Assembly (NCBI GenBank): GCA_021161255.1
Contig: JAGHAZ010000055.1
Span: 1 to 47,435, forward strand
Reading direction: 5' to 3'
Source of the DNA: Candidatus Bathyarchaeota archaeon
GTDB taxonomy: Archaea; Thermoproteota; CALKCG01; B24
Length of the DNA stretch: 47,435 bases
In this document: positions 1 through 47,435 of the stretch, piece by piece
Layout of the letters: every line of letters starts with the position of its first letter
Position numbering within the stretch: position 1 is the stretch's first letter
Notes under the pieces: model-generated
Databases searched by the model: none
What the model saw: the letters and a program-made list of their open reading frames with translations, nothing else
What the model was told of the DNA's origin: nothing
Program-made: the position numbers and the translations under genes

Positions 1-149
1 GAGTTAAGCCTTCCCGTTGAAAACGGTTCAAAAGAGATACCGTGTTAGAGAATCGGGGTTTAAAACCCGAAGTTAATCTGCGCCGCCTTAACCGGTTTCG
101 AAGCACATATGTTTCACTTTAGGGATCTATCCCTCTAAGGTGGGCTGAG
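1..149. other. Window-edge intergenic region with small inverted repeats
   Basis: No complete gene is visible. Plus frame 1 is open from the window edge to a TAG at 46-48, so the last 15 codons of an upstream gene could be here, but nothing identifies it. Three small inverted repeats are present: CCGTT/AACGG at 14-26, TCGGG/CCCGA around a T/A-rich loop at 53-70, and AGGGAT/ATCCCT at 121-134. The first two could be terminator or leader hairpins. The third lies just upstream of the next gene and could be an operator. I looked for a tRNA fold and did not find a convincing one. Confidence 0.3.
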
Positions 150-548
150 ATGGCCTTGCTGCTTAGGATATCCCGGGATGAGTGGGTTGAACGATTTTTC
201 AGCGACGGTAGATACTACACAGGCCTCAGGAGAAGATGGGAGAAGGGGTTGAAAGCGTTCTTCTTGAAAAAGACGAGTGTTGGAGACTCTGTGATAGGAT
301 ATGGTGTTCTAGACTATTTTATGAGTAGAGAGGAGTGGCTTGCCACGGGGGGTAAGCCATACGACGAGCATCCTTGGAATACGGTTCTCGTATTCAAGCA
401 TCTTGTCAGGTTTCCTAGGCCTGTTCCGGTTAAAGACCTGGGCCTTGACGAGCGTCTCAGGGGTAACCGCCTACACGGCTATAGAATAGGCGATGGTCTG
501 TCGTATAGGATACTCGAGTTGGCTGGGTGTGAAAAAGTAAATCCTTAA
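150..548 (+). CDS. PUA/EVE-like predicted nucleic-acid-binding protein
   Basis: This 132-residue protein has the look of archaeal PUA-like/EVE domain proteins. An early W-x-x-G-L-rich segment is followed by KTSVGDSVIGYGV (about residues 41-53), which resembles the strand where these domains state that an interaction modulates or a compound is conveyed. A late RFPRPVPVKDLGLDERL segment and a terminal GDGLSYRILE complete the fold pattern. Such domains bind modified bases or RNA. The ATG is preceded by AGGTG at the right spacing. It sits 43 nt upstream of the aIF5B gene and may be cotranscribed with it, which would fit an RNA-related role. The family assignment is from sequence feel rather than a diagnostic motif. 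Confidence 0.5.
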   Translation: MALLLRISRDEWVERFFSDGRYYTGLRRRWEKGLKAFFLKKTSVGDSVIGYGVLDYFMSREEWLATGGKPYDEHPWNTVLVFKHLVRFPRPVPVKDLGLDERLRGNRLHGYRIGDGLSYRILELAGCEKVNP

Positions 549-591
549 GAGCTTGGTTAAACTAGGCATACACAGATACCGGTGATGCCGT

Positions 592-2364
592 TTGTCTATA
601 CGACAGCCGATCGTCGTCGTCCTAGGACATATAGACCATGGAAAAACTACTCTACTCGACCGTATCAGAGGCACCAGCGTAGCCTTGAAGGAGCCCGGCG
701 AGATCACCCAACACATAGGAGCAAGCTTCTTTCCCCTCGACGCGTTAGAGAAGGTTTGTAAGCCTCTTCTCGCCAAGACGGGTTGGAAGATAAGGGTTCC
801 CGGTCTCCTAGTCATAGATACGCCTGGTCACAGCGCTTTCATGAACCTCAGGATGAGAGGGGGGTCGATAGCGGATATAGCTATACTGGTCATAGACGTC
901 ATCAAAGGCGTCGAGGAGCAGACGGTCGAGTCTATAGAGCTCCTAAGGTCTAGACGGGTGCCGTTCCTAGTAGCGGTTAATAAGATAGACCTGATACCTG
1001 GCTGGAGACCCAACCCCGGCAAGCCTTTCCACGAAACTCTTAGGATGCAAGACCCCTATGTGAGGAGAGACTTGGATAACCGGCTTTACATTCTGATGGG
1101 TGAATTGTCTAAGCTAGGCTTTCAAGCAGACCGGTATGATAGGGTTAAAGACTTCACAAAGACCGTCGCTCTGGTGCCTGTCAGTGCTAAAACGGGAGAG
1201 GGGATTCCTGACCTTCTACTGGTCTTGATCGGTTTGACTCAACAGTTTCTGCGAAAGAGGCTTCAAACGGTCGGTGGGCCTGCTAGAGGCGCGGTGTTGG
1301 AGGTTAAGGAGGAAGTTGGCCTTGGGACTACGGTTAACGCCATAATCTACGACGGCGTTTTGAACGTCGGAGACACGATAGTGCTCGCCGGTAAGGAGAA
1401 GCCGATAGTCACGAAAATACGCTCTCTACTTTTGCCTAAGCCCTTGGATGAGATAAGGGCACCGACCGGAGGGTTTATTCAAGTCGAGAAGGTCACTGCG
1501 GCGGCGGGTGTAAAGGTCGTAGCTCCAGGTCTCGAGAATGCTCTGCCGGGTTCACCGATTTACGCGGTTCCCAAGGATGCATCCCTAGACGAGTACGTCC
1601 GAAGGGTTTCGGAGGAGATAGGGAAGCTTAGGATCAGAACCGATAAGATAGGTGTAGTCGTCAAAGCCGATACACTCGGCTCTCTGGAGGCTTTGACGAC
1701 CGAGCTTAAACGTAGGGGTATACCGGTTAGGCTAGCCGACATAGGGGATATATCCAAGAGAGACTTCGTCGAGGCTAAGGTGGTGGCTAGGGAGAACCCG
1801 GACTACGGTGTCGTTTTAGGCTTTAACGTCAGGGTTCTACCTGACGCCGTAGAGGAGTCTGCTGGAGTACCTGTTTTCAGAGGCGTCATAATCTACAAGG
1901 TCATCGAAGAGTATCTCGATTGGCTTAAGGCTAAACAGGAGGAGAGGGTTCGGGCGGTGTTGAAGACCCTGGTCTTTCCAGGTAAGATCAGGGTTCTCCC
2001 AGGTTACGTCTTCCGGAGGAGTAAACCCGCTATAGTGGGCATTGAGGTCTTGGCTGGTAGGATCAAGCCGCGTGTCAACTTGATGGATGAAAACGGAGAG
2101 ACCGTGGGGACGATCCTCCAGATCCAGGACCGGGGTAAGCCGATCCAGGAGGCTTCGAGGGGTATGGAGGTCGCCATATCGATAGATAAGGCCGTGGTAG
2201 GTAGACACATCGACGAGGGCGATACGCTCTACGTGAACGTGCCTGAACAGCATTATAAGCTGATCAAGGAGAAGTATACCGACTTCCTATCCGAGGACGA
2301 GCTTGAGGTCCTAGAGGAGATAGCCGCTATACAGAGGCGTAGAAGGCCTGTGTGGGGCTTCTAG
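592..2364 (+). CDS. infB: Translation initiation factor aIF5B (archaeal IF2)
   Basis: This is the GTPase that promotes subunit joining and initiator-tRNA placement on the ribosome. The 590-residue length is normal for the archaeal factor, which lacks the long eukaryotic N-terminal extension. G motifs are clear: GHIDHGKT at 12-19, DTPGH at 76-80 and NKID at 130-133. A beta-barrel domain II, the domain III stretch and the C-terminal domain IV (about residue 480 on) follow. The start is TTG, chosen because GGTGAT at 581-586 lies five bases upstream and because the nearby ATG at 585 is out of frame. No intein is present in the G domain. The S6e gene lies about 0.8 kb downstream, a common archaeal neighbourhood. 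Confidence 0.97.
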   Translation: MSIRQPIVVVLGHIDHGKTTLLDRIRGTSVALKEPGEITQHIGASFFPLDALEKVCKPLLAKTGWKIRVPGLLVIDTPGHSAFMNLRMRGGSIADIAILVIDVIKGVEEQTVESIELLRSRRVPFLVAVNKIDLIPGWRPNPGKPFHETLRMQDPYVRRDLDNRLYILMGELSKLGFQADRYDRVKDFTKTVALVPVSAKTGEGIPDLLLVLIGLTQQFLRKRLQTVGGPARGAVLEVKEEVGLGTTVNAIIYDGVLNVGDTIVLAGKEKPIVTKIRSLLLPKPLDEIRAPTGGFIQVEKVTAAAGVKVVAPGLENALPGSPIYAVPKDASLDEYVRRVSEEIGKLRIRTDKIGVVVKADTLGSLEALTTELKRRGIPVRLADIGDISKRDFVEAKVVARENPDYGVVLGFNVRVLPDAVEESAGVPVFRGVIIYKVIEEYLDWLKAKQEERVRAVLKTLVFPGKIRVLPGYVFRRSKPAIVGIEVLAGRIKPRVNLMDENGETVGTILQIQDRGKPIQEASRGMEVAISIDKAVVGRHIDEGDTLYVNVPEQHYKLIKEKYTDFLSEDELEVLEEIAAIQRRRRPVWGF

Positions 2365-2511
2365 CTTCAAGGGTTAAAGCACTTACTTTTATATTATTAA
2401 GCATCCAGTCCATTTTTGGGCTTAGATGTTAAGCGGTGGCAAAGTAGACTACCAGAAAGGTTGGGAGGCAAATTAAAGCTGGTAGGCACCGGTACGCATA
2501 AGAAGACTGCA

Positions 2512-2546
2512 ACATAAAAATACTGCTCGTTTAGGAGGGATAGCTA
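2512..2546 (+). promoter_or_regulatory. Promoter and ribosome binding site ahead of the ACG-start nitroreductase
   Basis: An A/T-rich TATA-like box (ATAAAAATA, about 2514-2522) is followed by GGAGGG at 2534-2539, seven bases before the proposed ACG start at 2546. There is no in-frame ATG, GTG or TTG between the in-frame TAG at 2483 and position 2546. The spacing closely matches that of the paralogous nitroreductase, where GGAGG precedes an ATG. Confidence 0.5.
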
Positions 2547-3130
2547 CGGAGTTTTACGAAGTCGTCTTTAAAAGGAGAAGTGTTAGAAGCTTTAAGGAAG
2601 AACCGGTACCGGAAGAAGCTTTAAACAGGATTTTGGAAGCTGCCCGTTGGGCTCCCTCTGCGGGGAACACTCAGCCTTGGCGCTTTATAATAATCACAGA
2701 AGTGGCTATGAAACGGAAAATCGCCGAAGTTTGCACTGAATACAGTCGGAAGCACTGGGAGGAATTCCCACCTGAGGTTGCGCGCTACCTGGCGGCTAGA
2801 GGCGGCTCGTGGGACAAATCTACGATGGCTAAAATTCCGGTTCTTATAGCCGTCTGCTACGAGCTTCCGGAAAGGATGCGTCACGAACTTGTTTTAGGCT
2901 CTGTCTGGGCGGCCATCGAAAACATGCTTTTAGCGGCCACGGCGGAGGGTCTAGGAAGCTGTATATATACCTTCTATAATATGGAGGAAGAGGATAGGAT
3001 AAAGCGTATACTACGCGTTCCAAAGGAGTATAGGATTGCCGCGATAATCCAGCTGGGCTATGCAGCAGTTCAGCCACCACCTCCGACCAGAAAGCCGCTA
3101 AAAGAAATAATTCGCAGACAACGTTTCTAA
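2546..3130 (+). CDS. Nitroreductase-family FMN oxidoreductase, apparent ACG start
   Basis: The protein (194 residues from the ACG) belongs to the nitroreductase family of FMN-dependent NAD(P)H oxidoreductases; the substrate is unknown. The FMN phosphate-binding KRRSVRSF segment near the N terminus, the AARWAPSAGNTQPW motif and the C-terminal RKPL-x-EI tail are all present. If translation began at the first canonical in-frame start, a TTG at 2633, the KRRSVR segment would be lost and the fold would begin mid-helix. The codons ACG GAG TTT TAC GAA GTC align directly with ATG GAG TTT TAC GAG GTC of the paralogue ending at 3559. Either ACG is used for initiation, the start has mutated, or one base is a sequencing error. 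The gene lies between aIF5B and S6e on the same strand. Confidence 0.85.
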   Translation, partial: TEFYEVVFKRRSVRSFKEEPVPEEALNRILEAARWAPSAGNTQPWRFIIITEVAMKRKIAEVCTEYSRKHWEEFPPEVARYLAARGGSWDKSTMAKIPVLIAVCYELPERMRHELVLGSVWAAIENMLLAATAEGLGSCIYTFYNMEEEDRIKRILRVPKEYRIAAIIQLGYAAVQPPPPTRKPLKEIIRRQRF

Positions 3131-3161
3131 TTACGCTCTCGGTTATCCGCGGAAGAGAAAA

Positions 3162-3196
3162 CATTTATAGTGGCCCTCTAGGTCTCTTAGGAGGGG
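3162..3196 (+). promoter_or_regulatory. Promoter and ribosome binding site of rps6e
   Basis: A TATA-like TTTATA at about 3163-3169 is followed by GGAGGGG at 3190-3196, and the GTG start of S6e is at 3203. This suggests S6e has its own promoter rather than relying only on readthrough from the nitroreductase gene. Confidence 0.5.
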
Positions 3197-3202
3197 TAGG
3201 AG

Positions 3203-3562
3203 GTGCCGAAGTTCAAACTCGTCATATCGAACCCTAAGACCGGTAAGGCTAAGACGTTCGAGGTTGAAGGCGAGAAGGCTGTTCCCCTGCTTGGACGTAG
3301 GATAGGCGAAGTAGTCGACGGCTCGGTTATGGGGCTTGGAAACGTGAAGCTTCTGATAACCGGTGGAAGCGACAAAGACGGGATACCTATGAGACCCGAC
3401 GTAAGGGGTGGAGTTAAGAAGTACGTACTGTTATCCGGTGGACCAGGCTTCCATCCTAGGAAAAAAGGCCTGAGGGTCCGGAAGCTTGTCAGGGGTAATA
3501 CGATAACCGAGGATATTCTTCAGGTGAACTTGAAGATAGTCGAGGGAGACTTAGGTTTTTAG
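3203..3562 (+). CDS. rps6e: 30S ribosomal protein S6e
   Basis: S6e is a small-subunit ribosomal protein shared by archaea and eukaryotes. The 119 residues include the family's hallmark core [17 protein letters not shown] (about 55-71), followed by [19 protein letters not shown] and the beta-barrel end. The length is typical of short archaeal S6e, which lacks the eukaryotic phosphorylated helix. GTG is chosen as the start because GGAGGGG lies six bases upstream and the N-terminal [10 protein letters not shown] matches the family start. The stop overlaps the convergent nitroreductase gene by four bases. Confidence 0.95.
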
Positions 3563-4086
3563 TAGAACTTGTCGTAGCAGACTATCTCCTCTAGGCTCTT
3601 TCTCAAGCCAGGTTCTCTGAAGACGTCTGGGCTTCTAGGATACCCTAGCGGCGTTATGGCTACGACGTTCACGTCGTCTGGTATACCTAGAATCTTCTTA
3701 ACCTTCTCGTTGTCGAAGCTTCCTATCCAGCATGTTCCAAGCCCCTCAGCCCTAGCCGCTAGGATCAGGTGGGTGAACGCTATCGCTACATCTACGAGCA
3801 TACTATAATCGCCCATATACCTGCCACGGTTATAGTGTATGTTAAACCCGCATGCGACTATAACCAGCGGGGCCTCGGCTATGAACATCTGTCCGTCGCA
3901 GGCCTCGGCGAGCCTACGCTTAACCTCGGGATCCCTGACCACTACGAACTTCCAGGGCTGCCTGTTGGAACCAGAAGGCGCGATCCTCGCCGCGTCGAGA
4001 ACCCTCCTCAACACATCCTCAGGGACAGGGTCGGGCTTATAAGAGCGAACACTCCGTCTAGTCCTAATGACCTCGTAAAACTCCAT
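3559..4086 (-). CDS. Nitroreductase-family FMN oxidoreductase
   Basis: A 175-residue paralogue of the gene at 2546-3130, from the FMN-dependent nitroreductase family; the electron acceptor is unknown. [16 protein letters not shown] provides the FMN-binding arginines, followed by [14 protein letters not shown], a CWIGSF segment near residue 125 and the AITPLGYP motif. The reading frame is open nine codons further upstream, but the ATG at 4086 is preferred because GGAGGT lies eight bases before it and the protein then aligns with its paralogue. A TATA-like TTTATATTA at about 4121-4129 gives a suitable promoter. It converges on S6e with a four-base overlap. Confidence 0.92.
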
Positions 4087-4258
4087 GGCGTAAACCTCCA
4101 GATGATCCGTCATAACGCTCTAATATAAAGGCTTTATCAGAAAAGTGCTCTACTTTGTGTAAGAATCTTTTTCTCTGAAAGCTTGTTGGTCAACGACCTG
4201 ATTATCAACCTTTTTATACCCGTTTTAAATTGGATTTTCTAAAAATCTCGAAGGGTAT

Positions 4259-5593
4259 GTGGATAGGTCTTTGGATGGTTTAAGCGTAGGAGAGATGTCT
4301 GCCGGTAATGAGGGGGATTCGAAGGAGAGAAACCTGCGAGTCCTTTATTTAAACAGGATACTAACTTCCATCGGGGATTACCTGGTTTCTCCGTTTCTCA
4401 GGGTCTACGCTGTCATGATAGGCGCGTCGACCTCTGAGCTGGGTTTCTTCACCTCGATGAGCAGCTTGTCGTCTAACGTCTTGCAGATATTTTTCGGCCG
4501 GCTAACCGATAGATTGAAGAAACGAGTGCCGCTGATAGCTGCTCTGGGCATAGCGTCTTCGCTCATATGGGGTATGGTCGCGTTGGCTAAGACCCCTGAA
4601 ACCTACATATGGCTTATAGTGGTCCGTATGCTCTTGGTCTCCGCCTTATCGCCAGCCTCTATGGCCCTCATGGGGGACCTGATACCTGTGAACGGACGTG
4701 GAGTCGTTACGGCTTCTCTAAACTTTTGGACAAGCCTAGGAGGGCTAGCCGCTATCGTGGCCTCTGGTATCGTGATGACGATGCTTGGCGAAGACAGCGG
4801 AGTATTCGCGATACCGCTTGTCTCGGCCGCGGCTTTAGGGATTCTAGCCTACGTCGTGCTTCTAGCCATCAAGGAGTCTCCTAGACGCGTCATCGCCCGT
4901 AGGCCTATACTCGACGTCAGGAGTCTTATAGCAGACGTTAACGTAAACCCCGGCTTCCGAAGTCTCTGTGCAACACAGGCTCTGTACGTCTTGGCCATGT
5001 CTATAGCATGGCCCGTTTTCCCCGTCACCATGGTTAAAATATTGAATGCCTCCATGTTCGATGTTTCCCTAGCGTCCGTCGCCTCGATAGCGTCGTCTCT
5101 TATAGCTCAGAGGTTTGCGGGTAGGCTCTGCGACCGGGTCGGCCGTAAACCCCTCATAACCTTGGGTAGGTTCTCGTTTATATTCTATCCGGTGACTTAC
5201 ATGTTCGCCCCGAGCATCTACGCTATAATAGCCGTAAACTTCGTCTTAGGTTTTCCATCTGCGCTGTTTTCGACCGCGCTTCTCGTGTTTCTCCTCGACA
5301 ATACCGCAGACGACCTCAGGGGAGAGCTTACGGCGTTCTACAACCTCTCGGTCGGGCTTTCAGGCTTCATAGGCTCGTTGGTGGGAGGGGTGATCGCCGA
5401 TTACCTTCTAGCTACGATGGGTTTATGGGAAGGATGCGCTACCTTATACGCTATCTCGGCGGTCGGAAGGCTATGCGGCGCCTACTTGGTCTATAGGAAG
5501 CTTGAGGAGCCCAGGCGTTATCCCTCGACGCTTAGTATGGAGCTTATGAGCATCGTCAAGAGAGTTGGAGACCGCATTAAAAGGAGGGTTTAA
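4259..5593 (+). CDS. MFS transporter
   Basis: A 444-residue major facilitator superfamily permease with about 12 predicted membrane helices. The MFS signature between helices 2 and 3 appears as GRLTDRLKKRVPLI and is repeated in the second half as GRLCDRVGRKPLI, the usual internal duplication. The cargo cannot be read from the sequence; sugar or drug-type DHA1 permeases are equally possible. The start is a GTG; an ATG 12 codons later is possible but its GGAG would be too close. A TATA-like TTTTTATA at about 4210-4217 lies upstream. The gene ends 32 bases before the UspA gene, so the two may be cotranscribed. A second MFS gene of the same general type is at 42807-43946. Confidence 0.9.
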   Translation: MDRSLDGLSVGEMSAGNEGDSKERNLRVLYLNRILTSIGDYLVSPFLRVYAVMIGASTSELGFFTSMSSLSSNVLQIFFGRLTDRLKKRVPLIAALGIASSLIWGMVALAKTPETYIWLIVVRMLLVSALSPASMALMGDLIPVNGRGVVTASLNFWTSLGGLAAIVASGIVMTMLGEDSGVFAIPLVSAAALGILAYVVLLAIKESPRRVIARRPILDVRSLIADVNVNPGFRSLCATQALYVLAMSIAWPVFPVTMVKILNASMFDVSLASVASIASSLIAQRFAGRLCDRVGRKPLITLGRFSFIFYPVTYMFAPSIYAIIAVNFVLGFPSALFSTALLVFLLDNTADDLRGELTAFYNLSVGLSGFIGSLVGGVIADYLLATMGLWEGCATLYAISAVGRLCGAYLVYRKLEEPRRYPSTLSMELMSIVKRVGDRIKRRV

Positions 5594-5625
5594 AACAGAC
5601 GTAGTCTAATCTATCTAGTAGGTAG

Positions 5626-6081
5626 GTGTTTTTGAGGTCTAACATTCTCATAGCCATAGACGGCTCTGAGATAGGGTGGAAGGCTCTCAACTGGGCTTTT
5701 AAACTCGCTAAGAGTATGGGTTCAGACATAGTTATAATCCACGTGGCGCCGCCTGGCTTCACGATAAAGCAAGCCGTAAACGCTACGTGTGAGGCACCCA
5801 TCTCGATCGTGCCTGAGCCTCCTGAAAGCGTTAAAGAGAGGATTTTGAAGGTCTTGGATGTCCTAGAGGAGGCTAGGAGGCGGGCTGAGGAGGTGGGTCT
5901 AAAGGTCGATTTCGTACTGAGACATGGCGACCCCTCGCGTGAGATAGTTAAAGAGACTTCTAAAGACTACTCTCTCGTTATAATAGGTCACAGAGGATTC
6001 AGCAAGCACAGGTTCGGCTTAGGGAGTATAGCCGAAAAGATCGTGAGAGAAGCTCAATGCTCAGTCCTCGTAGTCAAGTAG
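5626..6081 (+). CDS. Universal stress protein (UspA family)
   Basis: A 151-residue single UspA domain. The N-terminal ILIAIDGSEIGWKAL is the usual first strand and helix. The C-terminal GHRGFSKHRFGLGSIAEKIV matches the ATP-binding pattern G-x2-G-x(8-9)-G-S, so this is probably an ATP-binding type. Family members are cytoplasmic dimers tied to stress or to regulation of neighbouring transporters, and the MFS gene just upstream fits such a link (inference). The start is uncertain between GTG at 5626 and TTG at 5632. Confidence 0.92.
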   Translation: MFLRSNILIAIDGSEIGWKALNWAFKLAKSMGSDIVIIHVAPPGFTIKQAVNATCEAPISIVPEPPESVKERILKVLDVLEEARRRAEEVGLKVDFVLRHGDPSREIVKETSKDYSLVIIGHRGFSKHRFGLGSIAEKIVREAQCSVLVVK

Positions 6082-6085
6082 AGCG

Positions 6086-6376
6086 TCACATCGAGCATGG
6101 TCCTCTAGGGCAGAGATATCTGTGAACTCTCTTAAACCTATCCTCCATAGAGGCCCCCTCTACCACCTGCTTCAAAACTTCCTCAACCACCTTAGCCTGC
6201 TCATCGGCAACAACCATATCGGCGAAGCCGACTTCTTTGGCTTTCGTCTTATACCAACTGCATACCCCTCTACACACGTATCTATGCAGAATCCTACGAG
6301 CCTCCTCTCTCGAAACCCCTAACCGCTCGGCTATCAGTCTTAAGCTTTCCTCTACGTCCTTCACTCGAACCACCAA
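6086..6376 (-). CDS. Small protein with duplicated HRYxC Cys motif, unknown function
   Basis: I do not recognise a family. The 96-residue protein is mostly helical and charged, with no membrane segment or signal peptide. A motif occurs twice: HRYVCRGVCS at 31-40 and HRYLCPRGPCS at 85-95, each following an arginine-rich helix. Two histidines and four cysteines in matched positions suggest a metal site or paired disulfides (inference). The start is a TTG at 6376; a GTG one codon later is equally possible. It converges on the UspA gene with a four-base gap. Confidence 0.65.
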   Translation of the reverse strand: MVVRVKDVEESLRLIAERLGVSREEARRILHRYVCRGVCSWYKTKAKEVGFADMVVADEQAKVVEEVLKQVVEGASMEDRFKRVHRYLCPRGPCSM

Positions 6377-6451
6377 GACCCTGGTTTTAACATAGCATAG
6401 ATAAATACCTTATCCCTCGACAAGTGTGATGAAAACGATGATCGTTCACAT

Positions 6452-6796
6452 CTATCTCAGCCTATGCCTCACACAATACATTCGACAGAGCTCCTCAGCC
6501 TTCTGTTCGAGTCTAACCCGGTAATCCAAGTTTGGCTGGCTTGATCCTCTGAATAACATTCGATACTTCGGTAGAAGCGTAGGAAAGTCTCTTCCAAGGA
6601 CCCTATAATACAGGGTTTTTACCTACACCGTATAACGTCAAACATCCGATGAAGACGTAGTTGCATCATACTCCTTGGCTGTCTTCACCATATTCTCCGG
6701 TTCTTCATCTGTATCTGAGATATAGGGTAGGACGGGGATGTACGCTATTCCTGTTTGAAGCCCCTCATCCTTTCTCTGAAATCTTATATATTTCCG
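6452..6796 (-). pseudogene. Decayed C-terminal fragment of a radical SAM (SPL-like) protein
   Basis: On the minus strand, three frames together spell the C-terminal part of an archaeal radical SAM protein of the spore-photolyase-like COG1533 type. About 6796-6662 reads RFQRKDEGLQTGIAYIPVLP and on through YISDTDEE. One base is missing near 6663, after which YVFIGCLTLYGVGK is read. A second shift in the A-run at 6616-6620 leads to TLYYRVLGRDFPTLLPKYRM and then RLEQKAEELCRMYCVRHRLR before a TAG at 6454-6452. The N-terminal two thirds, including the Cys triad, are absent because the DUF89 promoter and gene start there. The two indels could be sequencing errors, but the truncation cannot be. Confidence 0.75.
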
Positions 6797-6857
6797 GGTT
6801 AATTTAACTTCGGAACTTTTATGTCAGGCGGCTGCTTGTCTGACCTAAGCGGAGATA

Positions 6858-6895
6858 TCTTTATAGCTGAGGCGTCCTGGTCTATTCGAGAGGTG
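6858..6895 (+). promoter_or_regulatory. Promoter and ribosome binding site of the DUF89 gene
   Basis: TTTATA at about 6860-6865 is a good archaeal TATA box, and GAGGTG at 6890-6895 is the ribosome binding site, ten bases before the TTG start at 6906. Confidence 0.5.
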
Positions 6896-6905
6896 CGTCT
6901 GGGGG

Positions 6906-7778
6906 TTGGAGGTTAAGCCTGAGTGTATACCGTGTCTGATAGACGTTAGATGCCGCGAGGTTATACGGGTGCTCGACGACTCGCCCGAGGCCTTTAAAAT
7001 ATGCCTGGAGGTCGTCCAGACGCTTCTGAAGCTCCTCGATGAAACCCGTCATACGACTAAGTTGGCGACCGAGCTCTACCGTCTCGTCCTCAAGAGGCTG
7101 GGTGTAGACCCGTATAAAGGCGATAAAGAGGCCGCGAACAAGTGGGCTTTGAAGGTTCTTCCGTCCGCTATCTCCATGCTCGAGGAGGTCGACGACCCTC
7201 TCGAGAGGTTCAGAGCCGCCGTGAGGTTTAGCCTCGTAGGTAACGCTATAGACCTCGGTGTTTCAGGCTACCGGTTTAGCCTAGAGGAGCTGGAGAAGGC
7301 GTTTGAAACCGTTAGGCTTGAGGTGGACGACACGGTCGAGGCGTACGATAGGGTCAGAGAAGCCTCAAGGGTGCTTTACTTGTGCGATAACACAGGGGAG
7401 GTGGTCTTGGATAGGCTGCTGGTCAGGGAGCTTAAGAGGCTTGGGGTCTCTGTTACAGTGGTCGTTAGAAGCGAACCCTATCAGAACGACGCTACTATGG
7501 AGGATGCCTATGAATCCGGGATCACTTCGGAGGCCGACAGGGTTATGGCTGCCGGGGAGGGAACATACTTATCCCCCGACCTGCTGTCTAAGCCTTTTCT
7601 AGAGGAGCTTGAAAACTCAGACCTCGTCGTCTTGAAGGGTATGGCGAACTACGAGAACCTAAGCCTCCTCCAGCGGGTGAGACCCTCGGGCTATCTCCTG
7701 CTTCTGAAGGCGAAGTGTAGACCGATAGCCGAAAGCCTAGGCGTCGAAGTAGGCGATTACGTGGCTAAACTCGTCTAA
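6906..7778 (+). CDS. DUF89/ARMT1-like metal-dependent phosphatase
   Basis: The 290-residue protein matches the DUF89 family, metal-dependent damage-control phosphatases thought to remove harmful or misphosphorylated metabolites. It is the short archaeal form with the N-terminal Cys pair ECIPC (C7, C10). The metal and phosphate site appears as LYLCDNTGEVVLDRL (D161, N162, E165), with N113 in the SLVGNAID segment and a later VLKGMANYENL motif. The true substrate is unknown; sugar phosphates are typical for the family. The start is TTG, supported by GAGGTG upstream. It is followed 39 bases later by the SWIM gene, which has its own TATA box. Confidence 0.9.
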   Translation: MEVKPECIPCLIDVRCREVIRVLDDSPEAFKICLEVVQTLLKLLDETRHTTKLATELYRLVLKRLGVDPYKGDKEAANKWALKVLPSAISMLEEVDDPLERFRAAVRFSLVGNAIDLGVSGYRFSLEELEKAFETVRLEVDDTVEAYDRVREASRVLYLCDNTGEVVLDRLLVRELKRLGVSVTVVVRSEPYQNDATMEDAYESGITSEADRVMAAGEGTYLSPDLLSKPFLEELENSDLVVLKGMANYENLSLLQRVRPSGYLLLLKAKCRPIAESLGVEVGDYVAKLV

Positions 7779-7792
7779 ACGCTCGGAGAACG

Positions 7793-7801
7793 TTTTTAAA
7801 C
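7793..7801 (+). promoter_or_regulatory. TATA-like box of the SWIM-domain gene
   Basis: TTTTTAAAC at about 7793-7801 lies about 20 bases before the ATG at 7818. No ribosome binding site is visible between them, so the transcript is probably leaderless or nearly so. Confidence 0.45.
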
Positions 7802-7817
7802 AGCCTCAACCGGTTCT

Positions 7818-8435
7818 ATGCATGGGTTGGTCAAGACCTTCAGAGACCTCTATACGTCCATAGCGGGTTCGAGCCTGAAGGAGAAGCTTGAAGGTCTGAG
7901 TAAGGTTCTAGGCTCTAGGTTTAAGGAGGCTTTGAAGCTTGTCGAGCAGGGTAGGGTTAGGAGGTATGTCTTCAAGCCTAGCGGTAGGGTCTTGTGGACT
8001 GTCGCCGGTAGAGAGGGTGTCTACGAGGTTATACCTGAGGCTCCCTACTGTAGCTGCGACGACTTTTACTTTCGGGTTTTGAACGGTAAGGCTCCGCTAT
8101 GCTACCATCTGATAGCCCAGGGTTTGGCCGAGGCTACGGGTAGATACGTGACAGTCGAGGAGGACGACAGCGTGTACGACGAGTTTGTAAGCGTATTCAG
8201 GAGGCTTAGACGGCTCGGTAAGCCTAAGACCTACGTAAGGTACCGAGACGAGGTTAGGGATAGGGTCGAGGCTTTGCTTAAAGAAGGCCCTATGAGGGCT
8301 AGAGACATATTAAGGGAGGTGCTTGCCATGGGGTTCGAGATACCTAGCGTCAATAGCCTAGCTGGCTTTCTCAGAAACGACCCTAAGAGGAGGTTTATCT
8401 GCGATAAAGGGTTATGGATGCTTAGGAGACGCTAG
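7818..8435 (+). CDS. SWIM zinc-finger protein, Sws1-like, with C-terminal winged-helix-like region
   Basis: A 205-residue protein with a SWIM zinc motif. YCSCDDFYFRVLNG supplies C-x-C and CYHLIA supplies C-x-H. The full pattern C-x-C-xn-C-x-H-x-x-A is the one described for Sws1/Shu2, the SWIM protein that partners Rad51 paralogues in homologous recombination. Residues about 150-205 (DRVEALLKEGPMRARDILRE and onward) look like a winged helix, not part of the minimal Sws1 fold. I infer a DNA-repair role for this protein. The 3' end overlaps the convergent nuclease-like gene by 24 bases. No Rad51/RadA paralogue is in the window. Confidence 0.75.
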   Translation: MHGLVKTFRDLYTSIAGSSLKEKLEGLSKVLGSRFKEALKLVEQGRVRRYVFKPSGRVLWTVAGREGVYEVIPEAPYCSCDDFYFRVLNGKAPLCYHLIAQGLAEATGRYVTVEEDDSVYDEFVSVFRRLRRLGKPKTYVRYRDEVRDRVEALLKEGPMRARDILREVLAMGFEIPSVNSLAGFLRNDPKRRFICDKGLWMLRRR

Positions 8436-8774
8436 GACGGGTCTTCTTAAAACGGATAGGATGTCCTCTACCGTCAGGAGTTCTATACCCCTTCTGGAGG
8501 CATACATGTAGACCGATGGGCTGAACCTATAGGCGACTAGAACGGGCTTTCCCAAGCCGACGTCCTCAGATGCCCTGTCGAGCCTGACGGCGACGTTTAT
8601 GCCCACGGCTCTCCTCCACTCCTTGATCCAAACCCCTCTTAGGGAGCCGTCTTTGCCCCTGAGCAGGAGGTCGAACACGTATTTGACACCCCACTTACCC
8701 CTTAGAGTGACGTTCCTCTCGACGTCGTATCCGTTTAGCTCGAAGTATCTAGCAGCAAGCTCTACGATCCTCAA
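8412..8774 (-). CDS. Restriction-endonuclease-like (PD-(D/E)XK-type) small protein, atypical motif
   Basis: The 120-residue protein resembles small archaeal nuclease-fold proteins. An N-terminal helix (ELAARYFELNGYDVER) leads to a strand KYVFDLLL with an acidic residue at D35, then GVWIKEWRR about 14 residues later where ExK is expected. The later ADVG-like RASEDVGLGKPVLVAYRFS segment also fits. The order WIKEW places K51 and E52 unusually, so the catalytic site may be degenerate, or this may be a DNA-binding relative. The start is a TTG next to a GGGGGG run that can act as ribosome binding site. It converges with the Sws1-like gene, an arrangement that may hint at a linked function. Confidence 0.5.
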   Translation of the reverse strand: MRIVELAARYFELNGYDVERNVTLRGKWGVKYVFDLLLRGKDGSLRGVWIKEWRRAVGINVAVRLDRASEDVGLGKPVLVAYRFSPSVYMYASRRGIELLTVEDILSVLRRPVLASPKHP

Positions 8775-8874
8775 TCGACCCCCCAGAATATGATATGCTT
8801 AGGTTTGTTAAGGGGTTTACTTGGGGAAAACTAGAAAATCTTTTAGTTCTGCCCAAAGTCTGAGGGGGTCGATT
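8773..8874. repeat. 102-bp element bounded by 15/16-bp inverted repeats
   Basis: AATCGACCCCCCAGA (8773-8787) and TCTGAGGGGGTCGATT (8859-8874) are inverted copies differing by one inserted base. Inside, TTGGG (8821-8825) pairs with CCCAA (about 8852-8856) and AACTA pairs with TAGTT further in. The left arm covers the start of the nuclease-like gene. It could be a MITE-like insertion, a terminator pair or a structured RNA; the sequence alone does not decide. Confidence 0.6.
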
Positions 8875-8908
8875 TTACTACCGAACACACGTGTAGCATG
8901 GCGGTCTT

Positions 8909-8980
8909 AGGTCGTTTAACTGCTATTGTACCCGACCTAGGGGTTTAGACTCTGATATTTCCAAAAGCTGTGCTAAACCC
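8909..8980. repeat. Two further inverted repeats in the same gap
   Basis: TAGGTCG pairs with CGACCTA (about 8909-8915 and 8933-8939, 17-base loop) and GGGTTTAG (8941-8948) pairs with CTAAACCC (8973-8980). With the element at 8773-8874 they make 8775-9087 the most hairpin-rich gap in the window. I see no open reading frame of note in this 313-base stretch. Confidence 0.5.
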
Positions 8981-9087
8981 AAGACGGCGAATCCTAGGCT
9001 ACGGTAGAGTATAGTCTAGACAAATGTTTATCGTTACCCAAACTCTTTAAAACGGTACGCATGGATATTATCTGTTCGGTGTCATAG

Positions 9088-9366
9088 GTGACCCTAAGGA
9101 AGATTTTAGATAGGCTTCCCAGAGAGGCTAGGGATTTGCTGCTCGAGGGGCTTCTTAAAACCGTGTTAAAATCCAAGAACGCCGAGTCGGTCGACCAAGC
9201 CTATGTCAGAAGGTTCCTCAGCATAGCTAGGGAGGGTCTTCTAGAGAGCTCGGAGGGTTTAGAGGTTCTGCTCTACATGGCCTTGGCTATGGAGAAGGAG
9301 AAGACTCTCAGCCTCCTGTCTGAGAAGCCTGCGTTCAAAGAGATATACGGCATACTATCGGGTTAG
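9088..9366 (+). CDS. Small helical protein of unknown function upstream of mer
   Basis: I do not recognise this 92-residue protein. It is almost wholly helical by composition, alternating charged and leucine-rich stretches, with no cysteine, membrane segment or obvious DNA-binding motif. The start is GTG at 9088, since the ATG at 9061 is in another frame and stops quickly. It ends 13 bases before the mer start, and the mer ribosome binding site overlaps its stop region, so the two are very likely cotranslated. That suggests a structural or regulatory partner for the downstream F420 enzyme (inference). Confidence 0.7.
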   Translation: MTLRKILDRLPREARDLLLEGLLKTVLKSKNAESVDQAYVRRFLSIAREGLLESSEGLEVLLYMALAMEKEKTLSLLSEKPAFKEIYGILSG

Positions 9367-9379
9367 GAGGTGTTCCCGC

Positions 9380-10369
9380 ATGGTCAGGTTTGGGATAGAG
9401 TTCGTGCCTAGGGATGTATACTGGAGAACCGTATACTACACCATAGAGGCCGAGAAGGCTGGGTTCAACTACGTATGGATAACAGACCACTATAATAACA
9501 GGAACGTCTACGTAACCTTGACGCTTATCGCCAACTATACGGACCGCATCAAGCTAGGGCCTGGGGTCACAAACCCCTACGTCTGCGGCCCAGTCTTCAC
9601 GGCGACAGCCGTCGCAAGCCTAGCCGAGATAGCGCCGGATAGGGTCGTATGCGGTATAGGGGCCGGGGATAAGGTCACCCTGACGATGATAGGGCTAACG
9701 TGGAGAAAGCCTCTGGCGCACGTCAGGGAATGCGTTCAAGCCGTAAGAACTCTAACGGCGGGTGGGGTTCTAAACCTGGACGGTAAGGCGTTTAAGGTCA
9801 AAGGCGCTAGGCTGAACTATAAGCCTCCGTCAGAAGTCCCTGTGTACATAGGGGCGCAGGGCCCTGCCATGCTGAGGCTCGCTGGTGAGATAGGGGATGG
9901 TGTCCTCGTCAACGCTTCCCACCCGAAGGACTTGGAGCTAGCCGTTTCTAGGATCAAGGAGGGTGTCTCCAGAGCCGGTCGAAGTCTTGAAGCCCTCGAT
10001 ATAGGGGCTTACACGAGCTTCTCGATAGCGGAGGATGAGTCTAAAGCCGTTAAAGCAGTCATACCGGTCGTGGCATTCATAGTCGGAGGTAGCCCAGACG
10101 TGGTGTTGGAGAGACATGGCATAGACCTGGAGAAGGCTAACGTGATAAAGGACGCCTTGACCAAAGCGAAGTTCGGGAAGGCCTTCAAAAACGTCACGGA
10201 CGATATGGTCGAGGCGTTCTCGATAGCGGGTACGCCTAAGCAGTGCATAGACAAGATCGAGGAGGTCTTGAAAACAGGCGTCACCCAGCTCATCGTAGGC
10301 TCTCCGATAGGGCCAAACGTCCTCAAAGCCATAAAAATGATAGGCGAAAAGATAATCCCCGTGTTCTAG
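9380..10369 (+). CDS. mer: F420-dependent 5,10-methylenetetrahydromethanopterin reductase (Mer-like)
   Basis: A 329-residue bacterial-luciferase-like TIM barrel. The resemblance to Mer is strong along the whole length: WITDHYNNRNVYVTLTL, IKLGPGVTNPY, VYIGAQGPAMLRLAGEIGDG, GVLVNASHPKDLE, VVAFIVGGSPDVVLERHGID and VTQLIVGSPIGP. Mer reduces methylene-tetrahydromethanopterin to the methyl form using reduced F420, a step of the archaeal Wood-Ljungdahl and methanogenesis pathways, in the cytoplasm. Other luciferase-like F420 enzymes share the fold, but not this degree of Mer-like sequence. Start ATG with GGAGGTG eight bases upstream, overlapping the end of the unknown gene before it. No other C1 genes are in the window. 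Confidence 0.9.
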   Translation: MVRFGIEFVPRDVYWRTVYYTIEAEKAGFNYVWITDHYNNRNVYVTLTLIANYTDRIKLGPGVTNPYVCGPVFTATAVASLAEIAPDRVVCGIGAGDKVTLTMIGLTWRKPLAHVRECVQAVRTLTAGGVLNLDGKAFKVKGARLNYKPPSEVPVYIGAQGPAMLRLAGEIGDGVLVNASHPKDLELAVSRIKEGVSRAGRSLEALDIGAYTSFSIAEDESKAVKAVIPVVAFIVGGSPDVVLERHGIDLEKANVIKDALTKAKFGKAFKNVTDDMVEAFSIAGTPKQCIDKIEEVLKTGVTQLIVGSPIGPNVLKAIKMIGEKIIPVF

Positions 10370-10384
10370 AGGAGACGGCTCTCA

Positions 10385-11161
10385 TTAGCCTCCCTTTACG
10401 ATTCTCTGGAGGAACTTAGCCGCCCTGGGTACGGCCGATGTCGCGTCTTCTTCTCCCTCGTATTCTATCGATAGATGACCTTTATACCCAGTCTTCTTCA
10501 GTATCTCGAGTACTTTCACGTGGTCTATCTTAGCGTCGCTTCCGTCTGGGCGGACGTCTAAGAACTTGGCGTGGACGTGAACCGCGTATCTAGCGGTCTC
10601 CTCTATCTCCCTGTATGGGTCTACCCTGTAGTTTCCGACGTCTAGGTTCACCCTGAACCACTCCGAGTCGACGGCCTCGACTATCCGGACGACGCGGTCC
10701 GAGGTCGAAGTTATCCCTCCGTGGTTCTCCAGGGCGAGTACCACCCCCTTACCTGACGCGTAATCCGCGCATTCCTTAAACGCCTTCACAGCCCACTGGA
10801 AAGTCTCATCCTCGCTGTATCCTTCAGGAACTCTACCTGCGAAGACCCTCAGTATCGGGGCTCCAAGGTAGAGCGACACGTCGATCCACTTCTTCACGAG
10901 CTTAACCTGCTCAGCCCTAGCGTCTGGGTCGGGTATGCAGAAGTCGTTACCCACGGCCGTAGCCCTTATATCCAAACCATAATCCACCACCGACCGTTTA
11001 AGCCTCTTCAGATAATCCTCCTCTAGGCTTTCGAAGTAGTAGGCCGTAAGCTCAACCCCGTCTAGGCCTAATCTCCAACAGGTTTCAATAAAATCCTCAA
11101 GTTTCATAGCTCCGCTTGTAAGCTCCTTTCTATACGAATAGGCTGCACAACAAGTTTTCAT
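10385..11161 (-). CDS. Sugar phosphate isomerase/epimerase (xylose isomerase-like TIM barrel)
   Basis: A 258-residue AP-endonuclease-2/xylose-isomerase-like TIM barrel. Metal-site candidates are the Glu in LALENHGG, the Asp in RVNLDVGN, the His pair in YAVHVHAKF and the Glu in LSIEYEG, all at the expected spacings. Members isomerise or epimerise sugars and polyols; the substrate is unknown. The reading frame continues 43 codons further upstream, but the ATG at 11161 is chosen because the fold begins there (MKTCCAAYSY) and the extension would run into the divergent dehydrogenase promoter. It is divergent from the alcohol dehydrogenase at 11258, and the pair probably handles one sugar or polyol. 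Confidence 0.88.
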   Translation of the reverse strand: MKTCCAAYSYRKELTSGAMKLEDFIETCWRLGLDGVELTAYYFESLEEDYLKRLKRSVVDYGLDIRATAVGNDFCIPDPDARAEQVKLVKKWIDVSLYLGAPILRVFAGRVPEGYSEDETFQWAVKAFKECADYASGKGVVLALENHGGITSTSDRVVRIVEAVDSEWFRVNLDVGNYRVDPYREIEETARYAVHVHAKFLDVRPDGSDAKIDHVKVLEILKKTGYKGHLSIEYEGEEDATSAVPRAAKFLQRIVKGG

Positions 11162-11198
11162 CTTCCACCACAGAAGTGAAATACCGGCGCTACTTGTT

Positions 11199-11225
11199 AA
11201 AACGTTAACGGTAAACGTTATATCC
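11199..11225. promoter_or_regulatory. Tandem AAACGTTA operator-like repeat in divergent promoter
   Basis: AAACGTTA occurs at 11200-11207 and again at 11213-11220, a 13-base period, and is followed at once by the TATA-like TTATAT (about 11219-11224) for the dehydrogenase. The site lies between the divergent sugar isomerase and dehydrogenase genes, where a shared repressor or activator would bind. Confidence 0.5.
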
Positions 11226-11257
11226 CATCTAAAGGGTAGGGTTTCTGAGGGTCGTCT

Positions 11258-12361
11258 ATGAAAGAATATATGTCGGCCGTTGTATGCCACGGTCCTGAAG
11301 ACTATAGGCTTGAAAGAGTTCCCAAACCTAAACCTGGGAAAGGGGAGGTTCTCGTCAAGGTCTTAGCGGCAGGTATATGTGCGAGCGATATTAAATGCTA
11401 CCGTGGTTCTCCGAGGTTCTGGGGCCCACCTAAGCCCTACGTTAAGGCCCCTGTTATACCCGGCCACGAGTTTGTCTGCAGGGTTGTCGAAGCAGACCCA
11501 GAGGTCGCAGGTCGATACGGGATCAAGCCGGGGGATAAAACAGTCGCCGAGCAGATAATACCTTGCTGGAGATGCCGCTTCTGTCTCCAGGGCGAATACT
11601 GGATGTGCGAGGAGCAAAGGGTCTTCGGTTTCCAAGGCGGGTTGAACGACGGAGCGTGGGCCGAGTATATGCTATACCCTAGAGGCTCGATAATCCACAG
11701 GGTGCCGGAGGATATACCGGACAAATGGGCTGTCCTTATAGAGCCTCTGGCATGTGCCATCCACGCCGTGGAGCGGGCCGACATCAAGCTCGGCGACTAC
11801 GTAGTGATATCCGGTATGGGGCCCCTTGGGCTCTGCATGCTTCAGGTAGCTAGGCTTAGGGGCCCGGGTAAACTCGTGGCCCTAGACCTTAGAGAGAAGC
11901 GGCTTGAGACTGCTCTTAAACTCGGGGCTGACGAGGCTTTGAACCCGAAGGAGGTCGACGTTGTCGAACATGTCAGACGCGAGACCGGCGGCTACGGCTG
12001 CGACGTGTATATCGAGGCCGCCGGTAGCCCCAGCTCGGTCGTCCAAGGTCTACGTATGGTTAGGAAGCTCGGTAGGTTCGTCGAGTTCGGGGTCTTCAAG
12101 GAGCCTGTGACCGTGGACTGGAGCGACATAGGGGATGGGAAGGAGTTGACGATATATGGGGCGCATCTAGGTCCCTACTGCTACCCGCTTGCGATCGAGT
12201 ATATCCGTTCAGGTAGGGTTAAGGCCGAGCCTATAGTTACCCATGTGTTCAAGCTTGAAAACTTCGCAGAGGCCATGAAGTACTCTGAGCATGCACTCGA
12301 CGGAGCTATAAAGGTGCTCTTAGCTCCCCCTGGAACACGGCTCTGGGAAGATGCGGTGTGA
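11258..12361 (+). CDS. Zinc-dependent medium-chain alcohol/polyol dehydrogenase
   Basis: A 367-residue MDR-family dehydrogenase. Catalytic zinc ligands are C41 (GICASD) and H70-E71 (GHEF). The structural zinc loop has C103, C106, C109 and C117 in CWRCRFC followed by WMC. The NAD(P) Rossmann turn is GMGPLG at 186-191. It resembles sorbitol, threonine and threitol-type dehydrogenases. The precise substrate is not readable. Start ATG with GAGGGT upstream and a tandem operator-like repeat before it. Divergent from the isomerase at 10385-11161, which suggests a polyol to ketose to next-step pathway (inference). Confidence 0.93.
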   Translation: MKEYMSAVVCHGPEDYRLERVPKPKPGKGEVLVKVLAAGICASDIKCYRGSPRFWGPPKPYVKAPVIPGHEFVCRVVEADPEVAGRYGIKPGDKTVAEQIIPCWRCRFCLQGEYWMCEEQRVFGFQGGLNDGAWAEYMLYPRGSIIHRVPEDIPDKWAVLIEPLACAIHAVERADIKLGDYVVISGMGPLGLCMLQVARLRGPGKLVALDLREKRLETALKLGADEALNPKEVDVVEHVRRETGGYGCDVYIEAAGSPSSVVQGLRMVRKLGRFVEFGVFKEPVTVDWSDIGDGKELTIYGAHLGPYCYPLAIEYIRSGRVKAEPIVTHVFKLENFAEAMKYSEHALDGAIKVLLAPPGTRLWEDAV

Positions 12362-12428
12362 AGGTGATAGGAGTCGGTGTCCTTTTTCAACCTCGCACTA
12401 GATGATATATTCACCACCCCTATTTTCT

Positions 12429-12441
12429 CCATGATAAATTA
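12429..12441 (+). repeat. Partial copy of the CCATGATAAATTA element
   Basis: CCATGATAAATTA appears here, preceded by a T-rich run, as in the 29-nt element shared by 34624-34652 and 40535-40563. Only the left half matches; the palindromic right half is absent. It lies about 140 bases upstream of the YrdC-type gene. A TATA-like TTTATA occurs at about 12472-12477. Confidence 0.45.
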
Positions 12442-12578
12442 TCGTCATAGACGGACAAAATTGTTCGCTGATTTATAAACAAAAATTTTCCAGTGGCGAT
12501 AGAGATTTTTTATCCAATAGAATATATGCAAAGTGGGAGAAGCCGAGGGAGTTTAAGGAGGCTCTGGGAGGAGGCGGT

Positions 12579-13199
12579 GTGAGGGTCGTAAGAATTTCAG
12601 AGGCCGGGTTCGACAAGGCGGTCGAGGAGGCGGTGGAGAGGCTTAGAAACGGCGGGCTTGTGGTATATCCGACCGAAACCTGCTACGGCTTGGGAGCCGC
12701 GATAGACGACCTAAGAGCCGTCGAGAGGGTTTACAGGGTTAAACGTAGACCCTTCGATAGACATCTGACGATCATCGTGGCCGACGTCGAGATGTGGAGT
12801 AGATACGCATACATAACCCCTGAGGCCTCAAAACTCATAAAGCGATTTCTACCTGGGCCTTTAACCATAATCCTCTGGAAGAGACCTACGGTGCCTGACT
12901 TGGTGAACCCCGATAGGATAGGGGCTAGGATATCGAGCCACCCCGTAGCACAGGCCCTAGTCGAGAGGCTCGGTAAACCCATAACGGCCACCAGCGCCAA
13001 CCTACACGGCGGACCAAACCCGTACAGGGTCGAGGAGGTCTGCGAAGGCGTAGACCTCGTGCTGGACTATGGTGAGCTGCCTAGAAAACCCCCGTCCACC
13101 ATAGTCGACCTCACGGTCAAGCCACCGGCCATCTACAGAGCTTATCCTAACGGGCCGTTCACGAGAGAAGAGGTTCTGAAAGCTCTCGAAGACCCCTAA
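12579..13199 (+). CDS. Threonylcarbamoyl-AMP synthase (YrdC/TsaC-type Sua5)
   Basis: A 206-residue YrdC-domain enzyme that makes threonylcarbamoyl-AMP from threonine, bicarbonate and ATP for tRNA t6A37. Diagnostic segments are VVYPTETCYGLG, KRRPFDRHLTIIV, the PGPLT turn, RISSHPVAQALVERLG and PITATSANLHGG. It lacks the C-terminal Sua5 domain, so it is the short TsaC-like form. GTG is taken as the start because GGGAGGAGG lies just upstream at 12566-12574. Kae1 and Pcc1, which act later in the same modification, are elsewhere in this window. The gene ends eight bases before the convergent lysK. Confidence 0.95.
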   Translation: MRVVRISEAGFDKAVEEAVERLRNGGLVVYPTETCYGLGAAIDDLRAVERVYRVKRRPFDRHLTIIVADVEMWSRYAYITPEASKLIKRFLPGPLTIILWKRPTVPDLVNPDRIGARISSHPVAQALVERLGKPITATSANLHGGPNPYRVEEVCEGVDLVLDYGELPRKPPSTIVDLTVKPPAIYRAYPNGPFTREEVLKALEDP

Positions 13200-13206
13200 G
13201 GGAGGT

Positions 13207-14325
13207 TCAATGGCTTCCCAGAATCTTCAGAGCTACGAGTCTGTAAACCCTTATACTGTCTAAGTAGTCTTGAATTTTTATTCGCTCCCTCTCAGTGTGG
13301 CTTAGCATCGACTCTCCCGGGCCGTAAGTCAAAGCTTCGACCTTGGAGCCTGCTAGAAGGTTCATATCCCCCGTACCTGTTTTCCTGAGGAGCTTAGGAT
13401 ATCTCCCCCTAACCTGCTTAACGGCTTCCCTTAAAACAGTCAAGAGCCTACTCCTTCTATCGGCTTCATAGGCGTCTGACCACTCCTCAGCCTGAACGTC
13501 TACATCGACCCCAGGATTCTTTCCGGCAAATCTCTCAGCAGTCTCTTTCGAGATCTTCATAACGTCCACGGCCTTAAACCCTGGTGGAAGCCTAACATCA
13601 ATCTTAGCTCTACAGAGCCCAGGTATGACGTTCGGTGCGTCTCCGCCTCTGATCCAGGTCATCGAGGTCGAAACCGTGTAGAAACGGCCTGAAATCTCCT
13701 GCTTGGGAGCAGCCTCCTCGATCCTGCGCTTGAGAAGACGGTAAAACTCATAGAGCTTCTCGACGGCATTCTTGAAGGCCCAAGGTGAACCCGCGTGTCC
13801 CGGCCTAGTCCTACACTCCACTAGAAGCTGAACCCTACCCCTGTACGCTATCGTCACGGCTTCGACGCCGCTAGGTTCCCCGAAGACCAGATAGCCTGCT
13901 TTTATCCCCTTCTTAAGCAGGTGTTTGAACCCTGTGCTAGACCCCTCCTCGTCTACTATACAGGCGACTGTAAGCCGGTCCCCCAACCCCGCGTCTCTGA
14001 GGGAGGCGCCGGCCACGACCATCGCCGCTAACGCGGATTTAGCGTCTGTAGCCCCCCTAGCGTATATGTACCCGCTCTCCTCCCTGTAGGGGAGTTCTCC
14101 AGGAACCGTATCCATATGCCCGACGTACATAAGCCTGCTCTCTCCCCCGCCTACCGAGCCTAGGACGTTACCGACCTCGTCTATGTAGACGCTTTCATAA
14201 CCTAGACGCTTCATCTCGTCTAGGAGAAAACGTGCCAGCTCGCCTTCACGCATGGATGGGCTGTAGATCCTCAAGACCTTTCTGAGCAGGTCTACAGCCT
14301 CTTCAGGCTCTATGCCAAGCTCCAT
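13207..14325 (-). CDS. lysK: [LysW]-lysine/ornithine hydrolase (LysK, M20 family)
   Basis: A 372-residue M20 metallopeptidase that releases lysine (or ornithine) from the C-terminal glutamate of LysW at the end of LysW-dependent biosynthesis. Metal and catalytic residues are H70 and D72 in VGHMDTVPG, D94 in GATDAKSA, and E126-E127 in VDEEGSS. ATG start, two bases after the lysZ stop, so the genes are translationally coupled. Whether the product is lysine, ornithine or both cannot be decided here. Neighbouring argG suggests that ornithine for arginine is one product. Confidence 0.92.
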   Translation of the reverse strand: MELGIEPEEAVDLLRKVLRIYSPSMREGELARFLLDEMKRLGYESVYIDEVGNVLGSVGGGESRLMYVGHMDTVPGELPYREESGYIYARGATDAKSALAAMVVAGASLRDAGLGDRLTVACIVDEEGSSTGFKHLLKKGIKAGYLVFGEPSGVEAVTIAYRGRVQLLVECRTRPGHAGSPWAFKNAVEKLYEFYRLLKRRIEEAAPKQEISGRFYTVSTSMTWIRGGDAPNVIPGLCRAKIDVRLPPGFKAVDVMKISKETAERFAGKNPGVDVDVQAEEWSDAYEADRRSRLLTVLREAVKQVRGRYPKLLRKTGTGDMNLLAGSKVEALTYGPGESMLSHTERERIKIQDYLDSIRVYRLVALKILGSH

Positions 14326-14327
14326 GG

Positions 14328-15140
14328 TCAGCCTCTGTATATCCTAGTCCCTATACGACCTTTTAAGGCAGAAGTAACAGGTTTCTCCGCAAGCCCAGAC
14401 GAGATCAAAACCTCCCCTACACCCATCTTCAACGCCTCGAGAGCGGCGTAGACCTTGGTTATCATACCCGGCCCTATCTTGCTAAGCCTGTCTTCGACCT
14501 GGCTCGACGAGACCTCTCTACGTAGCTCACCGTCGAGGATCAGCCCCTCCACATCCGTCAACAGGATCAACCTATCGGCTTTCAAGGCCCCGGCTACGTA
14601 GGACGCAGCCCTATCTCCGTCGACGTTCAGAATCTCATACTCCATACCCAGCGCCAAGGGTGAAACCACCGGTAAGAACCCTGAATCTAAAAGCATGTTT
14701 AGAAGCCTAGCGTTCACCTCGACGATCTTACCCGTATATCCGCCCGGTATAGCCCTCTTCCTACCCCTCTCGTCGATTATGATGAGCTTCTTCTTCCTCT
14801 CCGCTCTAAGTAGCCCCCCGTCGACGCCTGAAATACCTACGGCCGGTAGGCCAAACCTCAGAAGCGTTGAGACAATTTCCTTACTTATCCTACCGGCCAT
14901 TACCATGACATATATGTCGAGCGTCTCCTTATCGGTGTATCTGCTCCTAAACCCCCTCGGCGACATCACGAAGACCTGCTTCTTACCCATCCTAGAAGCG
15001 ACGGCCGTGACCTCGTCTCCCCCGCCGTGGACGAGTACAAGCCTGTTCTCTGAGAACACGTCCTTCAAATCGTCTATCAGATTCAGGTCTGGAGCACCGT
15101 TCTTGAGTATACTACCACCTATCTTAACGACCAGTTTCAA
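14328..15140 (-). CDS. lysZ: [LysW]-aminoadipate/glutamate kinase (LysZ)
   Basis: A 270-residue amino-acid kinase of the ArgB/LysZ type, phosphorylating the carrier-bound aminoadipate or glutamate side chain. KIGGSILKNG near the N terminus and LVHGGGDEVTAVASRMG form the phosphate and substrate loops; LLTDVEGLILDG and GPGMITKVYAALEAL are the ATP-site region. TTG is the start, with GGGTGAGG six bases upstream. It lies between lysW and lysK, the arrangement expected for a LysW pathway. Confidence 0.93.
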   Translation of the reverse strand: MKLVVKIGGSILKNGAPDLNLIDDLKDVFSENRLVLVHGGGDEVTAVASRMGKKQVFVMSPRGFRSRYTDKETLDIYVMVMAGRISKEIVSTLLRFGLPAVGISGVDGGLLRAERKKKLIIIDERGRKRAIPGGYTGKIVEVNARLLNMLLDSGFLPVVSPLALGMEYEILNVDGDRAASYVAGALKADRLILLTDVEGLILDGELRREVSSSQVEDRLSKIGPGMITKVYAALEALKMGVGEVLISSGLAEKPVTSALKGRIGTRIYRG

Positions 15141-15171
15141 AAACGCCTCACCCTTTCGGAACTAAAGGGGT

Positions 15172-15354
15172 CTACTCTCCCCAGTCTTCTCCCTCTACCT
15201 CGGCGGGTTTAAGCGTGATCTCTCCGTCGTTTATGTAAACCTCATATTCCATACCGCAGTCTGGACAGGAGAATATCTCCCCCTCCAGCACGTCGTCCGG
15301 AATCTTTATCTCACCGCCACACTCAGGGCACTCGACAATCTTAACCGTATACAT
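15172..15354 (-). CDS. lysW: LysW amino-group carrier protein
   Basis: A 60-residue acidic carrier. Two zinc-binding pairs (CPECGG and CPDCGM) form its small zinc ribbon, and it ends in EDWGE, the defining C-terminal motif whose last glutamate is linked to the amino group of the substrate. It carries intermediates between the ligase, LysZ, LysY, LysJ and LysK. The ATG at 15354 overlaps the argG stop as TGATG; a GTG one codon earlier is also open. The ligase (lysX or argX) that loads it is not in the window. Confidence 0.95.
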   Translation of the reverse strand: MYTVKIVECPECGGEIKIPDDVLEGEIFSCPDCGMEYEVYINDGEITLKPAEVEGEDWGE

Positions 15355-16547
15355 CACCTCCCGGTTCTCTTAAAGACCCTCCAGGCGAGCCTAGAGGGAA
15401 GACCCCATATCTCTATAAACCCGGGGGCCGCCGACTGGTCGAATCTACCTTCAACACTGTAGGTAGCCATCTCCTTACTGTAAAGCGAATACTCAGACAT
15501 TCTGGAGACCACGAGCATACTTCCCTTATAAAGCTTTAACCTAACCCATCCCCTCACAAGCTTCTGCGTATTCTCTATGAACGCCTCCAAGTCCTCTTTA
15601 ACCGGCTCGCACCACAGCCCGGAGTACACCAGTACTCCCCATTCCCGGTCTACGACATCTTTAAACCTCAATTGACGGGGGGTCAGGACAAGCTTTTCAA
15701 GGTCTTTATGGGCTTCAAGTATGCACAGAGCCGCGGGGCACTCGTAAACCTCTCTCGTCTTGATTCCGACAACCCTATCCTCGATGTGGTCTATCCTACC
15801 GACACCGTTCCTACCGGCGATCATATTCAACGTCTTTATGAGCGTCACACCATCCATCCTCTCCCCGTCGAGAGATACCGGTACACCGTCTTCAAACCCT
15901 ATGGTCACGTACTCGGCCTTATCAGGAGCCTTCTCAGGAGATACGGTCCACTTGAATACCTCTTCAGGCGGCTCCATATCAGGGTTCTCCAACGGGCCGC
16001 ATTCTATGCTCCTACCCCAGAGGTTCTGGTCGACGCTATAAAGCTTCTCCCTGGTGAACGGTATCCCATGCTTCCTAGCGTATTCGAGCTCAGACTCCCT
16101 GTCAAGCCCCCACTCCCTTACGGGTGCCAAAACCCTAAGCTCCGGGTTTAAGGCTTTAACGGTTACCTCTATCCTCACCTGGTCGTTGCCCCTGCCTGTA
16201 CATCCGTGGGCTACGGCGTCGGCGCCGACTTTATCCGCAACCTCGACGAGCTTTCTAGCGATCAGAGGCCTCGATAGTGCGCTGCTGAGGGGATATTTAC
16301 CCCCGTATAGGCCGTTAGCCTTTATACTCGGGAAGACGTAGTCTTTGACGAACTCCTCTTTAGCGTCTATGAAGAAGTGCTCGACGGCTCCCAGCCTCTC
16401 AGCCCTCTCCCCTATGGTTTCGAAGTCTCCGTCTTGCCCCACATCCAGAGTGACCGTGTAGACCTCTGCGTCATACTTCTCCCTCAACCATACGATCGAT
16501 ACGGAGGTGTCTAAGCCCCCGGAATACGCCAAGACGACTTTTGTCAA
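15354..16547 (-). CDS. argG: Argininosuccinate synthase
   Basis: This enzyme joins citrulline and aspartate using ATP, the penultimate step of arginine synthesis. KVVLAYSGGLDTSVSI is the N-type ATP pyrophosphatase loop, and the citrulline/aspartate-site segments CTGRGNDQVR, SVDQNLWGRSIE and GRIDHIEDRVVGIKTREVYE are intact. At 397 residues it is full length. The frame is open ten codons upstream to a GTG, but TTG at 16547 is preferred: GGAGG lies seven bases before it and the protein then begins at the usual point. Its stop is joined to the lysW start by TGATG, tying arginine synthesis to the carrier pathway. Confidence 0.97.
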   Translation of the reverse strand: MTKVVLAYSGGLDTSVSIVWLREKYDAEVYTVTLDVGQDGDFETIGERAERLGAVEHFFIDAKEEFVKDYVFPSIKANGLYGGKYPLSSALSRPLIARKLVEVADKVGADAVAHGCTGRGNDQVRIEVTVKALNPELRVLAPVREWGLDRESELEYARKHGIPFTREKLYSVDQNLWGRSIECGPLENPDMEPPEEVFKWTVSPEKAPDKAEYVTIGFEDGVPVSLDGERMDGVTLIKTLNMIAGRNGVGRIDHIEDRVVGIKTREVYECPAALCILEAHKDLEKLVLTPRQLRFKDVVDREWGVLVYSGLWCEPVKEDLEAFIENTQKLVRGWVRLKLYKGSMLVVSRMSEYSLYSKEMATYSVEGRFDQSAAPGFIEIWGLPSRLAWRVFKRTGR

Positions 16548-16617
16548 GTCTTTTCCTCCTTCAAACACCTTAGACACTTGTGCATTTAATCGAGAGAAGC
16601 TCGCCCAAATATAAATA

Positions 16618-17016
16618 TTACTGAGAGTCTTTCAGCCTCTCCCTTAGATACTCTGAAAACTCTTTAACCTCCCCTCTCCTTTCTACGTAGATCTTAGTCT
16701 CCAGTCTAACCCTGAGTCCGAGGCTCAGCAGGAATCGGTAGAACGTTCCACCGTCTATCCGGCTTGGAACACGCCTCTCCACTATGGCTCTGGCTAAGGC
16801 CTTGATTATCGCCTTCGCCTCTCTAGGATATTGAGCCTTAAGAGCATCCAGAACCTTACGCCCCGTAGAGTCTAAAGCCTTTCTAACGATTTCCTCGGGA
16901 TCTGGCTGCTTAACGACGGTCTGCTGCTGTTCACGGAGCCTCCTAGTCATAAGCATCCTCTGAAGCTCTAGGTACTTCTTCCTCATCAGCATCTCTAGCT
17001 CCTCGTCTCCGGTCAA
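16618..17016 (-). CDS. PDCD5-like DNA-binding protein
   Basis: A 132-residue basic, helical protein. The start TGDEELEMLMRKKYLELQRM resembles the N-terminal helix of the PDCD5/TFAR19-like archaeal DNA-binding family. It is followed by a Q-rich hinge, a helical bundle (ALDSTGRKVLDALKAQYPRE) and a C-terminal basic strand region. The central region is more divergent than usual, so the assignment is tentative. The frame extends 26 codons upstream, but TTG at 17016 is chosen because GGAGG precedes it by nine bases. It lies upstream of argG and divergent from lysY. Confidence 0.6.
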   Translation of the reverse strand: MTGDEELEMLMRKKYLELQRMLMTRRLREQQQTVVKQPDPEEIVRKALDSTGRKVLDALKAQYPREAKAIIKALARAIVERRVPSRIDGGTFYRFLLSLGLRVRLETKIYVERRGEVKEFSEYLRERLKDSQ

Positions 17017-17144
17017 TGCCGTTCTCCTCCAGTTAAAGGGACAGAGGTTCGACCGTTTAAACATGACGGTTTTCAGAGGAATTCTCAGCGGCATAAAGGT
17101 TAAATTTCGTTCCTATTTCCTATCTTTGGAAAGAGGAGGTTCGG

Positions 17145-18197
17145 TTGAAGGTCAGTATAATCGGAGGTTCAGGTTTCACAGGTGGAGAGCTTCTTAGGGT
17201 TCTCGCCTGCCATCCAGAGGCGGAGCTCAAAACGGTTACGTCGAGAAGATACGTCGGAGAATACGTCCATAGAGTCCACCCCAACCTAAGGGGGATTCTC
17301 GACGTACAGTTCACCAACCCGAGCCTCTCAAAGATAGCCGAAGAAAGTGACGTAGTGTTCCTATGCACCCCGGCCGGCGTATCGGTGAACATGGTTCCCC
17401 AGCTTCTAGAGACCGGGATCAAAGTCATAGACCTGAGCCCAGACTTCAGGCTTAAGAGGGCTGAGGACTACGAACGGTGGTACGGCTGGCGGCATCCTAG
17501 GCCAGACCTGCTCGAGAAAGCCGTCTATGGGCTTCCAGAGCTTCATAGGGACGAGATCCGTAACGCAGACCTTGTAGCCTGTCCAGGCTGTATGTCTACG
17601 GCCGCAATACTGGCGATGGCGCCGCTCTTCAAGTCGGGGCTTGTGGAGTCTGATAGGGTGGTCGTCGACGTGATGATAGGTTCCTCAGGAGCCGGTGCGA
17701 AGCCTTCGCTTGCGAGTATACACGCCGAACGCTACGGTGTGATCAGGCCGTATAAGCCAGTCGGCCATAGACATACCGGTGAGATAGAGCAGGAGTTGAG
17801 CATCCTATCAGGGGAGGAGGTTAGGGTTGCCTTCTCAGCTCACGCTGTCAACATAGTCCGTGGTATCTTAGCGGTCTGCCACTGTTTCACCAAGAAGCCG
17901 GTCTCGGTGAGGGACCTATGGAAGCTCTACAGGGGCTTCTACAAGGGTGAACAGTTCATAAGGCTTGTGAGGGATGTTAAGGGAATCTTCAGGTATCCAG
18001 ACCCTAAGCCGATCGTAGGTTCGAACTTCTGCGACGTAGGGTTTGAACCTGACCCATACACCGGTAGGGTCGTAGCCCTAGCGGCCATAGATAACCTCGT
18101 CAAAGGCGCCGTGGGGAACGCTGTTCAAAGCCTAAACCTCATGTATGGGCTGGATGAGAAGACCGGGTTGATGTATCCGGGTATACACCCGGTTTAG
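17145..18197 (+). CDS. lysY: [LysW]-aminoadipate/glutamyl phosphate reductase (LysY)
   Basis: A 350-residue ArgC/LysY-type NADPH-dependent reductase that converts the carrier-bound acyl phosphate to the semialdehyde. SIIGGSGFTGGELLR is the Rossmann loop, ACPGCMSTAAILA carries the catalytic cysteine (C149) and GHRHTGEIEQEL holds the family histidine. TTG start preceded by GAGGAGGT. It precedes lysJ by 13 bases, in one operon running away from the argG-lysW-lysZ-lysK group. Confidence 0.94.
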   Translation: MKVSIIGGSGFTGGELLRVLACHPEAELKTVTSRRYVGEYVHRVHPNLRGILDVQFTNPSLSKIAEESDVVFLCTPAGVSVNMVPQLLETGIKVIDLSPDFRLKRAEDYERWYGWRHPRPDLLEKAVYGLPELHRDEIRNADLVACPGCMSTAAILAMAPLFKSGLVESDRVVVDVMIGSSGAGAKPSLASIHAERYGVIRPYKPVGHRHTGEIEQELSILSGEEVRVAFSAHAVNIVRGILAVCHCFTKKPVSVRDLWKLYRGFYKGEQFIRLVRDVKGIFRYPDPKPIVGSNFCDVGFEPDPYTGRVVALAAIDNLVKGAVGNAVQSLNLMYGLDEKTGLMYPGIHPV

Positions 18198-18210
18198 GAG
18201 GCTTGTTTAC

Positions 18211-19401
18211 GTGAAAACCGAGGATGTCATAAGTATGGAGAGTAAGTATCTGGTGGATGTATACTTCAGGTATCCGGTTGCCGTAGCCCGGGGTAAAGGA
18301 GCAACCCTGTGGGACGTGGAGGGTAGGAAGTATATAGACCTCATGGGTGGATACGGTGTAGCGGTCGTGGGACACTGCCACCCTAAACTGGTCGAAGCGG
18401 TCAAGCATCAGGCCGAGAGGCTCATGATATGCCACCCGAGCCTCTACAACGAGGTGAGGGCGCAGCTTTTGGAGAAGCTTCTGAAGATAGCGCCTAAGGG
18501 TCTCGAGAAGGCTTATCTCTGCAGTAGCGGTGCCGAAGCGGTCGAAGCCGCTATAAAGATGGCTAGAAGATGCACAGGGCGGTCTAAGATAGTTTCGACG
18601 ATGGGTGGATTCCACGGTAAGACCATAGGCGCCCTATCGGTGACCTGGAACCCCCGGTATAGACGTCCCTTCCAACCCCTACTTTTGAAGAACGTGGAGT
18701 TCGTGCCTTACGGGAACCTCGAGAGGGCTGAGAAGGCCGTCGACGAAGACACGATGGCTTTCATAGTCGAGCCTATTCAAGGCGAAAGCGGTGTAAAGCT
18801 TCCCCCGGACGATTACCTTAAGGGTCTACGGGAGCTCTGCGATGACAAAGGGGCTTTACTGATCGTGGACGAGATTCAGACGGGGCTTGGACGTACCGGA
18901 GCCATGTGGGCTTGTCAGCATTGGGACGTGGAGCCTGATATCATGTGCGTAGCCAAGGGGTTGGCCGGCGGAATACCGATGGGCGCCACGCTTGCTAAGG
19001 ATGAGGTTGCTCGAAGCCTCAAGCGTGGGGACCATACGAGCACCTTCGGCGGTAACCCGGTCGCCTGCGCCGCTGCCTCTGCGGTCTTAGATATAATCGT
19101 CGAGGAAGACCTACCGGGTAGGGCTAGGCGATTGGGGAAGGTCTTCGAGGAGGGATTAGAGAGGCTTAAGCAAAACCATAGGTGTGTCAGGGAGGTCAGG
19201 GGTCTCGGTTTGATGAGGGCCGCCGAGCTACGGTTCGACGTGAAGAATATACTCATGAAAAGCCTGGAAAAGGGTTTGATAACTCTGTATTCCGGGAGAA
19301 ACATACTAAGGTTCCTCCCGCCGCTTGTGATAGAGGAGCACCAGATCCTAAAAGCCCTAGCCATCCTAGACGAGGTCTTAGACGAGTTAGACAGAGCCTA
19401 G
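18211..19401 (+). CDS. lysJ: [LysW]-aminoadipate semialdehyde/glutamate semialdehyde aminotransferase (LysJ)
   Basis: A 396-residue class III, PLP-dependent aminotransferase that aminates the carrier-bound semialdehyde. CSSGAEAVEAAIKMAR binds the PLP phosphate, LLIVDEIQTGLGRTG holds the Asp that contacts the PLP ring, and K249 in CVAKGLAGG forms the internal aldimine. GTG start with AGGAGG nine bases upstream. Family relatives are ornithine and acetylornithine aminotransferases; the location next to lysY settles the call. Confidence 0.94.
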   Translation: MKTEDVISMESKYLVDVYFRYPVAVARGKGATLWDVEGRKYIDLMGGYGVAVVGHCHPKLVEAVKHQAERLMICHPSLYNEVRAQLLEKLLKIAPKGLEKAYLCSSGAEAVEAAIKMARRCTGRSKIVSTMGGFHGKTIGALSVTWNPRYRRPFQPLLLKNVEFVPYGNLERAEKAVDEDTMAFIVEPIQGESGVKLPPDDYLKGLRELCDDKGALLIVDEIQTGLGRTGAMWACQHWDVEPDIMCVAKGLAGGIPMGATLAKDEVARSLKRGDHTSTFGGNPVACAAASAVLDIIVEEDLPGRARRLGKVFEEGLERLKQNHRCVREVRGLGLMRAAELRFDVKNILMKSLEKGLITLYSGRNILRFLPPLVIEEHQILKALAILDEVLDELDRA

Positions 19402-19817
19402 CCTCGCTCAAGAGGCTTATGTTCTAGGGCTTCTCTAACTGCTTCAATTATGCTCTCGTCCCCCGCTAAGAGCTTCCCATACTCTAGGATCTCTCTGACG
19501 AGTTTCCTACCCTCCTCCGCCATCTTCAGTAGCTCCTTGCTGGTGTATACCCTCGGCTCTACGTCGACCGACAGCGTTGGGTCTATAAAATCGGTTATAC
19601 GGTCCAGATGTCTCTCAGGGACGTTGTCCGATACGATAACGACGTCTGCGTCTGAAAACGCGGTGTAGTCGCCCCTCGCAAGCGACCCTATTAAAACCAC
19701 AGTCTTAGCTCCTCTATCCACCGCCCTCCTAGCGTACTCCCTAAGCTCTTCTAAAACCTTCTCGTAATCTAGTTTAAAGAACCTTACCTCTACAGAATCC
19801 GACGATTTCTTCCGCAT
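19398..19817 (-). CDS. MNT-type nucleotidyltransferase (antitoxin-like)
   Basis: A 139-residue minimal nucleotidyltransferase of the polymerase-beta superfamily. VVLIGSLARGDYTAFSDADVVIV gives GS...D-x-D, the catalytic signature. In MNT/HEPN pairs this protein AMPylates or otherwise silences its HEPN partner. ATG at 19817 is chosen, since the longer reading frame upstream runs through the HEPN gene; the two genes overlap by 44 bases. It ends with a four-base convergent overlap of lysJ. Confidence 0.85.
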   Translation of the reverse strand: MRKKSSDSVEVRFFKLDYEKVLEELREYARRAVDRGAKTVVLIGSLARGDYTAFSDADVVIVSDNVPERHLDRITDFIDPTLSVDVEPRVYTSKELLKMAEEGRKLVREILEYGKLLAGDESIIEAVREALEHKPLERG

Positions 19818-20163
19818 ATCTAACCGCCCTCTCCGCATCCTCTCTTGTATAATAGTCCATAGGCGCTCCTTCCGGGTGGAAGTTCGGATACCTCGTAGGA
19901 ATATGATGTCTGTCAAGCTCTTTAGCCTTCCCCACTACCCCACCCGGCGGCTTATGATCCTCAGGTAGCGCCTCAAGCATCCGCGATATGGAGTGACCCC
20001 AGACCTCTATACCCTGCTTCTGATACAGTGCTTTGACTGCTTTCTCCGCAGCCTGCTGGGCTGCGAAGCATGCCCACTCATAGTCGCCAAGCTCCATAGA
20101 CCTCTTGGCGTGCTCCAAGTCTCTCAAAGCCTGCCTTAACCAGTCTGCAGCCCGAGATACCAC
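19774..20163 (-). CDS. HEPN-domain protein (toxin-like partner)
   Basis: A 129-residue HEPN protein. ADWLRQALRDLEHAKRSMEL and WACFAAQQAAEKAVKALYQK are the two hallmark helices and HHIPTRYPNFHPEG is the usual loop. I see no clean R-x4-6-H RNase motif, only an RxxxxxxxxH in RMLEALPEDH and RHH, so RNase activity is not assured. GTG at 20163, preceded by GGGGGT, is preferred over an ATG at 20190, but both are possible. It forms a two-gene operon with the MNT gene. The pair may be a toxin-antitoxin module or a regulatory enzyme pair. Confidence 0.8.
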   Translation of the reverse strand: MVSRAADWLRQALRDLEHAKRSMELGDYEWACFAAQQAAEKAVKALYQKQGIEVWGHSISRMLEALPEDHKPPGGVVGKAKELDRHHIPTRYPNFHPEGAPMDYYTREDAERAVRYAEEIVGFCRGKVL

Positions 20164-20260
20164 CCTACCCCCATCTATATAGCCTTCCATCGACCATATA
20201 AGCATGCTCCATTTCTCTTAAGATAGATAGTTAAGTAGCTCGCGTCTCATATCTCGGATG

Positions 20261-20301
20261 TCGTTAAAACCTCCAGACCAGCCGCTAAGGTATTTTAACG
20301 A
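20261..20301. repeat. Perfect 9-bp inverted repeat upstream of the HEPN gene
   Basis: TCGTTAAAA at 20261-20269 and TTTTAACGA at 20293-20301 are perfect inverted copies separated by 23 bases. The site is between the end of the unknown gene at 20315-20668 and the HEPN start, so it may be a terminator for the former or an operator for the latter. Confidence 0.45.
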
Positions 20302-20314
20302 GTTTTCGGAACGC

Positions 20315-20668
20315 TCACAGGTGTACCTTGATCTTATCGGCTATGGAGGAGTTTAAGGCGTTTTTAAGCTCGTCTATAAGTCGTCTATATTTATCTTTTG
20401 GCATGGTGAAGGATAGCCTTATCTTACGCTCGTTCTCGAGGATCGCGACGAGCACCCTCTCGTCTCCGCATATAAACTCTATCACGCTGGGACCCCTTCT
20501 ACTCGCCTCTAGGTAGTTAAGCCGCTCCTCGAACGATAGCTTACGACAGACCTCTCTTATAGCGTTCAACACATCCTCGACTTTGACGTCTTCGAGGTCC
20601 AGCTCGGCCTCGTACGTCGGATACTTCTCTTCGCTCAAGCCTCTCTTATCTTTGAGATGGATTATCAA
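20315..20668 (-). CDS. Conserved-looking small protein of unknown function
   Basis: I cannot name this 117-residue protein. Composition suggests alternating strands and helices (YEAELDLEDVKVEDV then LNAIREVCRKLSF, and a late IRLSFTMPKDKYRRLIDELK). It is soluble, with one mid-chain Cys-Gly-Asp-Glu turn (CGDE). The general layout recalls the small Pcc1-like alpha/beta dimer proteins but the match is too weak for a call. It is divergent from the Na+/H+ antiporter with only 36 bases between the starts. Confidence 0.65.
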   Translation of the reverse strand: MIIHLKDKRGLSEEKYPTYEAELDLEDVKVEDVLNAIREVCRKLSFEERLNYLEASRRGPSVIEFICGDERVLVAILENERKIRLSFTMPKDKYRRLIDELKNALNSSIADKIKVHL

Positions 20669-20704
20669 GGTTTATAAACTTGACGAACGACCCTTAGCTT
20701 AAAT
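20669..20704. promoter_or_regulatory. Compact bidirectional promoter
   Basis: Thirty-six bases separate two divergent starts. TTTATAAA at 20671-20678 lies about 27 bases from the antiporter ATG at 20705, and ATATTTAAG read on the minus strand (about 20697-20703) lies a similar distance from the start at 20668. Both transcripts would then be leaderless. Confidence 0.5.
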
Positions 20705-21886
20705 ATGGAAACCATACCCACCGACCCCCTACTAGAATTCGCCATAGTCCTACTGGCGGCTAAGACATGCGGAGCCGTCATGAGAAAACTCGGCCAACCC
20801 GACGTCCTAGGCGAGCTTATAGCCGGTATGCTCCTAGGGCCTAGCGTCCTATCGCTGATCCATCCTGGGAAATTCTTCGACATGCTAGCCGAGATGGGTG
20901 CTATACTCCTACTCTTCGAGGTAGGGCTAGAGTCGGACGTTAGGGCTCTGTTGGCGGTGGGTAGGTCCTCACTTTACGTATCTATAGGCGGTGTGCTTAC
21001 CTCGCTGGTTTTAGGCTACCTAGTGTCGCTTCTGCTGAACTTTGAGCATATAACTGCCATATTCATAGGATCCGCTTTGATGGCGACGAGCGTAGGTATC
21101 TCGATCAGAACCCTATCGGATATGGGTAAGCTACACCTCAGAGGGTCTAGGTGCACCTTAGGCGCGGCTATAATAGACGACGTGTTAAGCCTATTCACCT
21201 TGACCATACTCGTAAGCACGATATTAAAGGGGAGTTTGGAAGTCGGAACGATCACTAGAACAATTCTATCCACCGTCTTATTCTTCGGTTTATTCCTTGG
21301 TTTAGGCGTCAAAGTATTCCCAAAGACCATCGACATATTGGCTAAACGGTTCAGGGTTAGAGGGGCTTTACTTAGCATAGCCGTAGCTACAGCGATCCTT
21401 ACAGCCTATGCGGCCGAGCTCACAGGCTTAGCAACGATCCTAGGTGCTTTGCTTGGAGGATTCCTGTTCGCCGAGACCGAGCATAAAGAGGCTGTGGCCA
21501 ACGATATCAAGCCCCTTTCGCATATTCTAACCCCTATGTTCTTCGTGCTCATGGGTATGCACGTAGACGTCCGTGTATTCAGCGAAATAGCCCTAATGAC
21601 GATACTCTTCATAACCGTCGCCGCGATAGGTAAGATAGTGGGATGTAGTTTAGGCGCCTTGGCCGGTGGTCTGACGGCTAGGGAGGCTTTGATAGTCGGT
21701 TTGAACATGATACCTCGGGGGGAGGTGGGGCTACTGTTCGCTCAGTATGGTCTTTCGCTAGGCATCTTAAACCAGCAGGCGTATCTAATACTCATAGTCG
21801 TCTCTCTCGGCTCGACCTTGATAACTCCTCCGCTGATAAGGATGGGTTATGCGTTCCTCAGCGCGAAACGTGAAGGTTCTACGTAG
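20705..21886 (+). CDS. Na+/H+ antiporter, CPA2 (NapA/KefB) type
   Basis: A 393-residue integral membrane antiporter with about 12-13 helices. KLGQPDVLGELIAGMLLGP is the typical opening segment, LAEMGAILLLFEVGLE the next, and AAIIDDVL places the paired ion-binding aspartates at D158-D159, which in NapA-type exchangers indicates electrogenic exchange. It has no C-terminal TrkA-N domain, unlike KefB. Starts with ATG and is probably leaderless. Role: sodium extrusion or pH homeostasis. Confidence 0.93.
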   Translation: METIPTDPLLEFAIVLLAAKTCGAVMRKLGQPDVLGELIAGMLLGPSVLSLIHPGKFFDMLAEMGAILLLFEVGLESDVRALLAVGRSSLYVSIGGVLTSLVLGYLVSLLLNFEHITAIFIGSALMATSVGISIRTLSDMGKLHLRGSRCTLGAAIIDDVLSLFTLTILVSTILKGSLEVGTITRTILSTVLFFGLFLGLGVKVFPKTIDILAKRFRVRGALLSIAVATAILTAYAAELTGLATILGALLGGFLFAETEHKEAVANDIKPLSHILTPMFFVLMGMHVDVRVFSEIALMTILFITVAAIGKIVGCSLGALAGGLTAREALIVGLNMIPRGEVGLLFAQYGLSLGILNQQAYLILIVVSLGSTLITPPLIRMGYAFLSAKREGST

Positions 21887-21904
21887 AATCGGGGGGACAT
21901 GGGG

Positions 21905-22672
21905 TTAATCGACAGGTATCTCATACCATACTCTTCCCCGTCTGTCTATGAGCACCCTTCTCCTGCGTCTAGCCCTTCTACCTATCAACGGCGTCACCAT
22001 AAGACCTGCTATGAAGCCTCCGATGTGGGCCCAGAACGCGACGCCTGAGAAGAACGGGGCAGGTAGTAGCAGCGATACGTAGCCCATGTATAGCTGGTAT
22101 AGGAACCAGAACCCTATGAACAGCACGGCGGGTATGCTTATGACCACGGGGATCATCCCTATGAAGGTTAAGACCTTCAGGTTCGCGCTGGGGAATAATA
22201 GCAGGTAGGCTCCTAGAAGACCAGAAATAGCCCCTGACGCTCCTACGCAGGGCGTCTCAAGGGGGTCATATACCGTGGCGCCCATGGGGCCGTATACCAC
22301 GATGGGCTCTGTGAAGAGTAGCAGGATCGCCATATGCGCTACAGATGCCAGTATACCCGATAGGAGGTAGAGGAGTAGGAACCTCGCTTTCCCGAGTCTA
22401 GCCTCTATGCCTGAGCCGAAGACGACCAGGTATATCATATTACCTGCAAGATGCATGAATCCTCCGTGTAGAAACATGGATGTCAACACCGTGTAGAGGC
22501 GCCTCCCCTCTAGAATATACGCCGGAACAAGACCGTAGGTCGCTACGGCCTCGTCTAAAAGCCCGTTCGCCACTAGGTAGATGAACACGATTACGTTGAC
22601 GGCCGTGAGGCCCCACGTCGCAATAGGCTTATACCTCTGTCTTTTAGGGTACGCTCCTATAGGTATCTCCAT
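21905..22672 (-). CDS. Rhomboid-family intramembrane serine protease
   Basis: A 255-residue rhomboid with about six or seven helices. The catalytic dyad is S146 in GASG and H216 in WAHIGGF; N78 in AGNM and the HGGFMH segment provide the oxyanion-side residues. It ends in a basic RRARRRRR stretch, consistent with a cytoplasmic C-terminus. Substrates are unknown. The ATG is taken as start; it is oriented away from the methyltransferase gene at 22772. Nothing in the neighbourhood suggests a dedicated substrate. Confidence 0.95.
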   Translation of the reverse strand: MEIPIGAYPKRQRYKPIATWGLTAVNVIVFIYLVANGLLDEAVATYGLVPAYILEGRRLYTVLTSMFLHGGFMHLAGNMIYLVVFGSGIEARLGKARFLLLYLLSGILASVAHMAILLLFTEPIVVYGPMGATVYDPLETPCVGASGAISGLLGAYLLLFPSANLKVLTFIGMIPVVISIPAVLFIGFWFLYQLYMGYVSLLLPAPFFSGVAFWAHIGGFIAGLMVTPLIGRRARRRRRVLIDRRGRVWYEIPVD

Positions 22673-22771
22673 GGTCCTGTACCCAGAGAGTAGAGAGGGC
22701 TTCTATTTAAAGAACTTTCCGTCTCGGATCGTTCATATATTGTTAAAGTTGAATAGTCTCTCGGAGACGGC

Positions 22772-23653
22772 TTGTCTAGGCGTTTCTACAAGGCTTTCAA
22801 GTACCGGTTTAAGAGGCTCCCGGTCTTAACTAGCCGTGTTGCCGAGAGGATTTTAAACGCCGCGCCTAGAGGGGGGGTCTCCGTCACGCTTGACATGGGT
22901 CTATCCGAAGAACAGGTCGTCGTAGAAGAGGAATATGCGGTTATACGTGGCTCGAATATTCGGCTTGGAGACCTAGAGGCCGTGCTTGAGGACGATAGGG
23001 CGGTTTACGTGGTGATAAACGGATCGCTTAGGAAACTCGCCTGGTACTCCGCCGGGAGCTACTATAAGCTTAGGTGCGTAGCCCCCGTGGAAGCGCCTAC
23101 GATAGAGATAAACGGCATACACATGCACAGAGTCTCAGGTATAACCCCTTGGAGGGACTCGGAAGCCAAGGTTAGACTCTTGTCGATAAGGAGGGGTGAT
23201 AGGGTTCTAGACGTATGCACGGGGTTGGGCTACACGGCCATATGGGCGTTAAAGATGGGTGCTGACGAGGTTTTAAGCATAGAGAAAGACCCTAACGTCC
23301 TCGAGATGGCCTGCTATAACCCATGGAGTAGGTGGCTTGAAGACCAGAGGGTCTCTATAATCTTGGGAGATGCTTCAAAGGTCGTCGAGGTGCTTGAAGA
23401 CCGTTCCTTCGACAAGGTGATCCACGATCCTCCTAGGCTCGCGTTGGCTGGAGAGCTGTACGCTCTAAGCTTCTACAGAGAGCTCTATAGAATACTCAAA
23501 CCCGGAGGCGTCCTAGTGCACTACACAGGGCGGCCAGGCTACAGAAGAGGGAAAGATGTCATGGGAGGTGTCAAGGGCCGGCTCGAAAAGGCCGGTTTCG
23601 TGGCTAAAAGAAGGCCGGAGATATCGGCGGTACTGGCCTTTAAACCACGTTAG
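22772..23653 (+). CDS. Archaeal class I SAM-dependent methyltransferase (COG2521-like)
   Basis: A 293-residue protein with an N-terminal archaeal domain (MSRRFYKAFKYRFK onward) and a C-terminal Rossmann methyltransferase. VLDVCTGLGYTAIWAL is the SAM loop, LSIEKDPN the acidic strand-2 residue, IILGDASK motif III and VIHDPPRL a catalytic-type loop similar to the N-methyltransferase DPPY. The target, perhaps RNA or a small molecule, is not known. Start TTG at 22772; no strong ribosome binding site is evident. It is divergent from the rhomboid gene. Confidence 0.85.
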   Translation: MSRRFYKAFKYRFKRLPVLTSRVAERILNAAPRGGVSVTLDMGLSEEQVVVEEEYAVIRGSNIRLGDLEAVLEDDRAVYVVINGSLRKLAWYSAGSYYKLRCVAPVEAPTIEINGIHMHRVSGITPWRDSEAKVRLLSIRRGDRVLDVCTGLGYTAIWALKMGADEVLSIEKDPNVLEMACYNPWSRWLEDQRVSIILGDASKVVEVLEDRSFDKVIHDPPRLALAGELYALSFYRELYRILKPGGVLVHYTGRPGYRRGKDVMGGVKGRLEKAGFVAKRRPEISAVLAFKPR

Positions 23654-23707
23654 AAGGTTATATTTAAGTCTAAAGAAGACGCTAAACCTTAGCTAGGAGG
23701 TGTTTAA

Positions 23708-25105
23708 TTGAGAAAGATAACGTTGGGCTTTGTACCCCTGCATAGAGAACCCTTCGACGAGGATTGGGCTGTGGAGCTTAGGAAGAGGTTTCTCGACGCG
23801 TTGTCTCAGGTTGAAAACCTCGACCTCGTATGCCCCGATGAGGACTTGACGGAGAAGGGTCTTGTGAGGGACGACGAGGATGCGGATAAGGTTATCGAGC
23901 TTTTCAAGAGTAGAGGCGTCGACGGCCTGCTTCTGGGTACGATGACCTTCGGGGATGAGATCGCTGGCGCTAGGATAGCCGACGCTTTGAGGAAGCCTAT
24001 AATGGTGTTTGCTACTAAAGAGCCCCCCATAAGCCCGGAGGGGTTCAGGAAGTCTGACAGCTTCTGCGGGACCCTTTCGCTTACTTCAGCGCTTTATAGG
24101 AGGGGTTTACCTTTCAGTTTTCTAGGGATCATCTATCCCGAGGATGAGGTGTTCAGGAAGGGTGTCGAGCGTTTCATGCGCGTATGCTCGATAGTAGGCG
24201 GCTTTAAGGGTGCCAATATAGGGCTTATAGGTCCGAGGCCTGAACGCTTCGAGACTTGCAGCTTCAACGAGGTGGCTATGATAAAATCCTTCGGTCAGAA
24301 ACTTGTCCCGGTGGATCTATCCCAGATAGCCCTCGATGTCGAGGCCTTGGGAGACGAGGATCCCGAGTTTCTAGAGGTTTTGGAAGACCTTAAGAGGCGG
24401 GCAGACACGTCGGAGATACCTCCTGATAAGCTTAAGCTCATGGCGAAGGTCGAGACGGTTCTGAGACGAGTATTCAAGGATAAGCGATTATCGGCCGCCA
24501 GCATCAGATGCTGGCTCGAGTTCCAGCAGATGTATGGTATAGTCGTCTGCCACATCCTAGGGAGGCTTACGGATTCAGGTCTGATCACGGCCTGCGAATC
24601 AGACGTTTACGGGGCTTTGACTATGCTTATCCAGTACCTGGCGTCTCTCGAGACGACCCCGCCGCACTTTGTCGACTGGACCATAAGGCATCCTGAGAAA
24701 GATAACCTCGTCCTCCTATGGCACTGTGGGAACGCCCCGCCTTCGCTCGCATGCCAGGGTTGCCCCGTGAAGCTGAGATACCACAGCATAATCTGTAGAC
24801 AGCTTGGGGTCGAGAGGACCTATGGAACCGGAGAGTTCAGGCTTAAGCCGGGGGTCGTGACGATAAATAGGCTGGCCGAGTATGACGGGGAGTTTAAGCT
24901 CCTCATAACCAAGGGCAGGGTCGTGGAGGAGCCGCTTTACACGAGGGGCTCCTACAGCTGGGTCGAGGTAGAGGACCTAGACAGGCTCTACAGGGTTTTG
25001 GTGGAGGAGGGTTTCGTACATCACGCCAGCATGATCCATGGAGACTACACCCGTGAGATACTCGAGGCCTGTAAATTCCTAGGCATAAAGCCGGTGGTCG
25101 TTTAA
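23708..25105 (+). CDS. L-fucose/L-arabinose isomerase-like sugar isomerase
   Basis: A 465-residue protein of the fucose/arabinose isomerase-like superfamily. Candidate metal and proton-transfer residues are E298 in ACESDVYGALTM, D324 in HFVDW and H339 in LLWHCGN, in the expected order. Full-length FucI is longer (about 590), so this is the shorter archaeal type. It probably converts an aldose to a ketose, but the sugar cannot be named. TTG start preceded by AGGAGGTG. It is followed 19 bases later by a Gfo/Idh oxidoreductase, likely in one operon. Confidence 0.85.
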   Translation: MRKITLGFVPLHREPFDEDWAVELRKRFLDALSQVENLDLVCPDEDLTEKGLVRDDEDADKVIELFKSRGVDGLLLGTMTFGDEIAGARIADALRKPIMVFATKEPPISPEGFRKSDSFCGTLSLTSALYRRGLPFSFLGIIYPEDEVFRKGVERFMRVCSIVGGFKGANIGLIGPRPERFETCSFNEVAMIKSFGQKLVPVDLSQIALDVEALGDEDPEFLEVLEDLKRRADTSEIPPDKLKLMAKVETVLRRVFKDKRLSAASIRCWLEFQQMYGIVVCHILGRLTDSGLITACESDVYGALTMLIQYLASLETTPPHFVDWTIRHPEKDNLVLLWHCGNAPPSLACQGCPVKLRYHSIICRQLGVERTYGTGEFRLKPGVVTINRLAEYDGEFKLLITKGRVVEEPLYTRGSYSWVEVEDLDRLYRVLVEEGFVHHASMIHGDYTREILEACKFLGIKPVVV

Positions 25106-25123
25106 TGAGTCGGAGGTAGATGT

Positions 25124-26149
25124 ATGGCTGTCGTAGTAGAGGAGGTGGCTGAGGAGAAGCCCGGTATAACGGGTCTCAGCGTAGGCTTCATCGGATGCGG
25201 CGGCATAGCCGGTCACCACCTAAACCAGTTGATTAAGCTAGGTGTAAAGCCCATAGCGTTCTGTGACGTCGATAAGTCTAAAGCCCTATCTTTCGCCGAG
25301 AGGATAGGAGGTGCAACCGTATACACGGAGTACTACGAGATGTTCGACAGGGAGGAGCTGGACGCTGTGTGGATATGCATACCTCCGTTTGCCCATAGAG
25401 ATGAGGTGGTCGTGGCGGCTGAAAACGGGGTTAACGTCTTCTTGGAGAAACCCATAGCCCTCGATATGAAGACGGCTAAGTCTATGGTCGACGCCGTCGG
25501 TAAACACGGTGTTAAAAGCTGGGTCGGCTATCAGTGGAGACAGTTCAACGGTGTTCAAGCCGCCCGTATGAAGCTCGTGAGGGAGGGCGGTAGGATCGGT
25601 CTTGTGGAGGGCTACTGGTGGGGAGGGGTACCCGGTGCTCCGTGGTGGATCCGGAGGGAGTTTAGCGGCGGTCAGGTGGTCGAGCAGACGACCCACATAT
25701 TCGACCTGGCTAGGTACCTGTGTGGCGAGGTCGAGAGAGTCTATACGGAGATGGATACGCTCATCCACACAGATATACCTGGCTTCGATATAGAGGACGT
25801 GGGTGTTTTCACGCTTAGGTTTAAGAACGGCGCCGTAGGGGTGATATCCAACACCTCTGCGGCTCAACCGCCGGGGAGAACCGTCGGGTTGAGGATAGTC
25901 GCCAAAAACCTCCAGGTGGAGGTTAGCTACGTATCCACTAAGATCCATAGAGGTAGCGAGACGGTCGAGATCAGGCATACAGTCGACCCGTATCTCGAAG
26001 AGGACAGAAAGTTCCTCCAGAGCATAGTCGAAGACTCTCCGACCGAGGTTCCGATCATGGAGGGGTTAAAGACCCTTGCGGTCACTTTGGCGGCCGTCGA
26101 ATCTTGGAGAAGAGGTTCACCAGTCCGTGTCGAGGAGCTTCTACTGTAG
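25124..26149 (+). CDS. Gfo/Idh/MocA-family sugar oxidoreductase
   Basis: A 341-residue dehydrogenase with an N-terminal NAD(P) Rossmann domain (VGFIGCGGIAGHHLNQL), the EKPIAL motif near residue 112 and a C-terminal substrate domain (GYQWRQF, then EQTTHIFDLARYLCG with the family histidine). Typical substrates are inositols, sugars or sugar acids. ATG at 25124 with GGAGGT upstream; an overlapping out-of-frame ATG at 25120 is not used. It is coupled with the upstream isomerase-like gene, pointing to a two-step sugar conversion. Confidence 0.92.
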   Translation: MAVVVEEVAEEKPGITGLSVGFIGCGGIAGHHLNQLIKLGVKPIAFCDVDKSKALSFAERIGGATVYTEYYEMFDREELDAVWICIPPFAHRDEVVVAAENGVNVFLEKPIALDMKTAKSMVDAVGKHGVKSWVGYQWRQFNGVQAARMKLVREGGRIGLVEGYWWGGVPGAPWWIRREFSGGQVVEQTTHIFDLARYLCGEVERVYTEMDTLIHTDIPGFDIEDVGVFTLRFKNGAVGVISNTSAAQPPGRTVGLRIVAKNLQVEVSYVSTKIHRGSETVEIRHTVDPYLEEDRKFLQSIVEDSPTEVPIMEGLKTLAVTLAAVESWRRGSPVRVEELLL

Positions 26150-26171
26150 GTCGCTATAGGTCCCCTATATT

Positions 26172-29000
26172 TCAGTCCCAGAACGGCCGTGTACGTATGT
26201 ACTCTATCTCGGCCTTCAGTATCTCCGTTAAGAGGTCGTCTTCGCTCCTGTAGGGTTTGCCCAAGATCCTCGAAGCAGTCATAGGGCCTATACCCCTACC
26301 GGCCATGACCATCACAGCTAGCCTACCTAAGCTTTGAACGAGGCTCGCGTTACGCCATAGGCTAAGCCATAGTTTTCTCTCTTCACGGCTCATCCTGGCT
26401 TTTCTAAGCCACTTAGCGACCACCCGTCTCGAATCTCTGTCCCACGGGCTGACTACGGCTATCAGGGTCGAGCCGCATCTAGGGCATCTAACCCTCTCGG
26501 GTATATTTGAAACCTTAAGGACTGTTTCCCAGTCGTTGTTGTATACGCATATAAGCTTGACACGGGTGTTCATAAGCCTCTGCTTGAGGATCCTAAGGGT
26601 TTCTGCGCCTGGATATGCCGGTCTTAGAACGTCCTGAGGTATGGCCTTCTCGAGTATGGGGATGGCCATGGGCGACGGTGCAAACCCCCTAGGCACGGTC
26701 TCCACTCTTACACTGCCCTTGGAGACGCTCTCCAAGACTTTGAAAGCCCCTTCCAAGTCGAGCTTATCGGTTAAAACCTCTCTCAGGGCCTCCTCGAAGA
26801 CCGGTGTATCCCTGTAGGTTTCGACCAAGGCTCTAACCCTTGAAATACTGTAGTTCGCCCCTCTAGCCACTATGCCAAACCTGACGGCTACGTGCCAGAG
26901 CCTCCAGGCGAACAACCCGGTTTCAGGCAACGTGGATTCAAGTAGTAGAGGGAGCTCCTCGGCTTTCAGGTTCCTGAGCTCTCTGGCGACCTCTTCAGGC
27001 GTTAAACCCGACACTCCTATGAGGCATATCCTATACTGGTCTGTCTGGAAACCTATGGCGTATCCGAGTCTGTTGCTGAGTAACGCGGTCAGAGCGAGTG
27101 CTAAGGTCCTGTTGACTAAGTCTCCGAACGGGGTGTGGAGAACCACGACGTCTCTGAAGGCCTCTACGAGTATCCTATCTGGGCTTGGAACAGGGAACCC
27201 CTTCTCGAGCTGCTCTTTCACGTATTCCAGAATCCTACCCTTTGCCTCCTCCGTCAGGCTATACGGTGTTAATGGCCTCAGAGGGTCTCCGCCGCGTTTA
27301 AGCTCCCTAGCTATCTCCGCTAGGACCCTGTAGACCTCCTCGGCGACCTCCATGGAGACGGGTATGAGCTCCCCCTCCCACGACGGGACGGCTCCTATGA
27401 CCTCTGTGGAGGGCTCGACGTTCACCACAAGGTTCTCGTGGTCTACGCTTAGGATCTTCCACGTCTGCCCCTTCATGATGAATACGAGCCCCGGCTCGCC
27501 TCTTTCACCTACGAACTCTTGGTCCAAGGTCCCGACTATTCTACCGTCTAAGGCGTTTTTAACCCTGTAACGCTTGACGTCCGGGATCGTGGAAAGGTTC
27601 TCATAGTAGTATCTATGGGTTCTCCAAGTGGCTCTCAGCCTACCTCTGACGAGGCCTATGGTCCTGAGCTCGGCCATGAGCTCTACGGTTTTCACGAAAT
27701 CCTCCCACCCCAGTCGCCTATATGGATACGCTCTTCTAATGGTCTCATACGCCTCCTTCATGTCTATCTCTTTGAAGTCTAGAACAAGCCCTGCTATCTG
27801 GTGGGCTAAGACGTCTAATGCGGACTCGTGGATCCTCGGCTTCTCCAATAGATGTCTAAGCATTCTTCTAGCTATCACGGCGGCCTCCATCGAGTCCTCG
27901 GGGGAAGCCGTCAGTATGAGGCCCCGGCTCACCCTATCTAGGCCATGCCCGCTCCTACCTATCCTGTGAACGAGCCTGACTACTTGTCTCGGAGACATGT
28001 ATTGGACAACCGTGTCTAGAATACCTATGTCGACCCCAAGCTCCATGCTGCTAGTGCATATGAGAGCGTTCGAGACCCCCTCCCTGATCCTCTCCTCAGC
28101 CTCCCTCCTGACATCTCTGGACAGCGAACCGTGGTGCACGTCTATTTTAAGCTCAGGGGTTAAAGCCCTCAGCCTGGATGCTAAGACCTCTGAGTGCTCT
28201 CTCGTGTTCGTGAATACGAGCACAGAGGTTTTACCCGCCAGCTCGCCTATCACTCTCATCCTAGCGACCGCGTCGGCCGGCAAAGCTAGGCTCGTAGACA
28301 TCTTGAAATCATCGTCTAAAGCCTTCGGATTATCCACCACTACCCTGGTCTCTCTAGTCTCCTCGAGCACTACCGATTCGACGGGGTCGAGTCCGCCTAT
28401 GAACCTCGCGGCCGTCTCCGGATCTGCGACGGTAGCCGATATACCGATTATCTGGAACCTTGCATTCCGAAGGGCTTTAAGCCTCTCCAACGCGACGGTT
28501 AACTGGATACCTCGTTTACTCTCGAGTAGCTCGTGAACCTCGTCGACGACGACCCACCTCAGGCTTTCGAAGTGTTTCCTCATCCTCCTCCCGGGTAGGA
28601 TCGCTTGAAGGGTCTCAGGGGTTGTTATGAGCATCTTCGGCGGCCTTAGAGACTGTCTCCTCCTGGTTCGAGCGTCTGTGTCTCCATGCCTAACATCCAC
28701 CTCTAAACCGATTCTGGTGCATAGCACCCTGAGTCTCCTCAGGATATCTCTGTTCAAAGCCCTGAGAGGCGTTATGTACAGGATGGCTATTCCATCGGGT
28801 TTCTCCCTAAGCCTTAGGTAAGCCTCTAGTATAGGGATCATAGCTGCCTCGGTCTTGCCGTAGCCGGTCGGGGCAACTATCAGAACGTTCCTACCGGATA
28901 GTATAAGCGGTATCGCCTTCTCCTGGATAGGTGTGGGCTTCTCTAAGCCAACCTCCTTTAAAGCCCTGAGCAGAGGCTCGGAGATCCCCTTGAACGTCAT
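26172..29000 (-). CDS. lhr: Lhr-family superfamily 2 helicase
   Basis: A 942-residue Lhr-type ATP-dependent helicase. Walker A is APTGYGKT at 43-50, Walker B DEVH at 153-156, motif III SAT at 188-190, and motif VI is VHRIGRSGHG. Accessory winged-helix and beta-rich domains follow. Such enzymes unwind branched DNA or DNA-RNA hybrids in repair. The C-terminal zinc ribbon keeps one pair (CPRCG) but the other expected pair reads CVYN, so zinc binding may be partial. ATG at 29000. A 34-residue membrane peptide gene lies directly upstream, eight bases away, in the same direction. Confidence 0.93.
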   Translation of the reverse strand: MTFKGISEPLLRALKEVGLEKPTPIQEKAIPLILSGRNVLIVAPTGYGKTEAAMIPILEAYLRLREKPDGIAILYITPLRALNRDILRRLRVLCTRIGLEVDVRHGDTDARTRRRQSLRPPKMLITTPETLQAILPGRRMRKHFESLRWVVVDEVHELLESKRGIQLTVALERLKALRNARFQIIGISATVADPETAARFIGGLDPVESVVLEETRETRVVVDNPKALDDDFKMSTSLALPADAVARMRVIGELAGKTSVLVFTNTREHSEVLASRLRALTPELKIDVHHGSLSRDVRREAEERIREGVSNALICTSSMELGVDIGILDTVVQYMSPRQVVRLVHRIGRSGHGLDRVSRGLILTASPEDSMEAAVIARRMLRHLLEKPRIHESALDVLAHQIAGLVLDFKEIDMKEAYETIRRAYPYRRLGWEDFVKTVELMAELRTIGLVRGRLRATWRTHRYYYENLSTIPDVKRYRVKNALDGRIVGTLDQEFVGERGEPGLVFIMKGQTWKILSVDHENLVVNVEPSTEVIGAVPSWEGELIPVSMEVAEEVYRVLAEIARELKRGGDPLRPLTPYSLTEEAKGRILEYVKEQLEKGFPVPSPDRILVEAFRDVVVLHTPFGDLVNRTLALALTALLSNRLGYAIGFQTDQYRICLIGVSGLTPEEVARELRNLKAEELPLLLESTLPETGLFAWRLWHVAVRFGIVARGANYSISRVRALVETYRDTPVFEEALREVLTDKLDLEGAFKVLESVSKGSVRVETVPRGFAPSPMAIPILEKAIPQDVLRPAYPGAETLRILKQRLMNTRVKLICVYNNDWETVLKVSNIPERVRCPRCGSTLIAVVSPWDRDSRRVVAKWLRKARMSREERKLWLSLWRNASLVQSLGRLAVMVMAGRGIGPMTASRILGKPYRSEDDLLTEILKAEIEYIRTRPFWD

Positions 29001-29008
29001 ACTCTAGG

Positions 29009-29113
29009 CTAATCCTCCCCCTTAGGCATGTAGACCAGGGCTAGATAGACTACGGCGGCGAAGGCTACGGCTATCCATACGAAGACTGGTATGACATCCA
29101 ACCAACCGTTCAT
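29009..29113 (-). CDS. 34-residue single-pass membrane peptide
   Basis: A short reading frame too small for automatic detection: MNGWLDVIPVFVW starts a peptide with one hydrophobic helix (IPVFVWIAVAFAAVVYLALV) and an MPKGED tail. It starts at ATG 29113 and stops eight bases before the lhr ATG on the same strand. The composition is clearly membrane-like and the charge bias (E/D at one end, K near the other) is consistent with a real peptide. No family is recognised. It might be a small subunit of a membrane complex, perhaps the adjacent ABC system. Confidence 0.5.
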   Translation of the reverse strand: MNGWLDVIPVFVWIAVAFAAVVYLALVYMPKGED

Positions 29114-29218
29114 CTCATCCCTTGATGACGTGTCTCCGGCTCTTTAATATTATCTTTAAACCTAGCGTCTTCGTGATAAAATTTAAAAGCATACTTGCCT
29201 ATAAAGTCTTGACCCTGT

Positions 29219-29827
29219 ATGAGTGGAGCTGTTGGAGAAGCTAAGCGAGAGGTTAAGTTCCCGTTTAGCGAAGCCGTTAGGTTCAGCATCGAAAGTATAC
29301 GGAAGCGTTTCACCAGGGCGCTCATAACCGCGATATCCATAGTCCTCGGCGTGGCGTTCTACGTAGGTCTCAGGACGATGTCCGACATAATGATATTCAT
29401 ATACGGAAGCTCGGAGGCTGCTAAAAGCTACCAGTTCTGGATGGCTATAATATCGCTCATAGTATGCGCCGTCGGCATCTTGAACTCGATGCTCATGGCC
29501 GTGACGGAGAGGACCAGGGAGATAGGTACTATGAAGTGTCTCGGAGCGATGGACAGCCACATACTGATGATATTCCTGATAGAGTCCTCTCTGATAGGGA
29601 TAATAGGCGGTATCATAGGAGCGGTGATAGGCTGGGTCAGTGGCTTGCTGATCTACGTAGGTGAGCACGCGGCCATCCTATTCAGCCCAGCGCTGTTGGG
29701 AAGTTATGCGATGAGGATAGGAGAGGGAGTCCTGATAGCTATGGTCTTAACCGTTGGTGCTACGATATATCCCGCTTACTACGCCGCTAGTATGGACCCG
29801 GCAGACGCCCTAAGGTTTGAGCTGTAG
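29219..29827 (+). CDS. MacB/FtsX-type ABC transporter permease, compact form
   Basis: A 202-residue permease with the FtsX-type layout: an amphipathic start, helix 1 at about 34-52, then helices 2-4 at about 72-94, 110-140 and 160-188. The TERTREIGTMKCLGAM coupling loop and the final PADALRFEL are MacB/LolC hallmarks. The normal extracytoplasmic domain of about 200 residues between helices 1 and 2 is reduced to roughly 20 residues (DIMIFIYGSSEAAKSYQF). No frameshift or stop interrupts it, so it is a compact protein rather than a broken one. ATG start, with TATA-like TTTAAAA at 29182. It pairs with the ATPase 55 bases downstream. Confidence 0.85.
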   Translation: MSGAVGEAKREVKFPFSEAVRFSIESIRKRFTRALITAISIVLGVAFYVGLRTMSDIMIFIYGSSEAAKSYQFWMAIISLIVCAVGILNSMLMAVTERTREIGTMKCLGAMDSHILMIFLIESSLIGIIGGIIGAVIGWVSGLLIYVGEHAAILFSPALLGSYAMRIGEGVLIAMVLTVGATIYPAYYAASMDPADALRFEL

Positions 29828-29882
29828 ATAACCGTTAACCTTTTATCCGCTCAGTCCTCTTTTACAGGTTGATGGTGGTATC

Positions 29883-30605
29883 ATGAGGTATGAGTACACC
29901 GTCGAGACAGAGGATCTGGCTAAGTATTACCAGATGGGTGAAGTCGTAGTTAAGGCTCTAGACGGCATAAACCTGAAGATCAGACGTGGCGAGTACCTAT
30001 CGATCATGGGTCCCTCCGGCAGCGGTAAAACTACGCTTTTCAACATGATCGGCGGTTTGGACAGGCCTACGAGGGGTAGGGTTTACATAGACGAGGTAGA
30101 CATATCTAAGCTCGACGCCTACGAGCTTGCATGGCTTAGATGCCGTAAAATAGGGTATATCTTCCAGACGTTCAACCTCATACCCGTTCTAACTGCCCTC
30201 GAAAACGTTACGTTGCCTATGATATTCGCGGGTGTCCCGAGGGAGGAGAGGCTCAGAAGGGCCATAGAGCTTCTGACCAAGGTGGGGTTAGGTGACAGGC
30301 TCCACCACAAGCCTGCTGAGCTTTCGGGTGGCCAGCAGCAGAGGGTCGCCATCGCTAGGGCTTTGGCTAACGACCCCGTTATAGTGTTGGCGGACGAGCC
30401 TACCGGGAACCTAGACCTGCATACAGGGCTTGAGATCATAACTATGCTCAGGAACCTTAACAGGGAGAAGGGTGTGACTATTTTCACGGCCACGCACGAC
30501 CTGAAGATGATCGACGTCTCGGACAGGATCGTGTGGATACGAGACGGTAAGATCGATAGGATCGAGAAGAGGGTCGACGTAGTCGTAAGTATGGAGGAGA
30601 TGTAG
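29883..30605 (+). CDS. ABC transporter ATP-binding protein (LolD/MacB type)
   Basis: A 240-residue ABC ATPase. [12 protein letters not shown] is Walker A, the Q-loop sits in [27 protein letters not shown] is the signature and [13 protein letters not shown] is Walker B. LDLHTG and the ATHDL switch histidine complete the set. The [15 protein letters not shown] segment is typical of the MacB/LolD branch, matching the permease just upstream. Together they probably work as mechanotransmission machines or exporters rather than classical importers; the substrate is unknown. Confidence 0.96.
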
Positions 30606-30670
30606 GCGCAGATAATCGGCGGCTTACAGCGGTTAGAGCCTACAGGTTATTCTATTCCTTATATCCTAGC

Positions 30671-30715
30671 TTTAAATAGGGTAACGCTTAAATCGGTTTA
30701 AGCTTAGGTTACCCT
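30671..30715. promoter_or_regulatory. TATA box and long dyad/hairpin in front of thrS
   Basis: TTTAAATA at 30671-30678 is the TATA-like box. Immediately after, AGGGTAAC (30678-30685) plus GCTTAAA (30686-30692) pair with TTTAAGC (30697-30703) plus GTTACCCT (30708-30715), leaving a TCGG loop and a TTAG bulge. The stem has 15 base pairs and covers the likely transcription start. It may be an operator or a 5' RNA hairpin. The ribosome binding site GGGGAGG at about 30723-30729 lies between it and the start. Confidence 0.6.
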
Positions 30716-30739
30716 GGATTCTCGGGGAGGAATAGGGGA

Positions 30740-32656
30740 TTGAAGCTTCTCCTGATACATGCCGACAGCTTCGAGTATAGGGTTACCGGTAAAGCCGTCG
30801 ATATGGCTGAGTCTTTGACGGAAGATATGCGTGAGGGTGTTTTCGAGGAGGTTTTGGTCGTCTTCACGACCGTCGAGAAGGAGGATACCGAGGCTAGAGA
30901 AATCGTCGTTAATAATGCGGTGGCGAGCGTTAAGGAGGTTGCTTCTAAACTCGGTGTCGGAAGAGTCCTCGTATATCCGTATGCGCATCTCAGTAGCGAC
31001 CTCGCAAACCCGAGGGATGCGCTTAGGGTTCTACAGATGTTTGAGGATGCACTTAGGAGGGAGGGCTTCGAGACGCATAGAAGCCCTTTCGGATGGTATA
31101 AGAGCTTCAAACTCAGCTGTAAGGGTCATCCGCTTGCTGAACTCTCTAGGAGTATAACCGCCGAGGCCGTCGAGGTCGAAGAGGCCGAGAAGCCTACGCC
31201 TAAGACCAGGGAGTTTCACAGGTTTTTGGTCATAGACGTCGACGGAAAGGTTTACGAGGTCGACCCGAATGATTGGAAGAGCTGTCCCGTGTTCGGGAAG
31301 AAAGACCGGGTCTATAGGCTCTTAGCGATTTTCGTCCGGAACGAGATTGAGGGTAATCCTCCTAAGAAAAAGCCTAAGCACATAGAGTATATGCGTCGTC
31401 TGGAGCTTGTGGACTACTGCCCGGAAAGCGACGTCGGAAACATGAAGTTCTATCCGAACGGTGTGCTGATAGCCGATTTGGTGAAGGACTACGCTATGTT
31501 CAAGGTCGCTCTTCCATGGGGGGCCATGAAGGTTCAGAACCCCCTGATATACCGGGAGAGCGTCAAGGAGATCCGGGAGCTCATGGGTGAGTTCCACGAG
31601 AGAGACTACCGTATGAGCTATGGTGGTGAAAACTTCGTCTTGAGGTTCGCCTCAGACCCAGGGGCCTTCCCGTTCATGCAGAAGACGCTCTTCAGCTATA
31701 GGCATTTACCCGTCAAGATATACGAGGAGGTTCAGTGTTTCCGTAGGGAGAAGAGCGGTGAAGTCGTGGGTCTACGTAGGCTCAGAAGCTTCACGATGAC
31801 CGACCAACACTGCTTCTGCAGAGACGAGGAGCAGGCTAGGGAGGAGTTCGAAAGGCTATGTCTCCTGTTTAGAGACCTCATGAATATGATCGCCCCTGGC
31901 TCCTGGGTCTTGGGCTGGGAGGGTGTTGAATGGTTCTACGAGGAGAACAAGGATTGGCTTAGAGACCTTACGGTCAAGATGGGTGTTCCGGCTTTCTTCA
32001 AGCTCAGCCGCGAGATGAGCCACTACTTCGCCATAAAGAACGAGTATCAGGTGATAGGTGCCGACGAGGCGAACGTCCAGATATCCACGGTACAGTACGA
32101 CATCAAGAACGGTGAGAGGTTTAAGATCATGTACGTAGGCGAGGACGGTAAGAAGCACCCATGCATAATACTCCATGCGTCATCGTTCGGGAGCATAGAA
32201 CGTACCCTATACGCGCTGCTGGAGGTCGCGGCTAGGATGGAGGAAGAAGGTAGACCACCCATGCTACCCGTCTGGCTTTCACCTGAACAGGTCAGGCTGA
32301 TCCCGGTGGCGGAGAGACACGTCGCTAAGTGTATGGAGATAGCCGATTTCCTAGAGAAGTCTAGGGTTAGAGTTGGCGTGGACGACCGCGAGCTATCGGT
32401 CGCTAGAAAGGTTAGAGATGCCAAGACTCGGTGGGTCCCGTTCATAGTGGTCGTAGGCGACAGGGAGGTCGAGACGAACAGGCTACCGGTGGTTATTAGA
32501 GATAAGTCGACCCTGAAGGAGGATTACATGAAGGAGATGACCGTGGAGGAGCTTGCCGAGGAGGTAAGGTCTAGGTGTAGGGGGATGCCTTTCCGACCGC
32601 TCTATGTGCCTAGGGAGCTGAGTAGGAGGGTGACCTTCGTAGCTTGGGGACGGTAG
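30740..32656 (+). CDS. thrS: Threonyl-tRNA synthetase (archaeal type)
   Basis: A 638-residue class II synthetase. The N-terminal domain (MKLLLIHADSFEYRVT) is the archaeal editing domain related to D-aminoacyl-tRNA deacylase that removes mischarged serine. The catalytic domain has motif 2 in CFRREKSGEVVGLRRLRSF, the zinc-site DQHCFC segment and motif 3 in VQISTVQYDIKN, followed by a C-terminal anticodon domain (PVAERHVAKCMEIADF). TTG is the start, with GGGGAGG upstream. It is preceded by a long dyad, so regulation is plausible. Confidence 0.97.
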   Translation: MKLLLIHADSFEYRVTGKAVDMAESLTEDMREGVFEEVLVVFTTVEKEDTEAREIVVNNAVASVKEVASKLGVGRVLVYPYAHLSSDLANPRDALRVLQMFEDALRREGFETHRSPFGWYKSFKLSCKGHPLAELSRSITAEAVEVEEAEKPTPKTREFHRFLVIDVDGKVYEVDPNDWKSCPVFGKKDRVYRLLAIFVRNEIEGNPPKKKPKHIEYMRRLELVDYCPESDVGNMKFYPNGVLIADLVKDYAMFKVALPWGAMKVQNPLIYRESVKEIRELMGEFHERDYRMSYGGENFVLRFASDPGAFPFMQKTLFSYRHLPVKIYEEVQCFRREKSGEVVGLRRLRSFTMTDQHCFCRDEEQAREEFERLCLLFRDLMNMIAPGSWVLGWEGVEWFYEENKDWLRDLTVKMGVPAFFKLSREMSHYFAIKNEYQVIGADEANVQISTVQYDIKNGERFKIMYVGEDGKKHPCIILHASSFGSIERTLYALLEVAARMEEEGRPPMLPVWLSPEQVRLIPVAERHVAKCMEIADFLEKSRVRVGVDDRELSVARKVRDAKTRWVPFIVVVGDREVETNRLPVVIRDKSTLKEDYMKEMTVEELAEEVRSRCRGMPFRPLYVPRELSRRVTFVAWGR

Positions 32657-32731
32657 TATGCGTCGGGCAAGCGTCATCTCCATCCGGTAAGTTAAAATAT
32701 AAGGCTCTTTCTCTTTTTTAGAGCCGGGGGT

Positions 32732-33043
32732 ATGGATATAGAGGTTTTAGAGGAGTTCTACAATCCCCTTCTGGAGAGGCGGGAGGTTAGGTTTCAGGTT
32801 AAGCATCCAGGGTCTGCTACGCCTGAGAGGTTTAAGGTTAGACAGGCTTTGAGGGAGATGTTCAACGTCGACCTTGACCGTTTATTCATACTCCGGCTTG
32901 TGACGAAGACGGGGATGAACGTTTCAGAGGGTATATGCCATATATACGAGAACCCTGAAAACGTTAAATACCTGGTTCCGAGGCATATCTACGTCAAAAA
33001 CCTCCCACCTGAGGAGAGGGCTAAGCTTAAGGAGGCGCGTTGA
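32732..33043 (+). CDS. rps24e: 30S ribosomal protein S24e
   Basis: A 103-residue S24e, a small-subunit protein present in archaea and eukaryotes. The [20 protein letters not shown] start and the [23 protein letters not shown] and [18 protein letters not shown] segments are characteristic. ATG at 32732, GAGCCGGGGG nearby; a TATA-like AAATATAA lies about 35 bases upstream. It precedes rps27ae, as in most archaea; the short overlap region suggests coupling. Confidence 0.96.
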
Positions 33044-33045
33044 GG

Positions 33046-33237
33046 ATGGGTAAAGAACCGAAGAAGCTCTGGAAGCTCTATGAGATAGACTATAAAACAG
33101 GCTCCATCAAGTTCAAGGGTAGGAAATGCCCTAGATGCGGGAAGTTCATGGCTCACCATCTAACACCCATCCCTAGATGGGCTTGCGGAGGATGCGGATA
33201 CACGGAATATGAACGGAAAAGTTCGAATCAGGGTTAG
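33046..33237 (+). CDS. rps27ae: 30S ribosomal protein S27ae
   Basis: A 63-residue zinc-finger ribosomal protein. [11 protein letters not shown] and [11 protein letters not shown] give the two Cys pairs, spaced for one zinc. ATG at 33046 has GGAGG ten bases upstream. A TTG two codons earlier overlaps the S24e stop and is also possible. In archaea this gene usually follows S24e, and in eukaryotes the homologue is fused to ubiquitin. Confidence 0.95.
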
Positions 33238-33287
33238 AACCCGTAACGTCCCTTAAACGGCTGAACCTATTTCTAGACTAGGAGATG

Positions 33288-34541
33288 TTAGAGCTTATAG
33301 ATCTCGACGGGGTTTCTGTATAGTAGGTCTTCGGCCAACTCGTATGCGAGCTCTCTACTATAGTAGCCTTGTTCGACCATCTCGGCTAGCACGTGGGCGA
33401 CCTGCTCCTTGACTAGGCATAGCTTACCGTAGATCCACTCCACGACGTATGCGTCGCTGAAGAACCCGCAGACCTTGTTCCGTGGGAGAATCTGAAGCCT
33501 CTCGGTTAGGCTTCTCCTTATGATCGACGGGTAGAAGCTGTACCACCAGAACCCTGAGAAGTAGACGTTCGGGTAGTTCTTAGCCACCACCGCGACCTCG
33601 TGGGTCTGCAGCTCACAGGCCACTATGAGGTCGAACCTAACCTCTCTAAACCGGCTGAAGAGGTTTCTACAGTAGTTAGTCAAAGCCTCTTTTTCATGCA
33701 CGACTATCGCATAATCCGGCGGTGAAGCCCCAGGAACAGGCCTCCTCACGCCGAGCATCAGCTGGAAGACCAGGCCGTTCTCCTTACAGAGCCTCAGCAT
33801 CTCGTGAACGACGTAGGACGATATGGCTCTAACGTCTTCTTCCCTGAGAGGTAGGTCTGAGTACATGCGTTTCAGAGCTCCTCCGGTCTCGAACCGGTCG
33901 GGTGGCTTGAACATGTCTTCGGGCTGAAGGCTTACGGTCACGGTCCTTATGTGTCCACGGAAAACATCGAATAGCTTGGCTAGGGCGTCGCTTAGCCCCT
34001 TAGGTGTGCTCACTTCTATACCGGTCCTCTCGCCCAGCCGGTCGAGGCTCGCCTTGGATATCCGGCTTATCAGAGGGTCGACCCTGAGACCGCCTACGAA
34101 TAGGTCTCGGTCGTAGCTGGGTATCGGAGACGCATAGTCCATGGTTATGAAGGCCTTCTTAACTCCAGCCTTCTCCAGGACCTGCCGAACCCAGCCCGAC
34201 TTCTTAGATACAGCTATCATGGCTTCTCTGGTCTCGTTCCACCGCTCAGGGGTCAAATAGTCCTCGTCGAGCCCGTAGAGGTCTTTCAGTATCTTGAGCA
34301 AGCACCAGTAGGTCGAGGTGTTTCTTATAAGCCTCATGTTTCTCAGAACTTTAGACATATCCCTTCGCTCTAAAACATCTCTAGAAACCCCTGCCGTAGC
34401 CAGTTCTGTGACTATATAATGGTACAGTAGGATCGTTTCAGGCTCCTCGGCCCAAGGCTTCTCAGGATTTATATGGGTATGAATATCTACGACCGGAATG
34501 TTCTTCATCCGGTTCCTAAACTCATCCAACAGCCCAGACAT
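33288..34541 (-). CDS. Uronate isomerase-like amidohydrolase-fold protein
   Basis: A 417-residue TIM-barrel protein of the amidohydrolase fold, closest in look to glucuronate/galacturonate isomerases (UxaC). VVDIHTHINPEKPW gives the HxH metal site and an early YHYIVTELATAG segment matches the uronate-site region. The WWYSFYPS and late GFFSDAYVVEW segments fit the family C-terminal part. It probably converts a uronate to a ketonic acid, but distant hydrolase functions remain possible. ATG at 34541 is preferred over the longer frame because GGAGG lies six bases upstream. The promoter region carries the 29-nt element. Confidence 0.75.
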   Translation of the reverse strand: MSGLLDEFRNRMKNIPVVDIHTHINPEKPWAEEPETILLYHYIVTELATAGVSRDVLERRDMSKVLRNMRLIRNTSTYWCLLKILKDLYGLDEDYLTPERWNETREAMIAVSKKSGWVRQVLEKAGVKKAFITMDYASPIPSYDRDLFVGGLRVDPLISRISKASLDRLGERTGIEVSTPKGLSDALAKLFDVFRGHIRTVTVSLQPEDMFKPPDRFETGGALKRMYSDLPLREEDVRAISSYVVHEMLRLCKENGLVFQLMLGVRRPVPGASPPDYAIVVHEKEALTNYCRNLFSRFREVRFDLIVACELQTHEVAVVAKNYPNVYFSGFWWYSFYPSIIRRSLTERLQILPRNKVCGFFSDAYVVEWIYGKLCLVKEQVAHVLAEMVEQGYYSRELAYELAEDLLYRNPVEIYKL

Positions 34542-34553
34542 AAGCATCCTCCT

Positions 34554-34575
34554 AAACGTTAGGACCATGATAAAT
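34554..34575 (-). promoter_or_regulatory. Promoter of the uronate-isomerase-like gene
   Basis: Read on the minus strand, TATATTTATCATGG gives a TATA-like box at about 34567-34575. On the plus strand AAACGTTA lies at 34554-34561 (within the near palindrome CCTAAACGTTAGG), between the TATA box and the ribosome binding site. A repressor there would block initiation. CCATGATAAAT on the plus strand at 34565-34575 is an inverted partial copy of the 29-nt element upstream. Confidence 0.5.
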
Positions 34576-34623
34576 ATAGATTTTAGCCACATGAAGGTTG
34601 TTGAGATAACCAAGGGCCGCGAT

Positions 34624-34652
34624 ATTACCTCGGGTAATTTATCATGGAAAAA
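34624..34652 (-). promoter_or_regulatory. 29-nt shared element, copy 1 (palindrome plus CCATGATAAATT)
   Basis: On the minus strand this reads a T-run, CCATGATAAATT, then ACCCGAGGTAAT. The arms ATTACC and GGTAAT around CGA are palindromic. The same 29 bases occur at 40535-40563 on the plus strand. Relative to the downstream gene the orientation is the same at both sites. Here it lies about 50 bases upstream of the TATA box. Confidence 0.65.
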
Positions 34653-34700
34653 ACCTAGAGGGGAGGAGGACGGCGACGACCCTACACAGGCATAGAAATA

Positions 34701-35774
34701 TCAACCCAGGTAATTTCTGGTGAAGAATAGTGGATGAGGTTTAAACGTTAGGGATCTTCCTACGATCAGAACCCATGGGGCCTCTACCTCTTCGACCCTC
34801 CACTTCGGTTTTACGAAGCTCTCCTCGACCTTGAGGGTTAGGCCGCTTTCGTATGCTAAGATCCCGGTCCAGGCTATCATGACGCCGTTATCTGTCGCAT
34901 ACCTCGGTGGAACGACGTGTAGGGTGGCGTCGTGAAGCCTAACCATGCTCTCAAGCATCTCCCTTATACGCTTGTTACGGGCAAACCCCCCGGTTAGGAG
35001 AAGCTCGCGTTTACCCGTCTGAGCTAGCCCCCTCTCAGCTACCTCGACGACCATGGCTAAACCCGTCTCCTGAAGACTATAACACAGGTCCTCCAAAGAA
35101 ACACCTCCTTCCCTAAATTTCCTCAACGCAGCCGTGAGTAGGCCTGAAAACTGGAGGTCCATACCCTTGACCGTGTAGGGGAGGGGTATGTAGCTCCTAC
35201 CCTTCTCAGCCACCCTGTCGAAAGCCGGACCAGGCCAGGGGCTTTCAGGGTCGACTATCCCGACCTCCCTAGCGAACACGTCTATGCAGTTCGCCAACGT
35301 TATGTCGAGCGTCTCGCCGAAGACGCGGTAGCGTCCATCCTCGTAGCCTAGAAGCTGCGTAGTACCGCCGCTTAGGATCAGTATAAGCGGGTCTTCTGCC
35401 CCAGTTATAAGCTTACCGACCTCTATATGGGCGACCAGATGGTTAACGCCTACCAGGGGCTTATCGAGGTATACCGCTAAAGCCCTAGCCACCGTAGCCG
35501 CGGTCCTTAGACAAGGCCCTAGACCCGGCCCCTGCGAGAACGCTACGACATCTATATCCTTAGGCTCTACACACGCCTTCTCCAAAGCCTCCTTAAGGAC
35601 CTTGGCGGCGACCCTACTGTGGTGCTGCGACGCCTCCCTAGGGTGTATACCCCTCCCAGACGGGGGGATATACGACGATTTAGCCTCGCCGAGTATCTCA
35701 CCGTCAGACGAGACGATCCCCACCCCGAAGGTGTGGGCTGTGCCCTCTATACCGAGGCATAGAAGCTTCTTCAT
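34701..35774 (-). CDS. kae1: tRNA threonylcarbamoyladenosine biosynthesis protein Kae1
   Basis: A 357-residue KEOPS subunit that transfers the threonylcarbamoyl group to A37 of tRNA. It has the ASKHA fold: LCLGIEGTAHTFGVG, HPREASQHH, FSQGPGLGPCLRTA, metal-binding VNHLVAHIEVG (H112, H116), LILSGGTTQLLGY and LLTGGFARNKRIREM. It stands alone, without the fused Bud32 kinase domain seen in some archaea. The start is ATG at 35774, ten codons inside a longer frame, because the family starts there. It is divergent from the UroD-like gene. YrdC and Pcc1 genes in this window serve the same pathway. Confidence 0.97.
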   Translation of the reverse strand: MKKLLCLGIEGTAHTFGVGIVSSDGEILGEAKSSYIPPSGRGIHPREASQHHSRVAAKVLKEALEKACVEPKDIDVVAFSQGPGLGPCLRTAATVARALAVYLDKPLVGVNHLVAHIEVGKLITGAEDPLILILSGGTTQLLGYEDGRYRVFGETLDITLANCIDVFAREVGIVDPESPWPGPAFDRVAEKGRSYIPLPYTVKGMDLQFSGLLTAALRKFREGGVSLEDLCYSLQETGLAMVVEVAERGLAQTGKRELLLTGGFARNKRIREMLESMVRLHDATLHVVPPRYATDNGVMIAWTGILAYESGLTLKVEESFVKPKWRVEEVEAPWVLIVGRSLTFKPHPLFFTRNYLG

Positions 35775-35808
35775 ATGTTTCCGAGAGGGAAAGCTAGGTC
35801 TCATCCGA

Positions 35809-35828
35809 TTTAAACGTTAAAGTTTAAA
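35809..35828. promoter_or_regulatory. Palindromic divergent promoter with AAACGTTA
   Basis: TTTAAAC (35809-35815) and GTTTAAA (35822-35828) form a 7-bp inverted repeat around GTTAAA, and the junction contains AAACGTTA at 35812-35819. It lies about 35 bases before the kae1 start on the minus strand, so it probably includes that gene's TATA box, and may also influence the UroD-like gene on the plus strand. Confidence 0.5.
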
Positions 35829-35891
35829 AGATGAACCCACGGCATTACCGGGTGTATCTTCATCGATTCATCAAGCCATGGAGGTGCCGAC

Positions 35892-37013
35892 TTGACTCTG
35901 ATAAATCCATCTCTCAAGCTCGATATGCGTGAAAGGTTTCTGAGGGTCTACAGGTACATGGAGGTCGACCATATACCGGACGTGGAGTTCGGATACTGGG
36001 ACGCTACCCTGCTCAGATGGCACCGTGAAGGACTACCCAGCTGGGTTACCGACAACCGTAAGGCCGATGAATATTTCGGCTTCGAAGCCTGGTACTGGTT
36101 TAAGGTCCCGGTGATAATACCGTTCAAGCCGTTCGAGGAGAGGATCCTCGAAGACCGCGGTGAAACGGTGTTGAAGATCGACAGCCGCGGGGTTGTATGT
36201 CTCGATTTTAAGAACCCTAGGTATGGTACTTCGATCCCGAAGTTTGTGAGCTTCCCGGTTAAAGACTGGGATAGCTGGGAGTCCTACAAGGAGCGGTTCG
36301 ACCTAGACGGGATAAGGCTTCCGAGTAACTGGGAGTCTCTGAAAGCAGAGTTCGAGAACCGCGACTACCCGCTAGGCGTCGACGCGGGTGGATACTTCGG
36401 GTGGGCTAGAGACCTTATGGGTCTAGAGGCGTTGTGCAAGGCCTTCTACACGCAGCCCGAGCTTGTTAGGGACATGTTCGAGTTCCGGACCGAGATGGCT
36501 CTCAGAGCACTTAGGCTCGTCCTGAAAGAGGTTAAGGTCGACTACGCTAGCTGGTGGGAGGACATGTGCTACAACCGTGGGCCGCTGATATCTCCACGGT
36601 TATTCAGGGAGTTCATGGTTCCGCAATACAAGCGTGTGACCGGGCTTCTCAGGGAGCATGGGTGCTGGCTGAACATAGTCGACTGCGACGGAGATATAAG
36701 ACAGCTCATACCGCTGTGGCTTGAAGCCGGTATAAACTGCTTCTTCCCCCTAGAGGTCAGGGCAGGCTCAGACCCGGTGGCGATCAGAGAGCAGTACGGG
36801 CGTAAAGCCCTCCTCATGGGTGGGGTAGATAAAACGGCTTTGATCAGGGGCGGTAAAGCCATAGACGAGGAGCTTAGACGAGTTAAACCCGTCGTCGAAG
36901 ACGGAGGGTATATACCGCATGTAGACCATAGGGTTCCGGCAGACGTATCCTATGAAAACTACCTATATTACCTTAAAAAGAAGAGGCGGCTTATAGGAGT
37001 CTACAGGAGCTAA
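35892..37013 (+). CDS. Uroporphyrinogen decarboxylase-like (UroD/MtaA superfamily) protein
   Basis: A 373-residue TIM-barrel protein of the UroD superfamily. Recognisable are the amino-terminal RERFLRVYRYMEVDHIPD, central YASWWEDMCYNRGPLISPRLF and HGCWLNIVDCDGDIRQLIP with an H-x-C pair resembling the zinc sites of MtaA-type methyltransferases, then LMGGVDKTAL. Haem synthesis is unlikely, because no other haem genes are near and it sits among sugar genes. A corrinoid- or methyl-transfer role is possible but no corrinoid protein is adjacent. TTG start, GGAGGTGC upstream. Confidence 0.8.
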   Translation: MTLINPSLKLDMRERFLRVYRYMEVDHIPDVEFGYWDATLLRWHREGLPSWVTDNRKADEYFGFEAWYWFKVPVIIPFKPFEERILEDRGETVLKIDSRGVVCLDFKNPRYGTSIPKFVSFPVKDWDSWESYKERFDLDGIRLPSNWESLKAEFENRDYPLGVDAGGYFGWARDLMGLEALCKAFYTQPELVRDMFEFRTEMALRALRLVLKEVKVDYASWWEDMCYNRGPLISPRLFREFMVPQYKRVTGLLREHGCWLNIVDCDGDIRQLIPLWLEAGINCFFPLEVRAGSDPVAIREQYGRKALLMGGVDKTALIRGGKAIDEELRRVKPVVEDGGYIPHVDHRVPADVSYENYLYYLKKKRRLIGVYRS

Positions 37014-37017
37014 CTGG

Positions 37018-37167
37018 ATGAAGCTGTCCCGCCTGTTAAGAGGTCCGACGAGCTTCTTCGATACTGTCAGAGGGGAGGATTGGAGACCGGCTTTCAAATT
37101 CTTCCTAAAAATCACGGCGACCCTAACGGCTTTAGGAGGACCAACATTTAAGCCGCTAAAGCGATAG
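37018..37167 (+). pseudogene. Truncated Yip1-family membrane protein remnant
   Basis: A 49-residue open frame starting with ATG 37018 four bases after the UroD-like stop. MKLSRLLRGPTSFFDTVRG and EDWRPAFKFFLKITATLTAL resemble the N terminus of archaeal Yip1-family membrane proteins, whose normal length is around 200. The rest, with its helices, is missing and the frame ends just before the next gene. It is best read as a leftover of a deleted gene, although a short translated peptide is possible. Confidence 0.55.
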
Positions 37168-37177
37168 ATGCCTCTAT

Positions 37178-38227
37178 GTGAAGCTTAAGGTCGGTGTCGT
37201 GGGTTTAAGACGCGGTAGAGTCTACGTGGATGTTTTCAAACGTCTCCCCGAAACCGAGGTCGTCGCCGTTTGCGACCTCGACCGGTCCCTAGCCGAGGGG
37301 GTGGCTCAGGAGTTTAAGGTCCCCGCCTACTTCACGGATTACAGGGATATGCTCGACCATGGGGTCGACGTCGCCGTTGTATGCACACCCGCACCCCTGC
37401 ATGCGGTTCAGTCGATAGAGGCCATGAAGAGAGGGATCCACGTCTTATCTGAGGTCCCGGCTGCCTACACGCTAGAGGAGTGCTCTCAGCTAGCCGAGAC
37501 GGTCGAGAAGACCGGTGTGAAGTATATGATGGCTGAAAACTACATATTCCTCCCCTATGTGGAGACCATAAGCCGGGTCGTTAACGGCGGTCTGATAGGT
37601 AGCCCCATCTACGTGGAGGGTGAATATGTCCACGACTGCCGTTACCTCATGAGGGACGATAAGGGTGGGCTTACGTGGAGGGCTAGGCTTCCACCGATCC
37701 AATACTGTACGCACAACCTCGGACCCATATTACGCATCCTAGACGATAGGTGTAAGATAGCCGTGGGTATGCACACAGGCTGCAACGTGGCGCCGGAGCT
37801 AAAGGCCATAGACCTTGAAGTAGGGCTTTTCAAAACCGTTAAAGGCGTGGTCGTTAAGGTTCTAAACGGTTTCTCAGTAGCCAGGGAGCCCATGCTAGTC
37901 TGGCTCGTCGTCTACGGTACCAAAGGCGTGGTCGAGGCGCCGAGGTGTGGATGGGACGGCTTCAAGCTCTACGTCGAAGCTCTCGGCATGGGCGACATGG
38001 CTAGGATAAGCCCCTCAATCCGTTATAGGGCGCCTGAGGTACCTGGGGGACACGGCTCGAGCGAGTACATCCTCGCCAGAGGGTTCGTCAGAAGCATCCT
38101 AGAAGACTACAAGCCTCCGATAGACGTCTACGAGGCTCTAGACTACACGGCGCCGGGTATATGCGCCCACCTATCCGCTGAGATGGGTGGAAGACCGGTC
38201 GAGGTCCCTGACTTCAGGAAAACCTAG
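37178..38227 (+). CDS. Gfo/Idh/MocA-family oxidoreductase
   Basis: A 349-residue NAD(P)-dependent sugar or sugar-acid dehydrogenase type. The glycine motif is degenerate (VGVVGLRRGRV), but VVCTPAPLHA, SEVPAAYTLEE in place of EKP, and YMMAENYIFLPY follow. The C-terminal substrate domain contains YCTHNLGPILRIL. The missing EKP lysine means it may not use the canonical catalytic pair. GTG start; TATA-like ACATTTAAG about 30 bases upstream. It forms a likely operon with the NagA-like gene downstream (64-base gap). Confidence 0.88.
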   Translation: MKLKVGVVGLRRGRVYVDVFKRLPETEVVAVCDLDRSLAEGVAQEFKVPAYFTDYRDMLDHGVDVAVVCTPAPLHAVQSIEAMKRGIHVLSEVPAAYTLEECSQLAETVEKTGVKYMMAENYIFLPYVETISRVVNGGLIGSPIYVEGEYVHDCRYLMRDDKGGLTWRARLPPIQYCTHNLGPILRILDDRCKIAVGMHTGCNVAPELKAIDLEVGLFKTVKGVVVKVLNGFSVAREPMLVWLVVYGTKGVVEAPRCGWDGFKLYVEALGMGDMARISPSIRYRAPEVPGGHGSSEYILARGFVRSILEDYKPPIDVYEALDYTAPGICAHLSAEMGGRPVEVPDFRKT

Positions 38228-38291
38228 CCCCCTCGCCTCCGGGGCAAAATCCTTTTAGACCCCGTAGCCCCCTACTCAGGTCGGTGAAACG

Positions 38292-39578
38292 TTGTCTCTG
38301 ATCCTCAAAAACGGTCTGGTAGTCACCCCTAAGGGGGTCTTCAAGAGGGATATCGCGGTCAGGGACGGCTACATAGCCGAGGTAAGCCCCTCGATAGAGG
38401 CTAGGGGGGAGGTTCTAGACTGCGACGGATGCTACGTCGTCCCAGGGTTTAGGGAGCAACATATGCACGACATAAACGGGCTGACCAAGCACCCAGACGA
38501 CCCCGGGAGGGTGGGGAGGGTCGCCAAGGCCCTGATAGCCCACGGCGTCACGGCCTTCAACCTGGCCACGAGCGCCATGCCGATGGAGGAGCTGCTGACC
38601 TATCTTGAGACTTGTAAGGCGTATATGGGATCCGAGGAGAACGGTGTGGAAGGTGCGAGGCTTGAAGGCGCATACGTGGAGGGTACGTTCATAAACAGGG
38701 CTTGCGCAGGAGCTCAGCCTCCAGACTTCATAGTTCACCCAGACGAGCCTGAAGCCAAAGATATGCTGGACTCTATGCTCGAGACCGGGGCTGTTAAGCT
38801 TGTGAACATCGTCCCAGACTTCGGGACTGAGCTCATAGCTTACGCGGTCTCCAAGGGGGTTATAGTCGGCTGCGGCCACACGAGAGCCTCGGCTAGGCTC
38901 GTCGAGGAGGCCTTCGGCAAGGGGTTGAGATTTATAGTTCACATGACTAACGGAGCTATGGGTCAGTCCTTCAAACCCTTCGACGGGGGTGGAGCCTATG
39001 AGGCTGCTTTAACGCTCCCCCTCTATGTCGAGCTTATAACAGACGGCTACCACGTCGACTTCAGGTACGTCTCCGATATAATCGAGAGGAGGATTCAGAA
39101 GGGTCGTATGCACGAGGTCGTAGCGGTGACGGATCAGGCTTTCCCGATAAGGAGCGAAATCCCCAGAGGCGAGTTCAGGTTCTTCTCGACCGTATGCTTC
39201 AAGCATCCGACCGAAGAAGTGCTCGTGACCAGGGGCTACCTCGACGAGTCTGGAGCCGTTAGACCTGTTCCGCCGAACACGCTGTGTTCAAGCCTGCTGA
39301 CCATGGACCGGGCCTTCCAGAACTTGGTCAACATGTTCACGGTGAGGCATTCGGGTTTCATGATCGACGTCGAGGCCCGGAGCCTAGAAGAGGCTGTGTG
39401 GATTACTTCGCAGTTCACCTCGACTAACTCGGCTAGGCTGGAGGGTTTAGCCGACAGGGGAGTCGTAGAGGAGGGTAAGCTTGCGGACCTAACCGTGCTG
39501 AGGGTCGAGGGCGAGCCTGGCTGCTATAAGGTTAAGGTGGAGGCAACCGTAGTCGGAGGGAACCTATTCAGACTCTAA
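38292..39578 (+). CDS. N-acetylglucosamine-6-phosphate deacetylase-like amidohydrolase
   Basis: A 428-residue amidohydrolase most like NagA. Metal and substrate residues appear as the QHMHDING site in place of the usual HxHG, YVEGTFINRACAGAQ (usual LEGPF-N...KGAH site), GCGHTRAS and HMTNGAMG, and DGYHVD. VTDQAF stands where the catalytic Asp is (usually TDA). NagA removes the acetyl group from GlcNAc-6-phosphate, but related enzymes deacylate other sugars, so the substrate is open. TTG start, GGTGA upstream. Confidence 0.82.
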   Translation: MSLILKNGLVVTPKGVFKRDIAVRDGYIAEVSPSIEARGEVLDCDGCYVVPGFREQHMHDINGLTKHPDDPGRVGRVAKALIAHGVTAFNLATSAMPMEELLTYLETCKAYMGSEENGVEGARLEGAYVEGTFINRACAGAQPPDFIVHPDEPEAKDMLDSMLETGAVKLVNIVPDFGTELIAYAVSKGVIVGCGHTRASARLVEEAFGKGLRFIVHMTNGAMGQSFKPFDGGGAYEAALTLPLYVELITDGYHVDFRYVSDIIERRIQKGRMHEVVAVTDQAFPIRSEIPRGEFRFFSTVCFKHPTEEVLVTRGYLDESGAVRPVPPNTLCSSLLTMDRAFQNLVNMFTVRHSGFMIDVEARSLEEAVWITSQFTSTNSARLEGLADRGVVEEGKLADLTVLRVEGEPGCYKVKVEATVVGGNLFRL

Positions 39579-39653
39579 CCTTATGCGTTACCTTTAAGAA
39601 TGGTCTCTACATTAGTGAAAGAGCGTAGTCCCTGTGAGGGAGGTCGTAAAGGT

Positions 39654-40454
39654 TTGCGTCTTAAACCTGTCGAAGAGGTCGACGTCACGAAAGCCATAGT
39701 CGAGGCGGCCACTGAGAGGCTCAGAGACATAGCTGAGGTGGACGTGGTAGTCGTAGGAGCGGGGCCGTCAGGCCTCACGGCGGCTAGGTACCTGGTCTCG
39801 AAGGGCTTCAAGACGGTCGTCTTGGAGCGTAGGCTCACGTTCGGCGGCGGTATAGGAGGTGGGGGTATACAGCTTCCCGCGGTGGTCGTTCAAGAGCCGG
39901 CTGACGCTTTACTCAGAGAAGTGGGGTGTCGGCTTACTCCATACCGCTTCCGGAGGCATCTATACCTCGTAGACCCGGCTGAGATGATGGCTAAGCTGGC
40001 GACTGCGGCCATAGACGCAGGTGCCAAGATAATCCTAGGTATGACTGTCGAGGACCTGGTCTTCAGAGCGGTTGACGGTAAGCCTAGGATTAAAGGGGTA
40101 GTCGTTCAGTGGAGCTCCATAGTGTTGTCAGGTCTACACGTAGACCCGATAGCCTTGAAATCCGACGCCGTGGTCGACTGTACAGGGCATGAAGCCGAAG
40201 TCTTAACGTTGGCCGCTAAGAAGATACCTTCTCTGGGCATCGAGGTCAAGGGTGAATCCTCCATGTGGGCTTCGAAAGGTGAGGAGCTTGTCGTTGAAAA
40301 AACAGGCGAGGTTTGTCCTGGGCTTTACGCCGCGGGGATGGCGGTCGCCGCGTTGTATGGGTTACCGAGGATGGGGCCGATATTCGGCGGGATGCTGTTG
40401 TCTGGTAAGAAGATAGCCGACGTGATAGAGTCTGCGCTTAAAAGAGGCTCTTAA
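39654..40454 (+). CDS. thi4: Thiazole synthase Thi4 (sulfide-dependent, archaeal)
   Basis: A 266-residue FAD-fold thiamine thiazole synthase making the ADP-thiazole from NAD and glycine. VVVVGAGPSGLTAARYL is the dinucleotide loop and TFGGGIGGGG follows. The residue where the yeast suicide enzyme has its sulfur-donating cysteine is here a histidine (H162, in SGLHVDP), so the enzyme should take sulfide from solution and turn over catalytically, as known for methanogen Thi4. TTG at 39654 is chosen because GGAGGT lies nine bases upstream and the length then matches the family; an ATG 54 bases earlier is open. TATA-like TTTAAGAA is at about 39593. Confidence 0.93.
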   Translation: MRLKPVEEVDVTKAIVEAATERLRDIAEVDVVVVGAGPSGLTAARYLVSKGFKTVVLERRLTFGGGIGGGGIQLPAVVVQEPADALLREVGCRLTPYRFRRHLYLVDPAEMMAKLATAAIDAGAKIILGMTVEDLVFRAVDGKPRIKGVVVQWSSIVLSGLHVDPIALKSDAVVDCTGHEAEVLTLAAKKIPSLGIEVKGESSMWASKGEELVVEKTGEVCPGLYAAGMAVAALYGLPRMGPIFGGMLLSGKKIADVIESALKRGS

Positions 40455-40534
40455 ACCCTTCGTATCCTCTCGGATATTATCATCCTTGATATTTTCATGC
40501 GTGTTAGGAGGTGTGGAGTGTCCCCCCTCTATAG

Positions 40535-40563
40535 TTTTTCCATGATAAATTACCCGAGGTAAT
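40535..40563 (+). promoter_or_regulatory. 29-nt shared element, copy 2
   Basis: Identical over 29 bases to the minus-strand copy at 34624-34652, with CCATGATAAATT followed by a palindrome whose arms AAATTACC and GGTAATTT flank CGA at this site. It lies about 15-20 bases upstream of a TATA-like TTAATATA (about 40580-40587) and 45 bases from the CBS gene start at 40608. The position fits activator or repressor binding next to a core promoter. Confidence 0.65.
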
Positions 40564-40607
40564 TTTTGTGAGTTAAGGGTTAATATAGTTGCTCGGCTTA
40601 GGCGATC

Positions 40608-41129
40608 ATGGGGGGGATGAGGAAGCCGTCCCAGTGGTTCAGATGGATGACGACGGCTGCAGTAGCCGACCCCTCAAGGCTTCTAGGCATCCGGGAAAAC
40701 CTATTATACCGGCTGGAGCTAACTGATCTATGTATGAGTTTCTGCAACGTGGGAAGCGTTATGCGTAGACAAGTGGTCACCGGCGGCGTTAACATGAGGA
40801 TCAGGGATGCGGTTAAGGTCATGCAGCGTAGGAGGGTCGGCTCGATAGTCGTGATAGACGACGAGGGGAGATGCATAGGTATATTCACGGAGAGAGATGT
40901 GATACGGAGTATAGCGGACGGTTTCCCGCTAGACACCCCCATAGGGGAGGTTATGACCAAACGCCCCATAACCATAAACGCGGACACGAGCATATCCGAG
41001 GCTAAAGCCATTATGGTTACGCATGGGATAAGACATCTACCCGTCGTAGACGACGAGGGCAGGGTCTTAGGTATAGTATCTGTAAGAGATTTGTTAGAAG
41101 GCTTACTGGGGATACCTACTTTACGCTGA
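40608..41129 (+). CDS. CBS-domain protein
   Basis: A 173-residue protein with two CBS motifs. VGSVMRRQVVTGGVN to DAVKVMQRRRVGSIVVIDDE, IFTERDVIRSI, then GEVMTKRPITINADT to LPVVDDEGRVLGIVSVRDLL. CBS pairs sense adenine nucleotides. The first 45 residues are an extra N-terminal segment with no recognised domain. An ATG at 40608 is assumed, probably leaderless because TATA-like TTAATATA lies about 25 bases upstream; an ATG at 40734 or GTG at 40749 would give only the CBS part. The promoter has the 29-nt element. Confidence 0.85.
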   Translation: MGGMRKPSQWFRWMTTAAVADPSRLLGIRENLLYRLELTDLCMSFCNVGSVMRRQVVTGGVNMRIRDAVKVMQRRRVGSIVVIDDEGRCIGIFTERDVIRSIADGFPLDTPIGEVMTKRPITINADTSISEAKAIMVTHGIRHLPVVDDEGRVLGIVSVRDLLEGLLGIPTLR

Positions 41130-41140
41130 GAACCGTTATA

Positions 41141-41160
41141 AAACGTTAATAAGGTTTATT
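41141..41160 (+). promoter_or_regulatory. Promoter of the GH130 gene with AAACGTTA
   Basis: AAACGTTA at 41141-41148 is followed by a TATA-like GGTTTATTT (about 41153-41160). The predicted start of transcription lies close to the translation start, so a protein at AAACGTTA would sit next to TFB/TBP. Confidence 0.4.
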
Positions 41161-41194
41161 TGCTACACCCTAGCAAGGGGTAGTGGGTTTATCT

Positions 41195-42118
41195 ATGAAA
41201 CGTTTCCCAGGAAATCCGATTCTAAAACCTAACCCTCTATCCCCATGGGAAGCCAGACAGGTCTTCAACGCGGGAGCTGTGTACGAGGGCGGTAAAGTGC
41301 ATATACTTTACAGGGCGATAGGTCACGACCAAGTCTCTAGGCTGGGCTACGCATCCTCATATGACGGGCTGTACATAGTCGAAAGGCTTGAGAAGCCCGT
41401 ATTCGAGCCTCTAACCCCTGAAGAATACGATGGATGTGAAGACCCGAGGCTTACCAAATGCGAGGACGGTCTAGTATACATGGCCTACACGGCGGTGGCG
41501 GATATCGTGTACGGACGTTTCCAGGTGGGTCTAACCCATATAAGTCCAAAGGACTTGGCGGAGAAGCGCTGGAGATGGGGTCCTAGAAGCTATCCTTTCC
41601 CAGGCGTCAAAGATAAGGACGCCGCTATACTGCCTAAGAAGATAAACGGCCTCTATGCTCTCATACATAGGATAGACCCAGACATATGCATATCCTACTC
41701 CAGCGACCTCAGAAACTGGTGTGGTCTAAAGGCGATAATGTCTCCGAGACCTGGGATGTGGGATAACCTCAAGATAGGTATAGGCCCACCTCCCATCGAG
41801 ATAAGCGAGGGTTGGCTTATGGTTTACCATGGAGTCGACATGAACAAGGTTTACCGGCTTGGAATAGCGATCCTCGATAAAGAGCATCCTGAGAACGTGA
41901 TATACAGGTGCGAGAAACCGATCCTCGAACCCGAGGAAGACTACGAGAAGTTCGGTTACGTCCCGAACGTAGTGTTCTCCTGCGGAGCCGTACTGGTCGA
42001 CGACCAACTTCTGATATACTACGGAGGAGCCGATACGACGGTTAACCTAGCGATATACGACATCGCAGAGCTCATACCTTCGAGGCTTGAAGAACCTATA
42101 GTCGTAGAAGAATCGTAA
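41195..42118 (+). CDS. GH130-family glycoside phosphorylase/hydrolase
   Basis: A 307-residue five-bladed beta-propeller of the GH130 family. GNPILKPNP, ILYRAIG, CEDPRLT, KDAAILP, PPPIEISEGWLMVYHGVD and YYGGADTT are the family segments. GH130 enzymes phosphorolyse beta-mannosides or, in some branches, beta-1,2-mannosides. The substrate here is not certain. The ATG at 41195 is preferred; a GTG four codons earlier is also in frame. It sits with several sugar genes but not in the same operon, since it has its own promoter. Confidence 0.9.
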   Translation: MKRFPGNPILKPNPLSPWEARQVFNAGAVYEGGKVHILYRAIGHDQVSRLGYASSYDGLYIVERLEKPVFEPLTPEEYDGCEDPRLTKCEDGLVYMAYTAVADIVYGRFQVGLTHISPKDLAEKRWRWGPRSYPFPGVKDKDAAILPKKINGLYALIHRIDPDICISYSSDLRNWCGLKAIMSPRPGMWDNLKIGIGPPPIEISEGWLMVYHGVDMNKVYRLGIAILDKEHPENVIYRCEKPILEPEEDYEKFGYVPNVVFSCGAVLVDDQLLIYYGGADTTVNLAIYDIAELIPSRLEEPIVVEES

Positions 42119-42126
42119 AAGAGCCG

Positions 42127-42750
42127 TCAACAAGTTCTCTTTAAAACCTCGTAAAGCTCTTTCAGACTTCTCAACGTCAGGGTTTTCGATTCTAACCCTA
42201 GCTTTCTCAAGTTCTCTAGCTCGTTCGTCTTTCTCACGACCAAGGCGGCTCTACAGCCGTTCTTCAAAGCCGATACCACGTCGTCTACCCTATCGCCTAT
42301 CATCATGGTCTCAGAAGCCTCATAGCCTCCAGCGGTGAGTACAAGCCTTATCTGCTCCCTCCTGGTCGGTTTATCTTCTCTCGAAACCAAAACGTCAAAC
42401 AGCTCTCTGACACCCATGATGTGTAAGACCCTCTCTATGACCTTTCTCGACTGGAGGCTTGTTATGCTCAACCTGTAATCCTTCCTCAGCCCCCTAACTA
42501 TAGATGGAGAGTCGTCTAGCACCACCAGCTTACTTAGCGATTTGAGCTCGTATTCTTCGACGAGCCGGGAAACCTTCCAGTACATGTCTGAACCCCATAG
42601 CATAGGCAACGTAGCCGCGAAAGATGCGACCTCTCTACCTAGAAGCCTCCCTATATCCCTGTAGACCATACCCCAATCTACTGGAAGGAGGACGAGGGTT
42701 TCGTCTAGGTCGAATATCAGGTTTCTCAAACCGGAGATCGTCTCCCGCAT
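42127..42750 (-). CDS. HAD-superfamily phosphatase
   Basis: A 207-residue haloacid-dehalogenase fold hydrolase. D14 and D16 in IFDLDETL form the nucleophile and acid/base pair, SITSLQSRK holds motif II and MIGDRVDDVVSA motif IV. The all-alpha cap between residues 30 and 75 is typical of the phosphoglycolate phosphatase-like group. The substrate is unknown. ATG at 42750 is chosen over a longer frame because GGGGGG is six bases upstream. It is convergent with the GH130 gene. Confidence 0.9.
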   Translation of the reverse strand: MRETISGLRNLIFDLDETLVLLPVDWGMVYRDIGRLLGREVASFAATLPMLWGSDMYWKVSRLVEEYELKSLSKLVVLDDSPSIVRGLRKDYRLSITSLQSRKVIERVLHIMGVRELFDVLVSREDKPTRREQIRLVLTAGGYEASETMMIGDRVDDVVSALKNGCRAALVVRKTNELENLRKLGLESKTLTLRSLKELYEVLKRTC

Positions 42751-42806
42751 CGTTGAACCCCCCAGACTTGGTCGTAGTTGGATAGCTGTAAAGTTCACAT
42801 CGTTTC

Positions 42807-43946
42807 TTAATAGCTTTCTTTTACCGTGCTTATCAGCGCTATGAAGGCTATGCCGGTTATGGCCATGAAGTAGAACGGGTACCCTATCCCATACAGCTCG
42901 GCGAGCAAGCCCGCTACGGTAGCCCCTATGATCCTGCCTAAGTCTCCGGCTAACCCCATCAGCGCAAAGGCCCTTCCTCTAAGCTCTGAAGGGACTATTC
43001 TAACTATCATGGTGTTTCTAGCAGGTGCGAATATCAGAAGCCTGTTAACCAGATACGTCAAGAATAGAAGAGGGAAGCTATAAGCGCATGTAGCTAGGAT
43101 ATAAGACACTATTCTAAAGCCGCCTGCAAGTATAAGCTCTATCCTAGGTGTGAGCTTATCTGAAAGCCATCCAGAGGCTATGCGGGTCATCAAGGCCGTA
43201 GCGGCTCCTAGGGAGGTTATCAGACCTAGTTGGGAAAAGCTTAGACCTACATAATCTACGGCTAGGATGTTGAAGAACGGTGTGAACGCCGTCTGACCTG
43301 AGAAGACGAATAGGAAAGCGGTGAATATGAGTAGGAGTCGCCTATCTCGAAGCAACTCTCTGAAGCCGTAGCCTTTGAGCGTCTGTACCTTAGACTCCTT
43401 CACGAACAGGAGAATCAGGGATAGCGAAATAACATACGCGGTGACGCTGACGAGGAATAGCATCCTGAACCCGGCTGAGTCCGCTATGAAGCCTGTGACC
43501 ACTGGGGATATTATCGATGGAATATTGCGTAAGGATAAAGCCACTCCGAAAGCGATACCTATGCTCCCGTCCTCGACGAGTTCACCGACCGTAGCTAGGT
43601 AAGCGGGGTTTTCAGAGACGTTAGCTATGCTCCTAGCAGCTACGGCGTAGAGAGCGTCATAGACCCTAGACGCTAGGGCGAGTATCAGGGAGCCTAAAGC
43701 CCTCAGACCCGAACATACCAAAAGCATGAGTTTACGTCCCAAACGGTCTGAGAGAAAACCTGCCGGAAGCCTAAACAGGAGACCGATTAAGCCTCTGAGG
43801 GAGTATAAAACTCCCACTGTTAGGAGGCTCCCACCGAGAGCCGTCAAATAAGGCGCCATAACCATCTCTACGTTTATCAAACCACCGACCGAAAGCGACA
43901 GCGCGGTCAGGATCAAACGTTTGTTAAACCCCAACCTAGCTTTCAT
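42807..43946 (-). CDS. MFS transporter
   Basis: A 379-residue MFS permease with about 12 helices. FRLPAGFLSDRLGRKLMLLV is the signature loop after helix 2, repeated in the second half as ASGWLSDKLTPRIELI. It begins with a short basic N terminus. The cargo is unknown. ATG at 43946 has GGGTGGTG upstream. Its overall layout recalls the MFS gene at 4259-5593, but identity cannot be judged without alignment. The HAD phosphatase gene follows on the same strand 56 bases later. Confidence 0.9.
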   Translation of the reverse strand: MKARLGFNKRLILTALSLSVGGLINVEMVMAPYLTALGGSLLTVGVLYSLRGLIGLLFRLPAGFLSDRLGRKLMLLVCSGLRALGSLILALASRVYDALYAVAARSIANVSENPAYLATVGELVEDGSIGIAFGVALSLRNIPSIISPVVTGFIADSAGFRMLFLVSVTAYVISLSLILLFVKESKVQTLKGYGFRELLRDRRLLLIFTAFLFVFSGQTAFTPFFNILAVDYVGLSFSQLGLITSLGAATALMTRIASGWLSDKLTPRIELILAGGFRIVSYILATCAYSFPLLFLTYLVNRLLIFAPARNTMIVRIVPSELRGRAFALMGLAGDLGRIIGATVAGLLAELYGIGYPFYFMAITGIAFIALISTVKESY

Positions 43947-44002
43947 CTACCACACCACCCTCAACGTAATAAACGCGGGCTTCTCGGAAAGAACGGTCTA
44001 AG

Positions 44003-44497
44003 CTAGCCTATAAATTGCACAGTCACTCCAAGCTCCTCTTCTATCTCTTTCGCCATCTTCTTAAGCTCCTCGTCAGCCGTCATCAGTATGTCTATACGCT
44101 CCCCCATCTCCCTAAGAAGCTTTACGTATGCTAGGTGAAGTAGGTCTAAGGTCCTAAGCCTAAACCTCTCAGAGAGGTTTAGAGCTTCGGCCATGGGTTG
44201 GCTCATATCCCCCAGCATCGGTATTCTGATAAGCCCTTCGACAGCTCTAACCCTAAGCCCAAACCTTCTAAGTAAGTATAGGATTAAAGTCGACGCGATC
44301 AGTCTCCTGTTCACACCGAGTTTCTCTGCAAATAACTTGGTCAAACTCTTCCTGGCTAAGACCGCCGAAAGCTCCACGAGTACGAGCTCTGAAACCACTT
44401 TATCACCGGCCCTCTTCAAAGCGGCCTTTGCTAAGCTACATCTAGGGTCAAGCCTATCCAACGCCAAAACTATTACGCTTGTATCCACGTAGCTCAT
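44003..44497 (-). CDS. VapC-type PIN-domain ribonuclease toxin
   Basis: A 164-residue PIN domain. The acidic site is D5 (SYVDTSVIV), E42 (VLVELSAVL), D118 (TLDLLHLAY) and D142 (LMTADEELKKMA), the usual quartet. VapC toxins cut tRNA or rRNA. The ATG overlaps the stop of the antitoxin gene as ATGA, the classic TA arrangement. It is somewhat longer than the 130-residue average, with a basic middle. Confidence 0.9.
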   Translation of the reverse strand: MSYVDTSVIVLALDRLDPRCSLAKAALKRAGDKVVSELVLVELSAVLARKSLTKLFAEKLGVNRRLIASTLILYLLRRFGLRVRAVEGLIRIPMLGDMSQPMAEALNLSERFRLRTLDLLHLAYVKLLREMGERIDILMTADEELKKMAKEIEEELGVTVQFIG

Positions 44498-44757
44498 GTG
44501 AATCTATCCCTACCAGCCAGAAGCTCCCTTAACGCTCCATCAAGCCTTATAGGTATTTCTCCCTCCTCAGCTTCAAGCCTAGACAGCTTCTCTAAACCCT
44601 CGGCGACCTCAGCAACATCTTTCAGACTTCTAACCCCGAGCCTTATGAGGGCTCTTAAAGCTTCGCTTCTAGAGCTGAACAAGCCGAGCCTGACTAAAAG
44701 ATCCACTTGTCTAAGGTCTCCGTCGTCCAGTCTAACAGGGACGATGCGACTACCCAT
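44494..44757 (-). CDS. VapB-type ribbon-helix-helix antitoxin
   Basis: An 87-residue ribbon-helix-helix protein. SRIVPVRLDDGDLRQVDLLV and GLFSSRSEALRALIRLGV form the beta-strand and two helices that bind DNA; the acidic C-terminal half should wrap the toxin. The ATG at 44757 is chosen because the family starts there; a longer frame is open. It is directly downstream of the TATACGTATA operator pair, so it probably represses its own operon. Confidence 0.85.
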   Translation of the reverse strand: MGSRIVPVRLDDGDLRQVDLLVRLGLFSSRSEALRALIRLGVRSLKDVAEVAEGLEKLSRLEAEEGEIPIRLDGALRELLAGRDRFT

Positions 44758-44763
44758 CTGAAA

Positions 44764-44789
44764 TATATACGTATACATATACGTATATA
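44764..44789 (-). promoter_or_regulatory. Paired palindromic operator/promoter of vapBC
   Basis: Two copies of the palindrome TATACGTATA lie at 44766-44775 and 44778-44787, a 12-base period, overlapping the likely TATA box and ending within ten bases of the vapB ATG. Paired palindromes are the binding pattern expected of ribbon-helix-helix dimers. TAACGTTT at 44788-44795 (AAACGTTA on the minus strand) follows. Confidence 0.65.
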
Positions 44790-44927
44790 ACGTTTGCTGG
44801 TTTATTGAATTTCTAAGCCTTTAAGGATTAAAAATCCCGCCAACTACTTCTTACACCGAGCTCTCTTAAAGCTGAATACCTGATCGGTTTTAAATAACGA
44901 CTTGACCAACTCTTTCTGAGAAGCTGG

Positions 44928-46412
44928 ATGACGTATATCTTGAGCGTAGACGTAGGGACGACGAACGTTAAAGCCGTGGTCTTCGACCTCGAGGGGAGGC
45001 AGGTATTCAAGAGTAGCCTCAGATGCCCTGTGTACACACCTGTTGAGGGTTGGGCTGAGCAAGACCCAGACGAGGTTTTAAACAGGTCTCTGAAAGTCGT
45101 CAGAGACTGCGTCAAAGCCGTCGACGGCCGTGTGGAGGCCTTGACCTTCTCGGCTCAGCTGTATAGCGTGATGCTCGTCGATAGGAGCGGCTCCCCCTTG
45201 ACGCGTATCCTAAACTGGATGGACGGTAGAAGCGTGCAGGAGGCGTCGGAGGTCTCAGAAGAAATGGACGGGTATGGGCTATACCGGAAAACGGGATGCC
45301 ACATAAGCCCCATGATGCCCGTGGCTAAGCTGCTGTGGCTCAAGAGGCATAGGCCTGAAAGGTTCGGTAAGGTTTTCAAGGTCCTGGCTATGAAGGACTA
45401 CATACTCTATAGGCTTCTAGGGTTGTATGTCACCGATAGGATAATCGCCTCCGCCTCGTCTCTGTTCAACATACACGAGAACCGCTGGGACCCTGAAATA
45501 GCCGAGTTCCTAGGTCTATCCTTGGGCGTCTTCCCAACCGTGGTCGAGCCGGATAAGGTCGTGGGAGAGGTCGATGGATCGCTATCCGAGAAGACGGGCT
45601 TGCCGAAGGGGATACCTGTGGTCTGCGGAGGGGGAGACGGTATGCTCCAGAACATAGGGTTCGGGATTCTAGAGCCAGGCTTGGCAGCTTCGAACATAGG
45701 GACAAGCGGAGCCGTAAGGGTTACGTCCAACCGCATAATCCTCGACAAGTCTAGACGAGCCAGGTTCTTCTGCCACGCCCTTATAGGAGACCTGTGGTGT
45801 ATAGGAGGAGCCATAAACTCCGCAGGTCTCTCGCTGGAGTGGTTTGTCGACAGGTTTCTAGACGGAGACTTCGGTAGGTTTGAAGCCGAGGCCTCTAAGG
45901 CCGAACCCGGCTCCCGGGGATTGATATTCCTCCCTTACCTCCTCGGCGAGAGGGCTCCGCTGTGGTGCCCAGAGGCTAAAGCGGTCTTCTACGGGCTGAC
46001 GTTGAACCACGGCATACCCGAGCTTTCGAGAGCCGTCCTCGAAGGCGTAATACTCGCGTTAAACCACATAAAGAGGGTTCTCGAAGCCTACGTTCCATCC
46101 GTAAAGGAGGTTCGGACCGGTGGAGGAGGCGCTAGAATAGCGCTCTTAAACCAGGTACAGGCAGACGTGTTTCAGGTCCCCGTCTATCTGACGGCTACCG
46201 AAGAGGGTTCTGCACTCGGAGCAGCCATACTGGCCGCCGAAGCGTTGGGTTATTACAGAGGGTTAAAAGACGCGTGTAAAACTATGGTCAAACCCGTAAA
46301 GGTTTTTCGACCAAACCTTGAAAACGTTAGGAAATACCGCAGGGTTTTCGAGAGGTATCTCCGGCTTTCAGACGCTTTGCTTAGGTTATTCTTTAGGCCT
46401 CGGCCTCCTTAG
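44928..46412 (+). CDS. FGGY-family carbohydrate kinase
   Basis: A 494-residue sugar kinase. DVGTTNVKAVVFD is the phosphate-1 loop; VCGGGDGML and NIGTSGAVRV and GGAINSAGLSLEW are in the middle; RTGGGGARIALLNQ and TEEGSALGAAILA are the C-terminal signature. The family covers xylulokinase, gluconokinase, fuculokinase and others; the substrate is not fixed by the sequence. ATG at 44928. It is the phosphorylating partner one would expect for the isomerases and dehydrogenases in the window. The end converges on rps3ae with a 20-base overlap. Confidence 0.93.
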   Translation: MTYILSVDVGTTNVKAVVFDLEGRQVFKSSLRCPVYTPVEGWAEQDPDEVLNRSLKVVRDCVKAVDGRVEALTFSAQLYSVMLVDRSGSPLTRILNWMDGRSVQEASEVSEEMDGYGLYRKTGCHISPMMPVAKLLWLKRHRPERFGKVFKVLAMKDYILYRLLGLYVTDRIIASASSLFNIHENRWDPEIAEFLGLSLGVFPTVVEPDKVVGEVDGSLSEKTGLPKGIPVVCGGGDGMLQNIGFGILEPGLAASNIGTSGAVRVTSNRIILDKSRRARFFCHALIGDLWCIGGAINSAGLSLEWFVDRFLDGDFGRFEAEASKAEPGSRGLIFLPYLLGERAPLWCPEAKAVFYGLTLNHGIPELSRAVLEGVILALNHIKRVLEAYVPSVKEVRTGGGGARIALLNQVQADVFQVPVYLTATEEGSALGAAILAAEALGYYRGLKDACKTMVKPVKVFRPNLENVRKYRRVFERYLRLSDALLRLFFRPRPP

Positions 46413-47034
46413 CCGGGGTGGTTTGAGGCTCGGGCTTCGGCTTAAAGGCTTCACCTGGCGATAAGACCTTCGATTTTCTGAACCCGACGTGCCTGAGAGG
46501 TGCGATCTTCTTAGCCTCGTTGTAGATGTCTGAGGCGATCTTACCTAGGATCATCTCCTGGACAAACTGGTCGAAGTTCAGGTTTTTAGCCTTCTCCTCG
46601 ACTATGTCGAGCATGACCTTCCTTATAGCCCTCTGCTGAGACGTCTTGACCCTGTGGGCTGTACAAGCCATCGGGTAGACCCTTATGAGGACTCCGTCCC
46701 TAGTCTTGACGTTTATGATCGCGTCTATCTTCGAGCTTCCCCTCCGCGTCAGGCTCCTCAAGTAGTCTCTAGCATATTCGTGACCTTTGAAAAACGTGTC
46801 GGCTCTAAGCTCTTTAACACCGTTTATCTGAAACTTCATTATTATCGTCTGGTGCGCCGGGTCGCCTGTTAGGTCGTACAGGGTCGCCTCTACGGTTCTA
46901 CCGACAGGGCTCTGCCCCTCGGTGACGGGTATGGAGAAAAGCTCCACCTCCCCGAAGTATTTAGGAGAGAACACCCTATACCAGACCTTAGACCTCCACT
47001 TATCCCTAGCCCTACGTCGCCTCCTCCTCGACAT
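46393..47034 (-). CDS. rps3ae: 30S ribosomal protein S3ae
   Basis: A 213-residue S3ae (eukaryotic S1e). DKWRSKVWYRVFSPKYFGE, GRTVEATLYDLTGD, TFFKGHEYARDYLRSL and RVKTSQQRAIRKVMLDI are family segments. The start is ATG at 47034. The Pcc1 gene lies upstream on the same strand, the usual archaeal order. The 3' end overlaps the convergent kinase gene by 20 bases. Confidence 0.97.
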   Translation of the reverse strand: MSRRRRRRARDKWRSKVWYRVFSPKYFGEVELFSIPVTEGQSPVGRTVEATLYDLTGDPAHQTIIMKFQINGVKELRADTFFKGHEYARDYLRSLTRRGSSKIDAIINVKTRDGVLIRVYPMACTAHRVKTSQQRAIRKVMLDIVEEKAKNLNFDQFVQEMILGKIASDIYNEAKKIAPLRHVGFRKSKVLSPGEAFKPKPEPQTTPAKEAEA

Positions 47035-47083
47035 AAGCTACCCATCTCTCCATGAGAAACTCCTTTTAAACATTTCCCCCTGT

Positions 47084-47356
47084 TTAGAACGCGTCAGAAC
47101 GGCTCTGCACGGCGTCGCTTATGCATCTATCCGCCGTAGATAGGCATATGACCAAGTCGTCTAACGTATTCAGAAGCGTCCCGACACCTAACTTAGTCCT
47201 CACCTTGATCACCAAAGTCGAGTCTGAGACATATCCCTCGACCGTCAACCCCTCCGGAGCCGTCTTATTATCAGGCTCCAAAGCCCTTAGTATAGCCTCA
47301 GCCTTCAAACGGTCTTCAAACCGGATTCTCAGCTCAGCCTCGTGCAACCGCCTCAC
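47084..47356 (-). CDS. pcc1: KEOPS complex subunit Pcc1
   Basis: A 90-residue Pcc1, the small dimerising subunit of KEOPS that holds Kae1. The alpha/beta pattern is LRIRFEDRLKAEAILRALEP, an early NKT, then VEGYVSDSTLVIKVRTK and the helix LLNTLDDLVICLSTADRCI. The start is taken as GTG at 47356; the coding region overlaps the end of the DHH gene by 23 bases. A TTG three codons later is an alternative. Confidence 0.88.
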   Translation of the reverse strand: MRRLHEAELRIRFEDRLKAEAILRALEPDNKTAPEGLTVEGYVSDSTLVIKVRTKLGVGTLLNTLDDLVICLSTADRCISDAVQSRSDAF

Positions 47357-47435
47357 CGACGTACTCCATCACACGTTTAAGGAAATCTCCTCTCCCGGTA
47401 GATGGTATCAGCGCCCCCGCCGCCACGTCATGCCC
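47334..47435 (-). CDS. DHH-family exonuclease (RecJ/GAN-like), C-terminal end
   Basis: Only the last 33 codons are in the window: GHDVAAGALIP followed by STGRGDFLKRVMEYVGEAVA and a stop at 47334-47336. The GH-x-x-A-A-G-A motif marks the DHHA1 end of DHH-family single-strand exonucleases. In many archaea such a gene sits directly upstream of pcc1 and rps3ae, which supports the call. The catalytic DHH part lies beyond the window edge. Confidence 0.7.
   Translation of the reverse strand, partial: GHDVAAGALIPSTGRGDFLKRVMEYVGEAVARG

Follow-up and report, generated by a model that had tools for sequence, protein, structure and literature searches.

Where does translation begin, if it begins at all, in a gene whose conserved reading frame holds no ATG, GTG or TTG until after its predicted FMN-binding motif? 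This question is raised by a nitroreductase-family gene on contig C55, a window of 47,435 nucleotides in a draft archaeal genome (1.67 Mb, 85 contigs). The gene lies between aIF5B (592-2364, upstream) and ribosomal protein S6e (3203-3562, downstream). In two genomes from another genus of the same family, these two genes are separated by ∼100-200 nt that hold no nitroreductase; judging from these neighbourhoods, the nitroreductase gene is an insertion of this genus only. The features on which the argument turns are as follows.

2515..2522, plus strand: A/T-rich TATA-like element TAAAAATA, the same in the sister species; a putative promoter element, proposed from spacing statistics
2534..2539, plus strand: Shine-Dalgarno-like GGAGGG (GGAGG at 2534-2538), the same letters in the sister species
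2540..2542, plus strand: in-frame ATA; the aligned sister codon is ATG
2546..2548, plus strand: ACG, proposed to be the start; most homologues start at the aligned codon, and the sister species keeps the ACG
2546..3130, plus strand: nitroreductase-family flavoprotein gene (PF00881), 194 codons plus stop, frame intact
2633..2635, plus strand: TTG, the first canonical start in frame, inside 'RILEAARW' and after KRRSVRSF
3559..4086, minus strand: nitroreductase paralogue that has ATG in the position of the ACG, preceded at 8 nt by GGAGG

The family assignment is straightforward. In a Pfam search, the protein covered positions 3-167 of the 167 in the PF00881 profile (E=1.1e-35), and its best PDB relatives are 4dn2 and the iodotyrosine deiodinase-like 6pz0. 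The fold, the FMN-binding RRSVR and the N-terminal helix of these nitroreductases appear to be common to the window protein; what sets the window gene apart from them is the lack of a canonical start codon. An in-frame TAG (2483-2485) and the stop codon at 3128-3130 bound the open frame. The sequence-only reading was correct, in coordinates and in letters, that this frame contains no ATG, GTG or TTG between that TAG and TTG 2633. It was equally right that a start at this TTG would remove KRRSVRSF, the N-terminal RRS-x-R motif predicted to bind FMN, which occupies codons 11-18 counting from ATA 2540; the N-terminal helix would be deleted as well, and the motif is thus kept only if translation starts before 2633. 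The other table 11 starts in the frame are CTG 2507, ATA 2498 and ATA 2540. Coding sequence upstream of 2540 was considered and rejected, as a 1-nt indel between the two species breaks the frame there.

Where, then, do the relatives of this gene start? Of 105 aligned homologues, 68 carry a canonical start precisely where the window has its ACG; of the other 37, a canonical start is found within five codons in 31, only further upstream in four and not at all in two. These last two, both archaeal nitroreductase genes, carry at the ACG-aligned codon a CTG (L005) and an ATA (L033, from Bathyarchaeota), each one base from ATG. The paralogue on the opposite strand has its ATG (4086) at the same place, which speaks for a start at the ACG; this match had been noticed before and stands, although the paralogous frame also has an earlier ATG at 4113.

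The signals upstream of the ACG point the same way. The GGAGGG that had been described seven bases ahead of the ACG is indeed there, with GGAGG ending 7 nt before 2546 and 1 nt before ATA 2540. Across 415 genes with conserved starts, the spacing of GGAGG in this genome peaks at 7-10 nt; the ACG sits on this peak, and the ATA, or the ATG of the sister species, sits off it. A GGAGG ends 5-10 nt before a random genome position with a frequency of 0.0125, and its placement before the ACG is more than chance. From the position of the TATA-like TAAAAATA, transcription would be expected to begin near 2538-2545, in which case GGAGG is possibly absent from the nitroreductase mRNA; the distance of the element does not discriminate a start at 2540 from one at 2546. 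An Rfam search of window positions 1-9000 returned no match up to E=5.

Comparison within the genus rests on two genomes, this one and that of a sister species. By direct alignment, TAAAAATA, GGAGGG and ACG GAG TTT TAC GAA are identical in the two; in other words, inspection of the orthologous codon at 2546, which the sequence-only reading had proposed, gives for one relative, the sister, ACG rather than ATG. Between GGAGGG and ACG stand two codons, ATG GTT for the sister and ATA GCT for this genome, which differ by one substitution each; that the ACG stayed unchanged while both codons before it did not favours the ACG as the start. Because both species have it, the ACG was probably already present in the ancestor of the genus. 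The sister, however, also has a canonical in-frame ATG two codons before its ACG, 1 nt after GGAGG; neither this ATG nor the ATA at 2540 figured in the earlier note. Furthermore, the sister copy has a 2-nt deletion near window position 2973 and a stop soon after; together with the ATG at 2540, this may mean that the genus is losing the gene.

Is the window copy itself under constraint? It shows no sign of being a pseudogene, with 194 codons free of stops and indels and, for the window-sister pair, dN 0.064, dS 0.368 and dN/dS 0.17; most other genes in the aligned portion of the window have a dN/dS of 0.03-0.17. At the 28 amino-acid differences between the copies, the window residue is the better fit to the family at 20 and the sister's at eight, the sum being 33.8 bits for the window residues (sign-flip p=0.03, or p=0.047 without the first two codons). 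This pattern would suit constraint on the window copy and decay of the sister's; fit and constraint are nonetheless suggestive rather than proof, since a recently lost start leaves no other trace.

A second gene of the class bears on the question. We compared sampled stretches of this genome (∼0.83 Mb) and of the sister (1.1 Mb), with 434 orthologue pairs between them, looking for genes in which conserved coding sequence extends upstream beyond the first canonical start. The nitroreductase gene was flagged in the first scan, along with many other candidates, but was not retained by the output filter of the second; the candidates that were read proved mostly to be opposite-strand shadow frames, homopolymer frameshifts (in L184 and L274) and intron-like inserts, and those otherwise unaccounted for were a radical SAM gene in L277 and ftsY, listed here.

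L195:5366-6292 (contig C37 of this genome): ftsY, the SRP receptor (PF00448, PF02881); other class members in L219-L223, L229 and L230

In this genome the open frame reaches the SRP54_N domain of FtsY at codon 14 but has its first canonical start only at codon 52. Codon 8, which is the start (ATG or TTG) in most other Thermoproteota-type relatives, is CTG in 7/7 genomes of the class, spanning three families, and in every one of the seven a Shine-Dalgarno of GGAGG or GGGGAG type precedes it at 7-9 nt. In three of the seven (this genome, G004 and G005), the stretch ahead of the N domain lacks any canonical start. As for the alternatives elsewhere, the TTG of the sister and the GTG of G002 and G003 fall only 0-3 nt after the Shine-Dalgarno, and the TTG of G006 lies further upstream, where its close relative has a stop. 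Thus ftsY appears, from these alignments, to start from CTG across the class. The 3' end of the upstream gene covers the CTG; termination-reinitiation could thus assist initiation there, and the overlap itself may constrain the codon. There is a resemblance to the window gene: in both, a near-cognate codon occupies exactly the position at which the family starts and follows a Shine-Dalgarno at 7-9 nt, and this genome, G004 and G005 offer ftsY no canonical alternative. The differences are also plain, as ftsY has CTG and not ACG, has it in three families, is an essential gene and overlaps the end of its upstream neighbour.

Taken together, these observations favour the ACG at 2546: it stands at the family start position, is well spaced from the Shine-Dalgarno, is conserved in the sister and opens an intact, constrained frame, and the CTG at the start of ftsY throughout the class makes non-canonical initiation plausible for the nitroreductase too. 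We regard translation from this ACG, at low output, as the best single reading, and give it about an even chance of being correct. The more general proposal, that the class tolerates near-cognate starts behind a strong Shine-Dalgarno, CUG for ftsY and ACG for the nitroreductase, strikes us as credible at slightly less than even probability. The earlier note had left the choice between a non-canonical start and a mutated one; the first is now favoured over the second, for which the candidate mutation is located not only at 2546 but at 2542, where the sister's ATG corresponds to ATA in this genome.

What might initiation at this codon look like? Pairing of GGAGG at 2534-2538 with the 3' end of 16S rRNA would set the ACG in the P site, where the initiator Met-tRNA (CAU) could pair at the first and third positions with a mismatch at the second, and protein with an N-terminal Met would be made at low yield. 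Use of the ACG by the ribosome, the presence of GGAGG within the mRNA and the level of output are all things that we infer from DNA. Low expression is to be expected, given that a CUG start yields 0.86% of AUG output in E. coli (PMC11497404) and that aIF1 of S. solfataricus discriminates against non-canonical starts (PMC6237735). Absence of aIF1 as the cause of the non-canonical start was considered and rejected, because its gene was found in 7/7 class genomes.

The order of the readings is use of the ACG, then loss of a start at 2540, then assembly error, then use of AUA. The second of these, that ATG 2540 was the functional start and has recently become ATA in the window lineage, leaving the gene silent or nearly so, with loss of the sister copy also under way, is in our estimate unlikely, yet the most serious competitor. 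It draws on the pair ATG GTT ACG GAG in the sister and ATA GCT ACG GAG in the window, on the 2-nt deletion in the sister and on a dN/dS that lies at the high end among neighbouring genes; the insertion in one genus only would suit it too, as such a gene may be dispensable, and the TATA-like element suits a leaderless transcript from 2540, with a leaderless ATG in the sister. Against these points, an ATG at 2540 would be only 1 nt after GGAGG and off the genome's spacing peak, and it is the window copy that is free of stops and indels and has the more family-typical residues. Loss of the start at 2540 would also turn an ACG at the family start, with its well-placed Shine-Dalgarno, into a coincidence or a relic.

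Could the base at 2542 simply be a G, so that the codon is ATG as in the sister and the ATA a sequencing or assembly error? The genome is a draft in 85 contigs, and an extra T in a homopolymer sets at least two of its genes (L184 and L274) apart from those of the sister. At 2542, however, the two genomes differ by a substitution that lies outside any homopolymer and has a second difference two bases on, and start codons are the same in both genomes for the other genes in the first 34 kb of the window; we hold an error to be improbable. More doubtful again is that ATA 2540 itself serves as the start, perhaps on an mRNA with no leader or a very short one. This codon is one base from ATG, is listed in table 11, is aligned with the sister's ATG and lies close to the predicted transcript start, and ATA is also what the Bathyarchaeota homologue carries where the family starts; but the spacing from GGAGG is 1, and a search of the open-access literature found no archaeal AUA start. 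Finally, a start codon in an upstream exon, joined by removal of a bulge-helix-bulge intron, has the intron-like insert in aEF-2 of 7/7 class members as a precedent, but is very improbable here, as 2405-2552 folds no better than shuffled sequence (z=0.86), no upstream ATG exon is conserved and the sister has an in-frame ATG without any insert.

Rare non-canonical starts are familiar from bacteria, for example the AUU codons of infC and pcnB in E. coli. Another is the GTC start codon of sigR in Streptomyces (PMC5472188). The window gene would resemble these three in that a one-base neighbour of AUG or GUG starts an intact gene with apparent help from a Shine-Dalgarno, and would differ from them in using ACG rather than AUU or GUC, in being archaeal and in having no known feedback or initiation-factor control. 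A survey of 36 bacterial and archaeal groups counted 2 of 61,358 ancestral AUG starts changed to CUG and reported none as ACG (PMC5622118), and our search of open-access papers found none on ACG or CUG starts in archaea. Non-canonical starts being known in general, the class-wide CTG of ftsY, if real, is the more interesting result. If the readings proposed here are true, start-codon choice is looser than known for archaea, and some genes of this class are mis-annotated or missed, as gene finders that take ATG, GTG and TTG will cut genes like this nitroreductase short or drop them. A class-wide CUG in the essential ftsY would provide a natural case for testing how much mismatch archaeal initiation factors tolerate, and it makes the ACG reading of the nitroreductase testable rather than merely odd.

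The comparison of genomes also brought up other interrupted or shifted genes. In aEF-2 (L293-L299; L269:3120-3330 in contig C44 of this genome), all seven class genomes have, at about codon 25-30, a short stop-containing insert that differs among them in length and frame and has a hairpin flanked by further pairing; in this genome it reads TCCGAAAG ACCTGAGG CTCGA CCTCGGGT CCGGA. By its sequence it looks like a bulge-helix-bulge pre-mRNA intron, and among open-access papers we found none on such an intron in archaeal EF-2. In-frame stops at hairpins inside conserved coding sequence occur, in both species, in a radical SAM gene (L181:6515-8380, minus strand) that also appears to hold an intein, in a DUF655-like gene (L270:9804-10274, minus strand) and in a PHP-type gene (L282:2030-2566, minus strand); judged by eye, these three are possible further introns of the same kind. 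In the other radical SAM gene (L277:1497-2471, plus strand, on contig C51 of this genome), a T5 run puts an upstream ATG out of frame with the conserved start in both species, as might result from a frameshift, slippage or another start. Extra T residues in T runs relative to the sister give frameshifts near the gene start in a luciferase-like oxidoreductase (L184:11361-12293, plus strand) and a sugar isomerase-like gene (L274:17171-18082, plus strand), and these are either assembly errors or real. Within the window itself, at 6774-6823, contig C5 of the sister carries ∼15 kb extra in an otherwise collinear region.

Follow-up and report, generated by a model that had tools for sequence, protein, structure and literature searches.

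A dispersed intergenic repeat in a genus of Bathyarchaeia and a probable inversion between two of its copies

The window analysed here is a 47,435-nucleotide stretch of DNA which corresponds to one contig (C55) of a draft Candidatus Bathyarchaeota genome (G000; 1.67 Mb, 95.6% complete). Within it, a block of genes comprising kae1, a URO-D-like gene, a Gfo/Idh gene, an amidohydrolase gene and thi4 is flanked by a UxaC-like gene and a CBS-domain gene, and each junction carries a copy (designated a and b, respectively) of the 29-nt sequence TTTTTCCATGATAAATTACCCGAGGTAAT, at 34624-34652 on the minus strand and 40535-40563 on the plus strand. This identity, first described in a sequence-only reading of the window, was re-derived and found to be exact and non-extendable on either side, and the ATTACC-CGA-GGTAAT palindrome described with it was likewise correct. 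It cannot be a product of chance, the 24-nt 3′ part of the 29-mer having returned no matches in 100 dinucleotide shuffles with three mismatches allowed. To the left of the 29-mer, hereafter termed the R core, copies a and b are still alike across a weaker, gapped region of approximately 60 nt. The features of the window are as follows.

34624-34652, minus strand: R core of copy a, TTTTTCCATGATAA followed by the palindrome ATTACCCGAGGTAAT (34624-34638), its right flank leading to the UxaC-like gene
34653-34714, minus strand: left part of copy a, with the left palindrome ATTACCTGGGTTGAT (34700-34714), TTTCTATGC, a variable C-rich linker, the CCCCTCTAGG box and the sixth T of the T-run
34653-40534, no strand: block between the R cores, carrying the five genes from kae1 to thi4; in the opposite orientation in the sister species B24
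40476-40534, plus strand: left part of copy b, with the degenerate left palindrome ATTATCATCCTTGAT (40476-40490), TTTTCATGC, a diverged linker and CCCCCTCTATAG
40535-40563, plus strand: R core of copy b, with its palindrome at 40549-40563, its right flank leading to the CBS-domain gene
12412-12443, plus strand: weak partial match to the R core, TTTCTCCATGATAAATTATC, without the palindrome (E 0.014), possibly a decayed copy or a chance match

The 29-mer is almost certainly the conserved right end of a dispersed, non-coding intergenic repeat of approximately 85 to 105 bp, as evidenced by pattern, model and DNA searches of the window genome and of Candidatus Bathyarchaeota archaeon B24 (G001; 90% complete), a sister species of the same genus. 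A whole-element sequence model identified approximately 21 clear loci in G000 and 18 in B24, while exact matches to ATTACCnnnGGTAAT numbered 16 and 15, respectively, with none in five other genomes of the class; the 20-mer TTTTTCCATGATAAATTACC, with up to three mismatches, was present 21 times in G000 and 14 times in B24, with no control matches. In the sister genus, the sequence model returned weak, decayed matches, the clearest of which is located on contig C143 of G003 (CCCTCCCCCTATCAAAAATCCATGCTAAATTACCTAAGGGTAAT). The exact core was found in B24 alone in a scan of 84,980 species, in which each species was represented by one genome and the closest relatives of the window genome were possibly left out. 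Within the public collections scanned, the repeat is specific to one genus of Bathyarchaeia, with traces in its sister genus. Viral, phage and plasmid collections contained no matches to the element, and an origin from any of these was therefore rejected.

A full element starts with a left site, in which an imperfect palindrome precedes CTATG, continues through a variable linker and closes with the R core. The linker comprises approximately 25 variable nucleotides and the C-rich CCCCTCTAGG box, the right part of the element thus reading CCCCTCTAGG-TTTTT-CCATGATAA-ATTACCnnnGGTAAT, with the R core corresponding to TTTTTCCATGATAA plus ATTACCnnnGGTAAT. When reversed, the R core (palindrome plus TTATCATGG) resembles the left site (palindrome plus TTTCTATGC/G), and the element ends are therefore terminal inverted repeats, albeit imperfect ones, one end being strict and the other degenerate. 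Two subtypes were distinguished, in which the left palindrome starts 59 to 64 nt or 43 to 51 nt upstream of the T-run, representing a shift of the left site by about one helical turn; an additional subtype in B24 carries AGAAAG/AAAATG in place of the T-run. Copies differ in the centre of the palindrome, some have a degenerate left site or lack it, and certain copies retain the R core alone.

Comparison with the sister genus revealed junctions at which the element appears to have been inserted. The convergent IleRS and DUF5655 genes, whose stop codons lie 1 to 2 bp apart in G002 and which closely abut in G003, are separated in G000 and B24 by 167 bp harbouring the element, while kae1 and the UxaC-like gene are approximately 45 bp apart in G003 with no element between them. 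Because both junctions are empty in the sister genus, it is likely that the element was inserted after the two genera split, loss from the sister genus being the formal alternative; no outgroup carrying the IleRS/DUF5655 junction was found. The extra stretch at IleRS (165 bp) exceeds the recognizable element of approximately 85 bp, and the latter may thus not represent the true unit length. These comparisons display presence and absence between sequences too diverged to delimit the element ends or a target-site duplication. Against B24, empty sites were sought over a stretch that excluded the L082 and L085 flanks and half of the surroundings of L081, namely one of its two sides; a 362-bp gap at L080/L091 resembles a deletion in B24, unlike a clean empty site.

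Once in place, the R core has evolved more slowly than its surroundings and thus appears to be under selection. Across nine orthologous copies, differences amounted to 6 of 359 positions in the 40-bp R core versus 97 of 1,645 in the linker, left site and flanks (p = 0.0002), and exclusion of the most divergent pair left 2 of 319 versus 48 of 1,488 (p = 0.004). Within one genome, linkers differ greatly among copies while R cores are nearly identical; since recently copied selfish repeats would be expected to have linkers in common, it seems that the R core is being preserved in situ. No Rfam match and no covarying base pairs (RNAalifold) were obtained for the element, and single-strand folding was no better than that of shuffled sequences for most copies; two of 12 folded better (z of -3.0 and -2.4), without pairing between the left and right ends. 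A reading as RNA was rejected on these grounds, in favour of a site in duplex DNA that a dimeric protein would recognize. We consider the R core to be probably a selected site for a putative sequence-specific and most likely dimeric DNA-binding protein.

The alternative that the element is a selfish repeat resembling MITEs or REPINs, without host function and with its R core kept by a past mobilizing enzyme and by gene conversion among copies, accounts for the insertion-like junctions, the inverted ends, the subtypes, the decayed and left-less copies and the gene conversion between the two window copies described below. It is nevertheless regarded as unlikely, as linkers differ strongly among copies where R cores do not, and as R cores have remained conserved between orthologues after insertion. 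Furthermore, no Y1 transposase (RAYT, PF01797) was detected in G000 or B24 by a search which found this family in five of 14 control genomes. G002 encodes two Y1 transposases, which lack matching ends, and mobilization by an IS200/605 or RAYT system was rejected on the basis of both observations. No mobilizing or recombining enzyme linked to the repeat was found, and no recent transposition event was detected. A more elaborate form of the selected-site reading, in which the R core would be a genus-wide site for a putative chromosome-organizing or boundary protein at approximately 20 intergenic positions, CRISPR trailer ends included, and the two-site geometry would reflect a looped or wrapped complex that also influences chromosome rearrangement, is quite unlikely.

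The sequence-only reading had further remarked that copies a and b form inverted repeats around the 5.9-kb block without a transposase, a description which was borne out and which can be extended, as B24 carries the block between these repeats in inverted orientation. There, the counterparts of copies a and b are separated by 5.98 kb, and the intervening block is flipped relative to its flanks, producing the junctions kae1/CBS and thi4/UxaC in place of kae1/UxaC and thi4/CBS in G000, with the breakpoints located within the repeat copies. An inversion between the two copies thus very probably separates these sister species. The gene order kae1-UxaC-rps24-ThrRS in G003 is that of G000, indicating that the kae1-UxaC adjacency is ancestral and the B24 order derived. 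Whole-copy identity between the two window copies is 81 of 81 aligned bases in B24 versus 59 of 79 in G000, and that of their linkers 52 of 52 versus 30 of 49, while in both species the length of the T-run (six or five) follows the outer flank. At face value, the homogenized linker and the behaviour of the T-run place the exchange to the left of the T-run and indicate that the thi4-side linker was converted to the kae1-side type, the exact position of the crossover being uncertain because homopolymer lengths are easily mutated. The two genomes are draft MAGs, in which repeats are prone to assembly error; small gaps still distinguish the B24 copies from each other, however, and speak against a simple assembly collapse.

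Homologous recombination accompanied by gene conversion fits this inversion better than site-specific cutting by an enzyme at the palindrome. A recombinase site which flips the segment between inverted sites, as in phase variation, would be in keeping with inverted sites that flank an inverted segment, with breakpoints inside the element, with an R core palindrome whose short centre is reminiscent of recombinase sites, and with the differing junction partners of the element at the aldolase/vapBC locus. Such a mechanism is nonetheless improbable, as both the homogenized B24 linker and the association of the T-run with the outer flank indicate conversion to the left of the palindrome rather than a fixed-point crossover which spares neighbouring sequence. 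The palindrome centre, moreover, differs among copies, most copies are alone on their contigs, most loci common to the two species are collinear, and no recombinase gene was present among the genes examined around the elements.

Other differences between the two species were observed at element loci. A stretch of approximately 14 kb located between two genes in B24 (L107, contig C12) lies in G000 on a separate contig which ends in an element copy, while its outer flanks are joined on another G000 contig at a near-identical copy (L071/L108 on C19 and L072/L109 on C21); this stretch includes a terminase-like gene and may be provirus-related, and strain variation is a possible source of the difference. 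The neighbours of an aldolase-side element also differ between the species (L073 on G000 C27 versus L113, L112 and L117 on B24 contigs C3, C23 and C18, respectively); scrambled vapBC fragments and a GH3 gene make up its surroundings, and the locus represents a second rearrangement near an element. At a tRNA-Glu locus, the element is present in both species with a different subtype and in opposite orientation (L076:4081 on G000 C48 and L116:2013 on B24 C8), and G000 harbours approximately 1.5 kb of unrelated sequence at this position.

All copies examined lie between reading frames of annotated size or overlap just the ends of these. In a tally made by hand on unannotated open reading frames, 17 of the 24 distinguishable R sides are turned toward a gene or CRISPR array at its 3′ end and seven toward a gene start (one-sided p = 0.03), and 3′ ends represent 30 of the 47 flanking gene ends. 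This distribution, CRISPR trailers among the 3′ ends included, would suit a transcription terminator, an insulator or an RNA element at transcript 3′ ends. Such a role is very improbable, however, since the bias is modest and would also be explained by insertions that avoid promoters, divergent gene starts flank several copies (L074 and L080), and neither the covariation analysis, the Rfam search nor the generally unremarkable folding offers support.

The sequence-only reading had interpreted the 29-mer as an element common to two promoters, that is, as a regulatory operator or promoter of a sugar regulon which includes the UxaC-like and CBS genes. Both window copies do point at a gene start (copy a toward the UxaC-like gene and copy b toward the CBS gene), and several neighbours genome-wide encode sugar enzymes. 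This proposal was not borne out and retains little credence: R sides mostly lie at 3′ ends, copies occur between convergent gene ends (IleRS/DUF5655 and GNAT/URO-D) and at CRISPR trailers, and the neighbours share no common pathway, many having no connection to sugars (an IleRS-type synthetase, HIT, GNAT, PIN toxins, a nitroreductase, a luciferase-like protein, GH3, GH116 and URO-D, among others). The genome-wide search called for in that reading returned approximately 20 further copies, mostly outside promoters, the outcome it had itself named as contrary to its proposal. Least tenable of all, to the point of being scarcely credible, is a 5.9-kb transposon bearing kae1 and sugar genes with copies a and b as its terminal inverted repeats, which the inverted copies at both ends would suggest but which was rejected because the block encodes no transposase and kae1 and UxaC are ancestrally adjacent across the left copy, so that the block is not a mobile unit, and the repeats also occur singly at approximately 20 other places.

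Every CRISPR array or remnant with a resolved trailer end was located on the R side of an element copy and in the same relative orientation, at a distance of approximately 20 to 350 bp, or of 1.2 kb with an intervening gene at L083. These loci are L085:3980-5123 (C35), L081:3998-4620 (C72) and L083:5190 (C37) in G000 and L067:4035-4260 (C8) and L060:3716-4090 (C18) in B24; a rough estimate of the probability of this association arising by chance is <1e-5 for two of two in G000. Approximately five element loci (L064/L074, L062, L072, L073/L113 and L082) adjoin VapBC-type (PIN domain) toxin-antitoxin genes, perhaps above chance.

Taken as a whole, the most plausible explanation, and one which we hold to be reasonably probable, is that of a small dispersed intergenic repeat composed of two inverted palindromic sites and a variable linker, which would owe its spread to an insertion process either extinct today or as yet unrecognized, whose R core would be kept by selection as the candidate site of a sequence-specific, probably dimeric DNA-binding protein, and whose copies are presumed to have served as passive homology for an inversion by homologous recombination and gene conversion. 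The uncultured Bathyarchaeia thereby gain a lineage-specific dispersed repeat which behaves like an insertion and is apparently also under selection, together with a case in which a probable inversion between repeat copies separates sister species. The R core (29 to 40 bp) represents a concrete bait for the putative binding protein, while the link to CRISPR trailer ends is unexplained. More generally, a striking match between two promoters can prove to be part of a genome-wide repeat.

Among known systems, inversions by homologous recombination between inverted repeats likewise flip the intervening segment, here with homogenized copies, yet the repeat in question measures only approximately 85 to 105 bp, and where the ancestral-type order is retained its two copies are perfectly identical over 29 bp. 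Bacterial REPINs or REP doublets (BIMEs) are similarly intergenic and built of a pair of inverted palindromic sites around a variable spacer, an arrangement found here in extragenic space, and they too occur as singlets. GI REPINs span 71 bp between two invariant 16-mers (PMC3116915, PMC2817692), comparable to the 75 bp that separate the palindrome centres of the longer subtype. The archaeal repeat differs in its confinement to one genus with traces in the sister genus, its mere 20 or so copies, the far better conservation of one end, the lack of a strong single-strand hairpin and the absence of a RAYT (Y1) transposase from the genomes that bear it. With MITEs (PMC10969869), it has in common its short, non-coding, dispersed and intergenic nature, its inverted ends and its presence or absence at orthologous junctions, but no target-site duplication or autonomous partner was identified (Y1 transposases being those searched for genome-wide), and the constancy of the R core contrasts with linkers whose diversity exceeds what a recent burst would leave. 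As it has neither a RAYT nor a strong hairpin, and as a placement among the MITEs would be tentative, the Bathyarchaeal element is filed as a small dispersed intergenic repeat which is anatomically nearest to REPINs and MITEs and a member of neither family.
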